Assembly (NCBI RefSeq): GCF_032051675.1
Contig: NZ_CP116968.1
Coordinates: forward strand, 2,108,001 to 2,172,000
Origin: Candidatus Nitrospira neomarina
Lineage (GTDB): Bacteria; Nitrospirota; Nitrospiria; Nitrospirales; UBA8639
DNA: 64,000 bases
Reading direction: 5' to 3'
This document shows, in pieces, positions 1 to 64,000 of the stretch. The translations under genes and the position numbers were made by a program. The notes under the pieces are model-generated. The model had not been told where the DNA came from. It ran no database searches and was given only the letters and a program-made list of their open reading frames with translations. How positions within the stretch are numbered: the stretch's first letter is position 1; every line of letters begins with the position of its first letter.

Positions 1-1
1 C

Positions 2-142
2 ACAGCCAGAATGGCGACCTGGGGCGGATCCCACCAATACCTGGTGCTCTCACTTGATCCTGCCGAAGCACAAGCCTTGTATTGGGCCGCCATCCCACCA
101 ATGACGTGCCTGGTGATTCCGGGAAATCCCGCAGACCAATAA
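2..142 (+). CDS. 3' end of an unidentified gene cut by the window edge
   Basis: A frame open from the left edge runs 46 codons to a TAA at 140-142 and reads like real protein, with a segment rich in Leu/Val/Ala that contains SLDPAEAQALYW and then ends LVIPGNPADQ. The pattern of a pilus-assembly CpaB/RcpC-type C-terminus (a residue block in which a 'PAEA' turn precedes hydrophobic strands) came to mind, but 46 residues are too few to name a family. Nothing upstream is visible. Confidence 0.35.
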   Translation, partial: TARMATWGGSHQYLVLSLDPAEAQALYWAAIPPMTCLVIPGNPADQ

Positions 143-535
143 AACCCGTTCTCTCATTCAGCGATCAATAGATCGTTTCCTACCAGGGGCTGAAGATTCG
201 CCAACGACATCACCCAAAACATGAAAGCTCAGAATCTACCAACCGCCCTGGGCATGGGACAGGAAAAAAGGAATACTATCCGAAGGATTAAAGATGGCAT
301 ACAAAATAACAAGGGAGACGGAATGATAAAAAAGCGGCAACCGGAGAACGGGAACTCCAAGCCGGCAGGGAGTACTTCAATCCAAACGGCTGGAGATAAA
401 CGGCACCGGGTGGGAAAATCCTTTTCGCTTGGAGCGACACGAAAGTCGAAGGGAGAGAGGATGATGTTACTGAAATGTTTGAAATTCAGACATGTTCTAG
501 GCGAATAAACCGTCTTGCGCTGGAAATGGGGACAA
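143..535. other. Intergenic stretch, nothing recognised
   Basis: Between the leftmost gene fragment and the convergent gene ending at 536. A plus-strand frame at 221-508 is open for 95 codons, but its product is a Lys/Arg/Gly/Asn-rich string without hydrophobic core pattern, and I see no family resemblance. I do not call it a gene. No RNA, terminator or repeat was seen here. Confidence 0.4.
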
Positions 536-1231
536 CTACTTTTTTAACATGACATACAATTGACCATCCTGGATTTTCATATCCTCAACACCCTTCGAAA
601 ATTGATCCCAAAACCCGCCTGAGCCACCAAATTCTTCCACCAGGTTGGTATTCTTAATATCTCCCCACCAGGCACTGGGAAGCGGAATGCCACCGAGACT
701 AATACCCCGCATCGCCACCACAGGCTTCCCATGGGTATAACTGAGTTCCAGGCCAAAATTGAGTTTCAACATCTTTCCACCCACAATGGGCATTTCATGG
801 TTAATCGGGACCACCAGTTGGACACTGACGAGATCGTCCGCCATATCAACAGCCACATGTCTGGCCATATACGAATCCGTGGCAATCAAGGCATTCACTT
901 CCCGCTCGGTTAACTGAATCTCCCGATTTCCATCTGCTTCAGAATACGGCACGGGATCAAGGGCCGCGTCTAGTGTGGACGGGAGAGGTTGAGACACAGA
1001 TGAAGAAGCGGCATCGGCCGTATGAAGCAAGTGTGCCACTTTGGCATTCAGAACCTGCTGCTCCGACTCACCCAATCGGGTCGGTTGAAACATCGTGGCA
1101 TACACGTACTGGTTCATCCACCAAACGACACCCAACGTCGTGGCCAACACCGCAAGCCCGACAAAAAGGATAACCTGTTTCCCACTAAACTTTCTCCGTG
1201 AAACCACGACTTGGGATGTCTCAATATTCAT
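536..1231 (-). CDS. Membrane-anchored protein of unknown function
   Basis: A 231-residue protein with a short basic cytoplasmic N-terminus, one membrane segment at about residues 18-38 and a large C-terminal domain that should lie outside the cytoplasm. The start is supported by a purine-rich GGGAGAGG ribosome binding site just upstream of the ATG. The C-terminal part alternates beta-strand-like stretches and ends in a short positively charged tail. I do not recognise the family. Its neighbour on the other strand is a membrane-anchored M48 protease, transcribed divergently about 175 bp away, so an envelope role is plausible but unproven. Confidence 0.7.
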   Translation of the reverse strand: MNIETSQVVVSRRKFSGKQVILFVGLAVLATTLGVVWWMNQYVYATMFQPTRLGESEQQVLNAKVAHLLHTADAASSSVSQPLPSTLDAALDPVPYSEADGNREIQLTEREVNALIATDSYMARHVAVDMADDLVSVQLVVPINHEMPIVGGKMLKLNFGLELSYTHGKPVVAMRGISLGGIPLPSAWWGDIKNTNLVEEFGGSGGFWDQFSKGVEDMKIQDGQLYVMLKK

Positions 1232-1406
1232 CGCCTCTCCCTTTCCCAGGTGACCATCATGCAGAAAATACGCATGCCGATTTCAGGATTACCAATGGTA
1301 GCCTCTCTTGGCTGGTTTGCAGTAAGCTTTCAAAGTCTCCCCATCTATTCTACCGCAAAATTTTATTAGCGATACCGTTTGATTAAACCCCCGGAGAACA
1401 CAGACG

Positions 1407-2282
1407 ATGGGATTCGGATTATTTGGGAGAAATAGGGGAATAGGTGGACGCCCCCGTGCCCGCATGAGTTGGAAAATGCGGCTCATCCCGCTCATCTTAT
1501 TCGCGTTATACGGATTGTATTTTTACGTCTCGAACCAGGAAACCGTACCGTTGACGGGCCGATCGCAATTGGTGGGCATGACCCATGAGCAGGAAATGGC
1601 CTTGGGACTTCAGTCCTACCAGGAAATCCTCAGCCAGTCGCAAGTCATTCCGGAAGGACAGGTCGTCGATCTAGTCCGAACCATCGGCCGCCGTCTGGCT
1701 CACGCGGCAGCCGATGTGGATCCCGGATTCGAATGGGAATTTAATGTGATTGACTCTCAACAAGCCAATGCCTTTGCCTTACCGGGTGGGAAAACCGCCG
1801 TATATACCGGGCTCATTCCGGTGGCCGAAAACCAGAGTGGATTAGCCGTCGTCATGGGCCATGAAATCGCCCATGCCATCGCGCGCCATGGTGCCGAGCG
1901 CATGGCGCATCAAAAATTAGTCCAGATGGGTACCATCGCCGCCACGGTGGCCGTCGGCGATATGGATTACGATACACAAAGAATGGTCATGGGCGCATTA
2001 GGAGTCGGGGCACAATATGGCGTGCTCCTCCCCTTTTCCCGCGACCACGAGTCGGAAGCCGATTACATGGGTCTGCTGTTTGTCGCCCGGGCCTGTTTCG
2101 ATCCCACCGAAGCACCAAAACTCTGGGAGCGCATGGGAGAAATGAGTCAAGGCAAACAGCCAGCCGAATTCATGTCCACCCACCCCAGCCACGGGACCCG
2201 CATCAAACAATTTCAAGAATGGATGCCCGAAGCTCTCGCCCTCCGCGAGAAGCACTGCAGCACAACCTCCCAGTCTTCATGA
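1407..2282 (+). CDS. M48-family zinc metalloprotease, membrane anchored
   Basis: A 291-residue peptidase related to HtpX/BepA-type M48 proteins, which degrade or assist damaged envelope proteins. A basic N-terminus (residues 1-23) precedes one membrane segment at about 24-42, placing the catalytic domain in the periplasm. The zinc motif HEIAH is at residues 152-156 (extended as HEIAHAIARHG) and the third ligand lies in the ESEADYMG motif near residue 216. The compact size, with no TPR repeats after the catalytic domain, resembles YcaL/LoiP-type proteases rather than BepA. The protein ends in Ser/Thr-rich residues. No obvious partner gene is adjacent. Confidence 0.88.
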   Translation: MGFGLFGRNRGIGGRPRARMSWKMRLIPLILFALYGLYFYVSNQETVPLTGRSQLVGMTHEQEMALGLQSYQEILSQSQVIPEGQVVDLVRTIGRRLAHAAADVDPGFEWEFNVIDSQQANAFALPGGKTAVYTGLIPVAENQSGLAVVMGHEIAHAIARHGAERMAHQKLVQMGTIAATVAVGDMDYDTQRMVMGALGVGAQYGVLLPFSRDHESEADYMGLLFVARACFDPTEAPKLWERMGEMSQGKQPAEFMSTHPSHGTRIKQFQEWMPEALALREKHCSTTSQSS

Positions 2283-2347
2283 AAATTCTCTATCGAAAAT
2301 ATTCACAATCCTAACGACTCGCCATTTTTCCTCCTCCGACGCCTGCT

Positions 2348-2523
2348 CCCTGGCCCTTGGGCGGACGCTCTCATACACCGGCAGCCCCTGTTCGAGCGCA
2401 GCGAGTTGGGCTGCCCTCCCCAAGTTCGCGTCCGCCCTCTCCGATTTTGCCAGGGAGGGCGTCACGGGTTTTGGCTACTTTTGCCCGACCAAAAGTAGCT
2501 CGGCTGCCGGGCCGAAACCCGGC
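2348..2523 (+). repeat. Structured intergenic repeat, copy A (nested stems)
   Basis: Three nested inverted repeats enclose one another: outer CCCTGGC 2348-2354 with GCCAGGG 2449-2455; middle GGGCGGACG 2359-2367 with CGTCCGCCC 2429-2437; inner GGCAGCCC 2380-2387 with GGGCTGCC 2408-2415, capped by a loop with TTCGAGCG and GCGAG. A separate hairpin follows, GCTACTTTTG 2474-2483 with CAAAAGTAGC 2490-2499, then GCCGGG/CCCGGC 2506-2523. A second copy with the same fold but different stem sequences lies at 28898-29070. It contains no convincing reading frame. Confidence 0.8.
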
Positions 2524-2584
2524 AACACTCGAATATGCGAAGTAATACCAGATAAAAAAAAGATGCGTTCAAATCTGTGAGAAA

Positions 2585-2980
2585 TTATTCGGAAATACTA
2601 TTGGGTGGAGGAAGAACTAGAGCTAAAAATTGAAGAGCCTCTGCAAACCTCCGATACTCTCGTTGATCAATTTTTCCGTTGTCGAGAGGGAGGGACACCC
2701 GAGGCAACACGGATTGAATCAAACTTCTGTACGTGGTGAACCACAGGCAAGCTTTCTGATAGGCGTCCTGAACCTCAGGGTGCTTCTGCCACCGCTGGAG
2801 GTCAAGTTCATCGTTAAAGAGAATTTCCAGCCAAAGCAACCGTCTAGCCCGGGGGACCTGAAGAATCGCCTCAAAAGTATGCATTCCCGTGTAGGCGGGT
2901 AGAAGTTTGAGAGTTGGAGATGAAGGGGGAGATGGAATGTTCTGCATCCCAGCAAGTGTAAGCCAAAGGGGGTTTTTCAT
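2585..2980 (-). CDS. Small hypothetical protein
   Basis: A 131-residue protein if translation starts at the ATG at 2980, where a GGAG lies 5 bases upstream; a longer reading from a TTG at 3040 has no comparable site. The N-terminus is mildly hydrophobic, followed by a Ser/Pro-rich linker and a helical, Trp/Leu/Arg-rich body. It ends close to the structured repeat. I do not recognise it. The regular spacing of hydrophobic residues makes a real protein likelier than chance, but no function can be given. Confidence 0.5.
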   Translation of the reverse strand: MKNPLWLTLAGMQNIPSPPSSPTLKLLPAYTGMHTFEAILQVPRARRLLWLEILFNDELDLQRWQKHPEVQDAYQKACLWFTTYRSLIQSVLPRVSLPLDNGKIDQREYRRFAEALQFLALVLPPPNSISE

Positions 2981-3176
2981 CAAGCTCCAACTCTTGTTCC
3001 GGTTGCAGAAAGACAACGGTTTTTCTAATTCTTTAATCAATCGCTGGAATAGGAAAAATGTTTGACATCGTAAGGGGTTGTGTCTAAATTCCTATGCACA
3101 TGCCGCCGCAATCCCCCATGCCGAGTATCGATTCACGTGAGACGGCTTGACCGGCTCCTCTGAGATAGAAACCGGA

Positions 3177-3488
3177 ATGTCCGCCAAGGAAGCCACAGCC
3201 CGGATCAAGATCAACAAGCTGCTCGACGCGACGGGCTGGCGTTTTTTCCAGGATGGCCACGCGCCCGCCAACATCCGCCTTGAACCCGGCGTCCCGATCA
3301 AGACAACCGATCTCGACGCGCTAGGCGACAATCTCGAGAAGACAACAAAAGGGTTCGTCGACTTTCTCTTGCTCGACGACAGAGACTTCCCGCTTCTCGT
3401 ACTGGAGGCCAAGGCAGAGGACAAGAACCCGCTCGTTGCCAAAGAGCAGGCCCAGTGTCCGGCTTCGACGGTGCACATGTTAAACTAA
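3177..3488 (+). pseudogene. Truncated type I restriction enzyme HsdR N-terminus
   Basis: The reading frame begins like the N-terminal nuclease domain of type I restriction HsdR subunits: an initial helix (KEATARIKINKLL), then the PD-(D/E)XK core GFVDFLLLDD followed by LVLEAKAED, which supplies the Asp and the Glu-x-Lys of the catalytic site. Full HsdR proteins are 800-1000 residues; this one stops after about 103, right after the KEQA helix start, where the sequence changes to an unrelated tail CPASTVHMLN. The helicase motor, HsdM and HsdS are absent. I read it as the remnant of a restriction locus cut by rearrangement. A small stand-alone nuclease is the less likely alternative because the domain itself is incomplete. 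Confidence 0.7.
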
Positions 3489-3653
3489 AGGCAGAAATGG
3501 AGAAGTCAACCTTCTGCAGTCGAAAACCTCCCCACCATCTATCAAGGCATGGTTGTTTCAATTGTCCGATCTCATGATTCCGTCCTCCCTCGTCATTCGC
3601 ACGGCCTGTCGTGACGACCACTTCAACCCGCAATCTGAATCTGATCTACGCAT

Positions 3654-6600
3654 ATGAAGAAAGACCTCTCAGGCCAACTGGTGTTTTCGCCAAGCGATCT
3701 TATCCGCTATCTGGCCTCACCGTTCGCATCATGGATGGAACGATATTTTTTGGAGAATCCCGGCGCCGTTGCGCCTGATGAGGAAACCGAGGATGGACGA
3801 CTGATCGCGCAAACCGGCGCACAGCACGAACGCGCGGTACTTGATGAATTCAAAACATCTGGCGCCAAACTGGCCGAAATTACAAGGACCGATCCTACCG
3901 TTGCCCGGACAACGACCCTCTCCGCAATCAATGCAAACGTCCCCATTATCTATCAGGCCTTTTTGGAACATGAACCGTTCGCGGGGTTTGCCGACTTTCT
4001 TTTGCTCGATGAAACCGGACGGTATCAGGTGTGGGACACGAAACTGGCCCGCTCACCCAAGTCTTATTATGCGATTCAACTTTGTTGCTATTCGGAGTTA
4101 CTCGCCGCTGCCACTGAAGCCCCTATGCCGAAAAAGTTCGGACTCATCCTCGGCACCAAAGAACGGGTTGAATTCCGGATCGAAGATTTCATCCATTACT
4201 ACCGCCGAATAAAAATGAATTTCCTGACCATGCAGAAAGGCTTCACAGGGAACATCACGGATCGCCCGGAGCCTCTACCGCAAGCCGATCACGGCCGGTG
4301 GAATTCCCATGCGGAGAAATTCTTCCAGGACACGGACCATCTCGTGCAGGTGGCGGGAATCAGCATGGGCCAGATTAAAAAGCTGAAGAAAGGTGGGATC
4401 GCCACGGTAGCCGATCTCTCTGCAGCCTCAGGCGCCTCCATTCGCAAACTGGCTCCCGACTCACTTGCAAAACTTGTCGCCCAGGCACGGCTTCAATGCC
4501 AAACGCGGGCCGACCGGGGTGAAAATCCCGATGCCCCTCCGCGCTACGAAATACTGCCTCCAATCGGTGCGAATGGCGAACCGGTGGGCCTGGCCGCTCT
4601 TCCTCAAGATCATCCGGCGGATGTCTTCTTCGACATGGAGGGGTACCCGCTGGTTGCCGGGGGACTGGAATATCTGTTTGGAGTCTGCACGCGAACCGGG
4701 CGGCCGGATTCATTTGAGTTTATGGACTGGTGGGCACACAACCGGGAGGAAGAACAGCTGGCCTTTGAGGGCTTCGTGGACTGGGCCTTCAATCGATGGC
4801 AGCGTAACCCCGGCATGCACATTTACCATTATGCCCCGTATGAGGTCAGCGCGGTGCGCCGATTGAGCACCCGTCACGATACCCGTCAGGACGAGGTGGA
4901 TGCGCTGCTCCGGAACGAGGTGTTCGTTGATCTTTTTCAGATTGTCCGTCACGGCCTACGCCTCGGCGAGAATAGCTACTCACTCAAGACAGTCGAGCGC
5001 CTTTACCGACCGCAACGCGCCACCGAGGTGGCCACTGCGGCTGACTCGATCGTGCAATACGCCAGGTGGATCGAAAGCCAACAGCCGGGTGATTGGAATC
5101 ACAGCCCCATCCTGAAAGATATCCGCGACTACAACCAGGACGATTGCACATCCACGGCAGAGTTGCTGCAATGGTTACGGAAAGTGGTCGTCGAACATCA
5201 GATCACTGCGGTCAGCCTGGATTCCGAAACGGCTCCGTTGGCGCCAAAAGAATTGCCACCGGAGGTCGTGACGCGATTGGAGACCGCTGCACAGCTTCGC
5301 AGGCAAGGAGATGCCATCTCCCTGATTCTTGCCGATGTGATCGACTTCCATCGCCGGGAAGAAAAGCCCATGTGGTGGCGCATGTTTGACCGGGCCACGG
5401 CGACACCCGAAGAACTCCGGGATGACCCGGCCTGCCTCGAGGGGATCTGCGCCGTGGGACCTCCCATGCCCGAAAAACTTTCACTTGTACAAGAATATCG
5501 ATTCGATCCCTCTCAGGAATGCAAACTAGCTGCCGGGGATAAATCCAAAGTGCTGTTCACTCATAATCTGAATGCAAAATTCACCCTCTTCGAGCTGGAT
5601 ATATCCACGGGCAGTCTAAGCCTTAAGATCAGTAAGAAAGCTCTGAGCGAGAAATTTTCAGGCGCGTTCCCCTCGCAGGGTTCACTGCTTCCGGACGAGC
5701 ATGTCCCGGCAACGGCCATTCAGCTTGCGCTTACGGAAGTGGTGACCAGGCACCTCTCACACAACCTCAATGCTCCCGTGGCAGCCCTGTTGAACCGTGT
5801 GCCACCCCTCACACCGCTACAACGGAATGGCGAGTCTCCAACCGAAGCCGCCAAACGGGTGACGGAATCGATGGGCGGTGGATGCCTGGTCATCCAGGGG
5901 CCTCCCGGAACCGGCAAGACATTCACCGCCTCACAGGTCATCACGTCGCTTCTCGTTTCCGGCAAAAAAGTCGGTGTCGCATCCAACAGCCACAAGGCCG
6001 TGATGAATCTTCTCACCGCCTGCGGCGACGCCGCTCAAGAGAGTGGTTCTCGGCTCCAGGGAATAAAAGTCGGAGGGGACGCCGAAGATCCATTGTTTAC
6101 CTGCAACCCCGGCTTGCAATACCTCAAAGACGCCACCTGCGCGCACCAGGCTTACACCGGCGGAGTTGTCGGCGGAACGGCTTGGCTCTTTACCAGGCCT
6201 GAGTGGGAAGGCGCACTCGATTTTTTGTTTATCGATGAAGCCGGACAGGTTGCCCTGGCCAACGCCATCGCGATGGCTCGATGCGCGAAGAACCTTGTGC
6301 TCCTGGGTGATCAGATGCAACTTGAACAGCCTGTGCAAGGCTCCCACCCCGGCGATGCAGGTCTTTCCGCCCTTCAATACGCGCTCAAAGACCTGGAAGC
6401 CAGCCAGCCCGATTCTCCTATCATGCATGCCGTGATACCTCCGGACTATGGGCTTTTCCTCGGCGAATCCCGCCGTATGCATCCGGCCGTCTGCCGCTTC
6501 ATCTCGGAGAGCATGTATGAGGGCCGCCTTAAGTCACATGCCGACTGCGCCCGGCAGAAAATTGTGGTCCCGCCCGGTGCAAACAGCCTCATCGCCTGCG

Positions 6601-7082
6601 AAAGCGGGATCATATTCAGCGGCGTGGAGCACGATGGCAACGTTCAACAGAGTGACGAAGAAATTGAACGGGTCACGGCGATGTATCACGCACTCCAAGG
6701 ACGTCTCTACACCGACAAGGACGGCGTCACCAGACCCCTGGCATTGGAGGACTTCCTTTTCATCGCCCCCTACAACGCGCAAGTCCGCGCGCTTCAGGTC
6801 GCCCTCCCAGACGGGGCACGCGTCGGAAGCGTTGATAAATTTCAAGGACAGGAAGCCCCTGTCTGCATCCTCTCACTCTGCTCCAGTTACGGGGAATACG
6901 GTTCACGCGGACTGGCCTTTATCCTTGACCGCAACCGGGTGAATGTGGCCATCTCCCGGGCGCAATGCCTGGCCATCGTGGTTGCTGATCCCCGGATCGC
7001 CGACACTCCTCCCGGCTCCCTGGACGACATGAAACTCATCAACCTGTTTTGCAAATTAACCGATACCTCCATATCCACATGA
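3654..7082 (+). CDS. RecB-like nuclease / RNase H-like / SF1 helicase fusion (TM0106 type)
   Basis: A 1142-residue protein joining three parts. The N-terminus (about 1-200) is a RecB-like PD-(D/E)XK nuclease with FADFLLLDE and the catalytic WDTK, followed by a Tyr/Gln-rich helix. A helix-hairpin-helix-like stretch lies near 235-275. The middle (about 320-510) is a DEDD-type RNase H-like exonuclease: FDMEGY supplies D327 and E329, and YNQDDC the later acids. The C-terminus is a superfamily 1 DNA2/UPF1-like helicase: Walker A GPPGTGKT at 749-756, Walker B FIDEAGQ near 860, GDQMQLEQP, SRRMHP, VDKFQGQE and NVAISRA. The protein probably resects or processes DNA, with a repair or defence role unproven. 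It follows the broken hsdR by 165 bp and is itself intact. Confidence 0.85.
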   Translation: MKKDLSGQLVFSPSDLIRYLASPFASWMERYFLENPGAVAPDEETEDGRLIAQTGAQHERAVLDEFKTSGAKLAEITRTDPTVARTTTLSAINANVPIIYQAFLEHEPFAGFADFLLLDETGRYQVWDTKLARSPKSYYAIQLCCYSELLAAATEAPMPKKFGLILGTKERVEFRIEDFIHYYRRIKMNFLTMQKGFTGNITDRPEPLPQADHGRWNSHAEKFFQDTDHLVQVAGISMGQIKKLKKGGIATVADLSAASGASIRKLAPDSLAKLVAQARLQCQTRADRGENPDAPPRYEILPPIGANGEPVGLAALPQDHPADVFFDMEGYPLVAGGLEYLFGVCTRTGRPDSFEFMDWWAHNREEEQLAFEGFVDWAFNRWQRNPGMHIYHYAPYEVSAVRRLSTRHDTRQDEVDALLRNEVFVDLFQIVRHGLRLGENSYSLKTVERLYRPQRATEVATAADSIVQYARWIESQQPGDWNHSPILKDIRDYNQDDCTSTAELLQWLRKVVVEHQITAVSLDSETAPLAPKELPPEVVTRLETAAQLRRQGDAISLILADVIDFHRREEKPMWWRMFDRATATPEELRDDPACLEGICAVGPPMPEKLSLVQEYRFDPSQECKLAAGDKSKVLFTHNLNAKFTLFELDISTGSLSLKISKKALSEKFSGAFPSQGSLLPDEHVPATAIQLALTEVVTRHLSHNLNAPVAALLNRVPPLTPLQRNGESPTEAAKRVTESMGGGCLVIQGPPGTGKTFTASQVITSLLVSGKKVGVASNSHKAVMNLLTACGDAAQESGSRLQGIKVGGDAEDPLFTCNPGLQYLKDATCAHQAYTGGVVGGTAWLFTRPEWEGALDFLFIDEAGQVALANAIAMARCAKNLVLLGDQMQLEQPVQGSHPGDAGLSALQYALKDLEASQPDSPIMHAVIPPDYGLFLGESRRMHPAVCRFISESMYEGRLKSHADCARQKIVVPPGANSLIACESGIIFSGVEHDGNVQQSDEEIERVTAMYHALQGRLYTDKDGVTRPLALEDFLFIAPYNAQVRALQVALPDGARVGSVDKFQGQEAPVCILSLCSSYGEYGSRGLAFILDRNRVNVAISRAQCLAIVVADPRIADTPPGSLDDMKLINLFCKLTDTSIST

Positions 7083-7349
7083 AACGGCATCGCCTCTTCT
7101 ATCCTTGGAGTAAGTAACGAACCGGCTCCTTATTGAATTCCCTGTCTTCTTATAATTGCATCACGATAGAACCGATGAGAAACCTTCAAGCTCTTCACGC
7201 ATACCTGTCAGGGATCCAGATGGCAGGACAGGCATACAATGAAATCGCGTCTGAGAGCCTAAAAGCTGGAGAGACACTCCCATTATGAATGGAATTGGAT
7301 TATCATGGACAGGCTTTAACGCTTAATTCATGCTTTTTTAAAGGAAGAC

Positions 7350-8276
7350 GTGCCCAACACCTTAGCCCACATCGGAGTGCAAGGCTTTCTGAATCAGGCC
7401 GTTAAACCGGGGATCGACCCTAAACTGGTGTGCCTGGGGTGTTTGCTTCCGGACATCCCATGGATTTTTCAAAGAGTCCTACTGGGAATCTTGCCGGGAA
7501 GCGATCCTTATACCATTCGACTCTACTGTATTGCTCAAGCGTCCTTATTCGTCACATTAATGTTATGCGGGGCTTTGGCCTTCCTTTCAAAAACGCCAAA
7601 AGCCGTGTTCATGATTCTCGGGGTCAACGTCCTCATTCATCTCGTGCTTGATGGCCTTCAAACAAAATGGGCGAATGGCGTCCATTTCTTTGCCCCACTG
7701 TCATGGGACTTATGGAATGTGGGGTTATTTTGGCCGGAAAGTCTTCCAACCTATATTATGACCGGGGGAGGCTTACTCTATATAGGATGGCAATGGCGAA
7801 AGGGCATATCACAGCCGCTCCCATTCTCGCCCTGGTCTCCTTTCAAAGTGGGGATATCGGCGTCGTTACTCCTACTGTACTTTGCGCTGCCTTTGGTTCT
7901 CATTGAAGGACCTCGAAACGCCAATAACCATTTCATCCGAACACTTGAAGAAATGGAGGCTCGTCCAGGACGTCATCTGGAATTGGATCGATCTTCCTAT
8001 GAGAAAACCCCGGCAGGCGATATGCTTGGTCTCTTCAATGGTGAAACAATCAAGAGCTCTCAAGAAATTCTGGATCACTCCGCTATCGTTTCGATTCGTG
8101 GACGTTTTGTCACGCCCACCCAACTGGATGTTCTTGAATTTCACGAACATTCCAGTTGGTTCCGTGATACGGGCAGTTACCTGGGTATTCTTCTCCTGTT
8201 TGGCATGTGGTTGGGAGCTTTCCTGAAACAAGGCCTGTTCCACTCTTCAAACAAGGCAGGTCATCATTCTAGTTAA
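7350..8276 (+). CDS. Polytopic membrane protein, YdjM-like putative metal-dependent hydrolase
   Basis: A 308-residue protein starting at a GTG with AAGGAAG upstream. It carries an N-terminal AHIG stretch, a CLLPDIPW motif, and HLVLDGLQ inside a membrane region, the His/Asp arrangement of YdjM/DUF4184-like membrane hydrolases. Hydrophobic segments occur near residues 65-85, 90-110, 130-150, 170-190 and 280-300, with a soluble loop between the last two. Substrate is unknown. The family assignment is moderate because the motifs are short. The gene ends 5 bases before the repeat element at 8282, which has not touched its coding sequence. Confidence 0.5.
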   Translation: MPNTLAHIGVQGFLNQAVKPGIDPKLVCLGCLLPDIPWIFQRVLLGILPGSDPYTIRLYCIAQASLFVTLMLCGALAFLSKTPKAVFMILGVNVLIHLVLDGLQTKWANGVHFFAPLSWDLWNVGLFWPESLPTYIMTGGGLLYIGWQWRKGISQPLPFSPWSPFKVGISASLLLLYFALPLVLIEGPRNANNHFIRTLEEMEARPGRHLELDRSSYEKTPAGDMLGLFNGETIKSSQEILDHSAIVSIRGRFVTPTQLDVLEFHEHSSWFRDTGSYLGILLLFGMWLGAFLKQGLFHSSNKAGHHSS

Positions 8277-8526
8277 CAACAGGGAGTGTTGAATAATAAG
8301 GATGTTCAAGGGCAAATTGGCCCATGATTAGATTACTCAGCAAAGGCTCCGGGTCGGTTCAAAAAAGCATGCCCTGAGTCTTCCCGAAGGGTCCGTCCAG
8401 TCCTGTCCTGAGGCCCCCCGAAGGAAAGGCCGCAACCGTTTTTACGCGCGGAGCGTACGCTTAGTACGTGAACACGGGAAAATGGCGAGAACGCCGCTGG
8501 CGGCTTTTTTCAACAGACCCCAACAG
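8277..8526 (+). mobile_element. Small non-autonomous element (MITE-like), copy 1
   Basis: The element spans 8282-8520 (239 bp). Its ends are imperfect inverted repeats, GGGAGTGTTGAA on the left and, read inward from the right, GGGTCTGTTGAA (10 of 12 match). It is flanked by CAACA at 8277-8281 and 8521-8525, a 5-base direct repeat suitable as target duplication. There is no coding frame. A second copy lies inverted at 20249-20439. Copy 1 carries about 48 extra internal bases, in two blocks each ending in CCCGAAGG or CCGAAGG, that copy 2 lacks. Confidence 0.8.
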
Positions 8527-8562
8527 GAAAAATCGATCAACCAGACTGATCCTGAAAGGCCA

Positions 8563-9888
8563 CTACTTCTCATTCAGAATATCAGGAGAGGGCACATCTA
8601 TGGTGAGTTTGACAGGAAAAAGTGTGTGGGTGTCAGAGCGATGTCGAACTTCCTTTAAAAGCGTTTCGATGCGAGGGTTAACCATTTCGTCAAAAGATAT
8701 CACCCCATTTGTTTCCACGATAATAGGTTTGGAAAAATCTACCAGATCTTGATTCAGAAACAGGGTATAACGGCGAATACGATTGGTGCTTACCACGATC
8801 TTGTTGGGAGCCGCGACCCGCGCGTGTAATTTGGCGTACACCCCTCCCGTAATAAATTCATCGCGGCTGTCAATCAGGTTTTCGGTAAAGGCGGCAATCT
8901 GATCCGTCATATCGATCCGCACCCACGAGAATGGCGTGAGATGGGTCGCATCCCGAACCAACGAGATAGTCCGTGGTAATGGCTCTCGTTGTTGAGCATC
9001 AAACCAGGTCATCAGTTCCGGCAGGGCCTGCCTGGGAAAGAAATGCCCTCCCGCATGGGGATGCGTCCAGGTATGCTCCTGGTACTGATAAGGAATGCCG
9101 CGACGCTCCATCTCTTTCACCAGATCGCGACTCAACTGCACAGGCATAACCTGATCTGCCGCGCCGTGAATGACATAGACGGGCGTATGAACTAAATTTT
9201 CAACGAAGGGAAACAGCACATCATCAATACCACTGGCCATCGGCGCGATACCCGCAAAGCGATCCGCATGATGCATTCCGATAATCCAGGTTCCAATTCC
9301 ACCATTGGACATGCCGGAGAGAAAGACCCGATCCGGATCGATATGGTAATCCTTCTGAACCTCCTGTAAGACCATTAACGCCAGATCCTCGCCGTATCTG
9401 GTCCACCATGACCCCATGGTCACCGAAGGACAGGCCAGAATATATTTATCACCCAGACGTGGAATCCAGCGATCCAGATAGGCTTCACCCGTAAACCCTG
9501 CCCCATGCAAACACAGGATGAATGCCATCGGCTGTTCAGGTGAATAGGAAGGAGGAACATACAAGGCATACTCAGTATCCACTCCTTTCACCCGAATAGA
9601 GCGACGGGGTTGGGGCCCAACCGGTTGAGCCTCATACGGGGTCGGCTGCTGAAGAATTTTTGAAATGGAGTCAACATTGGCCTCCGGCATATGTTGAATG
9701 TCGGCTAACAGCTCGTTGGCTTTTTCCGGAGAGTCTTCCTCCACATAGGCTTTCACCAATGAGGTCAGACTCACGCCCGAAGCCTCGAAGGCCTCGTTCT
9801 TTTCCATTTCCGGCGGGGAATGGGCCAAAATGGGCAAAGCCACCAGGGCCACCATTAAGCCTGAAAGCAGGACAATAAAATTTTTCAT
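8563..9888 (-). CDS. Exported carboxylesterase / polyhydroxybutyrate depolymerase-like hydrolase
   Basis: A 441-residue alpha/beta hydrolase. A signal peptide (about residues 1-23, ending LPILAHS) sends it to the periplasm or outside. After a helical leader, the hydrolase domain runs from about 95 to 320: the oxyanion region LCLHGAGFTGEAY, the nucleophile elbow GMSNGG with Ser194, the acid in HGAADQVMPV, and the His in HPHAGGHFF. This arrangement is that of the Esterase_PHB/LpqC group, which cleaves esters such as feruloyl or acyl groups on polysaccharides, or polyhydroxybutyrate. A further domain of about 115 residues after 320 is rich in beta structure. The true substrate cannot be told from sequence. 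Confidence 0.8.
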   Translation of the reverse strand: MKNFIVLLSGLMVALVALPILAHSPPEMEKNEAFEASGVSLTSLVKAYVEEDSPEKANELLADIQHMPEANVDSISKILQQPTPYEAQPVGPQPRRSIRVKGVDTEYALYVPPSYSPEQPMAFILCLHGAGFTGEAYLDRWIPRLGDKYILACPSVTMGSWWTRYGEDLALMVLQEVQKDYHIDPDRVFLSGMSNGGIGTWIIGMHHADRFAGIAPMASGIDDVLFPFVENLVHTPVYVIHGAADQVMPVQLSRDLVKEMERRGIPYQYQEHTWTHPHAGGHFFPRQALPELMTWFDAQQREPLPRTISLVRDATHLTPFSWVRIDMTDQIAAFTENLIDSRDEFITGGVYAKLHARVAAPNKIVVSTNRIRRYTLFLNQDLVDFSKPIIVETNGVISFDEMVNPRIETLLKEVRHRSDTHTLFPVKLTIDVPSPDILNEK

Positions 9889-10349
9889 GCCGTGTTACCC
9901 TAACACTTTTGACAATGAAGCCTTTCAAAGCACTGTAAATTCATTATTTAATCTTCTCATATTTTACCGGACATTCCTATGGGCTCAGTGCCACAGTCGG
10001 ACCATAAATTCCCGGAAAGCTTCAAAGGAGAATGAAACAAAATCTATGCGGGTTTTTCGTAGAAGATGGAGAGAGTGGAGAAATAGCTGAACTCGAAACA
10101 GACTTTTTGGGGATCATACAGAAATAGTGGTTCGATTCCTTCGACGTTGCTCGCAGGGCAAACCCCTCGGCCAAGCGCAGAGCAGGCGCTAGAAGATTTC
10201 GCACTTCTCCTTGTCCTCTTGAAAGCAACGAAGGATAAGCCCAGTCCAAGCCGTCCATGGCTTAGCCAGATGCTTCGCGCTGCTCAGCATGACAATGCTG
10301 TTGCTGCTGTCTCCCACCTGCGGGGATGACAAAACAGAACGGGACAAAT
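9889..10349. repeat. Intergenic stretch with a degraded 'CHAERSEAS'-type repeat
   Basis: 460 bp between the convergent esterase upstream region and the EcsC gene. Bases about 10100-10330 resemble the scattered bacterial repeats whose minus-strand shadow translation reads like VIPA..CHAE-REAS; here it gives VIPAGG and HCHAEQREASG. No protein is implied. The rest, 9889-10090, should hold the promoter of the esterase gene, but I see no convincing -35/-10 pair. Confidence 0.4.
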
Positions 10350-11144
10350 CTAATTCCTGGCGGCAAACTTTCGATAGGCCTCTTGGACGGCCTCTTTGCC
10401 ATGTGCGCGTTCCAATCGCCGCACGATAAAGTGCCCACGCGCCATATTTTGAAAATGATCCATAAACAGCAAATTGATGGTGGCTCCCCCTGCGGCCCCC
10501 AACAACGGGATCGCCTGGGCGGCCGCTTTTTCTGAGACTTGGATACTGTACCGTGAGGCAATTTCAGACAGAAATCTGACCAATGGCGGGGCACCTGCCC
10601 CCGTCAACCCACGTTCAAGCAGATACTTGCCCGCTTCGGTCATCGCACCCGCCAACGCGGCCCTCACCGCAAAATATCCCGTTTCCGCCCCGTCATCCGC
10701 TTGACTGGTGCCCCCCATGGCGAACACCTCCAAACAGGCCAACTTGCTCCCAGTCTCCATAATGGGTTCTCCCTCACTTCTCGCGATATCGGCGATAGAT
10801 CGCAACATCAGCGTCGTCGAGATCGGCAATTCTACGCTCAATGCCATGAGCCCCATCGCTCCCCCGATTGCCCCACTGACGGTCGTCAATACTCGGTGAG
10901 CCCCATTGGCGGGTTCACCCCGATACCGTTCATCTATACTGGAGACAGCCAGATCCAACGCTTTGCCCAAGGCTTTGTGCGTAGTCGTCAGGAGTTTGTT
11001 GGAAAATCCCTCGGGCAGCATGGTGATGGCTCTTTCAACCGGCCCTCCGATGAGATTCGTGACCTTCGCGGCAAAGCTGGGGTTTTCTAAGAGATCTACT
11101 GCTAATGCTAAATTCTGCTCGTCGATATGATTGAGAGTGGTCAT
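10350..11144 (-). CDS. EcsC-family protein
   Basis: A 264-residue protein with the layout of the EcsC family: an N-terminal helical part, then a glycine- and alanine-rich amphipathic middle (GAIGGAMGLMALSVELPISTTLMLRSIADIARSEGE) and a C-terminal GAAGGATINLLFMDHFQNMARGHF region. Bacillus EcsC is encoded with the EcsAB transporter and has no settled biochemical role. Here the gene stands alone. It has a GGGAG ribosome binding site before the ATG. The hydrophobic glycine-rich stretches suggest membrane association rather than true spanning helices. Confidence 0.8.
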   Translation of the reverse strand: MTTLNHIDEQNLALAVDLLENPSFAAKVTNLIGGPVERAITMLPEGFSNKLLTTTHKALGKALDLAVSSIDERYRGEPANGAHRVLTTVSGAIGGAMGLMALSVELPISTTLMLRSIADIARSEGEPIMETGSKLACLEVFAMGGTSQADDGAETGYFAVRAALAGAMTEAGKYLLERGLTGAGAPPLVRFLSEIASRYSIQVSEKAAAQAIPLLGAAGGATINLLFMDHFQNMARGHFIVRRLERAHGKEAVQEAYRKFAARN

Positions 11145-11252
11145 GAGCGCGATCTCCCTTAGTTTTCTGTTCAGTACACAATTGGCGTTTTATCTCTGGT
11201 AATGGTTAGCAGACACCATCACCTTGCTTATTGTCGATGCCTAAGTAAACCC

Positions 11253-12383
11253 TCACCGTCGTGACTCAATCGTTCCCGTGACGAGCCAATCATTCCCGAG
11301 TTTTTTAAGTTGGCAATCAGCGAGTGGCCAGGCCCGATTCAGCGTTTTCGGGGACTGCCCCCCGATGAGGCCGATGGCATCCTGCCCCCCGAGCAGCTTG
11401 GGAGTCATATACAATCTTACCTGATTCACCAGTCCCTGTTGAAACGCGGCAGCATTCACCCTACCTCCTCCCTCAATGAGCACCGAGGTGAGACCTTCTT
11501 TCCCTAACCGGGATAGACAGGCCTTCAGGGAGACTCTTCCGCCTTGGCCAGGTAATACCCACACCTGAATACCACGTTTTCTCAAACGTGCGATTCTTTG
11601 GGGTGGAGCCTGTGTGGTCGTGCACAAAATGGTGGGTTGCTCACCCACCCATTGCAAAACCTTGGCATTGGAGGGAATGCGCAATCGGCTATCGAGAACG
11701 ACTCTGACCGGTTGCCGTCCCACACGTCTGTTTGTCATCGTTGTTCCCCTGGCCGACAATTCAGGATCGTCGGCGATGACCGTTCCGACGCCAACCAGAA
11801 TGGCATCCATCTGGTTACGCAAACGATGGACATCCTGACGTGCACGTTCCCCTGTGATCCACCGTGACACACCGGTGGCCGTCGCGATTTTTCCATCCAA
11901 GGTCATTGCCCCTTTGAGAGTCACCAACGGGCGTCCGGTCGTGATCCAATAGGCATAGACCGTATTCAAATGCCGTGCAGCCTGTTCACACACCCCAACC
12001 GATACCGGAATATTGGCTTGCTTGAGTTGTTGAAGCCCCCGCCCATTAACCTGTGGATTGGGATCGACCATCGCCACGCATATTCGGGCTAAACCGGACT
12101 GAATGAGGAGTGGGACACAGGGAGGCGTGCGCTTATTGGTATGGCAACAGGGTTCTAACGTCACATAGAGGACGGCCCCTCGCGCTCGAGGGCCCGCTTG
12201 ATGGAGAGCGAGAATTTCTGCATGTGATTCGCCGGACTGACGGTGATAGGCTTCTCCTACGATCTGCCTATCTTTGACAATCACCGCCCCGACCATGGGA
12301 TTGGGACTTGTACGCCCTTTCCCCTTGGCGGCGAGGGAAAGGGCTCGCTTCATGTAGGTGTCATCTGATGGGACGGACGTCAC
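11253..12383 (-). CDS. ribD: RibD, riboflavin deaminase/reductase
   Basis: A 376-residue bifunctional enzyme that deaminates 2,5-diamino-6-ribosylamino-pyrimidinone phosphate and then reduces the ribose side chain with NADPH, steps two and three of riboflavin synthesis. The N-terminal cytidine-deaminase-like domain shows the zinc site: His54-Ala-Glu56 and the Cys pair in EPCCHTNKRTPPC (C79/C89). The reductase domain follows from about residue 145 (TLKGAMTLDGKIATATG, then VLIEGGGRVNAAAFQ). Translation starts at a GTG whose last two bases overlap the ppdK stop (GTGA at 12380-12383), so it is probably translated by coupling. No other rib gene is near. Confidence 0.95.
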   Translation of the reverse strand: MTSVPSDDTYMKRALSLAAKGKGRTSPNPMVGAVIVKDRQIVGEAYHRQSGESHAEILALHQAGPRARGAVLYVTLEPCCHTNKRTPPCVPLLIQSGLARICVAMVDPNPQVNGRGLQQLKQANIPVSVGVCEQAARHLNTVYAYWITTGRPLVTLKGAMTLDGKIATATGVSRWITGERARQDVHRLRNQMDAILVGVGTVIADDPELSARGTTMTNRRVGRQPVRVVLDSRLRIPSNAKVLQWVGEQPTILCTTTQAPPQRIARLRKRGIQVWVLPGQGGRVSLKACLSRLGKEGLTSVLIEGGGRVNAAAFQQGLVNQVRLYMTPKLLGGQDAIGLIGGQSPKTLNRAWPLADCQLKKLGNDWLVTGTIESRR

Positions 12384-15300
12384 CGCCGTATAGCAGCCGT
12401 AGCGCGTTTTTTACGGGAAGGAGACGAAGAAGCCGTTTTCTTGGATGGACTCTTTTTACTCCTTGTCTTCGTCACGGCTTTCTTCTTCACTGCGCTCTTC
12501 GCTGCCGGTTTCTTTGTGGCTGGTTTCTTTCCGGCCACGACCTTCCTGCTCGTGACTTTTTTCCCGCTTGTTTTTGTGGATGGTGCCTTTTTAGCCGTTT
12601 TGGTGAGACCGGATTTGGCCGCCACCGTTCGGGGGTTACCGCTGTTACCCGACGTTGAGCGAGACTGTCGTTGAGTCTCCTCACGTTCGAGCACCGCCAC
12701 GGCGGCTTGAGCCGCAGCGAGCCGTGCGATGGCCACACGGTAAGGCGAACAGCTCACATAATTCAGGCCTAATTCATGACAAAAAGCCACGGAACTTGGT
12801 TCACCACCATGCTCTCCGCAGATTCCAAGTTTAATTAACGGACGTGTCTTCCGCCCGTCCTGAATCGCCCATTTCATGAGGGCTCCAACCCCTTCTTGAT
12901 CCAACACGGCAAAGGGATCTGCATCCAAAATATTTTCCGCCTTTTTGTCGATCGTGGCCTTACACATCCGGCACACCATTTTCTTCCAATCCACGTTGGT
13001 CCGCTGACAGACCGGACACCGGTCCTGGCGATCCATGTAAAACCCGATATACGGTCCTGCGTCATCACGAGAAAACCCGAACGTCGTTTGCGTCAGATCA
13101 TTGGTCCCGAAGGAAAAGAATTCCGCATATTCGGCGATTCGTCCTGCCGTCACCGCCGCGCGGGGGAGTTCGATCATGGTGCCGATCAGGTAATTCAGCT
13201 TCATGCCATATTCCGCCATGGTCTGTTGCGCCACTTCTTGAATCAGTTCTTTTTGAGCTTTCATCTCCGACGGCATTCCCACCAACGGGATCATGATCTC
13301 CGGCACGATCTTCTTCCCTTCGCGGGCGACTTCACAGGCTGCTTCAAAAATCGCCTGAACCTGCATACGGGTAATTTCCGGCATAGTAATCCCAAGGCGA
13401 CATCCCCGAAGACCCAGCATGGGATTATACTCATGCAGCTCTTCGACACGATCCAGTATCCGTTGTTTCTCCTGAATGACCTGAGGATCTCCATTGGTCA
13501 CTTCCAACTTCGCAAGTTCCACCAGCAGATGTTCGCGTTTGGGCAAAAATTCATGGAGGGGAGGATCGAGTAGGCGAATTGTGACCGGAAATCCCTTCAT
13601 TTCACGATAGAGTCCGATAAAGTCCTGCCGTTGAAGTGGCAACAGCTGCTCTAAATACAACTCACGCTCTTCTCTGGAGGATGCCAGGATCATTTGCTGC
13701 ATGATGGGTACGCGGTCTTCGGCAAAAAACATGTGTTCGGTCCGGCAGAGCCCGATACCTTCGGCCCCGAACCCTCGTGCAATGTGCGCTTGTTCGGGAA
13801 TGTCCGCATTGGATCGAATCTTCAGCACTCTGAACGCATCGGCCCATTTCAAAATCGTCGAGAAATACTGATACTTTTCAGAATCTTTCTGATCCATTCT
13901 TCCCTGAATGACTTGGATCACTTCGGAATCCACCACGGGAATGTCTCCCGCATAGACCTGTCCGGTAAACCCGTTCAAGGAGAGAAAATCTCCTTCAGAC
14001 AGAATCATGGATCCAAATTGCACCTTTCCATTCGATAGGACTTCCACGGCATCACAGCCGGCAATACAGACTTTTCCCATCTGACGGGCCACCACAGCCG
14101 CATGCGAGGTCATCCCACCCTTAGCCGTCAGAAATCCTTCCGCTGCATGCATCCCATGAATATCATCAGGACTCGTCTCATGACGGACCAGGATGGTCCG
14201 TTCCCCCCTGGCTTTCATGGCCACGGCTTGATCCGGGGTGAGAGCAATACGGCCAGCCGCAGCTCCCGGACCCGCTGGAAGCCCTTTACCGACTGACTGA
14301 AATTTCGCCTCATCACTGCTCTCGAAAATGGGGTACAGATATTGAGAGAGTTGTTCCGGGGCAACCCGCTTCACAGCTTCTCTCCGGTCGATGAGTCCCT
14401 GACGAACCATATCTACGGCAATCCGAACCGCAGCAATACCCGTCCGTTTTCCAATCCGGGTTTGCAGCATATATAATTTTCCCTCTTGGATCGTGAATTC
14501 CAGATCGAGCATATCCCGATAATGTTTTTCCAGGGTACGCTGGGTCTTGATGAGATCCTTATACGCCTCCGGCAACGTGTCTTGTAACGCAACGACCGGC
14601 AGGGGAGTTCGAATACCAGCCACGACATCCTCGCCCTGGGCATTCAACAGGCACTCGCCAAAAAAGACCGGGACCCCGTTCGCGGGATTCCGGGTAAAGG
14701 CCACCCCTGTCCCGCTGGTATCGCCCATGTTGCCGAACACCATCGACTGGACATTGACGGCCGTTCCCCATTCATCGGGAATATCGTAGAGCCGGCGATA
14801 CGTCACGGCACGATCCCCAAACCAGGAATCAAACACCGCATCCACCGCCATCCGAAGTTGTTCAAATGGATCTTGCGGAAAATCCCGCGCGGTTTCGGTT
14901 TTGACCAATTCCTGATACTGCTCCACTAACTGCGCCAAGGCGTCTTCAGTCAAATCGGTATCGTGCTTGACCCCTTGTGCATGTTTCATCGCCTCCAGAG
15001 TATGTTCAAAGCGCTCACGGGGAATGCCCATCACCACGCTGCCAAACATCGTGATAAACCGACGGTAGGCATCAACGGCAAACCGGTGATTGCCGGTTTT
15101 TTTGCCCAAACCCTGAACCGTCTGTTGGTTGAGGCCGAGATTCAATACCGTATCCATCATACCGGGCATCGACGCCCGTGCCCCTGACCGCACCGACACT
15201 AGCAAGGGATTGTCCGGATCGCCGAGCCTGGCCTTCATGGTTTTTTCGACCTGCCGCAGGCCATTCAGCGCCTGATCCCACATCCCGGCGGGAAAGCGTT

Positions 15301-15481
15301 TTTTGGCATGAAAGTATTCCACACAGGCTTCAGTGGTAATCGTGAACCCGGAAGGAACAGAAATTTTCAGGTTGGTCATTTCAGCCAATCCCGACCCTTT
15401 CCCTCCTAAGAGCTCCTTCATGTTGCCGGATCCTTCGGCTTTGCCGCCGCCAAAGAAATAGACATATTTTTTGTGCCGCAT
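12380..15481 (-). CDS. ppdK: Pyruvate, phosphate dikinase with a lysine-rich C-terminal tail
   Basis: A 1033-residue PPDK, which interconverts pyruvate, ATP and phosphate with PEP, AMP and pyrophosphate in central carbon metabolism. The ATP-grasp domain starts with GGKGSGLAEMTNL; the swivelling phosphohistidine is His460 in GGMTSHAAVVAR; the PEP-binding TIM barrel shows GLCRTEHMFF and the catalytic Cys in CGEHGGEP near 887. The usual enzyme (about 870-900 residues) ends near residue 930. The remaining 95-100 residues are a low-complexity Lys/Arg/Ala/Ser/Thr/Pro tail like a histone H1 tail, with about 31 basic and no acidic residues. A near-ideal AAAGGAGA lies before the ATG. The stop overlaps the ribD start. 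Confidence 0.95.
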   Translation of the reverse strand: MRHKKYVYFFGGGKAEGSGNMKELLGGKGSGLAEMTNLKISVPSGFTITTEACVEYFHAKKRFPAGMWDQALNGLRQVEKTMKARLGDPDNPLLVSVRSGARASMPGMMDTVLNLGLNQQTVQGLGKKTGNHRFAVDAYRRFITMFGSVVMGIPRERFEHTLEAMKHAQGVKHDTDLTEDALAQLVEQYQELVKTETARDFPQDPFEQLRMAVDAVFDSWFGDRAVTYRRLYDIPDEWGTAVNVQSMVFGNMGDTSGTGVAFTRNPANGVPVFFGECLLNAQGEDVVAGIRTPLPVVALQDTLPEAYKDLIKTQRTLEKHYRDMLDLEFTIQEGKLYMLQTRIGKRTGIAAVRIAVDMVRQGLIDRREAVKRVAPEQLSQYLYPIFESSDEAKFQSVGKGLPAGPGAAAGRIALTPDQAVAMKARGERTILVRHETSPDDIHGMHAAEGFLTAKGGMTSHAAVVARQMGKVCIAGCDAVEVLSNGKVQFGSMILSEGDFLSLNGFTGQVYAGDIPVVDSEVIQVIQGRMDQKDSEKYQYFSTILKWADAFRVLKIRSNADIPEQAHIARGFGAEGIGLCRTEHMFFAEDRVPIMQQMILASSREERELYLEQLLPLQRQDFIGLYREMKGFPVTIRLLDPPLHEFLPKREHLLVELAKLEVTNGDPQVIQEKQRILDRVEELHEYNPMLGLRGCRLGITMPEITRMQVQAIFEAACEVAREGKKIVPEIMIPLVGMPSEMKAQKELIQEVAQQTMAEYGMKLNYLIGTMIELPRAAVTAGRIAEYAEFFSFGTNDLTQTTFGFSRDDAGPYIGFYMDRQDRCPVCQRTNVDWKKMVCRMCKATIDKKAENILDADPFAVLDQEGVGALMKWAIQDGRKTRPLIKLGICGEHGGEPSSVAFCHELGLNYVSCSPYRVAIARLAAAQAAVAVLEREETQRQSRSTSGNSGNPRTVAAKSGLTKTAKKAPSTKTSGKKVTSRKVVAGKKPATKKPAAKSAVKKKAVTKTRSKKSPSKKTASSSPSRKKRATAAIRR

Positions 15482-15702
15482 TTCTTCGCTCTCCTTTACC
15501 CGACCCAGCGGCCCTTCGAAAAAAAAGACGTCGTCACAGGAGGAGACTGAATGTCCGACATTCTTCTCCCAACCATTCTCCCCGATGAATGGAGACCCTC
15601 ACGGGCAACAGACTTTTTTCTCAAAGATGCCTGAGACAGGCGTGGTGTATAAAAATAAATATATGAGCTGGCTGTCAGAACAAAGGTAGGATACACGAGC
15701 AT

Positions 15703-16188
15703 TCAGGTTGAATGATGATTTACAGATTGAAGACGGTCCTGATATTTGGCTATCAGCATCTGCTTGGTCCACATGCCGGAAATTATGACAACTATGGCAA
15801 AAATCATGAGCGCAATCAATCGGTAATTCTCGGCTGGGTTCCCCGAGACGTACAGGTTCCCATCCGGCCCCATAGCGAGGGTTTTTCCTTCCGGCAACAG
15901 ATGCGTTTCACCAGAGATATCAGAAAAATCAAGCCATTCGGAGCAGACCTTCACTAACCCATCCGCGCCCACAACCTTTAACCAGGTGACCTGGACACAA
16001 TGCCCATTCATGGGATCATAGAGTTCCGATTTTGAGAAAATTTTTTCCAAATCAACTCCGCTCACCCAAAGACCTGTCAGGATTAAGGCATTGCAACCGA
16101 TAATAAGGGCCACCGTGACGACCAGAGTAAAGCGCTTCACCCGTCTTGAAATCTCGGGGCTCTCTCCGCGGTCCGTCCCATCCCCCAT
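15703..16188 (-). CDS. Membrane protein of unknown function
   Basis: A 161-residue protein with two membrane segments, at about residues 21-43 and 124-144. Between them lies an 80-residue loop, probably periplasmic, with two Cys residues (in GHCVQVTW and KVCSEWLDF) that could form a disulfide. The loop ends with a short MGPDGNLYVSG stretch resembling a beta-propeller blade edge. It sits between ppdK and glyS on the same strand, 70 bp after glyS, and might be the last gene of the glyQ-glyS unit. Function unknown. Confidence 0.65.
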   Translation of the reverse strand: MGDGTDRGESPEISRRVKRFTLVVTVALIIGCNALILTGLWVSGVDLEKIFSKSELYDPMNGHCVQVTWLKVVGADGLVKVCSEWLDFSDISGETHLLPEGKTLAMGPDGNLYVSGNPAENYRLIALMIFAIVVIISGMWTKQMLIAKYQDRLQSVNHHST

Positions 16189-16258
16189 CGGATGTTCCTT
16201 CCCACTGACCGTCTCGCTTCCACAGGAGCGGCCAGGAATCTTCTTCGATTAACGATTG

Positions 16259-18481
16259 CTATCCACTTGCCGGTTGCAGACAGGACAAATCGGCTACCGT
16301 GAGAAACAGGTCATCCGTCCCCTTTAACAGGGAAAGGCGATTGGCCCGTGTCTGTGGGTCGGAATCATTGACCATCACGGCTCCGAAGAACTCATCAATT
16401 GGGCCCTTGAGTTCCAACAACGCCTGAAGAGCCTTTCCGTAATTCCGGTCACTCACTGAACTGCGGACGTGTTGTTGTATCACCCCCAAGGCCTGAAACA
16501 GCCGACGCTCCGATTCATGCACAAATTGTTCAGGCAGGGGCTGCGCGTTGGTCCATTGTTCTTTTTCGACAATTCGGTGAGCCCGCTTAAACCCGATCAT
16601 CAGCGGATCAAAATCCGGTTGAGGCACCATGGCCTCCAAGGCCTGCATGCGTGCGACCAGATCACCCATGTCACAGTCCATCGCATGGGGAATCCGGATG
16701 ACCGCTTCCATGACATCTTCCCGTAATCCCAGGTGTTGCCTGCCATAAAATCGAAGCCGGTCGACAATAAACGCCACCACTTCTGACCCGGTCTGAGGAG
16801 TGGCACGCACCCGCCCACCTTGTCCATCCAAGATCTCCAACGCCCGATTCACCACAGAGGTGATAGCCAGCCGGAGTGGCGTTTCTGCAAATATTCGCAC
16901 CAACCCATACGCGGCTCGACGTAACCCTAACGGATCTTCCGAGCCAGAGGGGGACATTCCAGCCGCAAAAAATGCCACGATGGAATCACACCGATCGGCC
17001 ACCGCGAGTAGGACACCAGGGAGTTCAGTCGGCAACTGATCTTCTGGAAATCGGGGGAAATACTGTTCGCCAAGAGCGCGACAGACCTCTGCCGATTCGC
17101 CATCGTGCCTGGCATATTCTTCCCCCATCACTCCTTGCAGGGTCGGAAACTCTCCCACCATACCGGTCGTCAAATCCGCCTTGGCCAAAAGAGCGGCGCG
17201 TCGGCACACCTCATCCAGATCCTTCCGGCCGATCTGCTCAGCCATCCATCCGACCAGGTGACCCACCCGATCCACTTTTTGACGCACGGTTCCCAGCTTG
17301 TGATGAAAGAGGACGCCTTCTAATGCCGGCACTCGTTCATGCAGTGGGCGTTTCGAATCCTCTTTGAAAAAATGTTGAGCGTCACTCAGGCGGGCTGCCA
17401 GGACTCGTTCATTCCCTTTGGTCATGAGCGGGGTATTTCCCCACGGCATATTCGTCACCGCAATAAATTTTGGGAGGAGGGCGCCATCCTTTGTCATCAG
17501 CGAGAAAAACCCTTGATGCTCTTTCATCGAGGAGATCAGGACCGGCTTGGGAACCGCTAAAAACTCCTTCTGAAACGTTCCGAGAATGGCGTGCGGGTAT
17601 TCCACACCAAAGACGGCTGCTTCAATCAGCTCATCCCGATACATGGGGTCAACCTGACCCTTAGCAGATTTAGCCAACAGAGAGACTTCTTGCGTAATAA
17701 GACGCCGACGCTCTTCCGGATCAACCAGCACTCCCAGTCGCTTCATGGTCTCGATATAGTTGTTGGCGGTGGTGAGTGGAAACGTCTGCCCCCGCTTTTT
17801 ACCTTTCGCCCGATAAAATCGATGTCCTCTTGTCAGGGCGCTGGATTGAATTCCGGCAAATTCTACGGTGAGCGATTGGTCCCCTAATAACGCGACCACC
17901 CAGCGAATCGGACGACCAAATTTCGCCCGCGAGGCATTCCAGCGCATCGCTTTCGGAAAAGCTAATTTACTTAAGATCTGCGGAAGTGCCTCCGTGATCA
18001 CCCGTTTGGCCGACTGACCCCGTTGGTGTGTTTCGACCGCCATATAGGCCCCCTTTGGGGTTTCTTGAATACGAAGCTGGTCAACAGGCACTCCTTGGGA
18101 TTTGGCAAACCCCCATGCCGCCTTGGTGGGCTGTCCCGAAGCATCGAAGGCTGCAGAGACGGGCGGGCCCAATATGTTTTGAGTCAGAGAAGCTTGGTGA
18201 GGTTCCACCCCTTTGGCCAGCAAGGCTAACCGACGTGGCGTGCCAACGGTCGTCAAGGACTCATACTTCAACCGACTGTCCGCAAAGAGCCGTTGCCCAA
18301 GATTTGCCAGATCTTCCAATGCCTGCGGAAGAACAGCCGACGGCAATTCCTCCGTCCCAATTTCCAACAAAAAAGATACAGTCTTGGGCTGAGATTTTGA
18401 GACCGCCTTGGCCTTGACATTTTTGCGGGGTGTTCTTGATGTTGCCATAAGCGTATGTGCTACAACCCCGCATCGGGGCAT
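16259..18481 (-). CDS. glyS: Glycyl-tRNA synthetase beta subunit
   Basis: The 740-residue beta subunit of the bacterial alpha2beta2 glycyl-tRNA synthetase, which holds the tRNA-binding and HD-like domains. Family hallmarks are LLEIGTEELPS near the N-terminus, TPRRLALL, and later VEYPHAILGTF and HDGESAEVCRALGEQY; the C-terminal part is an anticodon-binding helical domain. The usual length is about 690, so the N-terminus is longer here. Either the ATG at 18481, 4 bases after the glyQ stop, or the ATG at 18448 before a basic 20-residue leader could be the start, and neither has a clear ribosome binding site. It works only with GlyQ. Confidence 0.95.
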   Translation of the reverse strand: MPRCGVVAHTLMATSRTPRKNVKAKAVSKSQPKTVSFLLEIGTEELPSAVLPQALEDLANLGQRLFADSRLKYESLTTVGTPRRLALLAKGVEPHQASLTQNILGPPVSAAFDASGQPTKAAWGFAKSQGVPVDQLRIQETPKGAYMAVETHQRGQSAKRVITEALPQILSKLAFPKAMRWNASRAKFGRPIRWVVALLGDQSLTVEFAGIQSSALTRGHRFYRAKGKKRGQTFPLTTANNYIETMKRLGVLVDPEERRRLITQEVSLLAKSAKGQVDPMYRDELIEAAVFGVEYPHAILGTFQKEFLAVPKPVLISSMKEHQGFFSLMTKDGALLPKFIAVTNMPWGNTPLMTKGNERVLAARLSDAQHFFKEDSKRPLHERVPALEGVLFHHKLGTVRQKVDRVGHLVGWMAEQIGRKDLDEVCRRAALLAKADLTTGMVGEFPTLQGVMGEEYARHDGESAEVCRALGEQYFPRFPEDQLPTELPGVLLAVADRCDSIVAFFAAGMSPSGSEDPLGLRRAAYGLVRIFAETPLRLAITSVVNRALEILDGQGGRVRATPQTGSEVVAFIVDRLRFYGRQHLGLREDVMEAVIRIPHAMDCDMGDLVARMQALEAMVPQPDFDPLMIGFKRAHRIVEKEQWTNAQPLPEQFVHESERRLFQALGVIQQHVRSSVSDRNYGKALQALLELKGPIDEFFGAVMVNDSDPQTRANRLSLLKGTDDLFLTVADLSCLQPASG

Positions 18482-18485
18482 CGAT

Positions 18486-19403
18486 TCAAATAACTTTTTG
18501 TTTTCTATGAGGACGGGCGGAAGCCGCCGCGTGGCCTAAGAGTGGAAATCCCATCCGCTCCCGCTGACCAAGATAGGCTTGAGCACATTTCCTGGCAAGA
18601 TTTCGGACCCGGCCGATATAGCCTGTCCGTTGCGCCACACTGATCGCTCCTCTCGCATCCAACAAGTTAAAGAGGTGGGAACATTTCATACAGCAGTCGT
18701 AGGCCGGTAACACCAGTCCCCGAGGATGCTCCAGTAACTGTTGGCATTCCTTTTCGTAGCGATCAAAGCTGGTCTGAATCAAATCCACATCCGCCGCCTC
18801 AAAGTTGTAGACGGAAAACTGAACTTCGGATTCATGATAGAGTTCGCCGTATCGAACGTCTTCTGTCCACATCAGGTCATAAACGTTATCGACCTGCTGT
18901 AAATACATGGCAATGCGTTCCAACCCGTAAGTTAACTCCACCGTGACCGGATCTAACTCCAACCCCCCGATTTCCTGAAAGTAGGTAAACTGCGTGATCT
19001 CCATTCCATCTAACCGGACCTCCCATCCCAACCCCCAAGCCCCTAACGTGGGAGACTCCCAGTCATCCTGAAGAAATTGAATATCATGTTGATAGGGATC
19101 TAATCCTAAATGGGCAAGGCTTTGGAGATACAGATCCTGCGAATCCGCAGGAGCCGGCTTCAACACCACCTGATATTGGAAGTAATGCTGAAGGCGATTC
19201 GGATTATCTCCATATCGTCCATCGGTTGGTCTTCGACAGGGTTCAATATAGGCCGCACGCCAAGGCTCAGGGCCGATCGCGCGAAGAAATGTCGCCGGAT
19301 TAAACGTCCCGGCCCCTTTTTCAGTGTCATACGGCTGAGTCAAAATGCAGTGGTGGGATTTCCAAAACTGATGAAGGGAGAGAATAATATCTTGAAAGGT
19401 CAC
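18486..19403 (-). CDS. glyQ: Glycyl-tRNA synthetase alpha subunit
   Basis: The 305-residue catalytic alpha subunit: it activates glycine with ATP and loads tRNA-Gly together with GlyS. The N-terminus [13 protein letters not shown], followed by [19 protein letters not shown] and [14 protein letters not shown]-type motifs (here YIEPCRRP), is diagnostic, as are [23 protein letters not shown] and EITQFTYFQ. The start is a GTG. A short basic extension follows the usual end. The gene is the first of the glyQ-glyS pair and is divergent from the small lipoprotein gene 260 bp away, so its promoter lies in 19404-19660. Confidence 0.96.
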
Positions 19404-19598
19404 AACACTTGACCTTGGCCCCCAGGTTGACCCTGGAACAGCCGAGCAATGAGGTATATCATGAATAATTCCGTACGCACTCTATGCATAGAGAGAAAAT
19501 TTTACCGTAGCAATAAACCCTATACCAGTCAAGGTAATCAGATTGGAAACAACCCAGACGCGAAAGAGATCAGGAAAGAAGATTTTGACGTCCGCACC

Positions 19599-19627
19599 TT
19601 GTTTTTTTCTGGAGTCTCAAGTATATT
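19599..19627 (+). promoter_or_regulatory. Candidate sigma70 promoter for the small lipoprotein gene
   Basis: TTGTTT at 19599-19604 and TATATT at 19622-19627 are separated by 17 bases. The -10 matches 5 of 6 consensus bases; the -35 is weaker. The start codon at 19665 follows at a fitting distance with GAGGAGGG before it. Confidence 0.4.
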
Positions 19628-19664
19628 TCGCGACTTGTTTATCCATTGAGGAGGGGTTCGACCT

Positions 19665-19985
19665 ATGAAACCATTTTCTACAATGTTCCTTTATGCTTCC
19701 TTCGGCCTCGCAACCTTGACCATGGGCTGCGCTGGGATGAATGGCGGCGCAACTGGTGCAAGTGGCTCGGCAGCTTCTCCGGCTTCACCATCGTCAAACG
19801 CTGAAGGTAAAGCCGTGACGACTGGACCGACTCGAGTCTCTACCGGCACACAAGGCGACACGCTTGAAGCCTGTCTTTCCCGAATTCCGAGTGATGCGAC
19901 TTCTGGCCAGAAAATGCTCGCCACGTTGAGTTGCGAACGTGACGCCAAGTCCAGAACCTCCATTGACGCTGTCCCAGGCAAATAA
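19665..19985 (+). CDS. Small lipoprotein of unknown function
   Basis: A 106-residue protein with a lipoprotein signal: basic Met-Lys start, hydrophobic stretch to about residue 20, and the lipobox LTMGC that would put diacylglycerol on Cys22. The following 40 residues are a Gly/Ala/Ser/Pro linker. The C-terminal 40 residues form a small domain with two Cys (LEACLSR and ATLSCER) spaced so that a disulfide is possible. A strong GAGGAGGG ribosome binding site and the hairpin after the stop indicate a stand-alone, well-expressed gene. I do not recognise the family. Confidence 0.75.
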   Translation: MKPFSTMFLYASFGLATLTMGCAGMNGGATGASGSAASPASPSSNAEGKAVTTGPTRVSTGTQGDTLEACLSRIPSDATSGQKMLATLSCERDAKSRTSIDAVPGK

Positions 19986-19991
19986 AACATC

Positions 19992-20022
19992 GCTTGCTGG
20001 TGACTGACTGACACCAGCAAGC
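19992..20022 (+). terminator. Hairpin after the lipoprotein gene
   Basis: A perfect 11-bp stem, GCTTGCTGGTG 19992-20002 with CACCAGCAAGC 20012-20022 and a 9-base loop, starts 6 bases after the lipoprotein stop codon. The bases after it are not a T-run (ATTCTGTC), so it could act as a weak terminator or protect the mRNA 3' end. Confidence 0.6.
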
Positions 20023-20178
20023 ATTCTGTCAGTCGTCTCCCTTGGCCTTTCCAACATTCTCTAGATAATTGAAGTCCCTCCAGTCTTGGAGGATCTTGAA
20101 TTTTCGACCTAAGCCAATAAAAAAACCACAGCGTTGCGGTTGTCTGGCGATCTTTTTGTGATTTCCTTGATAAAACAT

Positions 20179-20839
20179 TCATAATTTTGAAGAACGATCT
20201 TTGACGAGGATCGTGCCCTTCATGCCCGTGCGCCCTTTTATCCAACAGAGGTCTGTTGAAAAAAGCCGCCAGCCGCGTTCTCGCCATTTTTCCGTGCTCA
20301 TGTACTCAACGTACGCTCCGCGCGTAAAAACGGCTGCGGCCTTGCTGGACGGACTTTTTTGAACCGACCCTGAGCCTTTGATGAGTAATCTAATCCTGGG
20401 CCAATTTGCCCTTGAAAATCTTTATTATTCAACACTCCCAACAGCGAAAGGGATAGAGACCGGCAGACGCGGTGAAAGACAACTCAATCGATTGACCAGG
20501 CTGAAGGACAACGGCATTGGCTTCTTGAAGCGCCACCTTTGGCTGATGCCATAGGACGCCAGCCTCCGGTCCGAACAATTCCGGGCTGTGAAACACATGT
20601 CTTTCCCGTCCATGATTCCGAATCAGAAGACGAAGAGGCTGGTCGGATACCCATTCAATCCGGGCAGGAGTAAATCGAAACTCTTCAGCCGTCACCATGA
20701 TTGTGGATGAACCACCCCATTCACAGGAACCCTGCAGAATGACGCAAGAAAGGCCACCGAGGATCCACCCCAATCTCGGGTGAGCCTTGCGGCGAATCCA
20801 CCGCGGGCGGGAGATCCATTTCCCGAATGTCATCAACAC
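20179..20839 (-). pseudogene. Cupredoxin-like lipoprotein or exported protein gene split by a small element
   Basis: The 5' part (20429-20839) encodes a 136-residue product: a basic N-terminus, a hydrophobic segment around residues 26-42, and a cupredoxin-type beta-barrel (VTAEEFRFTPARIEW, RLLIRNHGRERHVFHS) that would hold copper. It breaks off in FRCW, at the Cys ligand, where the element at 20249-20439 begins, then reads two more codons and stops. Beyond the element, in the matching frame, 20179-20250 reads LCWIKGRTGMKGTILV and ends in TGA: exactly the missing last strand with the Met ligand. The His normally expected before that Met is Arg here. The gene is therefore disrupted, unless the truncated form has a use. 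Confidence 0.85.
20244..20444 (-). mobile_element. Small non-autonomous element (MITE-like), copy 2
   Basis: The element spans 20249-20439 (191 bp), inverted relative to the copy at 8282-8520. Terminal inverted repeats GGGAGTGTTGAA and AGGTCTGTTGAA are kept, and AACAG flanks it at 20244-20248 and 20440-20444. It lies inside the cupredoxin gene, whose two halves rejoin across it. It lacks two short internal blocks present in copy 1. No coding capacity is seen, so a transposase would have to act in trans; none of matching ends is visible in this window. Confidence 0.85.
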
Positions 20840-20952
20840 CTCCTGAATGAAACCTCATCCAACCCCTCTGTTTCGGAACACGATTGGAACGACGAATCCC
20901 CTCCTTTTAAATATCACATGCACAGGACAAGGCAGTTCTGACATAATGGCTC

Positions 20953-21864
20953 ATGTCCTCATCTATCATTCTCAAAGGAATCCAGTTGTCCGCACGATGC
21001 GGGGTGACTGAAACGGAAAGGCAGCAACCTCAACCTCTTCTGGTCGATCTGACCTTCCGATGCCCTAATCAATCGGCCTTTCAGAGTGATCACATTTCCG
21101 ATACAGTGGATTACGGAACAATCACGCAACGAATTTTAGACATTGGGGAAGGGCAGGCCTTTTCGCTGATTGAAACATTGGCGGAGAGCATCTGCCAAGC
21201 CCTGCTTCATGAATTTCCCATTACACGTCTCAAAATATGGGTCAGAAAAATCCGCCCTCCGTTGAAAAGCATTGAGGGGTCTGTCGGGGTCCAATTGATC
21301 CGATCGCGCCAACCAATCGCTTCCCTTGATCACAAGCATCTTTCTCCATTTCTAGTAGACCAATTCTCCCGACTTCCTCACGGAACGGTGTTAGATGTGG
21401 CAACGGGACGAGGTCGTCATGCCATGTATTTGGCTTCCAAAGGGTTTTCGGTTCATGGCATCGATCGCGATGCCGACGCGCTCAAGGAGCTTCAGGACCA
21501 AGCCCAAGAAGCGGCCCTACCCTTGATAACGACCGAATGCATAGACTTAGAAGCGAATCCGCAATATCCGCCGGACTTGGGCACAGCCGTGTACGATGTG
21601 ATTATCGTCTTCTTCTACTTGTACCGGCCCCTCTTTCCTCAACTGGTTAACGCCCTGAAATCCGGCGGCGTCCTCATGTATGAAACCTTCCTTCTTGACA
21701 ACCATATTCATCGGCAACACCCACGCCGAAAAGAGTTCTGCCTGGAAACCAATGAATTACTCACACTTCTTCAAGGGCTCAGAATTCTCCATTACGACGA
21801 AGGGGATCATGAAAGCTCTTCGGCACGGGCATATACCGCACGCATTTTGGCACGGAAACCATAA
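20953..21864 (+). CDS. Dihydroneopterin aldolase fused to a SAM-dependent methyltransferase
   Basis: A 303-residue fusion. Residues 1-120 are a complete FolB: an N-terminal strand ILKGIQLSARCGVTETERQ, DTVDYGTI, SLIETLAESI, and the C-terminal VRKIRPPLKSIEG, matching the folate enzyme that cleaves dihydroneopterin to hydroxymethyl-dihydropterin and glycolaldehyde. Residues about 130-300 are a Rossmann methyltransferase of the TehB-like type: SAM-binding motif LDVATGRGRHAMYLA, acidic GIDRD, and YDVIIVFFYLYRPLFPQL followed by GGVLMYETF. The joint is a short linker with no stop or frameshift between. The methyl acceptor is unknown. The next gene, a PHP phosphoesterase, begins 15 bp later and is probably co-transcribed. 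Confidence 0.85.
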   Translation: MSSSIILKGIQLSARCGVTETERQQPQPLLVDLTFRCPNQSAFQSDHISDTVDYGTITQRILDIGEGQAFSLIETLAESICQALLHEFPITRLKIWVRKIRPPLKSIEGSVGVQLIRSRQPIASLDHKHLSPFLVDQFSRLPHGTVLDVATGRGRHAMYLASKGFSVHGIDRDADALKELQDQAQEAALPLITTECIDLEANPQYPPDLGTAVYDVIIVFFYLYRPLFPQLVNALKSGGVLMYETFLLDNHIHRQHPRRKEFCLETNELLTLLQGLRILHYDEGDHESSSARAYTARILARKP

Positions 21865-21879
21865 AACCCCAACGATCTC

Positions 21880-22755
21880 ATGAGCCGTATCGATCTGCAT
21901 ACTCACACCCATTTCTCGGACGGGAGTGTTTCGCCCACCGCACTCGTGGAACTGGCTCATCAACAAGGCGTGAGTGTCCTGGCCATTACCGACCATGACA
22001 CGACTGAGGGGCTTCCGGAAGCCATGGAAGCCGCTCATCATCTCCCGATTGAAATCATACCCGGTATTGAATTAAGTACAGAGTTTCAGGGGCGGGAAAC
22101 GCATATGCTCGGCTATTTCATTGATCTCGCTGATCCTCAGTTTCAAACCAGACTCGAGCAGCTTCGCGCGACACGCGTTGATCGCCTTCACCACATCCTT
22201 GACCGTCTTCACACCCTCAAAGTGGAGATTTCTTTCGCTGAAGTGGAGCATGTTGCCGGAGGCGGAACCACGGGTCGCCCACATATCGCGCAAATGTTAA
22301 TTGAAAAGGGGTACGTAAAGGGGATGAAAGAAGCTTTCGATCGTTTCCTGGGAGTCAGAGGCGCAGCTTATGTTCGGCGAATTGTTCCTGAGGCGGCTGA
22401 AATCATGACATGGATTACTGAGGCCGGCGGCATCCCTATCCTTGCTCATCCCTATTGGGAGGGATTAGGTGCCGATAAGACGACGGACTCATGCCGGATG
22501 TTGGTGGAGCAGGGATTACGAGGGCTTGAAGTCTTTTATGGAACGTTTTCCGCTCGCCAAATTTCCATCAATCTCAACTTAGCCCGCAAATTCGATTTAC
22601 TCATGACGGGAGGCAGTGATTTTCACGGCGCCTTCAAGCCTGAAATTTCGGTCGGAACGGGGCGCGGTTCGCTACGGGTTCCTCCCAAGTTGATCGATCA
22701 CTTACGTCAGGCGGCTGGCCGGGCAGATCCCCAAACAATGAACGAGGTCCCATGA
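21880..22755 (+). CDS. PHP-domain phosphoesterase, RNase AM (TrpH/YciV) family
   Basis: A 291-residue PHP metal-dependent phosphoesterase. The first metal motif DLHTHTHFSDG is at residues 4-14, then AITDHDT near 40, PGIELSTEF near 63, ILAHPYW around 185 and GGSDFHG near 245, the full set of His/Asp ligands for three metals. In Escherichia coli the relative Rnm trims the 5' ends of rRNAs and degrades short nucleotides 5' to 3'; related proteins hydrolyse 3',5'-bisnucleotides. It lies 15 bp after the FolB fusion and ends 17 bp from a convergent gene. Confidence 0.85.
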   Translation: MSRIDLHTHTHFSDGSVSPTALVELAHQQGVSVLAITDHDTTEGLPEAMEAAHHLPIEIIPGIELSTEFQGRETHMLGYFIDLADPQFQTRLEQLRATRVDRLHHILDRLHTLKVEISFAEVEHVAGGGTTGRPHIAQMLIEKGYVKGMKEAFDRFLGVRGAAYVRRIVPEAAEIMTWITEAGGIPILAHPYWEGLGADKTTDSCRMLVEQGLRGLEVFYGTFSARQISINLNLARKFDLLMTGGSDFHGAFKPEISVGTGRGSLRVPPKLIDHLRQAAGRADPQTMNEVP

Positions 22756-22772
22756 CCGCCCAAGGTTGATAT

Positions 22773-23795
22773 TTAATTGTCAGTGGCTTCCACAATGTGA
22801 TTTTCAAATCGCGTGCAGCCCTCGGCCAGCAGGCGATTGGTTAACAATTCCCCCGGCCATTCAATTGGCAAATCTGCCGTAAACACCCACACATCCGGCG
22901 ATGTCCAAATCGGTCCATGGTCTTCAGGAAGATCCGGATCAAACAGGTCGGTCCACACAGGCATATACACGCCATTCCCGCATTGGGTATGCAGATGCAC
23001 CACGGTTCGGCTTCGAACCGGACCTTCCAGATCATGCCACACGGCAGCTGTTTCATCAGCCAATCGATGAAGCCGAACGGCGTTTTGTGCATCATACAAG
23101 GCATAGGCCGCGTAATTAGGAGCCTCCAAAAGTTGCGGCGCCTTGGCGACTTCGGGGCATTGACTCACCAGATGATCCATAATGGCCTGACAATCGTCTT
23201 CGGAAAGGGCTTCCGGCAACGTCGTATCAGGAACGCCAAGAATTTCAAAAAATAAAAACGCGGTGGCTTCAACGGGTGGATGAAGCCTCGCCGCAATCGT
23301 CTGACGTGGCTGTCCTTCAGCAAGGTTGGAAATATGATCGTGAATCTTCTGTAAGCTTAAAAATTCCAATGTGGAATCGGTGAGAAGCCTCGGTTCGACC
23401 GTGATCACCGCCCCTGACGGGACATGCAGATGTTTCCGCAACAAATCCGCCGTTTCCACAGGATCAATTTTCAATTTCAATGGATACTCCAAATTGGCTT
23501 GGAGTGATAATTCAAACGAGGCAAGGATTCCATACATCTCGCTGTCTTCGCTCTCATCCTCCATCAGACAGGAGCTGGCCGCTTCCGCCAGCAAATCGAA
23601 TAACCACTCCGCCATATTTTCGTCTAAGGCTGCAAGAACGGTGAGGACCTCATGTTCACGATCCTGATCCAATAAGGCCTGCAACACTTCAATGGCCAAA
23701 CTTGGATCACCATGTTCATGCCGCCTGGCATTAATGAGATGAATCAGATCCCGAGTGAGGGGATCAGGACGATACCAACTAGACATTGCATTCAT
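22773..23795 (-). CDS. Conserved-looking soluble protein of unknown function
   Basis: A 340-residue acidic protein without signal or membrane segment. The N-terminal half is helical and Leu/Glu-rich, with a patch of five acids (MEDESEDSE) near residues 77-85; the C-terminal half contains several Trp/His-rich beta stretches (HLHTQCGNGVYMPVWTDLFDPDLPEDHG). I could not place it in a family. The gene is convergent with the PHP gene and its ATG lies 100 bp from the yjbQ stop. Confidence 0.7.
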   Translation of the reverse strand: MNAMSSWYRPDPLTRDLIHLINARRHEHGDPSLAIEVLQALLDQDREHEVLTVLAALDENMAEWLFDLLAEAASSCLMEDESEDSEMYGILASFELSLQANLEYPLKLKIDPVETADLLRKHLHVPSGAVITVEPRLLTDSTLEFLSLQKIHDHISNLAEGQPRQTIAARLHPPVEATAFLFFEILGVPDTTLPEALSEDDCQAIMDHLVSQCPEVAKAPQLLEAPNYAAYALYDAQNAVRLHRLADETAAVWHDLEGPVRSRTVVHLHTQCGNGVYMPVWTDLFDPDLPEDHGPIWTSPDVWVFTADLPIEWPGELLTNRLLAEGCTRFENHIVEATDN

Positions 23796-23896
23796 GAGTT
23801 TTCACGATTCCAGGCGAAGGTAAAAATTTTCCGAGAAGGCAGATCATCAATATTTCCAAAGTATTTTCACATGACTGGAACCCGTTTGCCAACTCA

Positions 23897-24310
23897 CTAC
23901 TCTCCAATAATCTTCACCAACACCCGCTTGCGACGTCTCCCATCAAATTCCGCGTAAAAAATTTGTTCCCATGGACCAAAGTCCAATCGTCCCTTGGTGA
24001 TAGCTACAACGACTTCCCTGCCCATGATTTGACGCTTGATATGAGCGTCACCATTGTCCTCTCCCGTTAGATTGTGCCGGTAGGTTCCCGTCTGCGGCAC
24101 AAGACGCTCAAGGAACTGTTCATAATCCTGCAGCAAACCGGCTTCGTCATCATTAATATAGACACTCGCTGTGATATGCATGGCATTCACCAGGACAAAT
24201 CCCTCTTGAATCCCACTTTGTTGTACCACACGTTCCACCTGAGACGTAATATTCCGATACTCTCTTCGTTCTTTGGTCTGAAACCAGAGTTCTTCCCGGT
24301 ACGATTTCAT
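23897..24310 (-). CDS. YjbQ/UPF0047 family protein
   Basis: A 137-residue, single-domain protein with all the marks of the YjbQ family: [25 protein letters not shown] with its conserved His, [24 protein letters not shown], and the C-terminal [27 protein letters not shown]. coli YjbQ has weak thiamine-phosphate synthase activity, which gave the family its database name, but the physiological role is not settled. The conserved His residues suggest metal or phosphate binding. An AGGGA site precedes the ATG. Confidence 0.92.
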
Positions 24311-24596
24311 GTTCCCTCCGCAACTTCAGATTCCTTCCGAGATGTATTTTCCATAACGCTGATCCCGATATCAATCCTCATGGCCGGGGACAACAGGTAA
24401 CTCGAATCATTGTATCCTTAGGAATGGACGGGATCGTTTCATCCTGTGCGCGGTGTTTGCCATATGAAGAGATCATAGTCCCGCATCAATATGCTGGGAA
24501 GATTTGACAGGAAATAGAAGGGATGTTAATTACTTCATGAATGGGTATTTCTTCGTACACGACTTGCTGATGTGGCAATTTCATACCACGCCAATC
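24311..24596. other. Intergenic region between yjbQ and the SH3-like gene
   Basis: Divergent intergenic stretch. Apart from the promoter-like site listed at 24597 I see no gene, RNA, or repeat in it. Confidence 0.4.
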
Positions 24597-24612
24597 CGGC
24601 ACTGACACTGCT
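24597..24612 (+). promoter_or_regulatory. Candidate sigma54 promoter (-24/-12)
   Basis: CGGCAC at 24597-24602, five spacer bases, then CTGCT at 24608-24612. It matches the TGGCAC-N5-TTGCW consensus with the invariant GG and GC at correct spacing and two mismatches in the outer T positions. The predicted start would be near 24623, 20 bases before the ATG at 24643, which has AAAAAGGAGATAG as a ribosome binding site. The window encodes two sigma54 activators (PrsR and GlrR-like). Confidence 0.5.
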
Positions 24613-24642
24613 TGCAGACCTCACGACAAAAAGGAGATAGGC

Positions 24643-25185
24643 ATGATGACCTCGACAATCGGTGCGGTGTTCTCCCCAGAACAACCTTCTCGATGGAACG
24701 TGCTCTTTGCCCAGGAGCCTGACAAAGATTTGGAATTTGACGAAGGATTGGAAGAGGACGATCTCAATCAATCCAAGCCTCCTTCAAGGAAACCGCTTCT
24801 CTGGATTGTACTTTTATTGTTGATTGTTGGAGCAGCCTATTGGGCTCTCAACTCAAATACATTTATGCCTCAAGGGACCACCACCGATACGGCTGCCAGC
24901 ACCAGGAATCAAGACCAGACTGGCATCACACCTCCAATGTTTCACGAGAATCAGGAAGTGTCGCTGAGAGATACTCTTGGAAGGTCCCTGCTGATGGGTG
25001 ATCCTGCTAACACCACGCCTGGGCCCATCGTGAAACCAGGAGAAACACTCACGATTCTGGATGGAGCCTATCAGGCAACCGGATGGGTCTACCAGGTTCA
25101 AACCCCAATGGGAAAAACAGGTTGGATCTCTGCCGAAAAACTCAAGTCACAGACCCAAAATACAGGAAAGGGTTCCACCCAATAA
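24643..25185 (+). CDS. Single-pass membrane protein with a periplasmic SH3-like domain
   Basis: A 180-residue protein. The N-terminal 50 residues are acidic and should be cytoplasmic; a membrane segment lies at about residues 52-70 (PLLWIVLLLLIVGAAYWAL); a flexible Thr/Ser/Gln linker leads to a bacterial SH3-like domain at about 100-170 (PGPIVKPGETLTILDG, then VYQVQTPMGKTGWISAEKL). Such domains usually bind peptidoglycan or mediate contacts at the cell wall. The start is the first ATG after an AAAAAGGAG site. It may be driven by the sigma54-like promoter just upstream. No partner gene is evident. Confidence 0.75.
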   Translation: MMTSTIGAVFSPEQPSRWNVLFAQEPDKDLEFDEGLEEDDLNQSKPPSRKPLLWIVLLLLIVGAAYWALNSNTFMPQGTTTDTAASTRNQDQTGITPPMFHENQEVSLRDTLGRSLLMGDPANTTPGPIVKPGETLTILDGAYQATGWVYQVQTPMGKTGWISAEKLKSQTQNTGKGSTQ

Positions 25186-25623
25186 GAAGGACTCCTCCAA
25201 ATTTACAATGCGTCGGTCGCCCTTGCGTCACATTTAGGATCAGAAGTTTGTTTATCGAGAACCATCCGGTGTTCTGTTGAATCAACTGCAACACATTCCA
25301 CACCATCCTGGATATTACCCGCTCAACATGCATTGAAGAGCTTCGCAATCCTTGCTACCCTGGACTCTTGCTCAGGGTGGTGTCTTCGCTAATGAAAACG
25401 TTGTCCTAATGGAACCCAGTGCCCCACATATGAGCCACCAAGCGCTATGCGAAAAAATAAAGGAGTCTTCACCATAACCGTCCAACGCGGATGAGCGGGG
25501 ACCCCGTTGGGGGCTCAATCCCACACTCCTTGCTTGGGAATAGACAAATAGCCGTCATCCAGTTATACATTTGTCCCCTCTGTTCATGATCATTGCCTGG
25601 CCACCGCCTTTGGGAAGCACTCC
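25186..25623. other. Intergenic stretch, nothing recognised
   Basis: 440 bp between the SH3-like gene and hpnD. It contains several short imperfect inverted repeats but nothing I would call a gene or RNA. It should include the promoter of the hpnD-hpnE-udg cluster, which I could not pinpoint. Confidence 0.3.
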
Positions 25624-26514
25624 ATGAAGCCCATGACCCCTATTGAAGCCCAGACGTTCTGCACCAAATATACCAAAGAAAGTGGCAGCAACTTCTACTA
25701 CTCTTTTTTGTTCCTGCCACAGCAACGGCGGGAAGCCATGTACACCATTTATGCCTTTTGCAAAATGGTGGATAGCGCCGTTGATGAACCAGCCCCGGGG
25801 AGCCATCCCATCGAAGAAGTTCGCAAATGGCGACAAGAGGTGACGGCCACCTATCAAGGCCATCCGACCCAACCGGTCACGACGAGCCTGGCCGCCCACC
25901 TACAGACCTTTGACATCCCGGAAACGCTCCTTCAAGAATTAATTTCTGGTGTAGAAATGGATCTGACTTCCAATCGGTTTTCGACGTTTGCCGATCTGTA
26001 CCAATACTGCTACAGGGTCGCTTCAGTGGTTGGCCTGATTTGCCTCAAGATTTTCCAAACCCAATCCCCTGCGGCGGAGGACTATGCGATTAACTTGGGA
26101 TTGGCATTTCAATTAACGAATATTCTTCGTGATCTCAAGGGGGATGCCGAGCAGAACCGCATCTATCTTCCGCTCGAAGACTTACAGCGTTTTGGTTATT
26201 CGGAAAAGGCTCTCCTGAACCAACAACGGTCGCCGGCGCTGGTTGAACTGCTGAAATTTGAATGCGAAAGAGCTCGCACCTATTACCGCCAAGCTCAAGA
26301 AATTCTCCAAACCCTTCCCCTCTCCGATCAAAAATCGCTGGTGGTTTCAGAAATCATGCGTGGAGTCTACAGCCGCATCCTCAAACAACTCGAAGACCCG
26401 CACTACCAGGTATTCGGCCCACGAGTTCGAGTCGCCCCCCTCCAACGACTCGGGATTGCCGCTCATATTTGGATTCGGTCTGTTCTTTCCCATAACATTG
26501 CTCCAACAGTGTGA
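25624..26514 (+). CDS. hpnD: Presqualene diphosphate synthase HpnD
   Basis: A 296-residue trans-isoprenyl diphosphate synthase of the squalene/phytoene synthase family, matching HpnD, which condenses two farnesyl diphosphates to presqualene diphosphate in the HpnCDE route to squalene and hopanoids. It shows the N-terminal SGSNFYYSFLFLPQQRREAMYTIYAFCKMVD-like helix with the first Asp-rich motif (VDSAVDE, residues 49-55) and the second, LRDLKGDAEQNRIYLP, near 165-180. Its stop TGA overlaps the next gene's GTG by 4 bases, so HpnE is translationally coupled. HpnC is not in this window. Confidence 0.88.
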   Translation: MKPMTPIEAQTFCTKYTKESGSNFYYSFLFLPQQRREAMYTIYAFCKMVDSAVDEPAPGSHPIEEVRKWRQEVTATYQGHPTQPVTTSLAAHLQTFDIPETLLQELISGVEMDLTSNRFSTFADLYQYCYRVASVVGLICLKIFQTQSPAAEDYAINLGLAFQLTNILRDLKGDAEQNRIYLPLEDLQRFGYSEKALLNQQRSPALVELLKFECERARTYYRQAQEILQTLPLSDQKSLVVSEIMRGVYSRILKQLEDPHYQVFGPRVRVAPLQRLGIAAHIWIRSVLSHNIAPTV

Positions 26515-27899
26515 CACACCACATTCTGATACTGAGCGGAAATCTGCCAGGATTACTCGCGGCCTATCGGCTCATTCCCTACGGATTCCGGATCACCATT
26601 CTTGAGGACGACAACCCTGTCTCTTCGGCACCATCATCTCCTCATTTTGCAAAATCGATAGAACCGGATCATCCACCATCCCTTCAACGCCTCACGACGC
26701 AGCCCTTCCCACTTATTCTCCCACGGTATTACCATGCCACATGGGAACTTTTTCAGGAACTGGCTTTGGAACACGCAGCCCAATGCATTCAACCGGTCAA
26801 CCTGGAGTTTGGGACATCCGAATGTCAAACACTCACCCTCTCCAACGCGAAGGGCATTGCGACTCTTCACCCCATGATCCGACTCGCCGGCTTTCGCGCG
26901 CTTCCCTGGTCAGATCGCTGGCACTTGATTAATTTTTTAGAAAAAAAATGGGAAGAACCCCGTTCACCAGATCACCACCCTGATATGCTCACGGTTGAAT
27001 CCTGGCTGATTTCCGCTCAACAATCGGCTCTTGCACGACAACGTATCTGGAATCCCTTCTGTCGATTATTTTTAGGTTGTGATGTGACTCAGGCATCACT
27101 CGGGTATTTCCTGGAGATACTTTCTCGATTCTGGTTATCCAAACCGAATGGACCAGAAACATTCTTAGCTTCACCTGACATGCAGAGCCATCTTCAACAA
27201 AAACTCAGACATGTCCTAATAGAAAAAGGGGTCACGTTTTATCCCTCACACGCCATCACCGGCATCCATGCCGACACCGAACGGATTCAAGCCATCGGCC
27301 TGGCTAAAGGCGAACGACTCAACGCCGACATCTACGTCTCGCCCCTTTCCCCTCCAGAGCTTCTTCGACTCTTGCCGGAACGAGCCCCGGCTCGCTTTTC
27401 ATGTTTTTCCCATTTGGCTCAACTGCAGGAATCCTTAGGAACAGTTGTCCAATTGACCCTTAACGACACACTTCTTCCTCCTCGGCTTATCCTTAATTCC
27501 AGTTTATTTGATTGGGTCACCAGCCAGGCCGTTCCATTCACGGATAGACCAACGACGTTGGTTACGGGCATCAACCTCTCATCTTCACCATTATCGGTAC
27601 GCTCCGGCGACTGGTTGAAAGAAACCGCCTGGCCCCATCTCAAAAAGATATTGAATATTTGCCCTGAGCAATCAATGCCGGCTTGTGCGCCACCGATCAC
27701 CCAATCAGCCTATCGATATATTCCTTGCATGACTGGTTTCCGCACCTTTCGTCCTCTGGCCAACACACCCATTCCCAATCTCTTTCTTACCGGGCCCTGG
27801 ACGGCCAGCCCACTCCCTCCTTCTCTGGAAAGCACAATCCTGAGTGCCTTTGGCTGCGCCAGAGCTGTGACGGAATGGGTCCAGACCTCATCGCATTGA
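26511..27899 (+). CDS. hpnE: Hydroxysqualene dehydroxylase HpnE
   Basis: A 462-residue FAD-dependent amine-oxidase-like protein. The N-terminal strand HHILILSGNLPGLLAAYRL is a relaxed dinucleotide-binding fold (GxxxG spacing, less canonical than GxGxxG), followed by ITILEDDN and, at the C-terminus, the expected FAD-closing motif PNLFLTGPWTASPLPPSLESTILSAFGCARA. Its position directly after and overlapping hpnD (GTGA at 26511-26514) makes HpnE the natural assignment: it reduces hydroxysqualene to squalene. The irregular first FAD motif lowers certainty slightly. Confidence 0.8.
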   Translation: MTHHILILSGNLPGLLAAYRLIPYGFRITILEDDNPVSSAPSSPHFAKSIEPDHPPSLQRLTTQPFPLILPRYYHATWELFQELALEHAAQCIQPVNLEFGTSECQTLTLSNAKGIATLHPMIRLAGFRALPWSDRWHLINFLEKKWEEPRSPDHHPDMLTVESWLISAQQSALARQRIWNPFCRLFLGCDVTQASLGYFLEILSRFWLSKPNGPETFLASPDMQSHLQQKLRHVLIEKGVTFYPSHAITGIHADTERIQAIGLAKGERLNADIYVSPLSPPELLRLLPERAPARFSCFSHLAQLQESLGTVVQLTLNDTLLPPRLILNSSLFDWVTSQAVPFTDRPTTLVTGINLSSSPLSVRSGDWLKETAWPHLKKILNICPEQSMPACAPPITQSAYRYIPCMTGFRTFRPLANTPIPNLFLTGPWTASPLPPSLESTILSAFGCARAVTEWVQTSSH

Positions 27900-27933
27900 C
27901 ATCCTAAACCGTCAAACCTAAGATCCCCTCTCA

Positions 27934-28593
27934 ATGGATCTTCATGAACTCAAATCATCCCTTCACGACTGCCAACGATGCGGATTGTCTTCAGGACGCA
28001 CCCAGGTGGTGTTTGGGACAGGACATCCTCAGGCCGACATCATGTTTGTCGGAGAAGCCCCGGGCTTTTATGAAGACCGGCAGGGAGAGCCTTTTGTCGG
28101 GGCGGCAGGGAAATTTCTCAACGAATTACTGCAATCTATCGGGCTCAGTCGGGCGGATATTTTTATCGCTAACGTCATTAAGTGCCGGCCACCCAACAAT
28201 CGAGATCCTCTTCCAGAGGAAATCGAGACATGCAAACCGTTTTTGCTTCAACAAATCGAACTCATCAAACCTAAATTGGTTTGCACTTTAGGAAACTTTG
28301 CCACACAAACGTTATTAGAAAGAAAAGTCGGTATCACCAAAGTACGTGGGCAGGTCATCCGAATGCCCAACTTCATCGTGTTCCCACTGCTTCATCCGGC
28401 AGCCGCACTCCACCAGGGCAATCTTCGGGTTCCCCTCAAGGAAGATTTTCAAAAACTCAAGACGGTTCTGGAAGATATGAGCAAAACTCCCACGCTTCCG
28501 CAAACCGCGTCACCACCAACCCTTCCCTCCTCCAAAGCCCCATCCAAAGAGGAAACTCCAGCCGACCCCCCTACCCAAATGAGCTTATTCTGA
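27934..28593 (+). CDS. Type 4 uracil-DNA glycosylase
   Basis: A 219-residue family 4 UDG, which cuts uracil out of DNA and carries a 4Fe-4S cluster. The four Cys ligands are seen at C13 and C16 (DCQRCGL), C84 (VIKCRPP) and C100 (ETCKPF). The catalytic region is GEAPGFYEDRQGEPFVGAAGKFL and the C-terminal HPAAAL. The last 40 residues are a Pro/Ser/Thr-rich tail ending PTQMSLF; a short terminal motif of this type resembles a clamp-binding QxxLF peptide, which is inference. The gene starts 34 bp after hpnE, on the same strand. Confidence 0.93.
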   Translation: MDLHELKSSLHDCQRCGLSSGRTQVVFGTGHPQADIMFVGEAPGFYEDRQGEPFVGAAGKFLNELLQSIGLSRADIFIANVIKCRPPNNRDPLPEEIETCKPFLLQQIELIKPKLVCTLGNFATQTLLERKVGITKVRGQVIRMPNFIVFPLLHPAAALHQGNLRVPLKEDFQKLKTVLEDMSKTPTLPQTASPPTLPSSKAPSKEETPADPPTQMSLF

Positions 28594-28897
28594 AAGGTCG
28601 TCTCTGAAATTCTCTCCGGGGTAAACCCTTCAACTTAGATCTCCATAGACAAGCTATCCCAAGTTCCCGGCCTCTTGAAATAACCATGCGGCCCTTTTGC
28701 CTTCGCAACATAGGTTCTACCCTTCGGGACGCGCTGGATAACAGCTCGGATGCCAAACCGAAACTCAGAAAAATTTCAATTGGCTATATAAATTGTGGCG
28801 GGCCTTGTCTGAGCCCTTCGAAAACTCAGGGGGCTCCGCGATTGGTCCTCTATAATTAAAGAAAGCCTAGTTTCAGCATACTCCCCTGGCCTTTTGA
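28594..28897. other. Intergenic stretch before the structured repeat
   Basis: No gene or RNA recognised. It leads into structured repeat copy B. Confidence 0.3.
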
Positions 28898-29070
28898 TGT
28901 GGCCGAGCAGTGCAGCCGACCCCGGAGAAAAGGCGCGCATTGTTTGAGCCTTGCGAGTTTGCGCGACGCCGGGGTCGGCGAACCGCGCAGGGAACCCGGA
29001 GGGCCACAGCATGGCCAAGATGGTTTTGGCTACTTTTGCCGAAACAAAAGTAGCTCGGCTGCCGAGCCGA
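28898..29070 (+). repeat. Structured intergenic repeat, copy B (nested stems)
   Basis: The same fold as copy A at 2348-2523 with different stem bases: outer TGTGGCC 28898-28904 with GGCCACA 29002-29008; middle GCCGACCCCGG 28915-28925 with CCGGGGTCGGC 28969-28979; inner CGCGCA 28934-28939 with TGCGCG 28960-28965, enclosing TTGTTTGAGC and GCGAGTTT. The distal hairpin is kept base for base: GCTACTTTTG 29029-29038 with CAAAAGTAGC 29045-29054, then CTCGGCTGCCG. Confidence 0.8.
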
Positions 29071-29692
29071 AAGCCGGCAAACTGTAATGGGGATTCCCTA
29101 TCCTTTATTAGCGAGGATCTATCTTGGGAGAAAATGGGATACTCGCCCTACCAAGAGCCATGGGGGCAAGCTCTACTCCACGGGTATAACGGAAGCGAAA
29201 TTGTATAACTCCCCTATTTAGGAAGTCAGACAAGCTCAGCTCAGGATACATCCGACTGTAAAGTCCCTCAATACTTTAATTGGTTTCATGATTTCCCCCA
29301 TTACCCAATTGAAGGGATTCCTTACTCGGACGAACCTCTTGGGGAAATTGCAGTGGGTTCCCAAATTGAATCCTCGCCTTACTCGGAACCAATACCGTTT
29401 TGACCATCGACGTCACCGAATGAGGACCCCACACGATGGGCGACCTACTGACGGGGCGCCGGTCCCTGAGCTGGAACCGGGCATGGCCACGCCATCGTCA
29501 CACCATGCATGAGTCAACAGACCCAGGAGCTTATTTGAAATAACGAAGTATGAACGAAGCCCTGCAAGGTGCTTGGAACTGGCAACGGTAAAGACGAGAA
29601 AGGCAGATGAGTTTCGTTCCCACTGTGGTCCCCGATGCCATAACGCTAAAAATTAGGCTCAAGGGATCTGGAGGAACCGTACGGAAGGGAAT
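29071..29692. other. Long gene-poor stretch
   Basis: About 620 bp without a convincing gene. Several short frames occur on both strands, but none has both a ribosome binding site and a sensible composition. It may be old gene debris, since its GC content is similar to coding DNA. I recognise no element in it. Confidence 0.3.
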
Positions 29693-30190
29693 TTAGTTAA
29701 TGGTTTTTTGGGGATGACCGGCGTCTGTAGGACCTGAGGCCTCCTCGCCCTCAGCCAACGATTCCGAATCTTCAGACGACTCGTCGTCTGTGGCGTCTTC
29801 GACCTCTTCTTCTGGTTCTTCAAACCAATTGACGAGCATGTCATCCCACCAGGCCTCATTGACTTCCGAACCGGGATCTTCTCCAAAAAATTCTGTCACC
29901 TGGTCTTTGGTAAAACCCGGATCAATGACCGTGGGTTTAAACAATGCCCGGTCAATCACTTCCTTGGTGGCAAAGCCGCCCACAATCCAAGAAGGTGGAT
30001 CGGCCCGGCGGGATTTGTAGGCTTGTAGCCCGACCTTAAGATAAAGAAACGCTTTACGTTGATCTTCGTCTTTCAACCCTGATGGGGGCAAACTTAAAGT
30101 CTTTTCAATTTTTTTTCTCCATTCCCGTGCATTGTACCGGGAAGTGATCAACTGGAGAACTTTTGCCCCATCCTCTTTTTCCAGTGGCAT
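29693..30190 (-). CDS. Hypothetical soluble protein with an acidic tail
   Basis: A 165-residue protein. The N-terminal 125 residues look globular, with several Trp residues and a helical KVLQLITSRYNAREWRKKIEKTL start; the last 40 residues are a Glu/Asp/Ser-rich tail with no predicted fold (SSEDSESLAEGEE). It has no signal or membrane segment. It lies on the same strand as pmbA and tldD, 90 bp after pmbA, and may belong to that operon. I do not recognise the family. Confidence 0.65.
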   Translation of the reverse strand: MPLEKEDGAKVLQLITSRYNAREWRKKIEKTLSLPPSGLKDEDQRKAFLYLKVGLQAYKSRRADPPSWIVGGFATKEVIDRALFKPTVIDPGFTKDQVTEFFGEDPGSEVNEAWWDDMLVNWFEEPEEEVEDATDDESSEDSESLAEGEEASGPTDAGHPQKTIN

Positions 30191-30282
30191 CCTGACTCCT
30201 TATGGCCCTCGGGCCGCTCTTTGAATTCATGAAATAGATCGGCAATCGATAAACTCTGAATGAGTGCTTGTCCTGTATACCT

Positions 30283-31653
30283 CTAATGACCGGCCACCAT
30301 CATCTTGCGAATTTTAACCGTAGGACTGGCCACCCGGCCCCGAAATGCTAAATCATTCCCGATCATTTCAATATCCTTCAGGATCTGTTGTAAATTCCCG
30401 GCAATGGTGACCTCTTCCACCGGATGGGTCAACTCTCCGTTTTCAACCCAAAACCCCACCGCTCCCCTTGAATAGTCCCCGGTGACAAGGTTGACACCAA
30501 ATCCAATCAGATCCGTGACGTACAACCCCCGCTTCATTGACTTGAGAATGTCATCAGGCGAATAGGAGCCCGGCGAGAGAAATAAATTCGTAGTGCCCAC
30601 TGTCGGATTTTCGCCCACCGATCTTGATGCATTGCCGGTGGATGCCATCCCCAATTTTCGCCCTGAATACGTGTCTAACAGGTAACTCGACAGCACGCCT
30701 CTATCGACCACCAGGGTTTTCCTCGTGGGCAACCCTTCACCATCAAATGGTCGAGACCCCAGCCCTCCGGCTAATCGACCATCATCAACCACTGTCACCA
30801 AATCCGAAGCAATAGATTTTCCGAGTTGCCCCAAAAGAAACGAGGCCCCCTTATACAAGGAGTACCCGGATACCGCTGAGGAAATATGCCCTAGGAGGCT
30901 TTTGGCCGTTTCCGGATCGAAGATCACGGGAACTTCTTGTGTCGTAATGGCCCGACTGCCTAGCCGCCTCACAGTTCGGCGAGCGGCCTCCTGGCCGATC
31001 GATTCCGGGCTGTCCAATTCATGGAATTTACGCTTCACGGAGTACCAGTAGTCCCGCTGCATACCGCCATTTTGGCTGTCCATCGCAATGGGCGACACAG
31101 AGAGTGAGTAGGAAGAACTGGCGTACGATCCAACAAACCCATGGGAATTCGCTAATAAAATCGATCCATACCCAGCCGAACACTCAGCCCCTTCAGAATT
31201 GGTGATGCGGGGATCTGCGGAAAACGCGGATTGTTCAGTTCGCTTGGCCAGGTCTATTTCCTCATCAACTGCCAATTGCCGATCATCTTTCATATCCATG
31301 TCGGGGATATCCACCACCATTTGATCCGGCGCGGGTAGTCCTGAAGTTTCATCTTCAACCACAGCTCTGGCCAAACTACATGTGTCAGTGACTAAACGAT
31401 CCAACGAGGAGTTGGAAAAATCCGATGTAGAGGAACTGGCTGAACGCTTGCCAAAAAACACCCGAATCCCCAAGACCTTCTCACGGGCCTTGGAGAGCCG
31501 ATCCACCTCCGACATCCGCACCTGCACCGAGACTGAATCGCCTTCCGCCACAAGTAGATCCGCCTCCGTCGCCCCTAAAGCCTTGGCTCGCTTGAGAACC
31601 GTGGCGGCCAACTCCGGGAAACGGTCACCATGTGTGGTGGGCAGATTTGACAT
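30283..31653 (-). CDS. pmbA: PmbA/TldE, partner of the TldD metalloprotease
   Basis: A 456-residue member of the TldD/PmbA family. PmbA (TldE) forms a heterodimer with TldD; the pair cleaves peptides such as the precursors of microcin B17 and destabilised CcdA. The family end NPTVGTTNLFLSPGS, DLIGFGVNLVTGDYSRGAVGFWVENGEL and the final IRGNLQ-like block (here TIAGNLQQILKDIEMIGNDLAFRGRVASPTV) are present. As expected for the PmbA partner, the HExxxH zinc motif of TldD is absent. It follows tldD on the same strand with a 45 bp gap. Confidence 0.93.
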   Translation of the reverse strand: MSNLPTTHGDRFPELAATVLKRAKALGATEADLLVAEGDSVSVQVRMSEVDRLSKAREKVLGIRVFFGKRSASSSTSDFSNSSLDRLVTDTCSLARAVVEDETSGLPAPDQMVVDIPDMDMKDDRQLAVDEEIDLAKRTEQSAFSADPRITNSEGAECSAGYGSILLANSHGFVGSYASSSYSLSVSPIAMDSQNGGMQRDYWYSVKRKFHELDSPESIGQEAARRTVRRLGSRAITTQEVPVIFDPETAKSLLGHISSAVSGYSLYKGASFLLGQLGKSIASDLVTVVDDGRLAGGLGSRPFDGEGLPTRKTLVVDRGVLSSYLLDTYSGRKLGMASTGNASRSVGENPTVGTTNLFLSPGSYSPDDILKSMKRGLYVTDLIGFGVNLVTGDYSRGAVGFWVENGELTHPVEEVTIAGNLQQILKDIEMIGNDLAFRGRVASPTVKIRKMMVAGH

Positions 31654-31698
31654 TATTAAATGATTAAATGGAAAGAAACAAAACGGGAGGGTTATCCA

Positions 31699-33126
31699 TC
31701 AGCCCATCGCCGTGCCACCGACGATCATTTCATCAATTTTAATGGTAGGAAGTCCCACGCCGACCGGAACCGATTGACCATCTTTTCCACAGGTCCCAAT
31801 TCCTTCATCTAATTTCATATCATGTCCAACCATCGAAACTTTTTTGAGCACATCCGGACCGTTCCCAATCAACGTCGCGCCCTTGACCGGTTTGGTCACC
31901 TGCCCATCTTCGATGAGATAGGCTTCGCTGGCTGAAAAGACAAATTTCCCACTGGTGATATCAACCTGCCCTCCACCAAACGACACGGCATACAACCCGT
32001 TTTTCACCGACCGAATGATATCCTGTGGATCTGATTCTCCGGCTAACATAAAGGTATTGGTCATACGTGGAAGAATGATGCTCCGGAAATCTTCACGTCT
32101 TCCATTTCCTGTTAACGGGATACCCATCAAACGGGCATTGAGCCGATCCGTGATATAGCCGCGCAACACACCTTTTTCAATGAGCATGGTTCTTGACGTC
32201 GGCGTCCCCTCATCATCGATATTCATCGAACCACGCCGAAATGGGAGGGTCCCGTCATCCACAATTGTGCATAGTTCGGACGCGACGGTTTTTCCCACTA
32301 AATCACTAAAGGCTGACGTTTTACGACGATTAAAATCCGCTTCCAACCCATGTCCGATCGCTTCGTGAAGCAGAATGCCCGGCCATCCCCCACCTAAAAC
32401 AACCGGCATGGTGCCGGCCGGAGCTTCGACCGCGCCTAGATTCACAATTGCCTGACGTGCAGCTTCTCGGGCAAACTCCATCGCGCGATTCTGCTCCAGG
32501 TAGAAAGCAAATCCGACTCGTCCCCCTCCTCCAAAGGACCCAACCTGGCGATTGGACCCATCTTCAGCAATACAGGAAATTTGGAGACGAGAGAGAGGTT
32601 GCACATCTCCCACCAGCTGCCCTTGGGAGTTAATGACTAAGAATATTTTCTGTTCCGTATTAAAAGAGGCCATGACCTTGGTAATTCGGGGGTCATATCG
32701 TCTGGCTTCCACATCAATTTCATTCAGTAAGGCAACCCGAGCTTCTGTCGTAATATCGGTGAGCGGCTGGGACAACGGGTAGAGATTCTGGGAGGGCTGA
32801 GAACGATGAGTGACGGCTATGGGATTGTCCCCTTGAGGAGAATCGGCGATATACCGTGCCGTATCAGCGGCAATTTCCAGGTCTCGTACAGATAGATCAT
32901 CTGAATATGCAAACCCGGTTCGTTCTCCAGCCACCGCTCGAACACCCGCCCCCTGGAAAATACTTTTGACTGCGCGCTTGACGAGGCTTTCCTCCATAGA
33001 AACGGAATCGGTCACGCAGGACTCGACATACATGTCCACGTAATCCACTCCCCGAGCGGTGGCCTTATTTAAGGCCTGGAGGACATCCTTTTCTTGAAGG
33101 GCAAAGTCTGAAAGGCTGGGTACCAT
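31699..33126 (-). CDS. tldD: TldD metalloprotease
   Basis: A 475-residue zinc protease. The metal site HEAIGH, starting at His254, lies in GILLHEAIGHGLEAD; the later GTTPTSRTMLIEKGVLRGYI and GGQVDITSGKFVFSASEAYLIEDG motifs and the C-terminal GTCGKDGQ-x-VPVGVG-x-PTIKI stretch are typical. It acts with PmbA (next gene) on unfolded or modified peptides. The start chosen is the ATG at 33126; no strong ribosome binding site is visible. It is divergent from the uppS operon. Confidence 0.94.
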   Translation of the reverse strand: MVPSLSDFALQEKDVLQALNKATARGVDYVDMYVESCVTDSVSMEESLVKRAVKSIFQGAGVRAVAGERTGFAYSDDLSVRDLEIAADTARYIADSPQGDNPIAVTHRSQPSQNLYPLSQPLTDITTEARVALLNEIDVEARRYDPRITKVMASFNTEQKIFLVINSQGQLVGDVQPLSRLQISCIAEDGSNRQVGSFGGGGRVGFAFYLEQNRAMEFAREAARQAIVNLGAVEAPAGTMPVVLGGGWPGILLHEAIGHGLEADFNRRKTSAFSDLVGKTVASELCTIVDDGTLPFRRGSMNIDDEGTPTSRTMLIEKGVLRGYITDRLNARLMGIPLTGNGRREDFRSIILPRMTNTFMLAGESDPQDIIRSVKNGLYAVSFGGGQVDITSGKFVFSASEAYLIEDGQVTKPVKGATLIGNGPDVLKKVSMVGHDMKLDEGIGTCGKDGQSVPVGVGLPTIKIDEMIVGGTAMG

Positions 33127-33232
33127 AGGATATCACTGACAACGAAGTACGTAATGAGAACGAAACAAAAAAGGAGTATAGCCCATCTCCCAGGTGGGCG
33201 CAATTTTCAGTGAAGATCGTCTCGTCGCGAAT

Positions 33233-33261
33233 TTGACAAGAATCGCTTTCATTATTAGACT
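33233..33261 (+). promoter_or_regulatory. Candidate sigma70 promoter of the uppS operon
   Basis: A perfect -35, TTGACA at 33233-33238, is followed after 17 bases by TAGACT at 33256-33261 (4 of 6). Transcription would begin near 33268, ahead of uppS. Confidence 0.5.
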
Positions 33262-33353
33262 GAAATTGTTGTGAAATTTTGCCTAGCTCCTATAATCTTT
33301 CGATAGAATTCCAACGCGGTTCTTACCCTTACGATCGGGTTCAGCACAATTCC

Positions 33354-34139
33354 ATGGATGAATTTCAGGCGGTGGAAGCAAGACAAGTTGCTGAAGGCGA
33401 ATTGCTGGATCAACTTGACCTCACATCCCTTCCACGACATATCGCAATCATCATGGATGGCAATGGCCGATGGGCCGCTCAACGCGGGTTGCCTAGAATT
33501 GCCGGTCACAAAGAAGGGCTCCGGGCACTTCAAGATGTTCTGGAAATCGGGCATGAGCTCACCATTCCTTATATCACCATCTATGCATTTTCTCAGGAAA
33601 ATTGGAAACGGCCTCATTCAGAAATTCGACTGCTTATGGGGTTACTTGAGCAGTACCTGCATCAAGAACGCCAACGGTTTCAGGAGCGCCAGGTACGGTT
33701 TCTGCCAATTGGACGACTGGAACAACTGCCCCCCTCCGTCCGTTCGCTGGCCTTAGAGGTGGCAGAGGAAACCCGCCATTTGACTCAGCGCACGCTGGCA
33801 GTCGCCCTCAGCTATGGGGGAAGAGCCGAAATTGTCGATGCCGTACGGAAAGTCGCGATCGAGGTTCAGATGGGATCGCTCACACCAGACCAAATTGATG
33901 AGAACTTGTTCGAACAATATCTCAGCACATGGGGTTTACCGGATCCAGATTTGCTCATCCGTACCTCTGGAGAGGCGCGAATCAGCAATTTCCTTCCCTG
34001 GCAAATTGCCTACACCGAACTCTATTTCACCAAAACCCTGTGGCCTGATTTCCGTCGCGTTGAGACTCTTCTCGCCTTACTCGATTATCAAAAACGGGAG
34101 CGTCGTTTTGGCCGAATCACTCAAACTGTTTCGCCATAA
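33354..34139 (+). CDS. uppS: Undecaprenyl (isoprenyl) diphosphate synthase
   Basis: A 261-residue cis-prenyltransferase that extends farnesyl diphosphate with isopentenyl units to make the lipid carrier for cell wall synthesis. The catalytic motif is IIMDGNGRWA with Asp35 in the numbering from 33354; then YAFSQENWKRP, SYGGRAEI, and DLLIRTSGEARISNFLPWQIAYTELYFT. The reading frame stays open upstream to 33279 but an ATG at 33354 gives the family's usual length of about 250; no clear ribosome binding site decides it. It opens the uppS-cdsA-dxr-rseP-proS block, as found in many bacteria. Confidence 0.95.
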   Translation: MDEFQAVEARQVAEGELLDQLDLTSLPRHIAIIMDGNGRWAAQRGLPRIAGHKEGLRALQDVLEIGHELTIPYITIYAFSQENWKRPHSEIRLLMGLLEQYLHQERQRFQERQVRFLPIGRLEQLPPSVRSLALEVAEETRHLTQRTLAVALSYGGRAEIVDAVRKVAIEVQMGSLTPDQIDENLFEQYLSTWGLPDPDLLIRTSGEARISNFLPWQIAYTELYFTKTLWPDFRRVETLLALLDYQKRERRFGRITQTVSP

Positions 34140-34219
34140 AACCGTCTGTGGCGCTCCTGCATACCAGGCACCCTTCTTCCAGTTTATCTGACGCACTGCC
34201 CCTTTTACTCCTATAATCC

Positions 34220-35026
34220 ATGGATCCCCGTCGACTGTACTCAGCCATCGTATTTATTCCTTTGCTCTATGCGGGAATACGCTATTCTCCACCTTGGCTC
34301 CTTTCTCTTCTGATTGGCACAGCTTCTCTCTTCGCATTATGGGAATTTCTCACCCTCTACTTCGGACCAACCGCCAGTCTTGGCACCAAGATTATCTCCT
34401 GTCTCGGTGCCGTCATACTCCTTGTTGCCATGGACACTGGCTACTCCCAAGCCGTGAACATCTGGCTCTTGGGAATCGTTATGGTTGTTTTAACGGGGTT
34501 TTTTATATCCCCGACTGCCATGAGGCAACGGCTCCCTGTATGGGCAGCCTATCCCTTTGGAATACTTTATGTCGTGGTTCTGCTCGGACATTTCATACTC
34601 CTCCGGCAACTGCCACATGGAATCGCCTTAATCTTTTTCGTCTTAGCGATCACATGGTTAGCTGATACTGGTGGATTTGTCGTAGGCTTATCTCTTGGAC
34701 GACATGCCCTGGCGCCAACCCTGAGTCCTAAAAAAACGGTTGAAGGTTTGATGGGGGGGGTCCTTTTTTCTGTCCTGGGAGGCCTTATCAGCCACTTTTG
34801 GTTTCTCCCCTTTTTCTCGTTGGGGGAATGCGCTATTCTCGGCATGGGTATGGCCATAATCGGAGCGCTTGGTGATCTTGCAGAATCAGCGATCAAACGT
34901 AGCGTGAGTATCAAGGATTCAGGCACAATCATTCCAGGACATGGAGGAGTGCTGGATCGTGTGGACAGTCTGCTCTTTACCGGCCCGGCGTTTTACTACT
35001 ATGCCCTATTCGCGGGCTCATCCTAA
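34220..35026 (+). CDS. cdsA: Phosphatidate cytidylyltransferase CdsA
   Basis: A 268-residue membrane enzyme making CDP-diacylglycerol from CTP and phosphatidic acid for phospholipid synthesis. Six to seven membrane helices fill most of the chain. The signature is complete: the ADTGGFVVG stretch, LSPKKTVEGLMGG and, near the C-terminus, GDLAESAIKRSVSIKDSG followed by PGHGGVLDRVDSL. It lies 80 bp after uppS and 33 bp before dxr. Confidence 0.96.
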   Translation: MDPRRLYSAIVFIPLLYAGIRYSPPWLLSLLIGTASLFALWEFLTLYFGPTASLGTKIISCLGAVILLVAMDTGYSQAVNIWLLGIVMVVLTGFFISPTAMRQRLPVWAAYPFGILYVVVLLGHFILLRQLPHGIALIFFVLAITWLADTGGFVVGLSLGRHALAPTLSPKKTVEGLMGGVLFSVLGGLISHFWFLPFFSLGECAILGMGMAIIGALGDLAESAIKRSVSIKDSGTIIPGHGGVLDRVDSLLFTGPAFYYYALFAGSS

Positions 35027-35059
35027 AAACCAGACCATGCACAACCATAGGAGAATCTG

Positions 35060-36229
35060 GTGAAACACATCGTCATCTTAGGATCTACCGGATCGATTGG
35101 GAACAGTACATTAGATGTGATCTCCAGATTCCCTGAAGAGTTTCAAGTAGTCGGCTTGGCCGCCGGATCAAATGATCAGGCCCTTGAGGAACAGATCCGC
35201 ATCTTCAAGCCAGAAGTGGTTGCGCTGTCCTGCCGGGATGCTGCCAATCGATTGCGAGCACGGATAGGACACACGTCCACGGAAATTTTGGACGGAGAGC
35301 AGGGGCTCTGCGCCGTCGCCAGTGCATCGAAAAGTGATTTAGTGATTTCTGCGATCGTCGGTGGAGCAGGACTCAAGCCAACCTTGACAGCCATTCAAGC
35401 AGGCCGGCAGGTTGCACTGGCCAATAAAGAGCCGATGGTCATGGCAGGCCGTTTGATGCAATTGGAAGCCCACAAACATGGCGTCACCATTTTTCCCATC
35501 GATAGTGAACATAGCGCCATTTTCCAATCGATGGAAGGCCACCGAAAAATAGATATTCGCCGGATCGTCTTAACCGCCTCCGGCGGGCCATTTTGGGATT
35601 GGCCTATCAATGACCTGGAACACGTGACCCCCGAACAAGCGATGCAACATCCAAATTGGAAAATGGGTGCTAAAATCACCACCGACTCCGCCACCTTGAT
35701 GAATAAGGGCCTGGAGGTGATCGAAGCCCGATGGCTCTTTGATATCCCTCACGATCAAATTGATGTCGTCATCCATCGAGAAAGTATAATCCACTCTTTG
35801 GTAGAATATTGTGATGGGTCAGTCATCGCGCAGTTAGGGCACCCGGACATGCGAACACCAATTTCCTATGCTCTCAAATACCCGGAACGCATTCCTTTGA
35901 ATCCTCCACTCTTGGATTTAGGAAAAATTGGGAAATTTACGTTTTACCCAACTGATTCGAAAAAATTCCCCTGTCTCCAGTTAGCCTATGACGCACTGGC
36001 AGGAGCGGACGGGCTTCCACCCACATTAAACGCGGCAAATGAAATCGCCGTTGATGCTTTCCTTAAAGAACAAATTGCCTTTTTGGATATTCCCAGAGTG
36101 ATTCAGGAAACGATGAATGCCTATACCGCGACTCCCGTCACATCCATTGAAGATGCCCTGGAGATAGACCAATGGGCCCGACGTACAGCCACGGAAATGA
36201 TGAAAGCCTGTTCCTCTTCACCAATATGA
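35060..36229 (+). CDS. dxr: 1-deoxy-D-xylulose 5-phosphate reductoisomerase
   Basis: A 389-residue NADPH-dependent enzyme that makes methylerythritol phosphate in the non-mevalonate isoprenoid pathway, which feeds UppS and HpnD. The N-terminal nucleotide motif LGSTGSIGNSTLDVI, the ALANKEPMVMAG loop, the metal-binding PIDSEHSAIFQ, TASGGPF, and the KITTDSATLMNKGLEVIEA motif are all present; the usual ALANKES has Pro where Ser is typical, a small deviation. Start codon is GTG. Confidence 0.97.
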   Translation: MKHIVILGSTGSIGNSTLDVISRFPEEFQVVGLAAGSNDQALEEQIRIFKPEVVALSCRDAANRLRARIGHTSTEILDGEQGLCAVASASKSDLVISAIVGGAGLKPTLTAIQAGRQVALANKEPMVMAGRLMQLEAHKHGVTIFPIDSEHSAIFQSMEGHRKIDIRRIVLTASGGPFWDWPINDLEHVTPEQAMQHPNWKMGAKITTDSATLMNKGLEVIEARWLFDIPHDQIDVVIHRESIIHSLVEYCDGSVIAQLGHPDMRTPISYALKYPERIPLNPPLLDLGKIGKFTFYPTDSKKFPCLQLAYDALAGADGLPPTLNAANEIAVDAFLKEQIAFLDIPRVIQETMNAYTATPVTSIEDALEIDQWARRTATEMMKACSSSPI

Positions 36230-36246
36230 ATCCGCGATAAACACCC

Positions 36247-37638
36247 ATGAATAACCTCCTGTCATTTTCTCCAGATTCCATCTTTCTATTTGGGCAAAAG
36301 TTATGGTGGTTCCTGGTCGTACTGGGAGTCCTTGTAACCTTTCACGAATATGGCCATTATCTGGCCGCTCGATGGGTGGGCGTCAGGGTCCTCAAATTTT
36401 CCATCGGTTTCGGACCAAAACTCATTGGTCGCAAGATCGGCGATACAGAATATCTTTTGGCAGCGATTCCTCTTGGAGGATATGTCAAATTATACGGTGA
36501 GGAAGTGTCAGAGGCTGTTTCGCCTGCTGAACAACGTGAATCCTTTATTCACCAGTCACTTCCCCACAAAACGTTGATTGTGGCGGCTGGCCCCGGATTC
36601 AATTTTATTCTCAGTTACCTGATCTTTACGGGTATGCTGGCTTTGGGGTCACCCCTATTTGTGCCCAGCATCGACAACATCACACCGGTGATTGAAGCGA
36701 TCATCCCCGACTCCCCAGCCGAAACTGCCGGATTACATATCGGTGATCGGGTAATCCGGGCCAATGAAGAAGACATCTCGACGCTGGGTGAACTATATCA
36801 ACAAGTTGGTAAGGCCCATGGGCGTCCCGTCACCCTGGATGTCATTCGTGGGGATACCGTTAAAACGCTGATCATCACTCCAACGGTTCAAATGGTGCCA
36901 GATCGCCCGGACGAACCTCAATACACTTTAGGCATTGAGGATCATGCTCCGCTTGTCGGGGGAGTCATGCCGGACACCCCTGCCATGGCCGCGGGGCTTC
37001 AACAAGATGACCGAATTATCCAAATTGATGACACACCGATTGTCACCTGGTCTCAGATGACCGAGATCGTTCGCCAACACCCTGGAACCCCTTTAGATGT
37101 TCAGGTCGATCGCGGAGGACAGATTGTCTCTCTTCGCATCACCCCTGAAGGCCAAACCGTTACCTCTTCCGATGGGGAAACCAAGTCTGTTGGCCGCATT
37201 GGGATTAAACTAGCCGGTGCGGGTACGGTGCTCAAAAGCACCTCTCTATTTCTTGCCCCATGGGATGGACTCAAGGCTACATGGAAATGGTGTGAACTCA
37301 CCGTGATTGGTTTATACAAACTCTTGACGGGAGAAATTTCTTCAAAGCATCTCGGTGGCCCGCTGATGATTGCCAGTGTGTCAGGCGAACAAGCCCAACA
37401 GGGTCTTGCCAGCGTCGTATGGCTTATTGCGATCTTAAGTATTAATTTGGGAATTTTGAATTTATTACCCATTCCCATTCTTGATGGAGGGCATCTCTTC
37501 TTTTTTGCCTGTGAAGGCATTTTAGGTCGCCCGTTAGGAGACCGGTCGAGAGAAATGGCCCAACAAATTGGACTGGTCTTGTTGGTCTTCCTGATGGCCT
37601 ATGCGACCTGGAATGACATTAGTCGCCTACTCCAATAA
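36247..37638 (+). CDS. rseP: Site-2 protease RseP
   Basis: A 463-residue intramembrane zinc protease that cleaves anti-sigma factors and signal peptides. The zinc motif HEYGH is at residues 33-37 in the first membrane helix; the LDGGH motif in the last third (NLLPIPILDGGHLFFF) supplies the third ligand. Two PDZ domains lie between (around residues 125-205, with PDSPAETAGLHIGDRV, and 215-300, with PDTPAMAAGLQQDDRI). The gene follows dxr by 17 bp in the same operon. It is linked to envelope stress regulation in other bacteria; no matching anti-sigma factor is in this window. Confidence 0.96.
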   Translation: MNNLLSFSPDSIFLFGQKLWWFLVVLGVLVTFHEYGHYLAARWVGVRVLKFSIGFGPKLIGRKIGDTEYLLAAIPLGGYVKLYGEEVSEAVSPAEQRESFIHQSLPHKTLIVAAGPGFNFILSYLIFTGMLALGSPLFVPSIDNITPVIEAIIPDSPAETAGLHIGDRVIRANEEDISTLGELYQQVGKAHGRPVTLDVIRGDTVKTLIITPTVQMVPDRPDEPQYTLGIEDHAPLVGGVMPDTPAMAAGLQQDDRIIQIDDTPIVTWSQMTEIVRQHPGTPLDVQVDRGGQIVSLRITPEGQTVTSSDGETKSVGRIGIKLAGAGTVLKSTSLFLAPWDGLKATWKWCELTVIGLYKLLTGEISSKHLGGPLMIASVSGEQAQQGLASVVWLIAILSINLGILNLLPIPILDGGHLFFFACEGILGRPLGDRSREMAQQIGLVLLVFLMAYATWNDISRLLQ

Positions 37639-37733
37639 ATTCCACCCAGTTGAACGTCTCGTTGCCCTATTGCTATCCATGTGAGTTCTCCCTGCGACTC
37701 AGTCTGTCCTCAACCATTTAACCAGGTGTCTTC

Positions 37734-39455
37734 ATGCGTGTATCACAAACATTAATTCCCACGATGCGACAGGATCCCGGGGAAGCCGAAGTGGTCAGCC
37801 ACCGCCTCATGCTTCGCGCGGGCATGATCCGAAAAGTCGCCGCCGGAATTTATTCCTACCTTCCACTAGGATTGAGGGTCATCCGGAAAATTGAGACTAT
37901 TGTTCGCGAAGAGATGAACCGGATAGGAGCGCAAGAGCTGTTACTCCCGATTCTATCCTCGGCCGAGCTTTGGAAAGAAACAGATCGCTGGGATTTCTAT
38001 GGAAAAGAGCTATTCCGATTACATGATCGCCATGATCGGGACTTTTGCCTGGGTCCCACTCACGAAGAAGTCGTCACTGATTTGTTCCGTCGAGAGGTCA
38101 GTTCATATCGTCAATTGCCCGTCACTCTGTATCAAATCCAAACGAAATTTCGCGATGAAATCCGCCCACGGTTTGGCATCATGCGAGGGCGCGAATTCAT
38201 CATGAAAGATGCGTATAGCTTTGATCAGGATGTGGAAGGAGCCAAACATACGTACCAAAACATGTACGACGCCTATTGCCGCATTTTTTCTCGTATGGGC
38301 CTCGAATATCGTCCAGTGGAGGCCGATACCGGCTTAATCGGTGGCATCTCTTCTCACGAATTCATGGTCCTAGCCAATACCGGCGAAGAACTCATCGTTT
38401 TTGATCCTGACACACAATATGCAGCCAATGTCGAACGGGCCGAAATTGCCCCACCCACCATGGGGGAGCCTGAGGCCGCACTACCACTGGAAAAGGTCTC
38501 TACACCCAATGCTAAATCGGTTGAAGAAGTGTGCGCCTTACTCAACGTGCCTCCTTCCCGCCTGGTGAAAACCCTTCTGTATCAGACTGGCATGAATGAG
38601 ATAACCGCAGTCCTGATCCGAGGGGACCATCAAGCGAACGAAATTAAAATTCAACGACATCTTGGTATTCATGAATTATCTTTGGCGACCCCAGAGATGG
38701 TCCTCCGCTTCACAACGGCCCCAGTCGGCTTTGTCGGCCCGATCGGTCTTCAGAAAATTCGAATTCTGGCTGACCAGGCCGTAGCTGTTTTGACCAATTT
38801 CATTGTGGGTGGAAACGAACCGGACGTCCACCTCATTCATGTCAATATTGACCGGGATTTTGCCATTGAGAGCATAGGAGATTTTCGCCAAGCCCAGGCC
38901 GGTGACCCTTCCCCACGTGGAGGCAGCTCGCTCCAAACAGCCAGAGGAATCGAAGTGGGGCATATCTTTATGCTAGGAACAAAATATAGTGAAAAAATGG
39001 GGGCAACCTACCTGGATGCTCAAGGCGAGACCCTTCCCGCTGTCATGGGATGCTATGGCATAGGTGTCAGCAGAGCAGCGGCAGCAGCCATTGAACAAAA
39101 CCATGACGACAAAGGCATCTGTTGGCCCATGCCCATTGCCCCATTTCAGGTCCACATCCTTTCGGTCACCGCATCAGAAAATGTACGTCAAGCTTCCGAG
39201 CAGCTCTATCAGGACCTTTCCCAAAACGGGATAGAGGTATTACTTGACGACCGTGAGGAACGGGGTGGAGTGAAGTTTAACGATGCAGATTTGCTCGGCA
39301 TTCCTTTCCATATTATTCTTGGGGATAAGGGACTGGCACAGAACACCATTGAAATTAAAGACCGTATGACCGGCGAAAAGCATCACATTATCCGTGAGGA
39401 GGCATGTGAGTGGATCACTTCCACAGTCAGAGCAAAACTCGTATTTCAGACATGA
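37734..39455 (+). CDS. proS: Prolyl-tRNA synthetase
   Basis: A 573-residue class II synthetase of the bacterial type. Motifs include GMIRKVAAGIYSYLPLGLRV and the YQIQTKFRDEIRPRFGIMRGREFIMKDAYSF core of motif 2, an insertion editing domain in the middle (about 225-385, FIVGGNEPDVHLIHVN), and GCYGIGVSRAAAAAIEQNHDDKGICWP as motif 3; an anticodon-binding domain ends it (VLLDDREERGGVKFNDADLLGIP). It lies about 95 bp after rseP and probably closes the operon. Confidence 0.97.
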   Translation: MRVSQTLIPTMRQDPGEAEVVSHRLMLRAGMIRKVAAGIYSYLPLGLRVIRKIETIVREEMNRIGAQELLLPILSSAELWKETDRWDFYGKELFRLHDRHDRDFCLGPTHEEVVTDLFRREVSSYRQLPVTLYQIQTKFRDEIRPRFGIMRGREFIMKDAYSFDQDVEGAKHTYQNMYDAYCRIFSRMGLEYRPVEADTGLIGGISSHEFMVLANTGEELIVFDPDTQYAANVERAEIAPPTMGEPEAALPLEKVSTPNAKSVEEVCALLNVPPSRLVKTLLYQTGMNEITAVLIRGDHQANEIKIQRHLGIHELSLATPEMVLRFTTAPVGFVGPIGLQKIRILADQAVAVLTNFIVGGNEPDVHLIHVNIDRDFAIESIGDFRQAQAGDPSPRGGSSLQTARGIEVGHIFMLGTKYSEKMGATYLDAQGETLPAVMGCYGIGVSRAAAAAIEQNHDDKGICWPMPIAPFQVHILSVTASENVRQASEQLYQDLSQNGIEVLLDDREERGGVKFNDADLLGIPFHIILGDKGLAQNTIEIKDRMTGEKHHIIREEACEWITSTVRAKLVFQT

Positions 39456-39609
39456 TAAAATAAGGAAAACGGATCCAATGCAGGCTGGTTACCGATGCCC
39501 ACTCATGCATGGTATAATTTTTCTAAACCAAAATGCTCTTTATCTTAAGGACGATCAAGGCCATGATCTCAATCCAAAGCATAGGAAGATGGACAAGCCC
39601 TTATTTTCA

Positions 39610-39639
39610 TTGACAATACATATTATCGAATGCTATTTT
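39610..39639 (+). promoter_or_regulatory. Candidate sigma70 promoter for the nuclease/ribosomal protein operon
   Basis: TTGACA at 39610-39615 (perfect) and TATTTT at 39634-39639, 18 bases apart. It lies 57 bp before the start codon at 39696, in an AT-rich leader after proS. It could drive the two bifunctional-nuclease genes and rplM-rpsI. Confidence 0.5.
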
Positions 39640-39695
39640 TCAAGGTTTGATTTTCAAGTAAAACACACGTCCTTTATTTATGACTGGCAGATCGT

Positions 39696-40151
39696 ATGTT
39701 GAATCAAATGAACGTGAGGGGTCTTTTATTTGACCCCTACAACAATGCCTATATTGTCATCCTGAGAGATGAACAAAATTCTGATATGCTCCCAATCTGG
39801 GTTGGGAAGGCCGAAGCCAGCGCGATTAGTTTTGCCTTAGAGCGGATAGCTCCTCCAAGGCCGATGACCCATGATCTCATGAAAACGGTACTTGATAATA
39901 TGGATGCTAAGGTCATTAGTACGGTCATTACAGATTTGAAAGACAATACGTACTTCGCCAAAATCCATCTCCTTTTTGGAGATTCCGAGTTCACCGTTGA
40001 CTCTCGGCCAAGTGACGCGATTGCCGTGGCCCTTCGCACGGATGCTCCTATTTTTGCTTCAGGGGAAGTGCTCCATAAACAAAACTCAGAAGAATTGGAA
40101 CGATGGCTGGAAAACCTCAAGCCTGAGGATTTTGGGAAATCGGACGTCTAG
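39696..40151 (+). CDS. Bifunctional nuclease (DUF151) family protein, paralogue 1
   Basis: A 151-residue protein of the BFN/DUF151 family. The conserved core is VILRDEQNSDMLPIWVGKAEASAISFALERIAPPRPMTHDL, followed by ITDLKDNTYFAKI and VDSRPSDAIAVALR, with an Arg-Pro-Ser-Asp block that is the family's best-known motif. Plant members cleave RNA and DNA; bacterial members are less understood. It starts at the ATG at 39696 and is followed by a close paralogue, then rplM. Cytoplasmic. Confidence 0.88.
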   Translation: MLNQMNVRGLLFDPYNNAYIVILRDEQNSDMLPIWVGKAEASAISFALERIAPPRPMTHDLMKTVLDNMDAKVISTVITDLKDNTYFAKIHLLFGDSEFTVDSRPSDAIAVALRTDAPIFASGEVLHKQNSEELERWLENLKPEDFGKSDV

Positions 40152-40206
40152 CTGATGCTCATGTGGCCATCTGAAATATTTACGATTGATAGTGAGTGTG
40201 CGGGTG

Positions 40207-40677
40207 ATGACTGAAATAAACACATTAATTCCGTTAAAGGTCCATGGGGTCCTGGTCGATCCGAATACCGACACGCAAATCGTGGTCCTACGGGATGAAA
40301 AAAATTCAGAGGTTCTTCCCATATGGGTTGGAACCGCCGAAGGAACATCGATTCGGTTGGCCTTGGAGAACGTCATTCCACCCCGCCCCATGAGCCATGA
40401 CCTTATTTGCAGTTTTGCCTCGCACCTTGGATTTACCCTCAACAAAGTTGTAATCACAGAAGTTAAAAATAATACGTATTTTTCAACGCTGTTTTTGTCC
40501 AAAGATGAGTTGGAAAAATCGATCGATTCCAGGCCGAGTGATGCGATTGCCCTAGCTCTCCGATGTCAATGTCCCATCTACGTTACTCCAGAGGTGCTGG
40601 AACGTCGCGGGGGGGAAGATCTGGATACCTGGCTTTCCAAGCTCGATCAAAAAGGATTAGAACAAACCGATATTTAG
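40207..40677 (+). CDS. Bifunctional nuclease (DUF151) family protein, paralogue 2
   Basis: A 156-residue paralogue of the gene before it. Both share VVLRDEKNSEVLPIWVG-type cores, the IPPRPMSHDL block, VKNNTYFSTLFL and DSRPSDAIALALR, but they differ throughout otherwise, so the duplication is old. The ATG at 40207 is the chosen start; the frame stays open to 40186 with GTG and TTG alternatives. It lies 36 bp before rplM, in the same operon. Confidence 0.85.
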   Translation: MTEINTLIPLKVHGVLVDPNTDTQIVVLRDEKNSEVLPIWVGTAEGTSIRLALENVIPPRPMSHDLICSFASHLGFTLNKVVITEVKNNTYFSTLFLSKDELEKSIDSRPSDAIALALRCQCPIYVTPEVLERRGGEDLDTWLSKLDQKGLEQTDI

Positions 40678-40713
40678 ATTGTAATCAAGTAGAGGAAAGG
40701 AACTCAGACACTC

Positions 40714-41142
40714 ATGCGATCTTATCAAGCTAAACCGTTGGAAGTTGAACGACAATGGTTCTTAGTCGATGCTAAAGGAAAAACCGTTGGACGCTTGGCC
40801 GCCAAGGTTGCCTCAATCCTTCGTGGAAAGCATAAGCCGACGTTCACGCCTAATGTCGATACGGGCGACCATGTCGTCATCATCAATTCCAGTAAAATCC
40901 AATTCACCAGCGATAAATTTCGTAGAAAGATCTATTATCATCACACCGGTTACCCTGGAGGAATCAAAGCCATTACGGCAGAGCATCTTCATGCAAAGAA
41001 ACCAACCGAAGTCCTTACTAAAGCCATTCGTGGGATGCTTCCAAAATGTACGTTGGGGAAACAAATGGCCAAAAAGCTCAAAATTTACCCTGGTGCCGAG
41101 CATCTGCATCGAGCGCAAAGCCCAACGCCTTTGAATCTCTAA
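40714..41142 (+). CDS. rplM: 50S ribosomal protein L13
   Basis: A 142-residue L13: N-terminal [27 protein letters not shown], then [25 protein letters not shown] and the closing [28 protein letters not shown]. It starts at an ATG after GAGGAAAGGA and is followed by rpsI in the standard pairing. Confidence 0.98.
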
Positions 41143-41188
41143 ATTCATCAGTAACTGTTCCAACGAAACAAAGGAGACTTATCCTCAC

Positions 41189-41581
41189 ATGGTCGATACC
41201 ATTCAATACGCAACCGGAAAAAGGAAAAACGCGATTGCCCGAGCGTGGGTAGAACCAGGGCAAGGCGACATTCTCATCAACGCACGATCAGTCGATTCAT
41301 ATTTTCCACGATTGACACATCAAATCCAGATACAAACGCCATTCGATGTCACCAAAACAAGCGGGCAATTTAATGTCAAAGCCACGCTGACAGGGGGAGG
41401 CGTTTCAGGTCAGGCGGGAGCCCTTCGCCATGCGATTGCCAAGGCATTGGCCTTATATAATCCTTCGCTACGGGATCCCCTGAAAAAAAATGGATTGCTC
41501 ACCAGAGATAGCAGAGTGAAAGAACGGAAAAAATACGGGCAAAAAGGCGCCAGAGCCAGGTTCCAATACTCCAAACGATAA
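41189..41581 (+). CDS. rpsI: 30S ribosomal protein S9
   Basis: A 130-residue S9 with the usual YATGKRKNAIARAW start, VTLTGGGVSGQAGALRHAIAKAL-like middle (here KATLTGGG), and the basic C-terminus ending FQYSKR that reaches the P-site tRNA. AAAGGAGA precedes the ATG. A terminator follows. Confidence 0.98.
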   Translation: MVDTIQYATGKRKNAIARAWVEPGQGDILINARSVDSYFPRLTHQIQIQTPFDVTKTSGQFNVKATLTGGGVSGQAGALRHAIAKALALYNPSLRDPLKKNGLLTRDSRVKERKKYGQKGARARFQYSKR

Positions 41582-41611
41582 TTGGCCGGTTCACCATTCA
41601 CGCAAAATTAT

Positions 41612-41642
41612 GGGGGAGGCCTTCCAGCCTCCCCTTTTTTTT
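41612..41642 (+). terminator. Intrinsic terminator of the rplM-rpsI operon
   Basis: GGGGAGGC and GCCTCCCC form an 8-bp G+C-rich stem with a 6-base loop (CTTCCA), directly followed by a run of eight T. It lies 31 bp after the rpsI stop. Confidence 0.93.
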
Positions 41643-41781
41643 ATTCCAACTTTTGTCTGATGCCGTCGCCACTCCAATCTTACTGTTTACAAATAATCAA
41701 TTGTCACGAAGGAAAATCATTTCCCAATAAATATCCTGCTCAACCTTTCGCCCCTTACTTAACTTTCTAGAAAAAAAGACC

Positions 41782-42858
41782 ATGGATAGAAAAATTCGCG
41801 TTGCTGTCATTGGAGCTAGTGGCTATACAGGTGGGGAATTACTTCGATTACTCACCCTCCACCCTCAGGTCACACTGTCCCGTGTGGTGGCGTCTGAAAA
41901 ATCTGAGGGCCGCGCTGTCGCTTCGCTGCTTCCTCATCTTACGAAAATTTATGACTGTGCATTGTCTTCGTTGAATATCGACTCGATCGCCAAGGAAGTC
42001 GATGTGGTTTTTCTCGCGCTTCCTCATACGCAATCCTTGCAACCAGTAGCCGATTTTCTCTCACAGGGGAAACGTGTCATTGACTTGAGTGCCGATTATC
42101 GTCTTCAGGATCCGATGGTGTATGAGCAATGGTATCAAACCCCCCATACGTTCCCTGGCCTGCTCAAAAATGCGGTGTATGGACTACCAGAACTCAATCG
42201 TGCGGCTATCGCCAAAACCAACCTTGTCGCCGTTGCCGGGTGTTATCCCACCGTCGCCATCTTGCAACTTGCGCCCTTTGTGGCCCAAAACCTTATTGAG
42301 CACAACTCGATTATCATTGACGCAAAGTCGGGAATTTCAGGAGCCGGTCGCACACCTGCACTGGGCACTCACTTTCCTGAATCGCATGAAGCCATTCATG
42401 CTTATAAAATCGGCAAGCATCGCCATGTGCCTGAAATCGAACAGGAGTTGGCACGACAGATTCCTGCTTCATCTTCAAAAACAGCTTTCCCCAATCCATC
42501 TATAATTTTCACACCTCACTTGATACCGATTAACCGAGGCATTCTGAGCACCGCCTATGCCAAATTGAAACCCGGCATTGAACAATCCCATCTGGATGCA
42601 GCTTATAACAGTCGGTATCGAGACGAATATTTCATTCGACTCTTTCCCAGTTCCGAAGGGGTCAATCCGAAAAATCTGCGAGGATCAAATTTTTGTGACC
42701 TCAGTTGTACCTATGATTCTCGAACGGGCTATCTCATCACCACAGGTTCGCTGGACAATCTCGTAAAAGGCGCAGCCGGACAAGCGATTCAATGTATGAA
42801 TCTGATGTTAGGACTTCCCGAAACACTCGGATTGACCGCGCCAGGCCTCTTTCCCTAG
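41782..42858 (+). CDS. argC: N-acetyl-gamma-glutamyl-phosphate reductase
   Basis: A 358-residue arginine biosynthesis enzyme that reduces N-acetylglutamyl phosphate to the semialdehyde with NADPH. The nucleotide fold starts VAVIGASGYTGGELLRLL; the catalytic Cys154 is in AVAGCYPT; later HRHVPEIEQEL and PHLIPINRGILSTAYA are family blocks. It is followed after 43 bp by argJ in the same direction. Confidence 0.97.
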   Translation: MDRKIRVAVIGASGYTGGELLRLLTLHPQVTLSRVVASEKSEGRAVASLLPHLTKIYDCALSSLNIDSIAKEVDVVFLALPHTQSLQPVADFLSQGKRVIDLSADYRLQDPMVYEQWYQTPHTFPGLLKNAVYGLPELNRAAIAKTNLVAVAGCYPTVAILQLAPFVAQNLIEHNSIIIDAKSGISGAGRTPALGTHFPESHEAIHAYKIGKHRHVPEIEQELARQIPASSSKTAFPNPSIIFTPHLIPINRGILSTAYAKLKPGIEQSHLDAAYNSRYRDEYFIRLFPSSEGVNPKNLRGSNFCDLSCTYDSRTGYLITTGSLDNLVKGAAGQAIQCMNLMLGLPETLGLTAPGLFP

Positions 42859-42901
42859 ACCACCGTTCACCAGTTTCTCCTGACGAGAAGGGGATGTTCT
42901 C

Positions 42902-44110
42902 ATGTCTAAACGCATAAAAGGCGGGATCACTGCCCCAAAGGGATTCCTTGCCGCAGGGATTCATTCAGGAATTAAAAAGACCAAGCAGCTTGATCTGACC
43001 TTGATCGTGTCAGAGAAGCCTGGACCTGTTGCCGGAGTGTTCACCTCCAACAGGCTCCCGGCCGCTCCCGTGATTGTCGACCGGCTTAATCTCAAGAAGG
43101 GCAAAGGGCAAGCATTCATTGTTAATAGCGGGAATGCTAACGCATTTACCGGACCGGAAGGGTTAATCCATGCCAGGGAGATGGGTCGGAGAGTTGCCGA
43201 CCAACTCACAATTCCCCTTCACCATGTGTTTGTCGGATCCACTGGTGTCATTGGGGTACCGCTGCCGATGCCGGCAGTACGAAACGGCATTCCCATTTTA
43301 ATTTCACGACTACGCAAGGCTGGTCACCAGGAAGCTGCTAAGGCGATCATGACGACAGACACCTGTCCTAAAGAAATCGCGTTTCAAGACCGAATTGGCG
43401 GAAAAATAGTAACCATAGGGGGAATCGCCAAAGGTTCGGGAATGATCCACCCTGACATGGCGACCATGTTGGCCTATGTCACAACAGACGCAGCCATTGA
43501 CCAACAAACGCTACAAACGACCTTTCGCGCTGTCACTAACCAAACATTTAACTGTATTTCTGTTGATGGGGAAACCAGCACCAATGACACGGCCTTATGT
43601 CTGGCCAACGGGGAAGCCGGAAACTTACCCATCAAAACCGGAACGACGGCACATGTCAAATTTGAAGCCCTCTTATTTCAGGTCTGTCACCATCTGGCCA
43701 TGGAAATTATTCGGGATGGCGAAGGTGCTACCAAAATCATTGAATTCCAGATCACTCAGGCTTCCAGTGGCCGGGCAGCCAAACAATTTGCCAATACTCT
43801 GGCCACCTCCCCTTTAGTTAAAACCGCTATATTTGGTACGGATCCCAACTGGGGAAGAATTGTGGCCGCATTAGGACGGGCCGGTTTCCCTGTTAAAGCA
43901 GAGAAACTTCTCATTGGATTCAATAAGATTCCCATCGTCAAAAATGGAAAAGGGCTGGGGCCTCAGGTGGAGCGCCGCATTAAACAGGAAATGAAGAAGC
44001 CCTTCCTGACAATCTTTATTTCACTCGGAATGGGGCAAGGGTCATCCACGATCTGGACCACGGATCTGACCTACGATTACGTAAAAATCAACGCATCCTA
44101 TCGATCCTAA
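42902..44110 (+). CDS. argJ: Bifunctional ornithine acetyltransferase / N-acetylglutamate synthase ArgJ
   Basis: A 402-residue enzyme that recycles acetyl groups between acetylornithine and glutamate. It is made as a precursor and cuts itself before the nucleophile Thr188 in GSGMIHPDMATML. N-terminal GPVAGVFTSNRLPAAPV and later VDGETSTNDT, RDGEGATKIIE and FGTDPNWGRI are family blocks. The gene ends convergent to prsR. Confidence 0.97.
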   Translation: MSKRIKGGITAPKGFLAAGIHSGIKKTKQLDLTLIVSEKPGPVAGVFTSNRLPAAPVIVDRLNLKKGKGQAFIVNSGNANAFTGPEGLIHAREMGRRVADQLTIPLHHVFVGSTGVIGVPLPMPAVRNGIPILISRLRKAGHQEAAKAIMTTDTCPKEIAFQDRIGGKIVTIGGIAKGSGMIHPDMATMLAYVTTDAAIDQQTLQTTFRAVTNQTFNCISVDGETSTNDTALCLANGEAGNLPIKTGTTAHVKFEALLFQVCHHLAMEIIRDGEGATKIIEFQITQASSGRAAKQFANTLATSPLVKTAIFGTDPNWGRIVAALGRAGFPVKAEKLLIGFNKIPIVKNGKGLGPQVERRIKQEMKKPFLTIFISLGMGQGSSTIWTTDLTYDYVKINASYRS

Positions 44111-44162
44111 CTTTTCTTCTCTGGTCAATCGGGAAATTGGAAATGGCCTTGCGGAGGGATCG

Positions 44163-45542
44163 TTATTTTTTTATGTGGTGGCGGGAAATCAAATCATGGA
44201 GAGTCGGTCGGCTCACACCAAGGATGGTCGCCGCCTTGGTAATATTTCCACCTGTCTTGGCCAGAGTTTGCTCAATCACTCGCTTTTCTACCGTGTCTCT
44301 GGCTACTTTCAGGGTAAGGCCAACTTGACTCTCATCGGGAGGGGCTAAATCTAAATCTTCCGGAGCAATCCTTGGATTGTCGGTTAGCGTCACGGCGCGA
44401 CGAATCCTGTTTTCTAATTCTCGAATGTTCCCCGGCCAATGATATTGTTCGAGAGACATCAGGGCTTCCCTCGTAAATCCGGAAATCTTCTTTTTCGCTT
44501 CTTCTGAATAACGCTGAAGCAGCGATTTGCCCAACATCACGATATCGCCACCCCGCTCCCGTAAGGGAGGAGCCGTAATGGTCACGGTATTCAATCGATA
44601 ATACAGATCTTCCCTGAAGCGGCCATCTTTCATTGCTAGTTGAAGATCCATATTGGTGGCTGCCAGAACCCTTGTGTCTACTGGAATTTCTACGCGTCCG
44701 CCTACCCGCTCGATACTTCGTTCTTGTAACACCCGAAGTAGCTTAACTTGCAATGCAGGAGAAATCTCACCAATCTCATCTAGAAAAAGTGTCCCGCCCT
44801 GGGCCGACTCAATTCGACCTGGACGCTGGAGATGGGCTCCGGTAAACGCCCCTTTCTCATGCCCAAACAACTCACTTTCCAGCAAGGTTTCGGGAATAGC
44901 CCCACAATTAATTGCGATAAACGGGCCATCCTTTCTGTGACTTTGCTGATGAATCGCCCGAGCCACCAACTCCTTTCCTGTCCCGCTTTCTCCGACGATT
45001 AAAATAGAAATATCCGAACCGGCCACTCGCCGGATGGTATCGAATACTTTAACCATGACCGGGCTGCTCCCGATAATTTCAGGAAATCCTCGTTTCGCCT
45101 CACGATCCAGAAGTTTTTGGTTTTCTTTTTCCAGGCCGGCCAAATACCCGGCCCGCTGCAGAACAACTTTTAACACTTCCAGGTCCACCGGCTTTTCCAT
45201 AAAATCATAGGCGCCAATTTGAATAGCCTTGAGCGCATTCGCTCGATCTTGATTGCCCGTGATGACGACCACCTTCACCAAAGGATTCACCGCAAGCAAT
45301 TGTTCCAAGGCAGACAATCCCTCCGTCACTCCACCGGTATCAGGTGGCAAACCTAAATCTAAGGTGACCAGTGAGATCTTTTCCCGTTGAAGAATATCGA
45401 CAGCTGCGGTGCGATGATCTGCCTCATAGATCAGATAGGAGGACTTTAATCCCCACTTCATCTGTTCAAGAATTTCCTGCCGGTCATCAACCAGAAGAAG
45501 TGAAGGAAGATGTGAATGCTCAGCAGGCGGATCAGACTTCAT
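44163..45542 (-). CDS. prsR: PrsR-type sigma54-dependent response regulator
   Basis: A 459-residue regulator with a receiver domain (phosphoacceptor Asp62 in TLDLGLPPDTGG), a sigma54-activating AAA+ domain (GESGTGKE Walker A, GAFTGA intact, FLDEIGE), and a Fis-type helix-turn-helix at the C-terminus (KAATILGVSRPTLHDLISRH). The receiver matches the PEP-CTERM-associated PrsR group in its DLGLPPD(T/P)GG block and the VVITGNQDRANALKAIQIGAYDF stretch. It ends 2 bases after the end of prsK's stop, so the two are one operon; together they should switch on sigma54 promoters for exopolysaccharide or surface genes. No exosortase is present here. Confidence 0.87.
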   Translation of the reverse strand: MKSDPPAEHSHLPSLLLVDDRQEILEQMKWGLKSSYLIYEADHRTAAVDILQREKISLVTLDLGLPPDTGGVTEGLSALEQLLAVNPLVKVVVITGNQDRANALKAIQIGAYDFMEKPVDLEVLKVVLQRAGYLAGLEKENQKLLDREAKRGFPEIIGSSPVMVKVFDTIRRVAGSDISILIVGESGTGKELVARAIHQQSHRKDGPFIAINCGAIPETLLESELFGHEKGAFTGAHLQRPGRIESAQGGTLFLDEIGEISPALQVKLLRVLQERSIERVGGRVEIPVDTRVLAATNMDLQLAMKDGRFREDLYYRLNTVTITAPPLRERGGDIVMLGKSLLQRYSEEAKKKISGFTREALMSLEQYHWPGNIRELENRIRRAVTLTDNPRIAPEDLDLAPPDESQVGLTLKVARDTVEKRVIEQTLAKTGGNITKAATILGVSRPTLHDLISRHHIKK

Positions 45543-45544
45543 GG

Positions 45545-47734
45545 TTACTTATTTTTTCTTGAGTCATATTCTACCCCGACTTGAGATACACCAAACTCCA
45601 TTGTACTTGGGTTATCGGCACTTTGAACGGGAAATGTAATCATCACCGTTGTGCCTCGCCCTTCCTGGCTTTCAATATGAATAACGCCATGATGGTCCTC
45701 TACAATTCGCTTACATTGAAACAGACCTACACCCAACCCATTCTTTTTGGAGCTTTTGAATGGCTGAAAAATATTTTCAAGCTGGGCCACGGACATGCCA
45801 CCCCCTGTATCAACCAATTCAACGATCACCTGCTTGCCATCACAGGCGGTGGATATATCAATCGTACCTTGCCCCTCGATCGCCTGGCGCGCATTCAGAA
45901 TGAGATTTAACAACACTTGCTTGATTGCTTCCCTTTTGAGCTGAAGGACCGGAACCTCTGGCCCCGGGGAAAAATTCGGTTGGCATCCAGGGCGATTGAC
46001 GGTCGCCAGAATATCCTTGATCAATAGGTTCACATCCACCGACTCTGTCGGGACTCCCTCACTCAAATTCGGTTCGTTCGCCTGACGTGATAATTCTCCC
46101 ATTAAATCGATAATTCGCTGAGACGTATTTTTAACGGTCTGCATGGCCGATGCCTGAAATTCACTATTACTCCCGTATTGCGCCGCATTCTGAGCCACCA
46201 TAGATAAACTCGACGCCAAATTTTTTAAATCATGTAAATAAAAAGCCGAGAACCGATGCACAGCCTCCCATTTAGCGGATGAACTACGCTCTTGAACTAA
46301 CTCAAATTGAATGAGCAGCATCGTCACATGGTGCGCAATGGCTCGCAGTAAATCCAAATCGTCTTGATCGTACTCGTCACGAACCGATTCCTGACTAAGC
46401 GTACAAAAACCAAGCAGTCTGCCTTGCTCCGTCACCAGGGGTACACACACATGGGCGTGAGTAATGTCAAGAAATTCCCTCCAATCCTCAGCCACCCGGT
46501 GACCCACTTGCACCAACAAGGGTTCTTGCTGTTCTTTCAATTGATGAATAAGAGGGTGAGTTTCAGGAATCGGAAACGGCTCTGACACATTCGGTGACCG
46601 ATCATTTTCCGTTAATTTCCTTCGACGCCGCTCCTTCCGTATTTGATGATACCGTCCATCAACATCAAAAAGTTTCCAAATTGTCACCCGAGACGTTCCA
46701 AATGTTCGACTGAGCCACTCAAGGTATCGGTTTAGAAGTTCGGAGACATCCTGACAGGCCGAAAACATCTCAGTGACCTCTAACCATTTCTCTCGATAAT
46801 CATATTTCGCCTTAAAAAAATGACGAGAAACGACTTGCAGAAATTCGACACGAACACGCCTGGAAAGCATGGCGACAATCAAACCCATAACGGCAAGAAA
46901 CATGAGAACCATTCCCAGTGATTCCTTGACCTCCCAATCCGTTTGTTGCACCACGAGGGTCACCATAGCGACAAGAACGAAATACCCACTCACACACACT
47001 ACGACCAGGGAGGCGTATAAAGCATGGTGACTGACTTGAATCTTCTGAATCACCTGCGGTCCTCGCCATCGCCTCAATCCCAGTGCCATGATCACCAGAG
47101 AACTGAACGATGCGAGTCCCCCCGCCCACACATCTTCCGGTCGCCACACCGAGACCACGACCAAATGAAAGGCCTGCGCGATGGAAATGCATGCCAAACC
47201 TCCCAATCCAATCAACACGTATTTCAATCGATATCGTAGAGGATCGGGAAAAGACTGAAGGATACGTTCCAGCTGAAATATTCCCACACAGGAGGCCAAT
47301 ACGATAAACCCCCAGATCAACAATCCCTCTGGTCGTCTGAACACAATTTCCCCCTCAGGATTGACCTGCATGAATCCATCTGGAGTACCCACGATCACCA
47401 TGGCTAAGAGAGCAGCTCCACACCCGATGATTTTCCACCACCCTCTGCCCAATGCCACAGAATTGGCAGAAAATTCATGCAATAATGAAAAACCGACAAA
47501 GCCGATCAACACCGGCAGAATGACCTCACCCACTAGAATTAGTTTTTTGAAGGTAATGGGATGGGCTGGAAACACTTCTTGTATCCCATTCAGTCCATGG
47601 ATCCAAATCATAACCGCCATCAGCAAGAATAAAGGGAAAAAATGTGCCCCATCTTTTCTCTTCACAAATATGATCGTCGCCAAAAACAGGGAAACTCCTG
47701 CCGTGAGAATAGATGGAATAACCCACACACTCAT
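45545..47734 (-). CDS. prsK: PrsK-type membrane sensor histidine kinase
   Basis: A 729-residue kinase. The first 290 residues are a membrane region of about eight helices (from SILTAGVSLFLATIIFV to MVLMFLAVMGLIVAM); a GAF-like domain follows (about 335-480, with HPLIHQLKEQQEPLLVQ and LLGFCTLSQ). The phosphorylated His501 is in FYLHDLKNLASSLS, the atypical H-box of PrsK proteins, and the ATPase domain ends with NLILNARQAIEGQG, DTGGGM and KKNGLGVGLFQCKRIVEDHHG. It is encoded directly before prsR. The signal sensed is unknown. Confidence 0.88.
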   Translation of the reverse strand: MSVWVIPSILTAGVSLFLATIIFVKRKDGAHFFPLFLLMAVMIWIHGLNGIQEVFPAHPITFKKLILVGEVILPVLIGFVGFSLLHEFSANSVALGRGWWKIIGCGAALLAMVIVGTPDGFMQVNPEGEIVFRRPEGLLIWGFIVLASCVGIFQLERILQSFPDPLRYRLKYVLIGLGGLACISIAQAFHLVVVSVWRPEDVWAGGLASFSSLVIMALGLRRWRGPQVIQKIQVSHHALYASLVVVCVSGYFVLVAMVTLVVQQTDWEVKESLGMVLMFLAVMGLIVAMLSRRVRVEFLQVVSRHFFKAKYDYREKWLEVTEMFSACQDVSELLNRYLEWLSRTFGTSRVTIWKLFDVDGRYHQIRKERRRRKLTENDRSPNVSEPFPIPETHPLIHQLKEQQEPLLVQVGHRVAEDWREFLDITHAHVCVPLVTEQGRLLGFCTLSQESVRDEYDQDDLDLLRAIAHHVTMLLIQFELVQERSSSAKWEAVHRFSAFYLHDLKNLASSLSMVAQNAAQYGSNSEFQASAMQTVKNTSQRIIDLMGELSRQANEPNLSEGVPTESVDVNLLIKDILATVNRPGCQPNFSPGPEVPVLQLKREAIKQVLLNLILNARQAIEGQGTIDISTACDGKQVIVELVDTGGGMSVAQLENIFQPFKSSKKNGLGVGLFQCKRIVEDHHGVIHIESQEGRGTTVMITFPVQSADNPSTMEFGVSQVGVEYDSRKNK

Positions 47735-48501
47735 ACTGACCCTTAATACCTATTGAGAGTTAGAGACAGACACACGTTTATTTCTCGGTGCTAACAAAGG
47801 ACATAGCCTTTTCGTTGTTCTGATTGATGGAGACATGTCGAATAACACATGTTTTAATCACTCGGGCACCTGGTTTTATGGAAGTGGCACCCGACTATCC
47901 ACGCTGGCCATCGATCCCTTTGCGCATCAAGGCGGTATTATTTCTTCTTGCCAGGCTCATGAGGATTCAGTCACCAAGCTACTAAAGTTTGGGTTAATAG
48001 ATGAGGGAATTTCTCCCAACAGGTTTCTTTGACACCCTTATCATGGAGAAAGAGCTCAAGATAGAGCACCACCCTAGCCTGCCCCACAGGACATTAATCA
48101 GCATGAAACTGTAGTAGTTTTTTCGGAAGATGAGGAGGGGGACTGTAGGGTTCGGCCTCTCAAATCGACCTTGCCTCCCGCCGGACAAGGAAAGCTAGAG
48201 TTCGATTCTGATGAAGAGGAGTATTTTTTGCTTCTCTATCTATAGGAAAGAGCCGGCCCCATTCAACCTATAAATTTAATCATGCCGAAATGGGAACATG
48301 AGGCTATCCCACAGGAGTGACGTGTCAGAATTGCTGGGATGACCTACGAGGTATCTATGGGCCTTTCCAGCCCCTTCCTGCCGAGAATTTCGAAGCATGA
48401 ACCAGCGTAAAACTACGTAACTGCCGTTTTTAAAGTGAAACGAATCGAGCACCTTCCCGACCCCATGCTGAGAAAGAAGCCTCTTGCCCGCTGTACCAAA
48501 A
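47735..48501. other. Intergenic stretch between the two regulatory operons
   Basis: 767 bp upstream of prsK and downstream of the GlrR-like gene. Short frames exist but none convinces. No promoter, RNA or repeat could be named; a prsK promoter should be close to 47735-47850. Confidence 0.4.
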
Positions 48502-49902
48502 TTACTGGAGTCCTGGTTGGCCGTTTGAAGAAGACGCATCTTCCTGCCTATCGGAGGGATGCAGTCCGTATTTTTTGAGCAGTTTATAAAAGTCTGCCCG
48601 ATAGCGCCCGGCAATTTGTGCCGCCTTAGAGATGTTTCCTTGTGTGGCTTTCAGCAAATCTTGAAGGTACTCCTTTTCAAATGCCTCTTTCGCATCGGTT
48701 AATGGCTGAAGACCACCTGGCTTGCTTTGTTCTTGTGGAGAAAGTGCAAGGAATTCTGCCGTGATAATTTCTTGAGGAGACATGACAACCGCACGTTCAA
48801 TCATATTCTCAAGTTCTCGAACATTCCCTGGCCAAGGATACGTAATTAAGGCCTGCATGGCTTCCGGGGAAAATCCTTTGACGATTTTACCATGATGCTC
48901 TATGCTCCGTTTGAGAAAAAACTGGGCGAGAGAAGGAATATCCTCTCGTCTTTGCCGAAGCGGAGGAATCCACAAAGGCACAACATGAATCCGATAATAC
49001 AGATCTTCTCGAAATCGTCCTTCTCGAACGGCTAACTCCAGATCCTTATTGGTTGCAGCCAGAATTCTCACATCCACTTTCACGGGCACTTGCCCTCCGA
49101 CGGGCACCACCTCTCGATTTTGAATGGCCCGCAAGAGTTTGCCCTGTAATGACAAAGGCATTTCACCGATTTCATCTAAAAATAAGGTTCCCTTATCAGC
49201 ACTTTGGATTAATCCTCTTTTATTTTGATGGGCCCCGGTAAAGGAACCCTTCATATGCCCGAACAACTCACTTTCGAACAACGTTTCTGGAATAGCTGCA
49301 CAATTGACGGCCATAAAGGGTTTCGAAGCTCGAGGGCTATTACAATGGAGCACGCGCGCAATAACTTCTTTCCCTGTTCCGGTTTCTCCGGAAATACAGA
49401 CGGTGGTATCGGTCTTCGCCACTTGCGCCACCTGCTTCAACACTGTATGCATTTCTGCACTCCGGGCCACGACATTTTCAAGCCCATATAATTCGTTCAC
49501 AAGCAGTTGTAGTCGATGAATTTCCTGACTCATTCGTTTGGTCGTGAGGGCTTTATCAATACTCTCCAGCAACTCTTTGTCATCAAACGGTTTGGTTAAA
49601 TACCCATACGCACCCTTTTTCATGGCTTCCACCGCATTAGGAATACAGCCATGCGCCGTTAAAATCAGGATTGGAAGATTCGTTTGATGCTGATGCAATT
49701 CTTCCATCAGATCCAAGCCGTCAGCATCCGGCAATCGAAGATCCAGAATGGCAAAATCATAGGGATCTTCCTGAACCCGGCTCAAGGCATCCCCCCCGGA
49801 GCCACACGCCGTCACCACAAATCCCATGGAATGCAAGCGCATTTTCAGGAGGGTCAGTAAACTCGGATCGTCATCAACAACAAGAATTCGTTCATCAGCC
49901 AT
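48502..49902 (-). CDS. GlrR-like sigma54-dependent response regulator
   Basis: A 466-residue regulator: receiver domain (ILVVDDDPSLLTLL; phosphoacceptor Asp in YDFAILDLRLPDADG), sigma54 AAA+ domain (GETGTGKEVIARVL; the loop reads GSFTGA in place of GAFTGA, a common variant; LFLDEIGEMPLSLQGKLLRAI), and a C-terminal DNA-binding domain (NISKAAQIAGRYRADFYKLLKKYGL) whose Arg-Ala-Asp wording is typical of the GlrR/QseF group. GAGGAATTGTG before the ATG at 49902 decides the start. It is the last gene of a three-gene operon with a coiled-coil protein and a kinase. Confidence 0.85.
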   Translation of the reverse strand: MADERILVVDDDPSLLTLLKMRLHSMGFVVTACGSGGDALSRVQEDPYDFAILDLRLPDADGLDLMEELHQHQTNLPILILTAHGCIPNAVEAMKKGAYGYLTKPFDDKELLESIDKALTTKRMSQEIHRLQLLVNELYGLENVVARSAEMHTVLKQVAQVAKTDTTVCISGETGTGKEVIARVLHCNSPRASKPFMAVNCAAIPETLFESELFGHMKGSFTGAHQNKRGLIQSADKGTLFLDEIGEMPLSLQGKLLRAIQNREVVPVGGQVPVKVDVRILAATNKDLELAVREGRFREDLYYRIHVVPLWIPPLRQRREDIPSLAQFFLKRSIEHHGKIVKGFSPEAMQALITYPWPGNVRELENMIERAVVMSPQEIITAEFLALSPQEQSKPGGLQPLTDAKEAFEKEYLQDLLKATQGNISKAAQIAGRYRADFYKLLKKYGLHPSDRQEDASSSNGQPGLQ

Positions 49903-49912
49903 CACAATTCCT

Positions 49913-50731
49913 CTATTTTTTTCCTTCACCTTCATTTGGGAATTCTTTCTCCTCGGCTCTTTCGAGTTTGGGGGTTGGGGCCATTTTTTCAGATGGGCGG
50001 GTCGGTGGGGCCTTCTCGCGGATTTCCTGATCGATACGTCGTAACGCCTCTAATTGATTCGTCAGTTCTTGAACTTTTCTCTCACTGGACTTCAGTTCCT
50101 GCTGCACATCCTGGCGGAGCGCCTGCTCCTTTTTTAATTGTTCTGTTTGTTTGGACAGATTCGCGAGAGCCTGATTCAATTCATCGACAGCCTTTTCCCG
50201 GTTCGTCAGCTCTTGCTTCAGTGCGTCAACTGAATCTGTTTCCAACTGACGACTTAATTCATGGACCAATAATTCCTTATTCACTATTTCACGAACCAAT
50301 CGTTTAGTTAAGCCCTCGGAAGCGATCCCTCCTCCTGGAGTATTCAATACATCCAACAACCATAACCAAAATCGGCTCTCACCCGCCAATGCGCTGTTGG
50401 GGTTGGAGGCCACCACTTTTCGAAAATGCAGCGCCGCTAATTCCCTATTTTCATACAACGCGACGACTCCACGAAGAAAATGAACCGCACGACATTCATC
50501 TTCACTTTTACAAGTACTCAGCTTCTTTTCCTGATCATCTGCAATGGCCCGAAAAAATGGAACATCTTCAGGGTCAGGAGTTAACACCGAGGACACCGCA
50601 GAGTAGCCGGTTGACCCCGATTGAGCCATGGCAGACCGCTTCCCATCGGTGAGGGTAGACCCACTCCATTCAAAGAGCATTACGGACCCTAAAACCACCA
50701 GGAGCAACGACTCAAATTTTTTGCGTGTCAA
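49913..50731 (-). CDS. Exported coiled-coil protein between the GlrK and GlrR genes (QseG-like position)
   Basis: A 272-residue protein. An N-terminal signal-like hydrophobic stretch (about residues 7-22) is followed by a globular helical part and a long coiled coil at about 140-240 (VDELNQALANLSKQTEQLKKEQALRQDVQQ), then a Pro/Glu/Lys-rich end. The start is a TTG at 50731 that shares TTGA with the kinase stop; GGGGAG lies 7-8 bases before it, supporting the unusual start. In enterobacteria QseG lies in the same place between glrK and glrR, as an outer-membrane lipoprotein; a lipobox is not evident here. Its role is inferred from position only. Confidence 0.7.
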   Translation of the reverse strand: MTRKKFESLLLVVLGSVMLFEWSGSTLTDGKRSAMAQSGSTGYSAVSSVLTPDPEDVPFFRAIADDQEKKLSTCKSEDECRAVHFLRGVVALYENRELAALHFRKVVASNPNSALAGESRFWLWLLDVLNTPGGGIASEGLTKRLVREIVNKELLVHELSRQLETDSVDALKQELTNREKAVDELNQALANLSKQTEQLKKEQALRQDVQQELKSSERKVQELTNQLEALRRIDQEIREKAPPTRPSEKMAPTPKLERAEEKEFPNEGEGKK

Positions 50732-52212
50732 TGGACACTCCCCGTATGTTTTCGCTTGGGAATGGTAAAATGCAATGCAGTCCCGGTTCCCAGAATACTC
50801 TCAGCCCAAATTTTACCACCATGGGCTTCGACCACCCGCTTCGCCAAAGCCAAACCGATTCCACTCCCCACATACACACGGCCTTCTTGGGTTTTCCCCT
50901 GGTAAAATCGTTCAAAAATATGAGGCAAATCGGCTTCGGGAATTCCCGGTCCCGTATCAGACACAGAAAATTGCAACCCTTCTCCGACATTATCCGGCCT
51001 TGATCGAATCAACACCGTCGTTCCTTCGGGGCTAAATTTAATCGCATTCGATAAAATATTTTCCAACACTTGTTCCATCCTCGGCCCATCCAGATCATAG
51101 AACCTCACCTTGTTCTGAAACAAATCGAGGGTCAGATGAATATTTTTTCGTTCTGCGAGAAATTTGACTTTTTCTGTCGACCGGACGACCAAACGATTTA
51201 AGTCGGTGGGACTAAAATTGTAGGAGACCATGTCGGCCTCCATCCGGGATAAATCCAAGAGATTCCCGATTAAGTGATTGAGCCGTTGACTACTCTCAGA
51301 AATGATGGTGAGGGTTTCTCGTTGGTCTTTCGTCAGCGTTCCAGGAATCCCATCCAGCAGAAGCTGTGAGCCCTCACGAATAGACGTTAACGGCGTCCGT
51401 AACTCATGGGAAATATTTGCCAGGAATTCCGACTTCATCTCATCTAACTTTTGTAGTTTTTCGCCCATCCAATTTACCTGGCCAACCAATTCACGTAACT
51501 CCTGTGGAACAGAAAGGGAGATCGTCCCTCCAAATTGTCCTTGTCCAATTCTGCGGATTTGAGCTTTGACTCGTCGAAGGGGCCGAAGGATACTATAGCT
51601 GGCGATCCCGGCCAAGCCAAGACCTAGAACCAACGCCATCACCAGAAGCTGTTTCGTAATTTCCTGGGCCTGCACCGAACGAAGGTGGGAATCCTTGAGA
51701 ATCGCACCGACACTGGCTTCCTGAGCAGTGATATAGGCGTTGATGGATTGGGTTATAGCGGTAATTAATGTATCCCGATTTTGCTCATAGCTGGCGATAG
51801 CGTGAGGAGAACGGTCGGCTTGTTCAACGCCAACACTCAAAAATAAGGTATGAAATTCTTCATGAAGTTCTTTTGTTTTCGCAAGTGCTTCCAGCGTACT
51901 GCCAGGGTTTTCCTGATCTTGAAGCGCCTTTAAGGTTTTGCGAAAGTTTTCAGCCTCCTGAAGAAAATCTTTCAGAAGGGTGGTATCCCGAAGTACCAAA
52001 TATTGCTTGTCACTTTTTAATTGCGCATACAGACTGGTAATGAGTCGCTTAGCCGTTTCCACAGCTGGAAAGTGATGGGTCGCTAACTCAGCGCCTAATT
52101 CCGTTAAGGCACGAAATTGATGGAGAATATATAAATTCACGCCAACCACCAACGCAAGGATTGTCAGGTACCCAAGGGTTAATCGCCAAAATATAGATAG
52201 ACGTGTCAACAT
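50728..52212 (-). CDS. GlrK-like sensor histidine kinase
   Basis: A 494-residue kinase: membrane segment at about residues 9-28, a periplasmic four-helix-like sensor to about 190, a second membrane segment (QLLVMALVLGLGLAGIASY, 190-210), HAMP, then His269 in NISHELRTPLTSI and an ATPase domain with NAIKFSPEGT, DTGPGIPEADLPHIFERFY and GSGIGLALAKRVVEAHGG. It is the first gene of the three-gene operon with the coiled-coil protein and the sigma54 regulator (TTGA overlap to the next gene). It is divergent from the exported FN3 protein cluster. Confidence 0.87.
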   Translation of the reverse strand: MLTRLSIFWRLTLGYLTILALVVGVNLYILHQFRALTELGAELATHHFPAVETAKRLITSLYAQLKSDKQYLVLRDTTLLKDFLQEAENFRKTLKALQDQENPGSTLEALAKTKELHEEFHTLFLSVGVEQADRSPHAIASYEQNRDTLITAITQSINAYITAQEASVGAILKDSHLRSVQAQEITKQLLVMALVLGLGLAGIASYSILRPLRRVKAQIRRIGQGQFGGTISLSVPQELRELVGQVNWMGEKLQKLDEMKSEFLANISHELRTPLTSIREGSQLLLDGIPGTLTKDQRETLTIISESSQRLNHLIGNLLDLSRMEADMVSYNFSPTDLNRLVVRSTEKVKFLAERKNIHLTLDLFQNKVRFYDLDGPRMEQVLENILSNAIKFSPEGTTVLIRSRPDNVGEGLQFSVSDTGPGIPEADLPHIFERFYQGKTQEGRVYVGSGIGLALAKRVVEAHGGKIWAESILGTGTALHFTIPKRKHTGSVH

Positions 52213-52865
52213 TTTTAAAACACCAAAACGATTACGAACGTTTCAACAAAAGCATTGGTATCTGTTGACTCTAGACCTGAGTGAAAAAATTTCCAAACAC
52301 TCTCTTTTGTTCTTTCTATGGACAATTCAAAGATCCCTCTTCCTCAGAAACACCCAAGAACTTTCACATAAAAGTCGGCTACGTAGCAATGCTGAATTGT
52401 ATTTCCTACATAAGATTGAGTAATCCTACACCAGAATTCCAATGTTTTATAACGTTTCTGTTAAACCACCTGCCAATTTTTCTTTTTGGAAACAATCAAA
52501 TATTTAGACCAAGGATTCACTGGTCTCCATTTTGCATATGTCCCCGTAACTAACTTAATTATTGGAAAGAATTCAAATTCTATCAAAATCCCACTTCTTG
52601 AATTTTTTCATCTGTCGGATGGGAAAATTTAACCTGGGCATGTTTATTATCGTGACAATTACTTTATCTACTCATTTCGTGTCGCTCTACGTCTCCCCCC
52701 AGAATTTATCTATCTTCATAATTTTTCATCATCCTCCCCCTGATTTAAAAAGATCTTAAAATTTTTCTTAGGTAGTACTTGGAAGTCTTGGTTAAATTGT
52801 AGGATTAATTAAATAAATCCGCTTGTCTTTCTCCTCCTGGGAGAAATTTAAGCGCAAGGATAGCC
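52213..52865. other. AT-rich divergent intergenic region
   Basis: 650 bp, clearly richer in A+T than the flanking genes. It contains a possible sigma54 site at 52520-52535 and a small hairpin (TTTCTCC 52828-52834 with GGAGAAA 52840-52846) close to the small gene that follows. No other feature was found. Confidence 0.4.
52520..52535 (+). promoter_or_regulatory. Weak candidate sigma54 promoter before the exported-protein cluster
   Basis: TGG at 52520-52522, eight bases, then TTGCA at 52531-52535. The GG and GC are at correct spacing, but CAC of the consensus is TCT, so the match is only moderate. If used, the leader to the small gene at 52866 would be about 320 bases. Confidence 0.25.
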
Positions 52866-52994
52866 ATGTTTTCCCCTCAGATTGAACTCCCATTAAAAGA
52901 GGGCAAATTGAAAATACACACGTATAGAGAAATACCGTTCGAGAAAACTATTAATGAAATGGTAAAAAGTCTACCAAAACTGGGAGATGAATAA
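52866..52994 (+). CDS. Small 42-residue protein coupled to the FN3 gene
   Basis: A 42-codon frame from ATG 52866 to TAA 52994 with AAGGAT 6 bases before the start. The product is charged, with many Lys, Glu and Leu, and ends LPKLGDE. Its TAA shares its last base with the ATG of the next gene (TAATG), so translation of the large exported protein may depend on it. I know no family. It could be a regulatory leader peptide or a short protein in its own right. Confidence 0.5.
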   Translation: MFSPQIELPLKEGKLKIHTYREIPFEKTINEMVKSLPKLGDE

Positions 52995-55411
52995 TGAAAT
53001 TCCAAAGCACTATCCTTTTATTTAAAGAAACTCGTCCCGCTAAAAATCCTAGGGTCTGGATGCCTCAACTTAGGCAAATCGCTCGGAGGTTTTTCAAAAA
53101 CGTCGTACAGCTTTCTACAAGGACAATCAGTAGCTTGGCGTTTTTCAATTCTCCCACCAAATTTTCGTTTCCCATTCTTTTTGTAGCATTGATATCTGTA
53201 ATACCTTGCGCCCCTGTTTTTTCAGCTAACGTTTCAGTGACCTGGGACAAAAATTCCGAATCGGATTTGGCCGGATATAAAATTTATAAACGGACGTTAC
53301 CTTCTCAAGATTTTGGACAGCCCATATTTTCAGGAATGCCCAGCAATCCATCCTCGCCCGCAACAACCGTTTCTGGGCTCAATGGCGGCACAACCTATGG
53401 ATTTATTGCGACAGCATTTGACACGGCCGGAAATGAAAGTGCACCTTCGACAGAAAAACAAATTACTTTGACCACGACAGCCCCTCCCCCACCTTCCTCA
53501 ACACTCAGTATTTCCAATCTGACGGTGGCCAGCGGGAAAGCGTATGTCGTGCCCACTTCCGGCCTCCAAGCCGGAGGGACCGTGTATATCGACCGCGCCT
53601 ATACCTTTACGACCGTCCCTGCTCTCGTGCAGGGAGCGTCATATATCCGAACGGCGAATGATGACAAAGCAGCGACCAATGCGTCGTTCCTCAGCTTTAC
53701 AGTCAATCAACCCGTATCCGTGTATGTTGCCCATGGCGATCGTATTACCTCGAAACCCTCGTGGTTGAACACGTTTACCGATACCGGCACAAATCTGGTG
53801 ACCTCGGATGCGACCCTCAGCCTATTTGTGCGGTCCTTCCCCGCCGGCACCATTACCCTCGGAGGCAATGCTAGCGGCGGATGTTGCAGCATGTATTCCG
53901 TTATCGTCAAACCAGAAGCCGGGAGCGGCACCTCCGCGGACACCACTCCTCCTACGGTCACGCTGACGACCCCCAGTGCGGGCACCGTCTCCGGCACGGT
54001 GACGGTCAGTGCCAGTGCCAGCGATAATACGGGCGTGGCCGGCGTGCAATTCCGTCTCCAGGGCGCCAATCTCGGCGCCGAAGATACGACCAATCCCTAC
54101 AGCACCAGCTGGAATACGACCACTGTGCCGAATGGCTCCTATACCCTTACGGCGGTCGCCCGCGATGCGGCGGGCAATACGACCACCTCTGCATCCCGCA
54201 CCGTCACGGTGAGCAATTCCACCACGCCACCTCCGCCTCCACCCACCTCAACACTCAACATTTCGAATCTGACGGTGGCCAGCGGGAAAGCGTATGTCGT
54301 GCCCACTTCCGGCCTCCAAGCCGGAGGGACCGTGTATATCGACCGCGCCTATACCTTTACGACCGTCCCTGCTCTCGTGCAGGGAGCGTCATATATCCGA
54401 ACGGCGAATGATGACAAAGCAGCGACCAATGCGTCGTTCCTCAGCTTTACAGTCAATCAACCCGTATCCGTGTATGTTGCCCATGGCGATCGTATTACCT
54501 CGAAACCCTCGTGGTTGAACACGTTTACCGATACCGGCACAAATCTGGTGACCTCGGATGCGACCCTCAGCCTATTTGTGCGGTCCTTCCCCGCCGGCAC
54601 CATTACCCTCGGAGGCAATGCTAGCGGCGGATGTTGCAGCATGTATTCCGTTATCGTCAAACCAGAAGCCGGGAGCGGCACCTCCGCGGACACCACTCCT
54701 CCTACGGTCACGCTGACGACCCCCAGTGCGGGCACCGTCTCCGGCACGGTGACGGTCAGTGCCAGTGCCAGCGATAATACGGGCGTGGCCGGCGTGCAAT
54801 TCCGTCTCCAGGGCGCCAATCTCGGCGCCGAAGATACGACCAATCCCTACAGCACCAGCTGGAATACGACCACCGTGCCGAATGGCTCCTACACCCTTTC
54901 GGCGATCGCCCGCGATGCCGCGGGCAATACAACCACCGCCGCCCCCCGCACCGTCACCGTGAGCAATACCAGCACACCACCACCCTCCTCAGAACTCAGT
55001 ATTTCCAATCTGACGGTGGCCAGTGGAAAAACGTACGTCGTGCCCACCTCTGGCCTTCAAGCCGGAGGCACCGTGTATATTGACCGCGCCTATACCTTTA
55101 CCACGGTCCCTACCAGCGTACAGGGAGCCAGATATATCCGAACGGCGAATGATGACAAAACGGCAACTTCGACCTCCTTTTTCAGCTTTACGGTCAATCA
55201 ACCCGTGTCCGTGTTCGTCGGCTATGACGTGCGTATCACCATGAAACCATCGTGGCTGAGCACTTTTTCTGATACCGGCACGAATCTGGTGACATCGGAT
55301 ACGACCCTCCGCCTGTTTGTGCGGTCCTTCCCCGCCGGCACCATTACCCTTGGGGGCAATGCCAAGGGTAGTGGTTCAGGTAGTATGTATTCGGTCATCG
55401 TCAAACCCTAG
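52994..55411 (+). CDS. Exported FN3 / Ig-like modular repeat protein
   Basis: An 805-residue protein. A long basic N-terminus precedes the hydrophobic signal at about residues 56-75, ending PVFSAN. An FN3 domain follows (about 78-160, VTWDKNSESDLAGYKIYKR). The rest is A-B-A-B-A: module A (about 135 residues, starting LSISNLTVASGKAYVVPTSG and ending MYSVIVKP) and module B (about 95 residues, an Ig-like domain, TPPTVTLTTPSAGTVSGTV then SYTLTAVARDAAGNTTT). The first two A-B units are almost identical in DNA over more than 600 bp; the third A is diverged. Modules of this kind bind sugars or other surface polymers; no enzyme site or cell-wall anchor is seen. GGGAGA lies before the ATG. Confidence 0.82.
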   Translation: MKFQSTILLFKETRPAKNPRVWMPQLRQIARRFFKNVVQLSTRTISSLAFFNSPTKFSFPILFVALISVIPCAPVFSANVSVTWDKNSESDLAGYKIYKRTLPSQDFGQPIFSGMPSNPSSPATTVSGLNGGTTYGFIATAFDTAGNESAPSTEKQITLTTTAPPPPSSTLSISNLTVASGKAYVVPTSGLQAGGTVYIDRAYTFTTVPALVQGASYIRTANDDKAATNASFLSFTVNQPVSVYVAHGDRITSKPSWLNTFTDTGTNLVTSDATLSLFVRSFPAGTITLGGNASGGCCSMYSVIVKPEAGSGTSADTTPPTVTLTTPSAGTVSGTVTVSASASDNTGVAGVQFRLQGANLGAEDTTNPYSTSWNTTTVPNGSYTLTAVARDAAGNTTTSASRTVTVSNSTTPPPPPPTSTLNISNLTVASGKAYVVPTSGLQAGGTVYIDRAYTFTTVPALVQGASYIRTANDDKAATNASFLSFTVNQPVSVYVAHGDRITSKPSWLNTFTDTGTNLVTSDATLSLFVRSFPAGTITLGGNASGGCCSMYSVIVKPEAGSGTSADTTPPTVTLTTPSAGTVSGTVTVSASASDNTGVAGVQFRLQGANLGAEDTTNPYSTSWNTTTVPNGSYTLSAIARDAAGNTTTAAPRTVTVSNTSTPPPSSELSISNLTVASGKTYVVPTSGLQAGGTVYIDRAYTFTTVPTSVQGARYIRTANDDKTATSTSFFSFTVNQPVSVFVGYDVRITMKPSWLSTFSDTGTNLVTSDTTLRLFVRSFPAGTITLGGNAKGSGSGSMYSVIVKP
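53500..54990 (+). repeat. Tandem 750-bp repeat inside the FN3 gene
   Basis: Two units with a period of exactly 750 bp cover about 53503-54250 and 54253-55000. Their first 640 bases appear identical by eye, and only the last part differs in scattered positions. The third, partial unit (from about 55000 to the end of the gene) has many more differences. The period is a multiple of 3, so the frame is kept. Confidence 0.85.
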
Positions 55412-56669
55412 GGCGGGATCCTCTAATGAAACATCAGTGGCGCAGCAAAGAATCAAATACACGGAAGGAGATAAGTGAAAAATATAAATAATAAATTTCA
55501 TAACTATCGGACCAGAAAACAAATCCAGTTTTACGTAGTGAGAAGCAATGCGATAGGAAACGTGACCAGCACCCCATCCATCCGACAACCTCCTCTACAT
55601 GAGGAGAAGCACCGTTGGAGCCTGGAGGGCTACCGACCAATATCCTAGTGAAAGTTCAACTCATTCATTTTGGACAATCGGATTGTTCCGATAATGTTCC
55701 AGGATCCTTCTCGTGGAAAGAGGGACGGTGCAACTACATTTGCGGTGAATGACCTCAGACGATTACACCCTGTAAGATTTCTCCTAGATGCTGCGGGAAG
55801 GAATACCCTCAAAAACTTGAACCCCATCAATCGCCAAATCATCTTCGGAGAGGGGAGCACAGGTGTAATTGAGCCGTCAGGGGCTGCAGGCATTAGGTAA
55901 CCTGAGCCAATTGACCCTCTCGCAGGAAAAGGTGTGTCAGAGACGAACTGGGTCCCATCGGAAAAAAATCCGTCGGTTCTTTAGACTTGGGGAACCGAGA
56001 CATTGGCTTGGACGGTTTGGGGAACGGGCTAGACATCGGCCATTGATGGGTGAAGTCATTCGTTCACAGGAACTCGGCTTTTTAATTAAATTGCTGAACG
56101 ATCAGGGAGTGATTAACAACCGGATGAGAAAACATTTTCTATTGAAAGCTGGGGCTCTGACTCTGCCAGAGAAGTCTTCGAATTTTTTACTTTTGCTTCC
56201 AGCAAGAAACCATGTGTCCTACCAGAGAATATCTCCATTGCGAGCAAATAAATGGGTAGCAAATATTGAAAATCCCATTAGCCTACACAAGGTTTTTAAT
56301 TTCTAAAGAATTTCTAAATTTAACCGAAGGATTCCCAGTCACGGACTAATGACAGGAAATGTAAAAGTGGAAAAAATATTACCATCCATGGTTTCATCAA
56401 AATACTCTGGTTGCTTGCTGTAGTTTGAGTTAATTAAGTAAGCCTTGAAGTTATATTATTAAATTATATGGTGACAAAGTAAAATTTTAAAATGAAACTC
56501 ATGTCTATTTTTCACGATGGCAAGCTTATGGGAAGGGGGCCATACAAGCAGGGCTCGACCAAAATACCCCAAAACCACGAAAAAAAAGCCAGGAGAAAAA
56601 GACATTCTCCTCTAAAAAGGGTTGCACTTCAAAAACAGAACTTTAGGTTTAATTTATAAGGGGGCAGCC
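55412..56669. other. Long gap between two exported-protein genes
   Basis: About 1.26 kb. It starts with plain intergenic DNA and turns strongly A+T-rich after 56300. A plus-strand frame at 55869-56306 is open for 145 codons; its product is Arg-rich and unlike any family I know, so I leave it uncalled. No promoter or RNA could be named. Confidence 0.35.
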
Positions 56670-58142
56670 ATGCGTCAATGGACATCTCTTGGCAAGATAA
56701 TCATCTCTTTCTCCGCTATCATTTTAATTTCCCCGATAAGCTCAAGCCTCGTCTTATGGCAAGAAACGGTATCCAGCGCATGGGCATCCAACACCTCTGC
56801 ATTTCCTAACCAAAATATCATACGTGCAAATCCCTCAAATTATCTTTCACTGCTTTCCACACTTACTTCAGGAGATACCTTATTACTAGATCCAGGAATT
56901 TATGACCAGAACGGTTTACCGGTGTTTAATCTCAACGGGACCCAAGATAAGCCCATTATTATTTCGGGACAGGACGGGGGCACAAGGCCACAAATACTCG
57001 GGCATTCCAATCAAAACACGGTACGAATTGATGGATCAAGTTATGTCATCATTTGTAACTTGGAAGTCAATCCTCGAAACCTTGGCGGTGACGGGGTGAA
57101 TGCACAAGGCATTTCGCACCATATCACCCTGGAAAACCTGTATATTCATGGGTTCAGCGACGATCAGGGAACGGTCGGCATCTCAACAAACCGTTCCCCG
57201 GTGTGGAATTGGACAATTCGCAACAATATCATCACTGATGGTGGCACCGGCATGTATTTAGGTAACTCTCCAGGCACCGAGCCATTCGTGAATGGAGTCA
57301 TCGAAAACAACCTCATTACGGACACCATTGGGTACAACATAGAAATCAAACATCAAAATCCTAGACCAAATGTTCCTGGGATGCCCACAGGAAAAAGTAA
57401 AACCATTATCAGGAATAACGTATTTAGCAAGGCCAACAATGCGTCAAGCGGCGGCCGAGCACGCCCTAATCTCCTGGTTGGACACTTCCCCTTATCAGGA
57501 CCAGGACAGGATGATGTGTATGAAATTTATGGCAATTTTTTCTATCAAAATCCCAATGAAGCTCTTTTCCAAGGAGAGGGTAATGTAGCTGTTTTTAGCA
57601 ACATCTTCGTCAACACCTTGGATAGTCCCTACCCGGCAATGAATATAAGGCCCCACAATGACCGGCCACGCATGGTTCGGGTTTTCAACAACACTATGAT
57701 CTCAAAAAACACGGGAATTACTGTTTCTGGCGGATACCCAGAATTCCAACAAAAAGTTCTTGGTAATGTTGTTTTTGCTGGCACGCCAATTCAGGCCAGT
57801 GATGTCCTTGACAATATCACAGACGTCTTTGCAGCAGCCGGAAATTATTTGGTCAATCCTTTTGCTTCTCCAGGACAACTAGATTTATATCCGCGACCCG
57901 GAAAGGTCACCGGCGTGCCTATAACGACCGACTCCTTCAACGGACAATTCACCGACTGGAATCTTGACTTTAATGGGACTCTTCGGGATTTCCGATTCCG
58001 AGGATCCTATGCTGGCGAGGGCCAAAATCCAGGATGGCTGCCAAAATTAGAACGAAAGCCATTCAAGCAACAAACCCCGGGTCCCGACACTAGTCCTCCT
58101 GCGGCACCCACTAACCTGAACCTTACAATCCTATCCACGTAA
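56670..58142 (+). CDS. Exported right-handed parallel beta-helix protein
   Basis: A 490-residue protein. AAGGGGG lies before the ATG at 56670. A signal peptide (about 1-36, ending SAWASN) is followed by a beta-helix with repeated coils: TSGDTLLLDPGIYD, DKPIIISGQDGG, NTVRIDGSSYVIICNLEVNP, HHITLENLYIHGF, WTIRNNIITDGGTGMYLG, VIENNLITDTIGYNIEIKH, as in pectate-lyase-like polysaccharide-acting proteins. It ends PGPDTSPPAAPTNLNLTILST, the C-terminal block shared with the next gene. Substrate unknown; no Ca-binding Asp cluster could be confirmed. Confidence 0.8.
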   Translation: MRQWTSLGKIIISFSAIILISPISSSLVLWQETVSSAWASNTSAFPNQNIIRANPSNYLSLLSTLTSGDTLLLDPGIYDQNGLPVFNLNGTQDKPIIISGQDGGTRPQILGHSNQNTVRIDGSSYVIICNLEVNPRNLGGDGVNAQGISHHITLENLYIHGFSDDQGTVGISTNRSPVWNWTIRNNIITDGGTGMYLGNSPGTEPFVNGVIENNLITDTIGYNIEIKHQNPRPNVPGMPTGKSKTIIRNNVFSKANNASSGGRARPNLLVGHFPLSGPGQDDVYEIYGNFFYQNPNEALFQGEGNVAVFSNIFVNTLDSPYPAMNIRPHNDRPRMVRVFNNTMISKNTGITVSGGYPEFQQKVLGNVVFAGTPIQASDVLDNITDVFAAAGNYLVNPFASPGQLDLYPRPGKVTGVPITTDSFNGQFTDWNLDFNGTLRDFRFRGSYAGEGQNPGWLPKLERKPFKQQTPGPDTSPPAAPTNLNLTILST

Positions 58143-58217
58143 AGCATAGATACAACTATCATTAATACTTAGATTCAGCCTGTATCTGAAAAATACAAGA
58201 AAAGGGAGTTCTAAACC

Positions 58218-60830
58218 ATGGAAATATTCTCGAGAAACATGGGTCACAAAAGGTATTTAAGAGGAATATCCCCTTTAATACACGCTTTCTCTCTTCTGCT
58301 CTGTTCGCTCCTTCTCTTTGGCATTGTCTTTCCACAGGAGACAAATGCGGGGATTCTTGACAACCTTAAAGCCGGTGAATGGTATGAAGTGCCAAATTCT
58401 AAAATTAGAGCCCTAGTTCCAAGTCCAATAGCGCCAGGAAATGGGCCTGAAAACATTATCCTTGCCTGGAATAGTGGAGCCTATGACACCAAACGTGACA
58501 GATATCTCGTCACCGGTGGTGGGCATAATGATTACGGCGGTAATGAGATTTATGCATTTAATATGAATACATTGGCATGGTCCATTGCTCACCCACAATC
58601 ACCAAATATTCCAGCAATAAATGGTCCCTGCAGTGAAATCTATCCGGATGGGAAACCCGCCCAGCGACATACCTATGATGGGCTGGAATATCTCCCGAAT
58701 GTCGATAAATTCTGGATGCATGGTGGTTCTCTTCATTGTGGAACCGGTAGTTCTAGTCAAGCCACATGGATGCTTGATTTCAACACATTACAATGGCAAC
58801 AAAAGGCTAAACTGCCGTATGATTCTCGACTTGAAATGGTCACGGCCTTTGATCCCTCCTCTGGTCATGTTTTTATGGCTGGACAAAATAGTTGGCAAAA
58901 TCTATTAGAATACGACCCGATTTCTGATAAATGGACGGTGAGAAGTAATGCTTCTTTAGGCGGGCCCCAAACAGCAACTATTGATTCTAAACGAAGGCTG
59001 TTTGTTTCTATCGGTGGGGGTAATGTTTTTGCCTATAATCTAAATAATTCAGGAATTATTCAACGCCAAACTCTTTCTACCTCAGGTGCCACCAATATGG
59101 TCTCGGCCAATTACCCGGGCGTCGATTATGATCCCGTGAGTGACAGGATTGTTGCATGGCATGGCGGAGCAAATGTCTATACCCTAAACATGGATACTCT
59201 CGTCTGGACAAAGCATATAACAACAAATTCTGTGATACCCACATCAGCCCCACATCAAGGTACGTTCAATCGCTGGCGCTATGTTCCCTCCAAGAATGTC
59301 TTTATTGTAGTGAACAGCATTGATGAAAATGTCTATATTTATAAATTGAGTACCTCAGGCAATACCCCCACCCCTCCCCCTCCTTCGTCGGACACCACAC
59401 CTCCTTCCATACCAAGTGCGCTTTCCGGTTCGGCGATTTCGTCAACACAGATAAATCTCTCGTGGACTGCCTCAACAGACAATGTAGGAGTTGCAGGCTA
59501 CAAGGTATTTAGAAACGGCACACAAGTTAATACACCATCATCCAGTACAACCTACCTTGATACTGGACTTACTCCATCAACTTCATATAGCTACATGGTC
59601 TCCGCCTTTGACCTAGCAGGAAATAACTCTGTTAAGTCGACGGCGATAAGCGTAGCAACAAACAATAGCACCTCAACGGTACCTCCTCCAACAGGACAGA
59701 TTAATATCCCAACAGGTGTATTCGTGGCACTGGACTATCCAGATGCTGCTCCGATTGGAATTCAAAACTCCAAACATGTGACGTGGGCCCATAACCCTAT
59801 TGATGGGCGACTCTATTCCATGGGAGGAGATTTTGGACCCGGTGATTATCCGAGCTCCTATAGACAAGATATGTATTCATTATCAATCTCAGACCGTTGG
59901 GCAAATAAACAAAATCGAAATGCGGGATGGCGGCAGGAATATCCCTATTGTGGCCCGGACGGAGGCATTCAACCAAAATCACCAGATTTTGTTGGTTGGA
60001 CGTGGGATTCAACACGAAAAGTGTTTTGGATGGTGCCAGGCACAATGGTCACTCCTGTCCAGCCTTCCTGTCCTGGGCGAACCACTAACCCTGCAACTGA
60101 TGAGCCAAAATTCAAATTTAATCATATTATGACCTTTAACCCCGCTGAGCCCAATCTCACTAAGCGGTGGCTCGATTGGGGAGAAGACACTACTCCGCAC
60201 CGTGGAGAGAAATGGATGAGTATCTATGATGCCAAGACAGACACCATTATCCGCTTTGGGGTCAATCAATTTGTTGACATTTATGATGTAAAAACTCGAA
60301 CTTGGTCAAGCTTCTCTCATGGAAACAATGCCGTTGGTGATACCGTCCGGATTTTTAACGCCGCACTTTCTGTAGATTTTAAGAAACGTGTAATTTTCGC
60401 TGTTGACGAAATTGCAGGTCGTCTAATGCGTTGGAATATGGATGCTAAAACCATGACCGACCTTGGGCCGGTGCCAGATGGCCCTATTGAGTTATCGCTA
60501 AATTCGTCTTACTCAGCCTGGGACAGCATAAATAATGTGCTCTTTTTTCTTCATCCCGGTACACTAGGATTCCATGTGTATCATCCGGAAACCAAATCAT
60601 GGGAAACACCTGCCATGGTTACTGATCCTCCTGGACTCCATCCTGATGTAAAGCATGCAATAGTATTTGACCCATATCAGAATGTCCTAGCTTTTCTGGG
60701 AAACCGGGATGATGCAAATCCCTATATATACCTTTATCGTTATGCAGCGGGAGGAAGTAACCCCGGTCCTGGGGATACCATCCCTCCGAGTCCCCCAACA
60801 CAACTAAAACTTACAATTATCCAAAACTGA
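58218..60830 (+). CDS. Exported double beta-propeller protein with an FN3 domain
   Basis: An 870-residue protein. Basic N-terminus and signal (about 18-45, ending ETNAGI). The first beta-propeller, kelch or galactose-oxidase-like, covers about 50-385 with repeated blade edges (DRYLVTGGGHNDYGGNEIYAF, DKFWMHGGSLH, GHVFMAGQN, RIVAWHGGANVYTLNM). A short FN3 domain lies at about 395-485. A second propeller follows from about 495, with DGRLYSMGGDFGPGDYP and KVFWMVPGTM. The end, PGPGDTIPPSPPTQLKLTIIQN, matches that of the neighbour. It starts 75 bp after the beta-helix gene and is probably in the same operon. Surface polysaccharide binding is a guess. Confidence 0.8.
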   Translation: MEIFSRNMGHKRYLRGISPLIHAFSLLLCSLLLFGIVFPQETNAGILDNLKAGEWYEVPNSKIRALVPSPIAPGNGPENIILAWNSGAYDTKRDRYLVTGGGHNDYGGNEIYAFNMNTLAWSIAHPQSPNIPAINGPCSEIYPDGKPAQRHTYDGLEYLPNVDKFWMHGGSLHCGTGSSSQATWMLDFNTLQWQQKAKLPYDSRLEMVTAFDPSSGHVFMAGQNSWQNLLEYDPISDKWTVRSNASLGGPQTATIDSKRRLFVSIGGGNVFAYNLNNSGIIQRQTLSTSGATNMVSANYPGVDYDPVSDRIVAWHGGANVYTLNMDTLVWTKHITTNSVIPTSAPHQGTFNRWRYVPSKNVFIVVNSIDENVYIYKLSTSGNTPTPPPPSSDTTPPSIPSALSGSAISSTQINLSWTASTDNVGVAGYKVFRNGTQVNTPSSSTTYLDTGLTPSTSYSYMVSAFDLAGNNSVKSTAISVATNNSTSTVPPPTGQINIPTGVFVALDYPDAAPIGIQNSKHVTWAHNPIDGRLYSMGGDFGPGDYPSSYRQDMYSLSISDRWANKQNRNAGWRQEYPYCGPDGGIQPKSPDFVGWTWDSTRKVFWMVPGTMVTPVQPSCPGRTTNPATDEPKFKFNHIMTFNPAEPNLTKRWLDWGEDTTPHRGEKWMSIYDAKTDTIIRFGVNQFVDIYDVKTRTWSSFSHGNNAVGDTVRIFNAALSVDFKKRVIFAVDEIAGRLMRWNMDAKTMTDLGPVPDGPIELSLNSSYSAWDSINNVLFFLHPGTLGFHVYHPETKSWETPAMVTDPPGLHPDVKHAIVFDPYQNVLAFLGNRDDANPYIYLYRYAAGGSNPGPGDTIPPSPPTQLKLTIIQN

Positions 60831-60942
60831 GACTCACGGATTTAGGAAACAAGGCCTGCATTTTTTCCTACGAAGGAGAACTGAGTGTATAGCCACAAAA
60901 GATTAGAGTAGTATGTGCCCAGAAGCTGAATAACGACAAGAT

Positions 60943-60978
60943 GCCCAGGCGCCTTATTGTCAAACCTGGCGTCTGGGC
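60943..60978 (-). terminator. Hairpin after the 3' end of a cut gene
   Basis: Read on the minus strand, a GCCCAG(A)CGCC stem pairs with GGCGCCTGGGC across about 14 bases, with one G-T wobble. It starts 6 bases after the TAA of the gene fragment at 60985-61165. The T tract behind it is weak. Confidence 0.5.
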
Positions 60979-60984
60979 GATTGC

Positions 60985-61165
60985 TTATTCGGCGGCCAAA
61001 TCGGTACTTTGCTCAGCAAGGCCATCCACATTCTTAATCTTCTCGATCATCGTAAGCAGCTGAGGGAAACCACACAAGCGTGCCCAATCCTCTGCGTATG
61101 TACCCAATATGAATATCATGGAGAACAGCCAATCACGGGTATGACAAATCTTCCCAAAACAAGCT
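60985..61165 (-). pseudogene. 3' fragment of an unidentified gene, cut by an IS3-like element
   Basis: A minus-strand frame of about 60 codons ends at TAA 60987. The product contains DWLFSMIFILGTYAEDWARL, then CGFPQLLTMIEKIKNVDGLAE, an amphipathic, regular sequence of real protein. Its 5' part is gone: the IS end starts at about 61165. It is followed by a terminator-like hairpin. I do not know the family. The missing 5' part may lie beyond the IS cluster, outside the window. Confidence 0.45.
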
Positions 61166-62165
61166 GTAGTGTTCCCCAGAAATCAAGCCACCTGTGAGCG
61201 TTGTTCTTGCTGAAATTGTCGAGGGCTCCGGTACCGTAATGCTTAATGCGGACACTCCGCGTTGCACCAGCGGATCCATCGTGTGATCGTCGGCCGGGCC
61301 TCCTCAAATCCCTCAAAGTGGTGTTGCCACACACATTCCTCTTTGAGACTCTGAAAAAAGCGTTCAATGAGACCATTCTTTTCCGGCGTATAAGACGTGA
61401 TAAATTTTTGTTGTAGTCGATAGCCTCGAAAGGCTTGGCGGAACCGCCGACGCTGAAAGATCAAACCATTATCTCTGCGGAGTACCGGAGTCATTCCCCC
61501 AGGACGCACGGTACCACAACGTGCGAGACAGGCTGATTCAATCACGCGTTCGGCTTCCTTGGCTCTCCCTCGCAAGGCAAACTCATACCCGATCATCTCT
61601 CGATCATGACCATCAATCACCGCGGTGAGATGGCCTCAGCCATCCTGTCCACACGGAATATGCGTCATATCCATGGCCCACCGCTGATCACTCTGAGGAG
61701 TGCGACTCCTCAATCGGTGGGCCCGAGGGCGAGGCGTGCGGGTTCGTTGATGCACCAGCCATTGTAGTATCAGTAAGACGCGATACACCGCTTTCCTATT
61801 GATCGCCAGTCCCTCTCGATACCGCAACAACGCCCACAGCCGGAGGTAGCCATAGGTCGGATGCTCCTGAATGAGTGCGTGCAGTTGCATGATTAAACGC
61901 TTGGCGAGTTTGGAGATGGAGCGTTGATCGTGCGACCCGTAAGATCCGACAGGCCTGCCGCTCTAAGATGTCCGGAAAGGTTGCTTTCACACGTCGGACA
62001 TTTCCCGACCCAAAGGGTACGGCTTCACATCATGTTCTACCACCAGATCTCCAATCTTCTGCTTGAGTTTCTTCATCTGTTCCACCTTCAGCGCCCTTCG
62101 TCTTTGAGCTGCTGCCGCAGACCGTTTTCTCCCGCCCGAAGAAACTGATCTTGCTACCCCTCGTC
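61165..62165 (-). mobile_element. IS3-family element A, copy 1 (decayed)
   Basis: Right end near 61165 (TAGTGTTCCCC, then CAAGCCACCTGTGA). The orfB remnant reads with HPTYGYLR, RWAMDMTHIPCGQDG, VIDGHDREMIGYEF and RRDNGLIF/SLKEECVWQH, i.e. the DDE transposase core. A TGA at 61636-61638 (where copy 2 has Trp) and a TAA at 61243-61245 interrupt it, and it is frameshifted near 61880. The orfA end (KLKQKIGDLVVEHDV) is present but also frameshifted, and lacks 15 bases relative to copy 2. The left end is missing. Confidence 0.85.
61183..62165 (-). pseudogene. IS3-family transposase remnant (orfA end + orfB)
   Basis: Product would be a DDE integrase-type transposase. The reading frame breaks into pieces: orfB from about 61990 to the TGA at 61185 carries two stop codons and one frameshift, orfA is a partial, frameshifted C-terminus. 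The stop near 61183-61185 is the natural end (RSQVA). Confidence 0.8.
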
Positions 62166-62167
62166 CC

Positions 62168-62912
62168 ATAGTGGACCCCAAAATTCAGACCATAAGCTTC
62201 GTAAAATTGGGCCGTGGTTTGAAAGGGGGACGCGATGGGGAACAAACGGGTCAGGCACAGTGCTGAATTTAAAGCCAAGGTGGCTCTTGAAGCCTTGAAG
62301 GGGCTGACGACCGTCAACGAGTTGGCCGGGCAGTATCAGGTGCATCCGAGGCAGATCAGCCAATGGAAGCGGCAAGTGCAAGGGGGAGCACGCGAACTTT
62401 TTACCGGCGCTCGTGGGAAAAGCGCCCAAGACTCCGAAGCCGTTCATGCGAAACTGTACAAAGAAATCGGTCGCTTGAAGATGGAGTTGGATTGGATAAA
62501 AAAACTGCCGGGCTCGGTTGACGTCAAACGGCAGTGGATTGTGCCAGGCCATCCGCAGCTGAGTATTCGACGGCAATGTGAGTGACTGAACCTTGGACGA
62601 GCCAATTGGTACTACCCCCCTATGGAGGAAACCGCAGACACCCTGGAGCTCATGCGACACCTTGATCAGCAATATACTCGGACGCCCTTTTACGGCAGCC
62701 GACGGATGGCTATCTATCTGAATGGCGTCGACTATGAGGTGAATCGCATGCGTGTGCAGCGCCTCATGCGACTGATGGGCTTGGAAGGGGTGGCTCCTGG
62801 TCCACACACGAGCCGCCCGCATCCGGCTCACACCATCTATCCCTATTTGCTGCGGGGCCTGGTGATTGATCGGCCGAACCAGGTGTGGTGCACGGATGTG
62901 ACGTATATTCCT
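62168..62912 (+). mobile_element. IS3-family element B (decayed, truncated)
   Basis: A different IS3-like element. The left end near 62168 reads TAGTGGACCCCAAAATTCAG. OrfA (62235-62585) has MGNKRVRHSAEFKAKVALEAL and ISQWKRQ, a helix-turn-helix start, then an early TGA at 62583-62585 within the run into orfB. OrfB (about 62586-62925) shows YTRTPFYGSRRMA and RPNQVWCTDVTYIPVV, but its 3' end, with most of the DDE core, is cut away where element A copy 2 begins at about 62912. Confidence 0.8.
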
Positions 62913-62927
62913 GTAGTGCTCCCCTGA
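62235..62927 (+). pseudogene. Transposase remnant of IS3-family element B
   Basis: OrfA-like N-terminus plus the first part of orfB in the same frame, separated only by the in-frame TGA at 62583. The 3' half is missing, so it cannot make an active enzyme. The codons after 62912 belong to the end of element A copy 2. Confidence 0.75.
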
Positions 62928-62929
62928 AA

Positions 62930-63752
62930 TCAAGCCACCTGTGAACATTGTTCTTGGCGAAATTGCCGCGGACTTCGGTACTGCAAGGCTTGATGCAGGC
63001 GCTCCTCGTTATACCACCGCAGCCATTGATTAATAATCTGCCTTGCCTCTTCAAAATTCTCAAAGGGGTGTTGCCAGGCACATTCTTCTTTCACACTCCG
63101 AAAGATCCCTTCAATGAGTCCATTATTTTGTTGGGGCGTGTAGGGAGTGATAAACTCCTGCGCCAGGCGATAGTCTCCACGGGCTTGGCGAAAGCGGCGG
63201 CTTTGAAAAATTAAGCCGTTGTCACTTCGGAGGACTGGGGTGGGCCCAACAGGCCGGAGGGTCCCGAAGCGAGCTATACAACCGGCTTCCAGAGCTTGTT
63301 CAGCCTCTTTGGCTCTCCCCCGCAAGGCAAACTCATAGCCGATTAGCTCTCGATCATGACCATCAATCACGTCCCCCAGCCACCCTGGCCACACGGAATA
63401 GGCGTGACATCCATCGCCCATCGACAATTACTCTCCGTCGTCCGACTCCGCCGACTTTGCACGCGGGGCCGTGGGGTCCTGATCCGTTGATGGACGAGCC
63501 ATTGCCTAATGCGTAGCACGCGATAGACCGCTTTCCGATTCACGTGCAGCCCTCCCCCGTGTAACAGTGCCAAGAGTCGTCGATAGCCATACGTAGGATG
63601 CTGCTTAAACAACTGCTGCAGCGGAGTGGCGAAGACTTCGGAAACGCGCGTCGTTGCTCGCTGCCCCCTGAGCGTCTGCGCATGCGAGCCCGAGCGACCT
63701 GTAACACTGAACAGACCCGGCGTTCCGAGACATCCGTGTGGGCCACTCTCAC
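62930..63752 (-). pseudogene. IS3-family transposase orfB, copy 2 (frameshifted)
   Basis: Three reading pieces (63752-63600, 63612-63367 and 63427-62930) cover what should be one orfB. The last, 165 residues, contains the DNGLIF and QQNNGLIEGIFRSVKEECAW region of the DDE domain and ends at 62930. The joints require frameshifts, so this copy is inactive. Confidence 0.8.
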
Positions 63753-64000
63753 GCGTCGGACATCCCTCGGGCCAAAGGGTACGGTTTCAAGGCTTCCCGT
63801 AAGACATCATTGTCGACCACCAGGTCCCCAATTTTCTGTTTGAGTTTCCTGATCTGCTCATCTTTGAGGGCCTCTTCGTCCTTGGGCCAACTTCGTAACG
63901 CATTTTCCGCTCCCACCAGAAATCGTTCGCGCCAGGCCTCCACCTCGGCGACGGTTAGTCCATGGACTCGAGCCGCTTCGACTACCGAAGTTTCTCCCTT
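63749..64000 (-). CDS. IS3-family transposase orfA (partial at the edge)
   Basis: An uninterrupted frame from the right edge to the TGA at 63749-63751. Its product has the helix-turn-helix of IS3 orfA (AARVHGLTVAEVEAWRERFL), then a Leu-Lys coiled coil KLKQKIGDLVVDNDVLREAL. It should pair with orfB through frameshifting, but that orfB is broken, so the element is unlikely to move by itself. Confidence 0.8.
   Translation of the reverse strand, partial: KGETSVVEAARVHGLTVAEVEAWRERFLVGAENALRSWPKDEEALKDEQIRKLKQKIGDLVVDNDVLREALKPYPLARGMSDA

Follow-up and report, generated by a model that had tools for sequence, protein, structure and literature searches.

A 191-bp MITE severs a cupredoxin gene in Candidatus Nitrospira neomarina, and the same nucleotide was probably hit a second time in another species

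The stretch of 64,000 nucleotides from Candidatus Nitrospira neomarina considered here (hereafter the window) carries on its minus strand a gene for a lipoprotein-type, single-domain cupredoxin that is cut in two by a short element. There is little doubt about the overall explanation, namely that a non-autonomous, transposase-mobilised MITE inserted just before the last cupredoxin beta strand. Of most interest, however, is that one nucleotide has probably been used twice and independently, since a member of the same family occupies the same position in the genome of a second species.

The disrupted cupredoxin gene

The features on which the argument is built are given below in window coordinates.

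20440..20839, minus strand: 5' part of the lipoprotein-type single-domain cupredoxin gene (PF13473 match, frame, intact homologues)
20429..20431, minus strand: premature TGA stop contributed by the element, two codons into it (sequence)
20249..20439, minus strand: 191-bp MITE, short form, non-coding, with internal hairpin and ends GGGAGTGTTGAA ... TTCAACAGACCT (family consensus ...CCC), defined by copies, ends and target-site duplication (TSD) analysis
20440..20444, plus strand: TSD copy 1, AACAG (CTGTT on the minus strand), from the sequence
20244..20248, plus strand: TSD copy 2, AACAG, from the sequence
20179..20248, minus strand: severed 3' cupredoxin part, (C)WIKGRTGMKGTILVKDRSSKL-stop, with the stop at 20179, a His ligand changed to Arg and a conserved Glu changed to Lys
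8282..8520, plus strand: another member of the family, in its long 239-bp form (TSD CAACA at 8277-8281 and 8521-8525)

The premature stop can be read directly. The minus-strand frame (20839-20429) runs ...GLYPFRCWEC-stop, with its TGA at 20431-20429 and its E and C codons derived from the element, in agreement with the initial annotation, which had described a frame reaching FRCW and stopping within two codons of the element boundary. The same annotation held that a matching frame resumes past the element and ends naturally, and the tail does read on to the stop at 20179; this cut-off portion is CWIKGRTGMKGTILVKDRSSKL. Joining the flanks with a single AACAG yields one continuous cupredoxin frame of 154 aa. 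Candidate starts on the minus strand are an ATG at 20833 and a GTG at 20839, with a Shine-Dalgarno motif AGGAGG at 20844-20839. The ATG would most likely be the start, because it lies 5 bases past AGGAGG, whereas the GTG overlaps it.

The 5' part retains the first His and the Cys ligand, and scores 27.1 bits against PF13473 (Cupredoxin_1, cut-off 27) over profile positions 20-92 of 104, as compared with 31.1 bits, above the cut-off, over positions 19-104 of 104 for the intact homologue of the sister genome G001. Set against single-domain cupredoxins of this Pfam family, the window copy therefore stands at the cut-off but does not hold a complete domain: it has no C-terminal strand and is without the His and Met ligands of the tail. 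The type-1 ligand set (His, Cys, His, Met) is incomplete, as the second His has become Arg and lies, together with the Met, past the stop; relatives retain both H and M ligands in their tails. A PDB sequence search with the intact protein returned weak matches only, the best being 4hcf (E 0.02).

The host genome (G000) has eight further PF13473-like loci, of which six score above the cut-off, and the interrupted gene was not found in the complete relatives G013 and G020; for both reasons it is regarded as dispensable. In the window, positions 20953-21864 encode a fusion of FolB (dihydroneopterin aldolase) with a TehB-like methyltransferase domain, an arrangement kept in 20 of the 21 genomes of the genus.

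The element and its family

The initial annotation had proposed a 191-bp inverted-repeat element, and its boundaries, directly visible, enclose exactly 191 bp (20249-20439). The 12-bp ends match at 10 of 12 positions and then diverge, with 15 matches over the first 38 bases. A local repeat finder reported no inverted repeats at the element, because the 12-bp ends match at just 10 positions. The element strand contains an internal hairpin and folds better than shuffled sequences (z -3.25), and open stretches in the family consensus reach at most 47 codons, whichever frame is read.

Family membership is likewise a matter of observation. At least 40 copies are present in the 4.80-Mb host genome (the best 40 of 95 candidates scored), and the family, whose ends are GGGNNTGTTGAA with 5-bp duplications, occurs in all 21 genomes of the genus. 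The conserved ends of the aligned copies are GGGAGTGTTGAA / TTCAACAGACCC, most copies being 191 bp long. The long copy at 8282-8520 of the window lies directly after an ORF (7350-8276). The view that the AACAG on both sides is a target duplication is strongly backed by the rest of the family: in a sample of 80 copies drawn from seven genomes, 59 are flanked by an exact 5-bp duplication, against a mean of 1.15 after shuffling (maximum of 6 in 2000 shuffles). A weak palindromic target preference, approximately WTCC-WTWAW-GGAW, surrounds the duplicated bases. Short, as MITEs are (below about 600 bp), devoid of a transposase gene, bounded by terminal repeats and 5-bp TSDs, dispersed in many copies and with empty counterpart sites, the element is a MITE.

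The hairpin core (consensus ~76-187) recurs across the order at 73-77% identity, and full-length matches (1-191) were seen only in the genus and in a few genomes of the same family; from this distribution, the 191-bp unit seems to have an older and wider repeat as its foundation. An order-wide core and a high copy number are also features of REP sequences and REPINs, the latter being paired REP hairpins mobilised by a linked RAYT tyrosine transposase, and it could be argued that a palindrome of the REP/REPIN type, or else a hairpin with a regulatory role, was formed in place here rather than transposed. The recurrence of that core speaks for this reading, which is nevertheless very improbable, as what transposes here is a larger unit with fixed ends, exact 5-bp duplications accompany most sampled copies and relatives have empty sites. 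A search of the element against Rfam gave a single sub-threshold, chance-like match, and the element was not found among 72,556 plasmids.

An autonomous partner was sought as paired terminal repeats 0.7-5 kb apart. Autonomous elements with matching exact ends were not found in G000 or in the listed parts of G001, G013, G019 and G020, in a search that would miss partners with altered ends. One candidate in the host genome (1893521-1894951; L112 201-1631) was rejected, being an IS110-like transposase gene inside a MITE copy, an assignment made by reading the gene's sequence and not by profile search. Those in G001 and G019 were rejected because each consists of two separate MITE copies with ordinary sequence between them.

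Empty sites in relatives and age of the insertion

The empty site was observed directly in nine relatives with an uninterrupted gene (G001, G008, G009, G019, G014, G004, G015, G005 and G006). The whole tail is readable in seven of the first eight; the exception is G008, deposited as 'Nitrospirales bacterium NPIRA03', in which the reading ends at FRCWIKGH, the end of its contig. In G006, the alignment spans the insertion site and does not contain the element. The closest relative, G001, reads CWIKGHTGMEGTI without interruption, its whole tail being FRCWIKGHTGMEGTIFVKDRSSKL-stop. These relatives display what the initial annotation had predicted for an undisturbed homologue, that is, a continuous CWIKG(H)xGM lacking the 191 bp and one AACAG. 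The surroundings of the gene have received the family elsewhere in the genus: a MITE copy lies downstream of the cupredoxin gene in G009 and another abuts folB at the expected cupredoxin position in G007. The cupredoxin region is thus one that tolerates MITE insertions nearby.

With such relatives at hand, the idea that the interrupted gene encodes a naturally two-part protein, or a truncated but functional one, and is no wreck becomes very improbable. It could draw on the 5' part, an open frame still over the Pfam cut-off, and on an ATG inside the element from which the tail can be read in frame (ORF 20179-20301). Nevertheless, all nine relatives have a single continuous frame, a His invariant among them is gone from the severed tail, the gene is dispensable, not having been found in G013 and G020, and the counterpart in genome G018, described below, carries stops, a frameshift and an N-terminal deletion.

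G000 and G001 are 94-95% identical over the flanks and, the sister having no insertion, the event postdates their split. At 4-fold sites the two genomes differ at 12.1%, with about 4.5% of sites private to G000. Four substitutions of the window element have no counterpart in 60 close copies, and two others are rare; together they amount to 2-3% of its 191 bp, although these age figures derive from small numbers and could be distorted by gene conversion among copies. In the severed tail, the invariant His has changed to Arg and a Glu conserved in relatives to Lys. On these sequence comparisons, the insertion is young on the species scale, yet old enough for decay to have begun. The description of the event as recent, made in the initial annotation, therefore holds in the sense that it followed the split from G001, but the insertion is not fresh: the 191 bp have gathered some 4-6 private changes, and the tail has lost its His.

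The same nucleotide in a second species

In G018, two contigs, C64 (L061) and C400 (L062), which represent strain-like variants of one locus, carry a member of the MITE family inserted at the very nucleotide, and with the orientation, seen in the window. The initial annotation had considered that a relative sharing the element at this place, with a conserved two-part protein, would speak against a disruption. Such a relative does occur, but its gene is wrecked and no functional two-part protein is encoded: the G018 cupredoxin has decayed through stops, a frameshift and an N-terminal deletion. A chimeric G018 assembly is disfavoured, as the element in C64 is flanked left and right by cupredoxin sequence, and one of the two junctions recurs in C400.

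The two insertions differ in several respects. The duplications are TTCTT/TTCTT in G018 and CTGTT/CTGTT in the window. Apart from one 70-bp insert, the G018 element can be aligned gap-free with the 239-bp form, the structural form also found at 8282-8520 of the window, whereas the element in the cupredoxin gene of the window is of the 191-bp form. The two elements have no private substitutions in common, each being nearer to other copies. In addition, the codon of the Cys ligand reads Ser in both duplication copies of G018, suggesting that the gene had been damaged before the element arrived. Target preference favours a second hit: when window positions are ranked by it, the G000 site comes within the top 3.8% and that of G018 within the top 0.4%. 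Against a double hit stands the chance of a second insertion at the same base and strand, roughly 1e-5 to 5e-4, which is low for coincidence.

The duplications match within each genome but differ between the two, the elements have different structural forms and the sister G001 is empty; all this argues that G018 was hit by the long form independently of G000, at a weakly preferred site, and this is considered likely. The competing explanation is a single ancestral insertion common to G000 and G018, after which the gene was made whole again in G001 and G008, through recombination with an allele lacking the element or through precise excision, and the duplications and interior in one lineage were rewritten by gene conversion stopping at the heterology border. 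Identity of nucleotide and orientation is what such a history would produce, and other loci lend it some plausibility. At two shared sites besides the cupredoxin the MITE interiors differ between species, as is the case for insertions apparently inherited in common (L078 in G018 and L122 in G000; L072, L023 and L088). Judging from these sequences, MITE interiors may be exchanged among copies through gene conversion, which weakens the argument for two insertions drawn from the long and short forms. For comparison, at one site occupied in G000, G008 and G018, apparently through common descent, the TSD is TACAA in the first two and shows one one-sided change in the third.

G008 shows signs of local recombination as well. 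Its locus L063 (window equivalent ~20438-21690) is 96% identical to G000/G001 and 83% identical to G018 at the cupredoxin, while further out from this gene G008 is 93-97% identical to G018. The alternation suggests a recombinant locus, and this appearance makes G008 weak as an empty sister of G018. A single ancestral insertion would nonetheless require matching changes in both TSD copies, two regains of the gene and a switch of structural form; moreover, G001, with 94% identity to G000 over this locus, just has no element there, and its tail retains the constrained CWIKGHTGMEG. Common ancestry of the two insertions is accordingly rated as rather unlikely, and two independent arrivals as the preferred account.

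A further and doubtful suggestion is that target choice is sharp enough for repeated insertion at this nucleotide, in this orientation and in this gene, across species. If this were true, cupredoxin loss would be recurrent and mechanistically biased instead of coincidental, and shared MITE positions in the genus would be no proof of common descent.

Proposed mechanism and consequence

In the proposed model, the non-autonomous MITE entered the cupredoxin gene by the action of a transposase, presumably a cut-and-paste enzyme of the DDE type. The two strands would have been cut at points 5 bp apart (CTGTT, minus strand) and then filled in to give the 5-bp duplication, with the TGA of the element terminating the cupredoxin frame two codons on. 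The truncated protein has neither the second His nor the Met, and its last beta strand is missing; according to established cupredoxin chemistry, it should not form a type-1 copper site.

Relation to known elements and significance

Bacterial MITEs have been described (reviewed in PMC10969869), MITEAba12 among them (PMC6382973), that are likewise short and non-coding, have terminal inverted repeats and TSDs, reach high copy number and disrupt genes. The present family differs from them in that no autonomous partner was found for it and in that the same nucleotide is occupied in two species. The Tn3-derived TIMEs have AT-rich 5-bp TSDs, no transposase and 38-bp terminal repeats, and repeated transposition of TIMEs into one sacB site has been reported (PMC4133298). 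The TSD of the MITE studied here is also 5 bp long and AT-rich, with a preference for ~WTWAW; unlike TIMEs, it has no 38-bp Tn3-type repeats, its ends matching at 10/12 and 15/38 positions. Neither this family nor the host lineage was found in the literature searched. The MITE family is new, while gene disruption by a MITE is itself an already known kind of event.

In summary, the locus offers a clean before-and-after view of how a gene of an environmental Nitrospirales bacterium was destroyed by a miniature element, the nine relatives in which the gene is intact acting as controls. It is also a tractable place to work out by what rule an orphan MITE family, found in every genome of the genus examined, chooses its targets. 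The probable independent second insertion at one base serves as a warning that shared sites are not always inherited.
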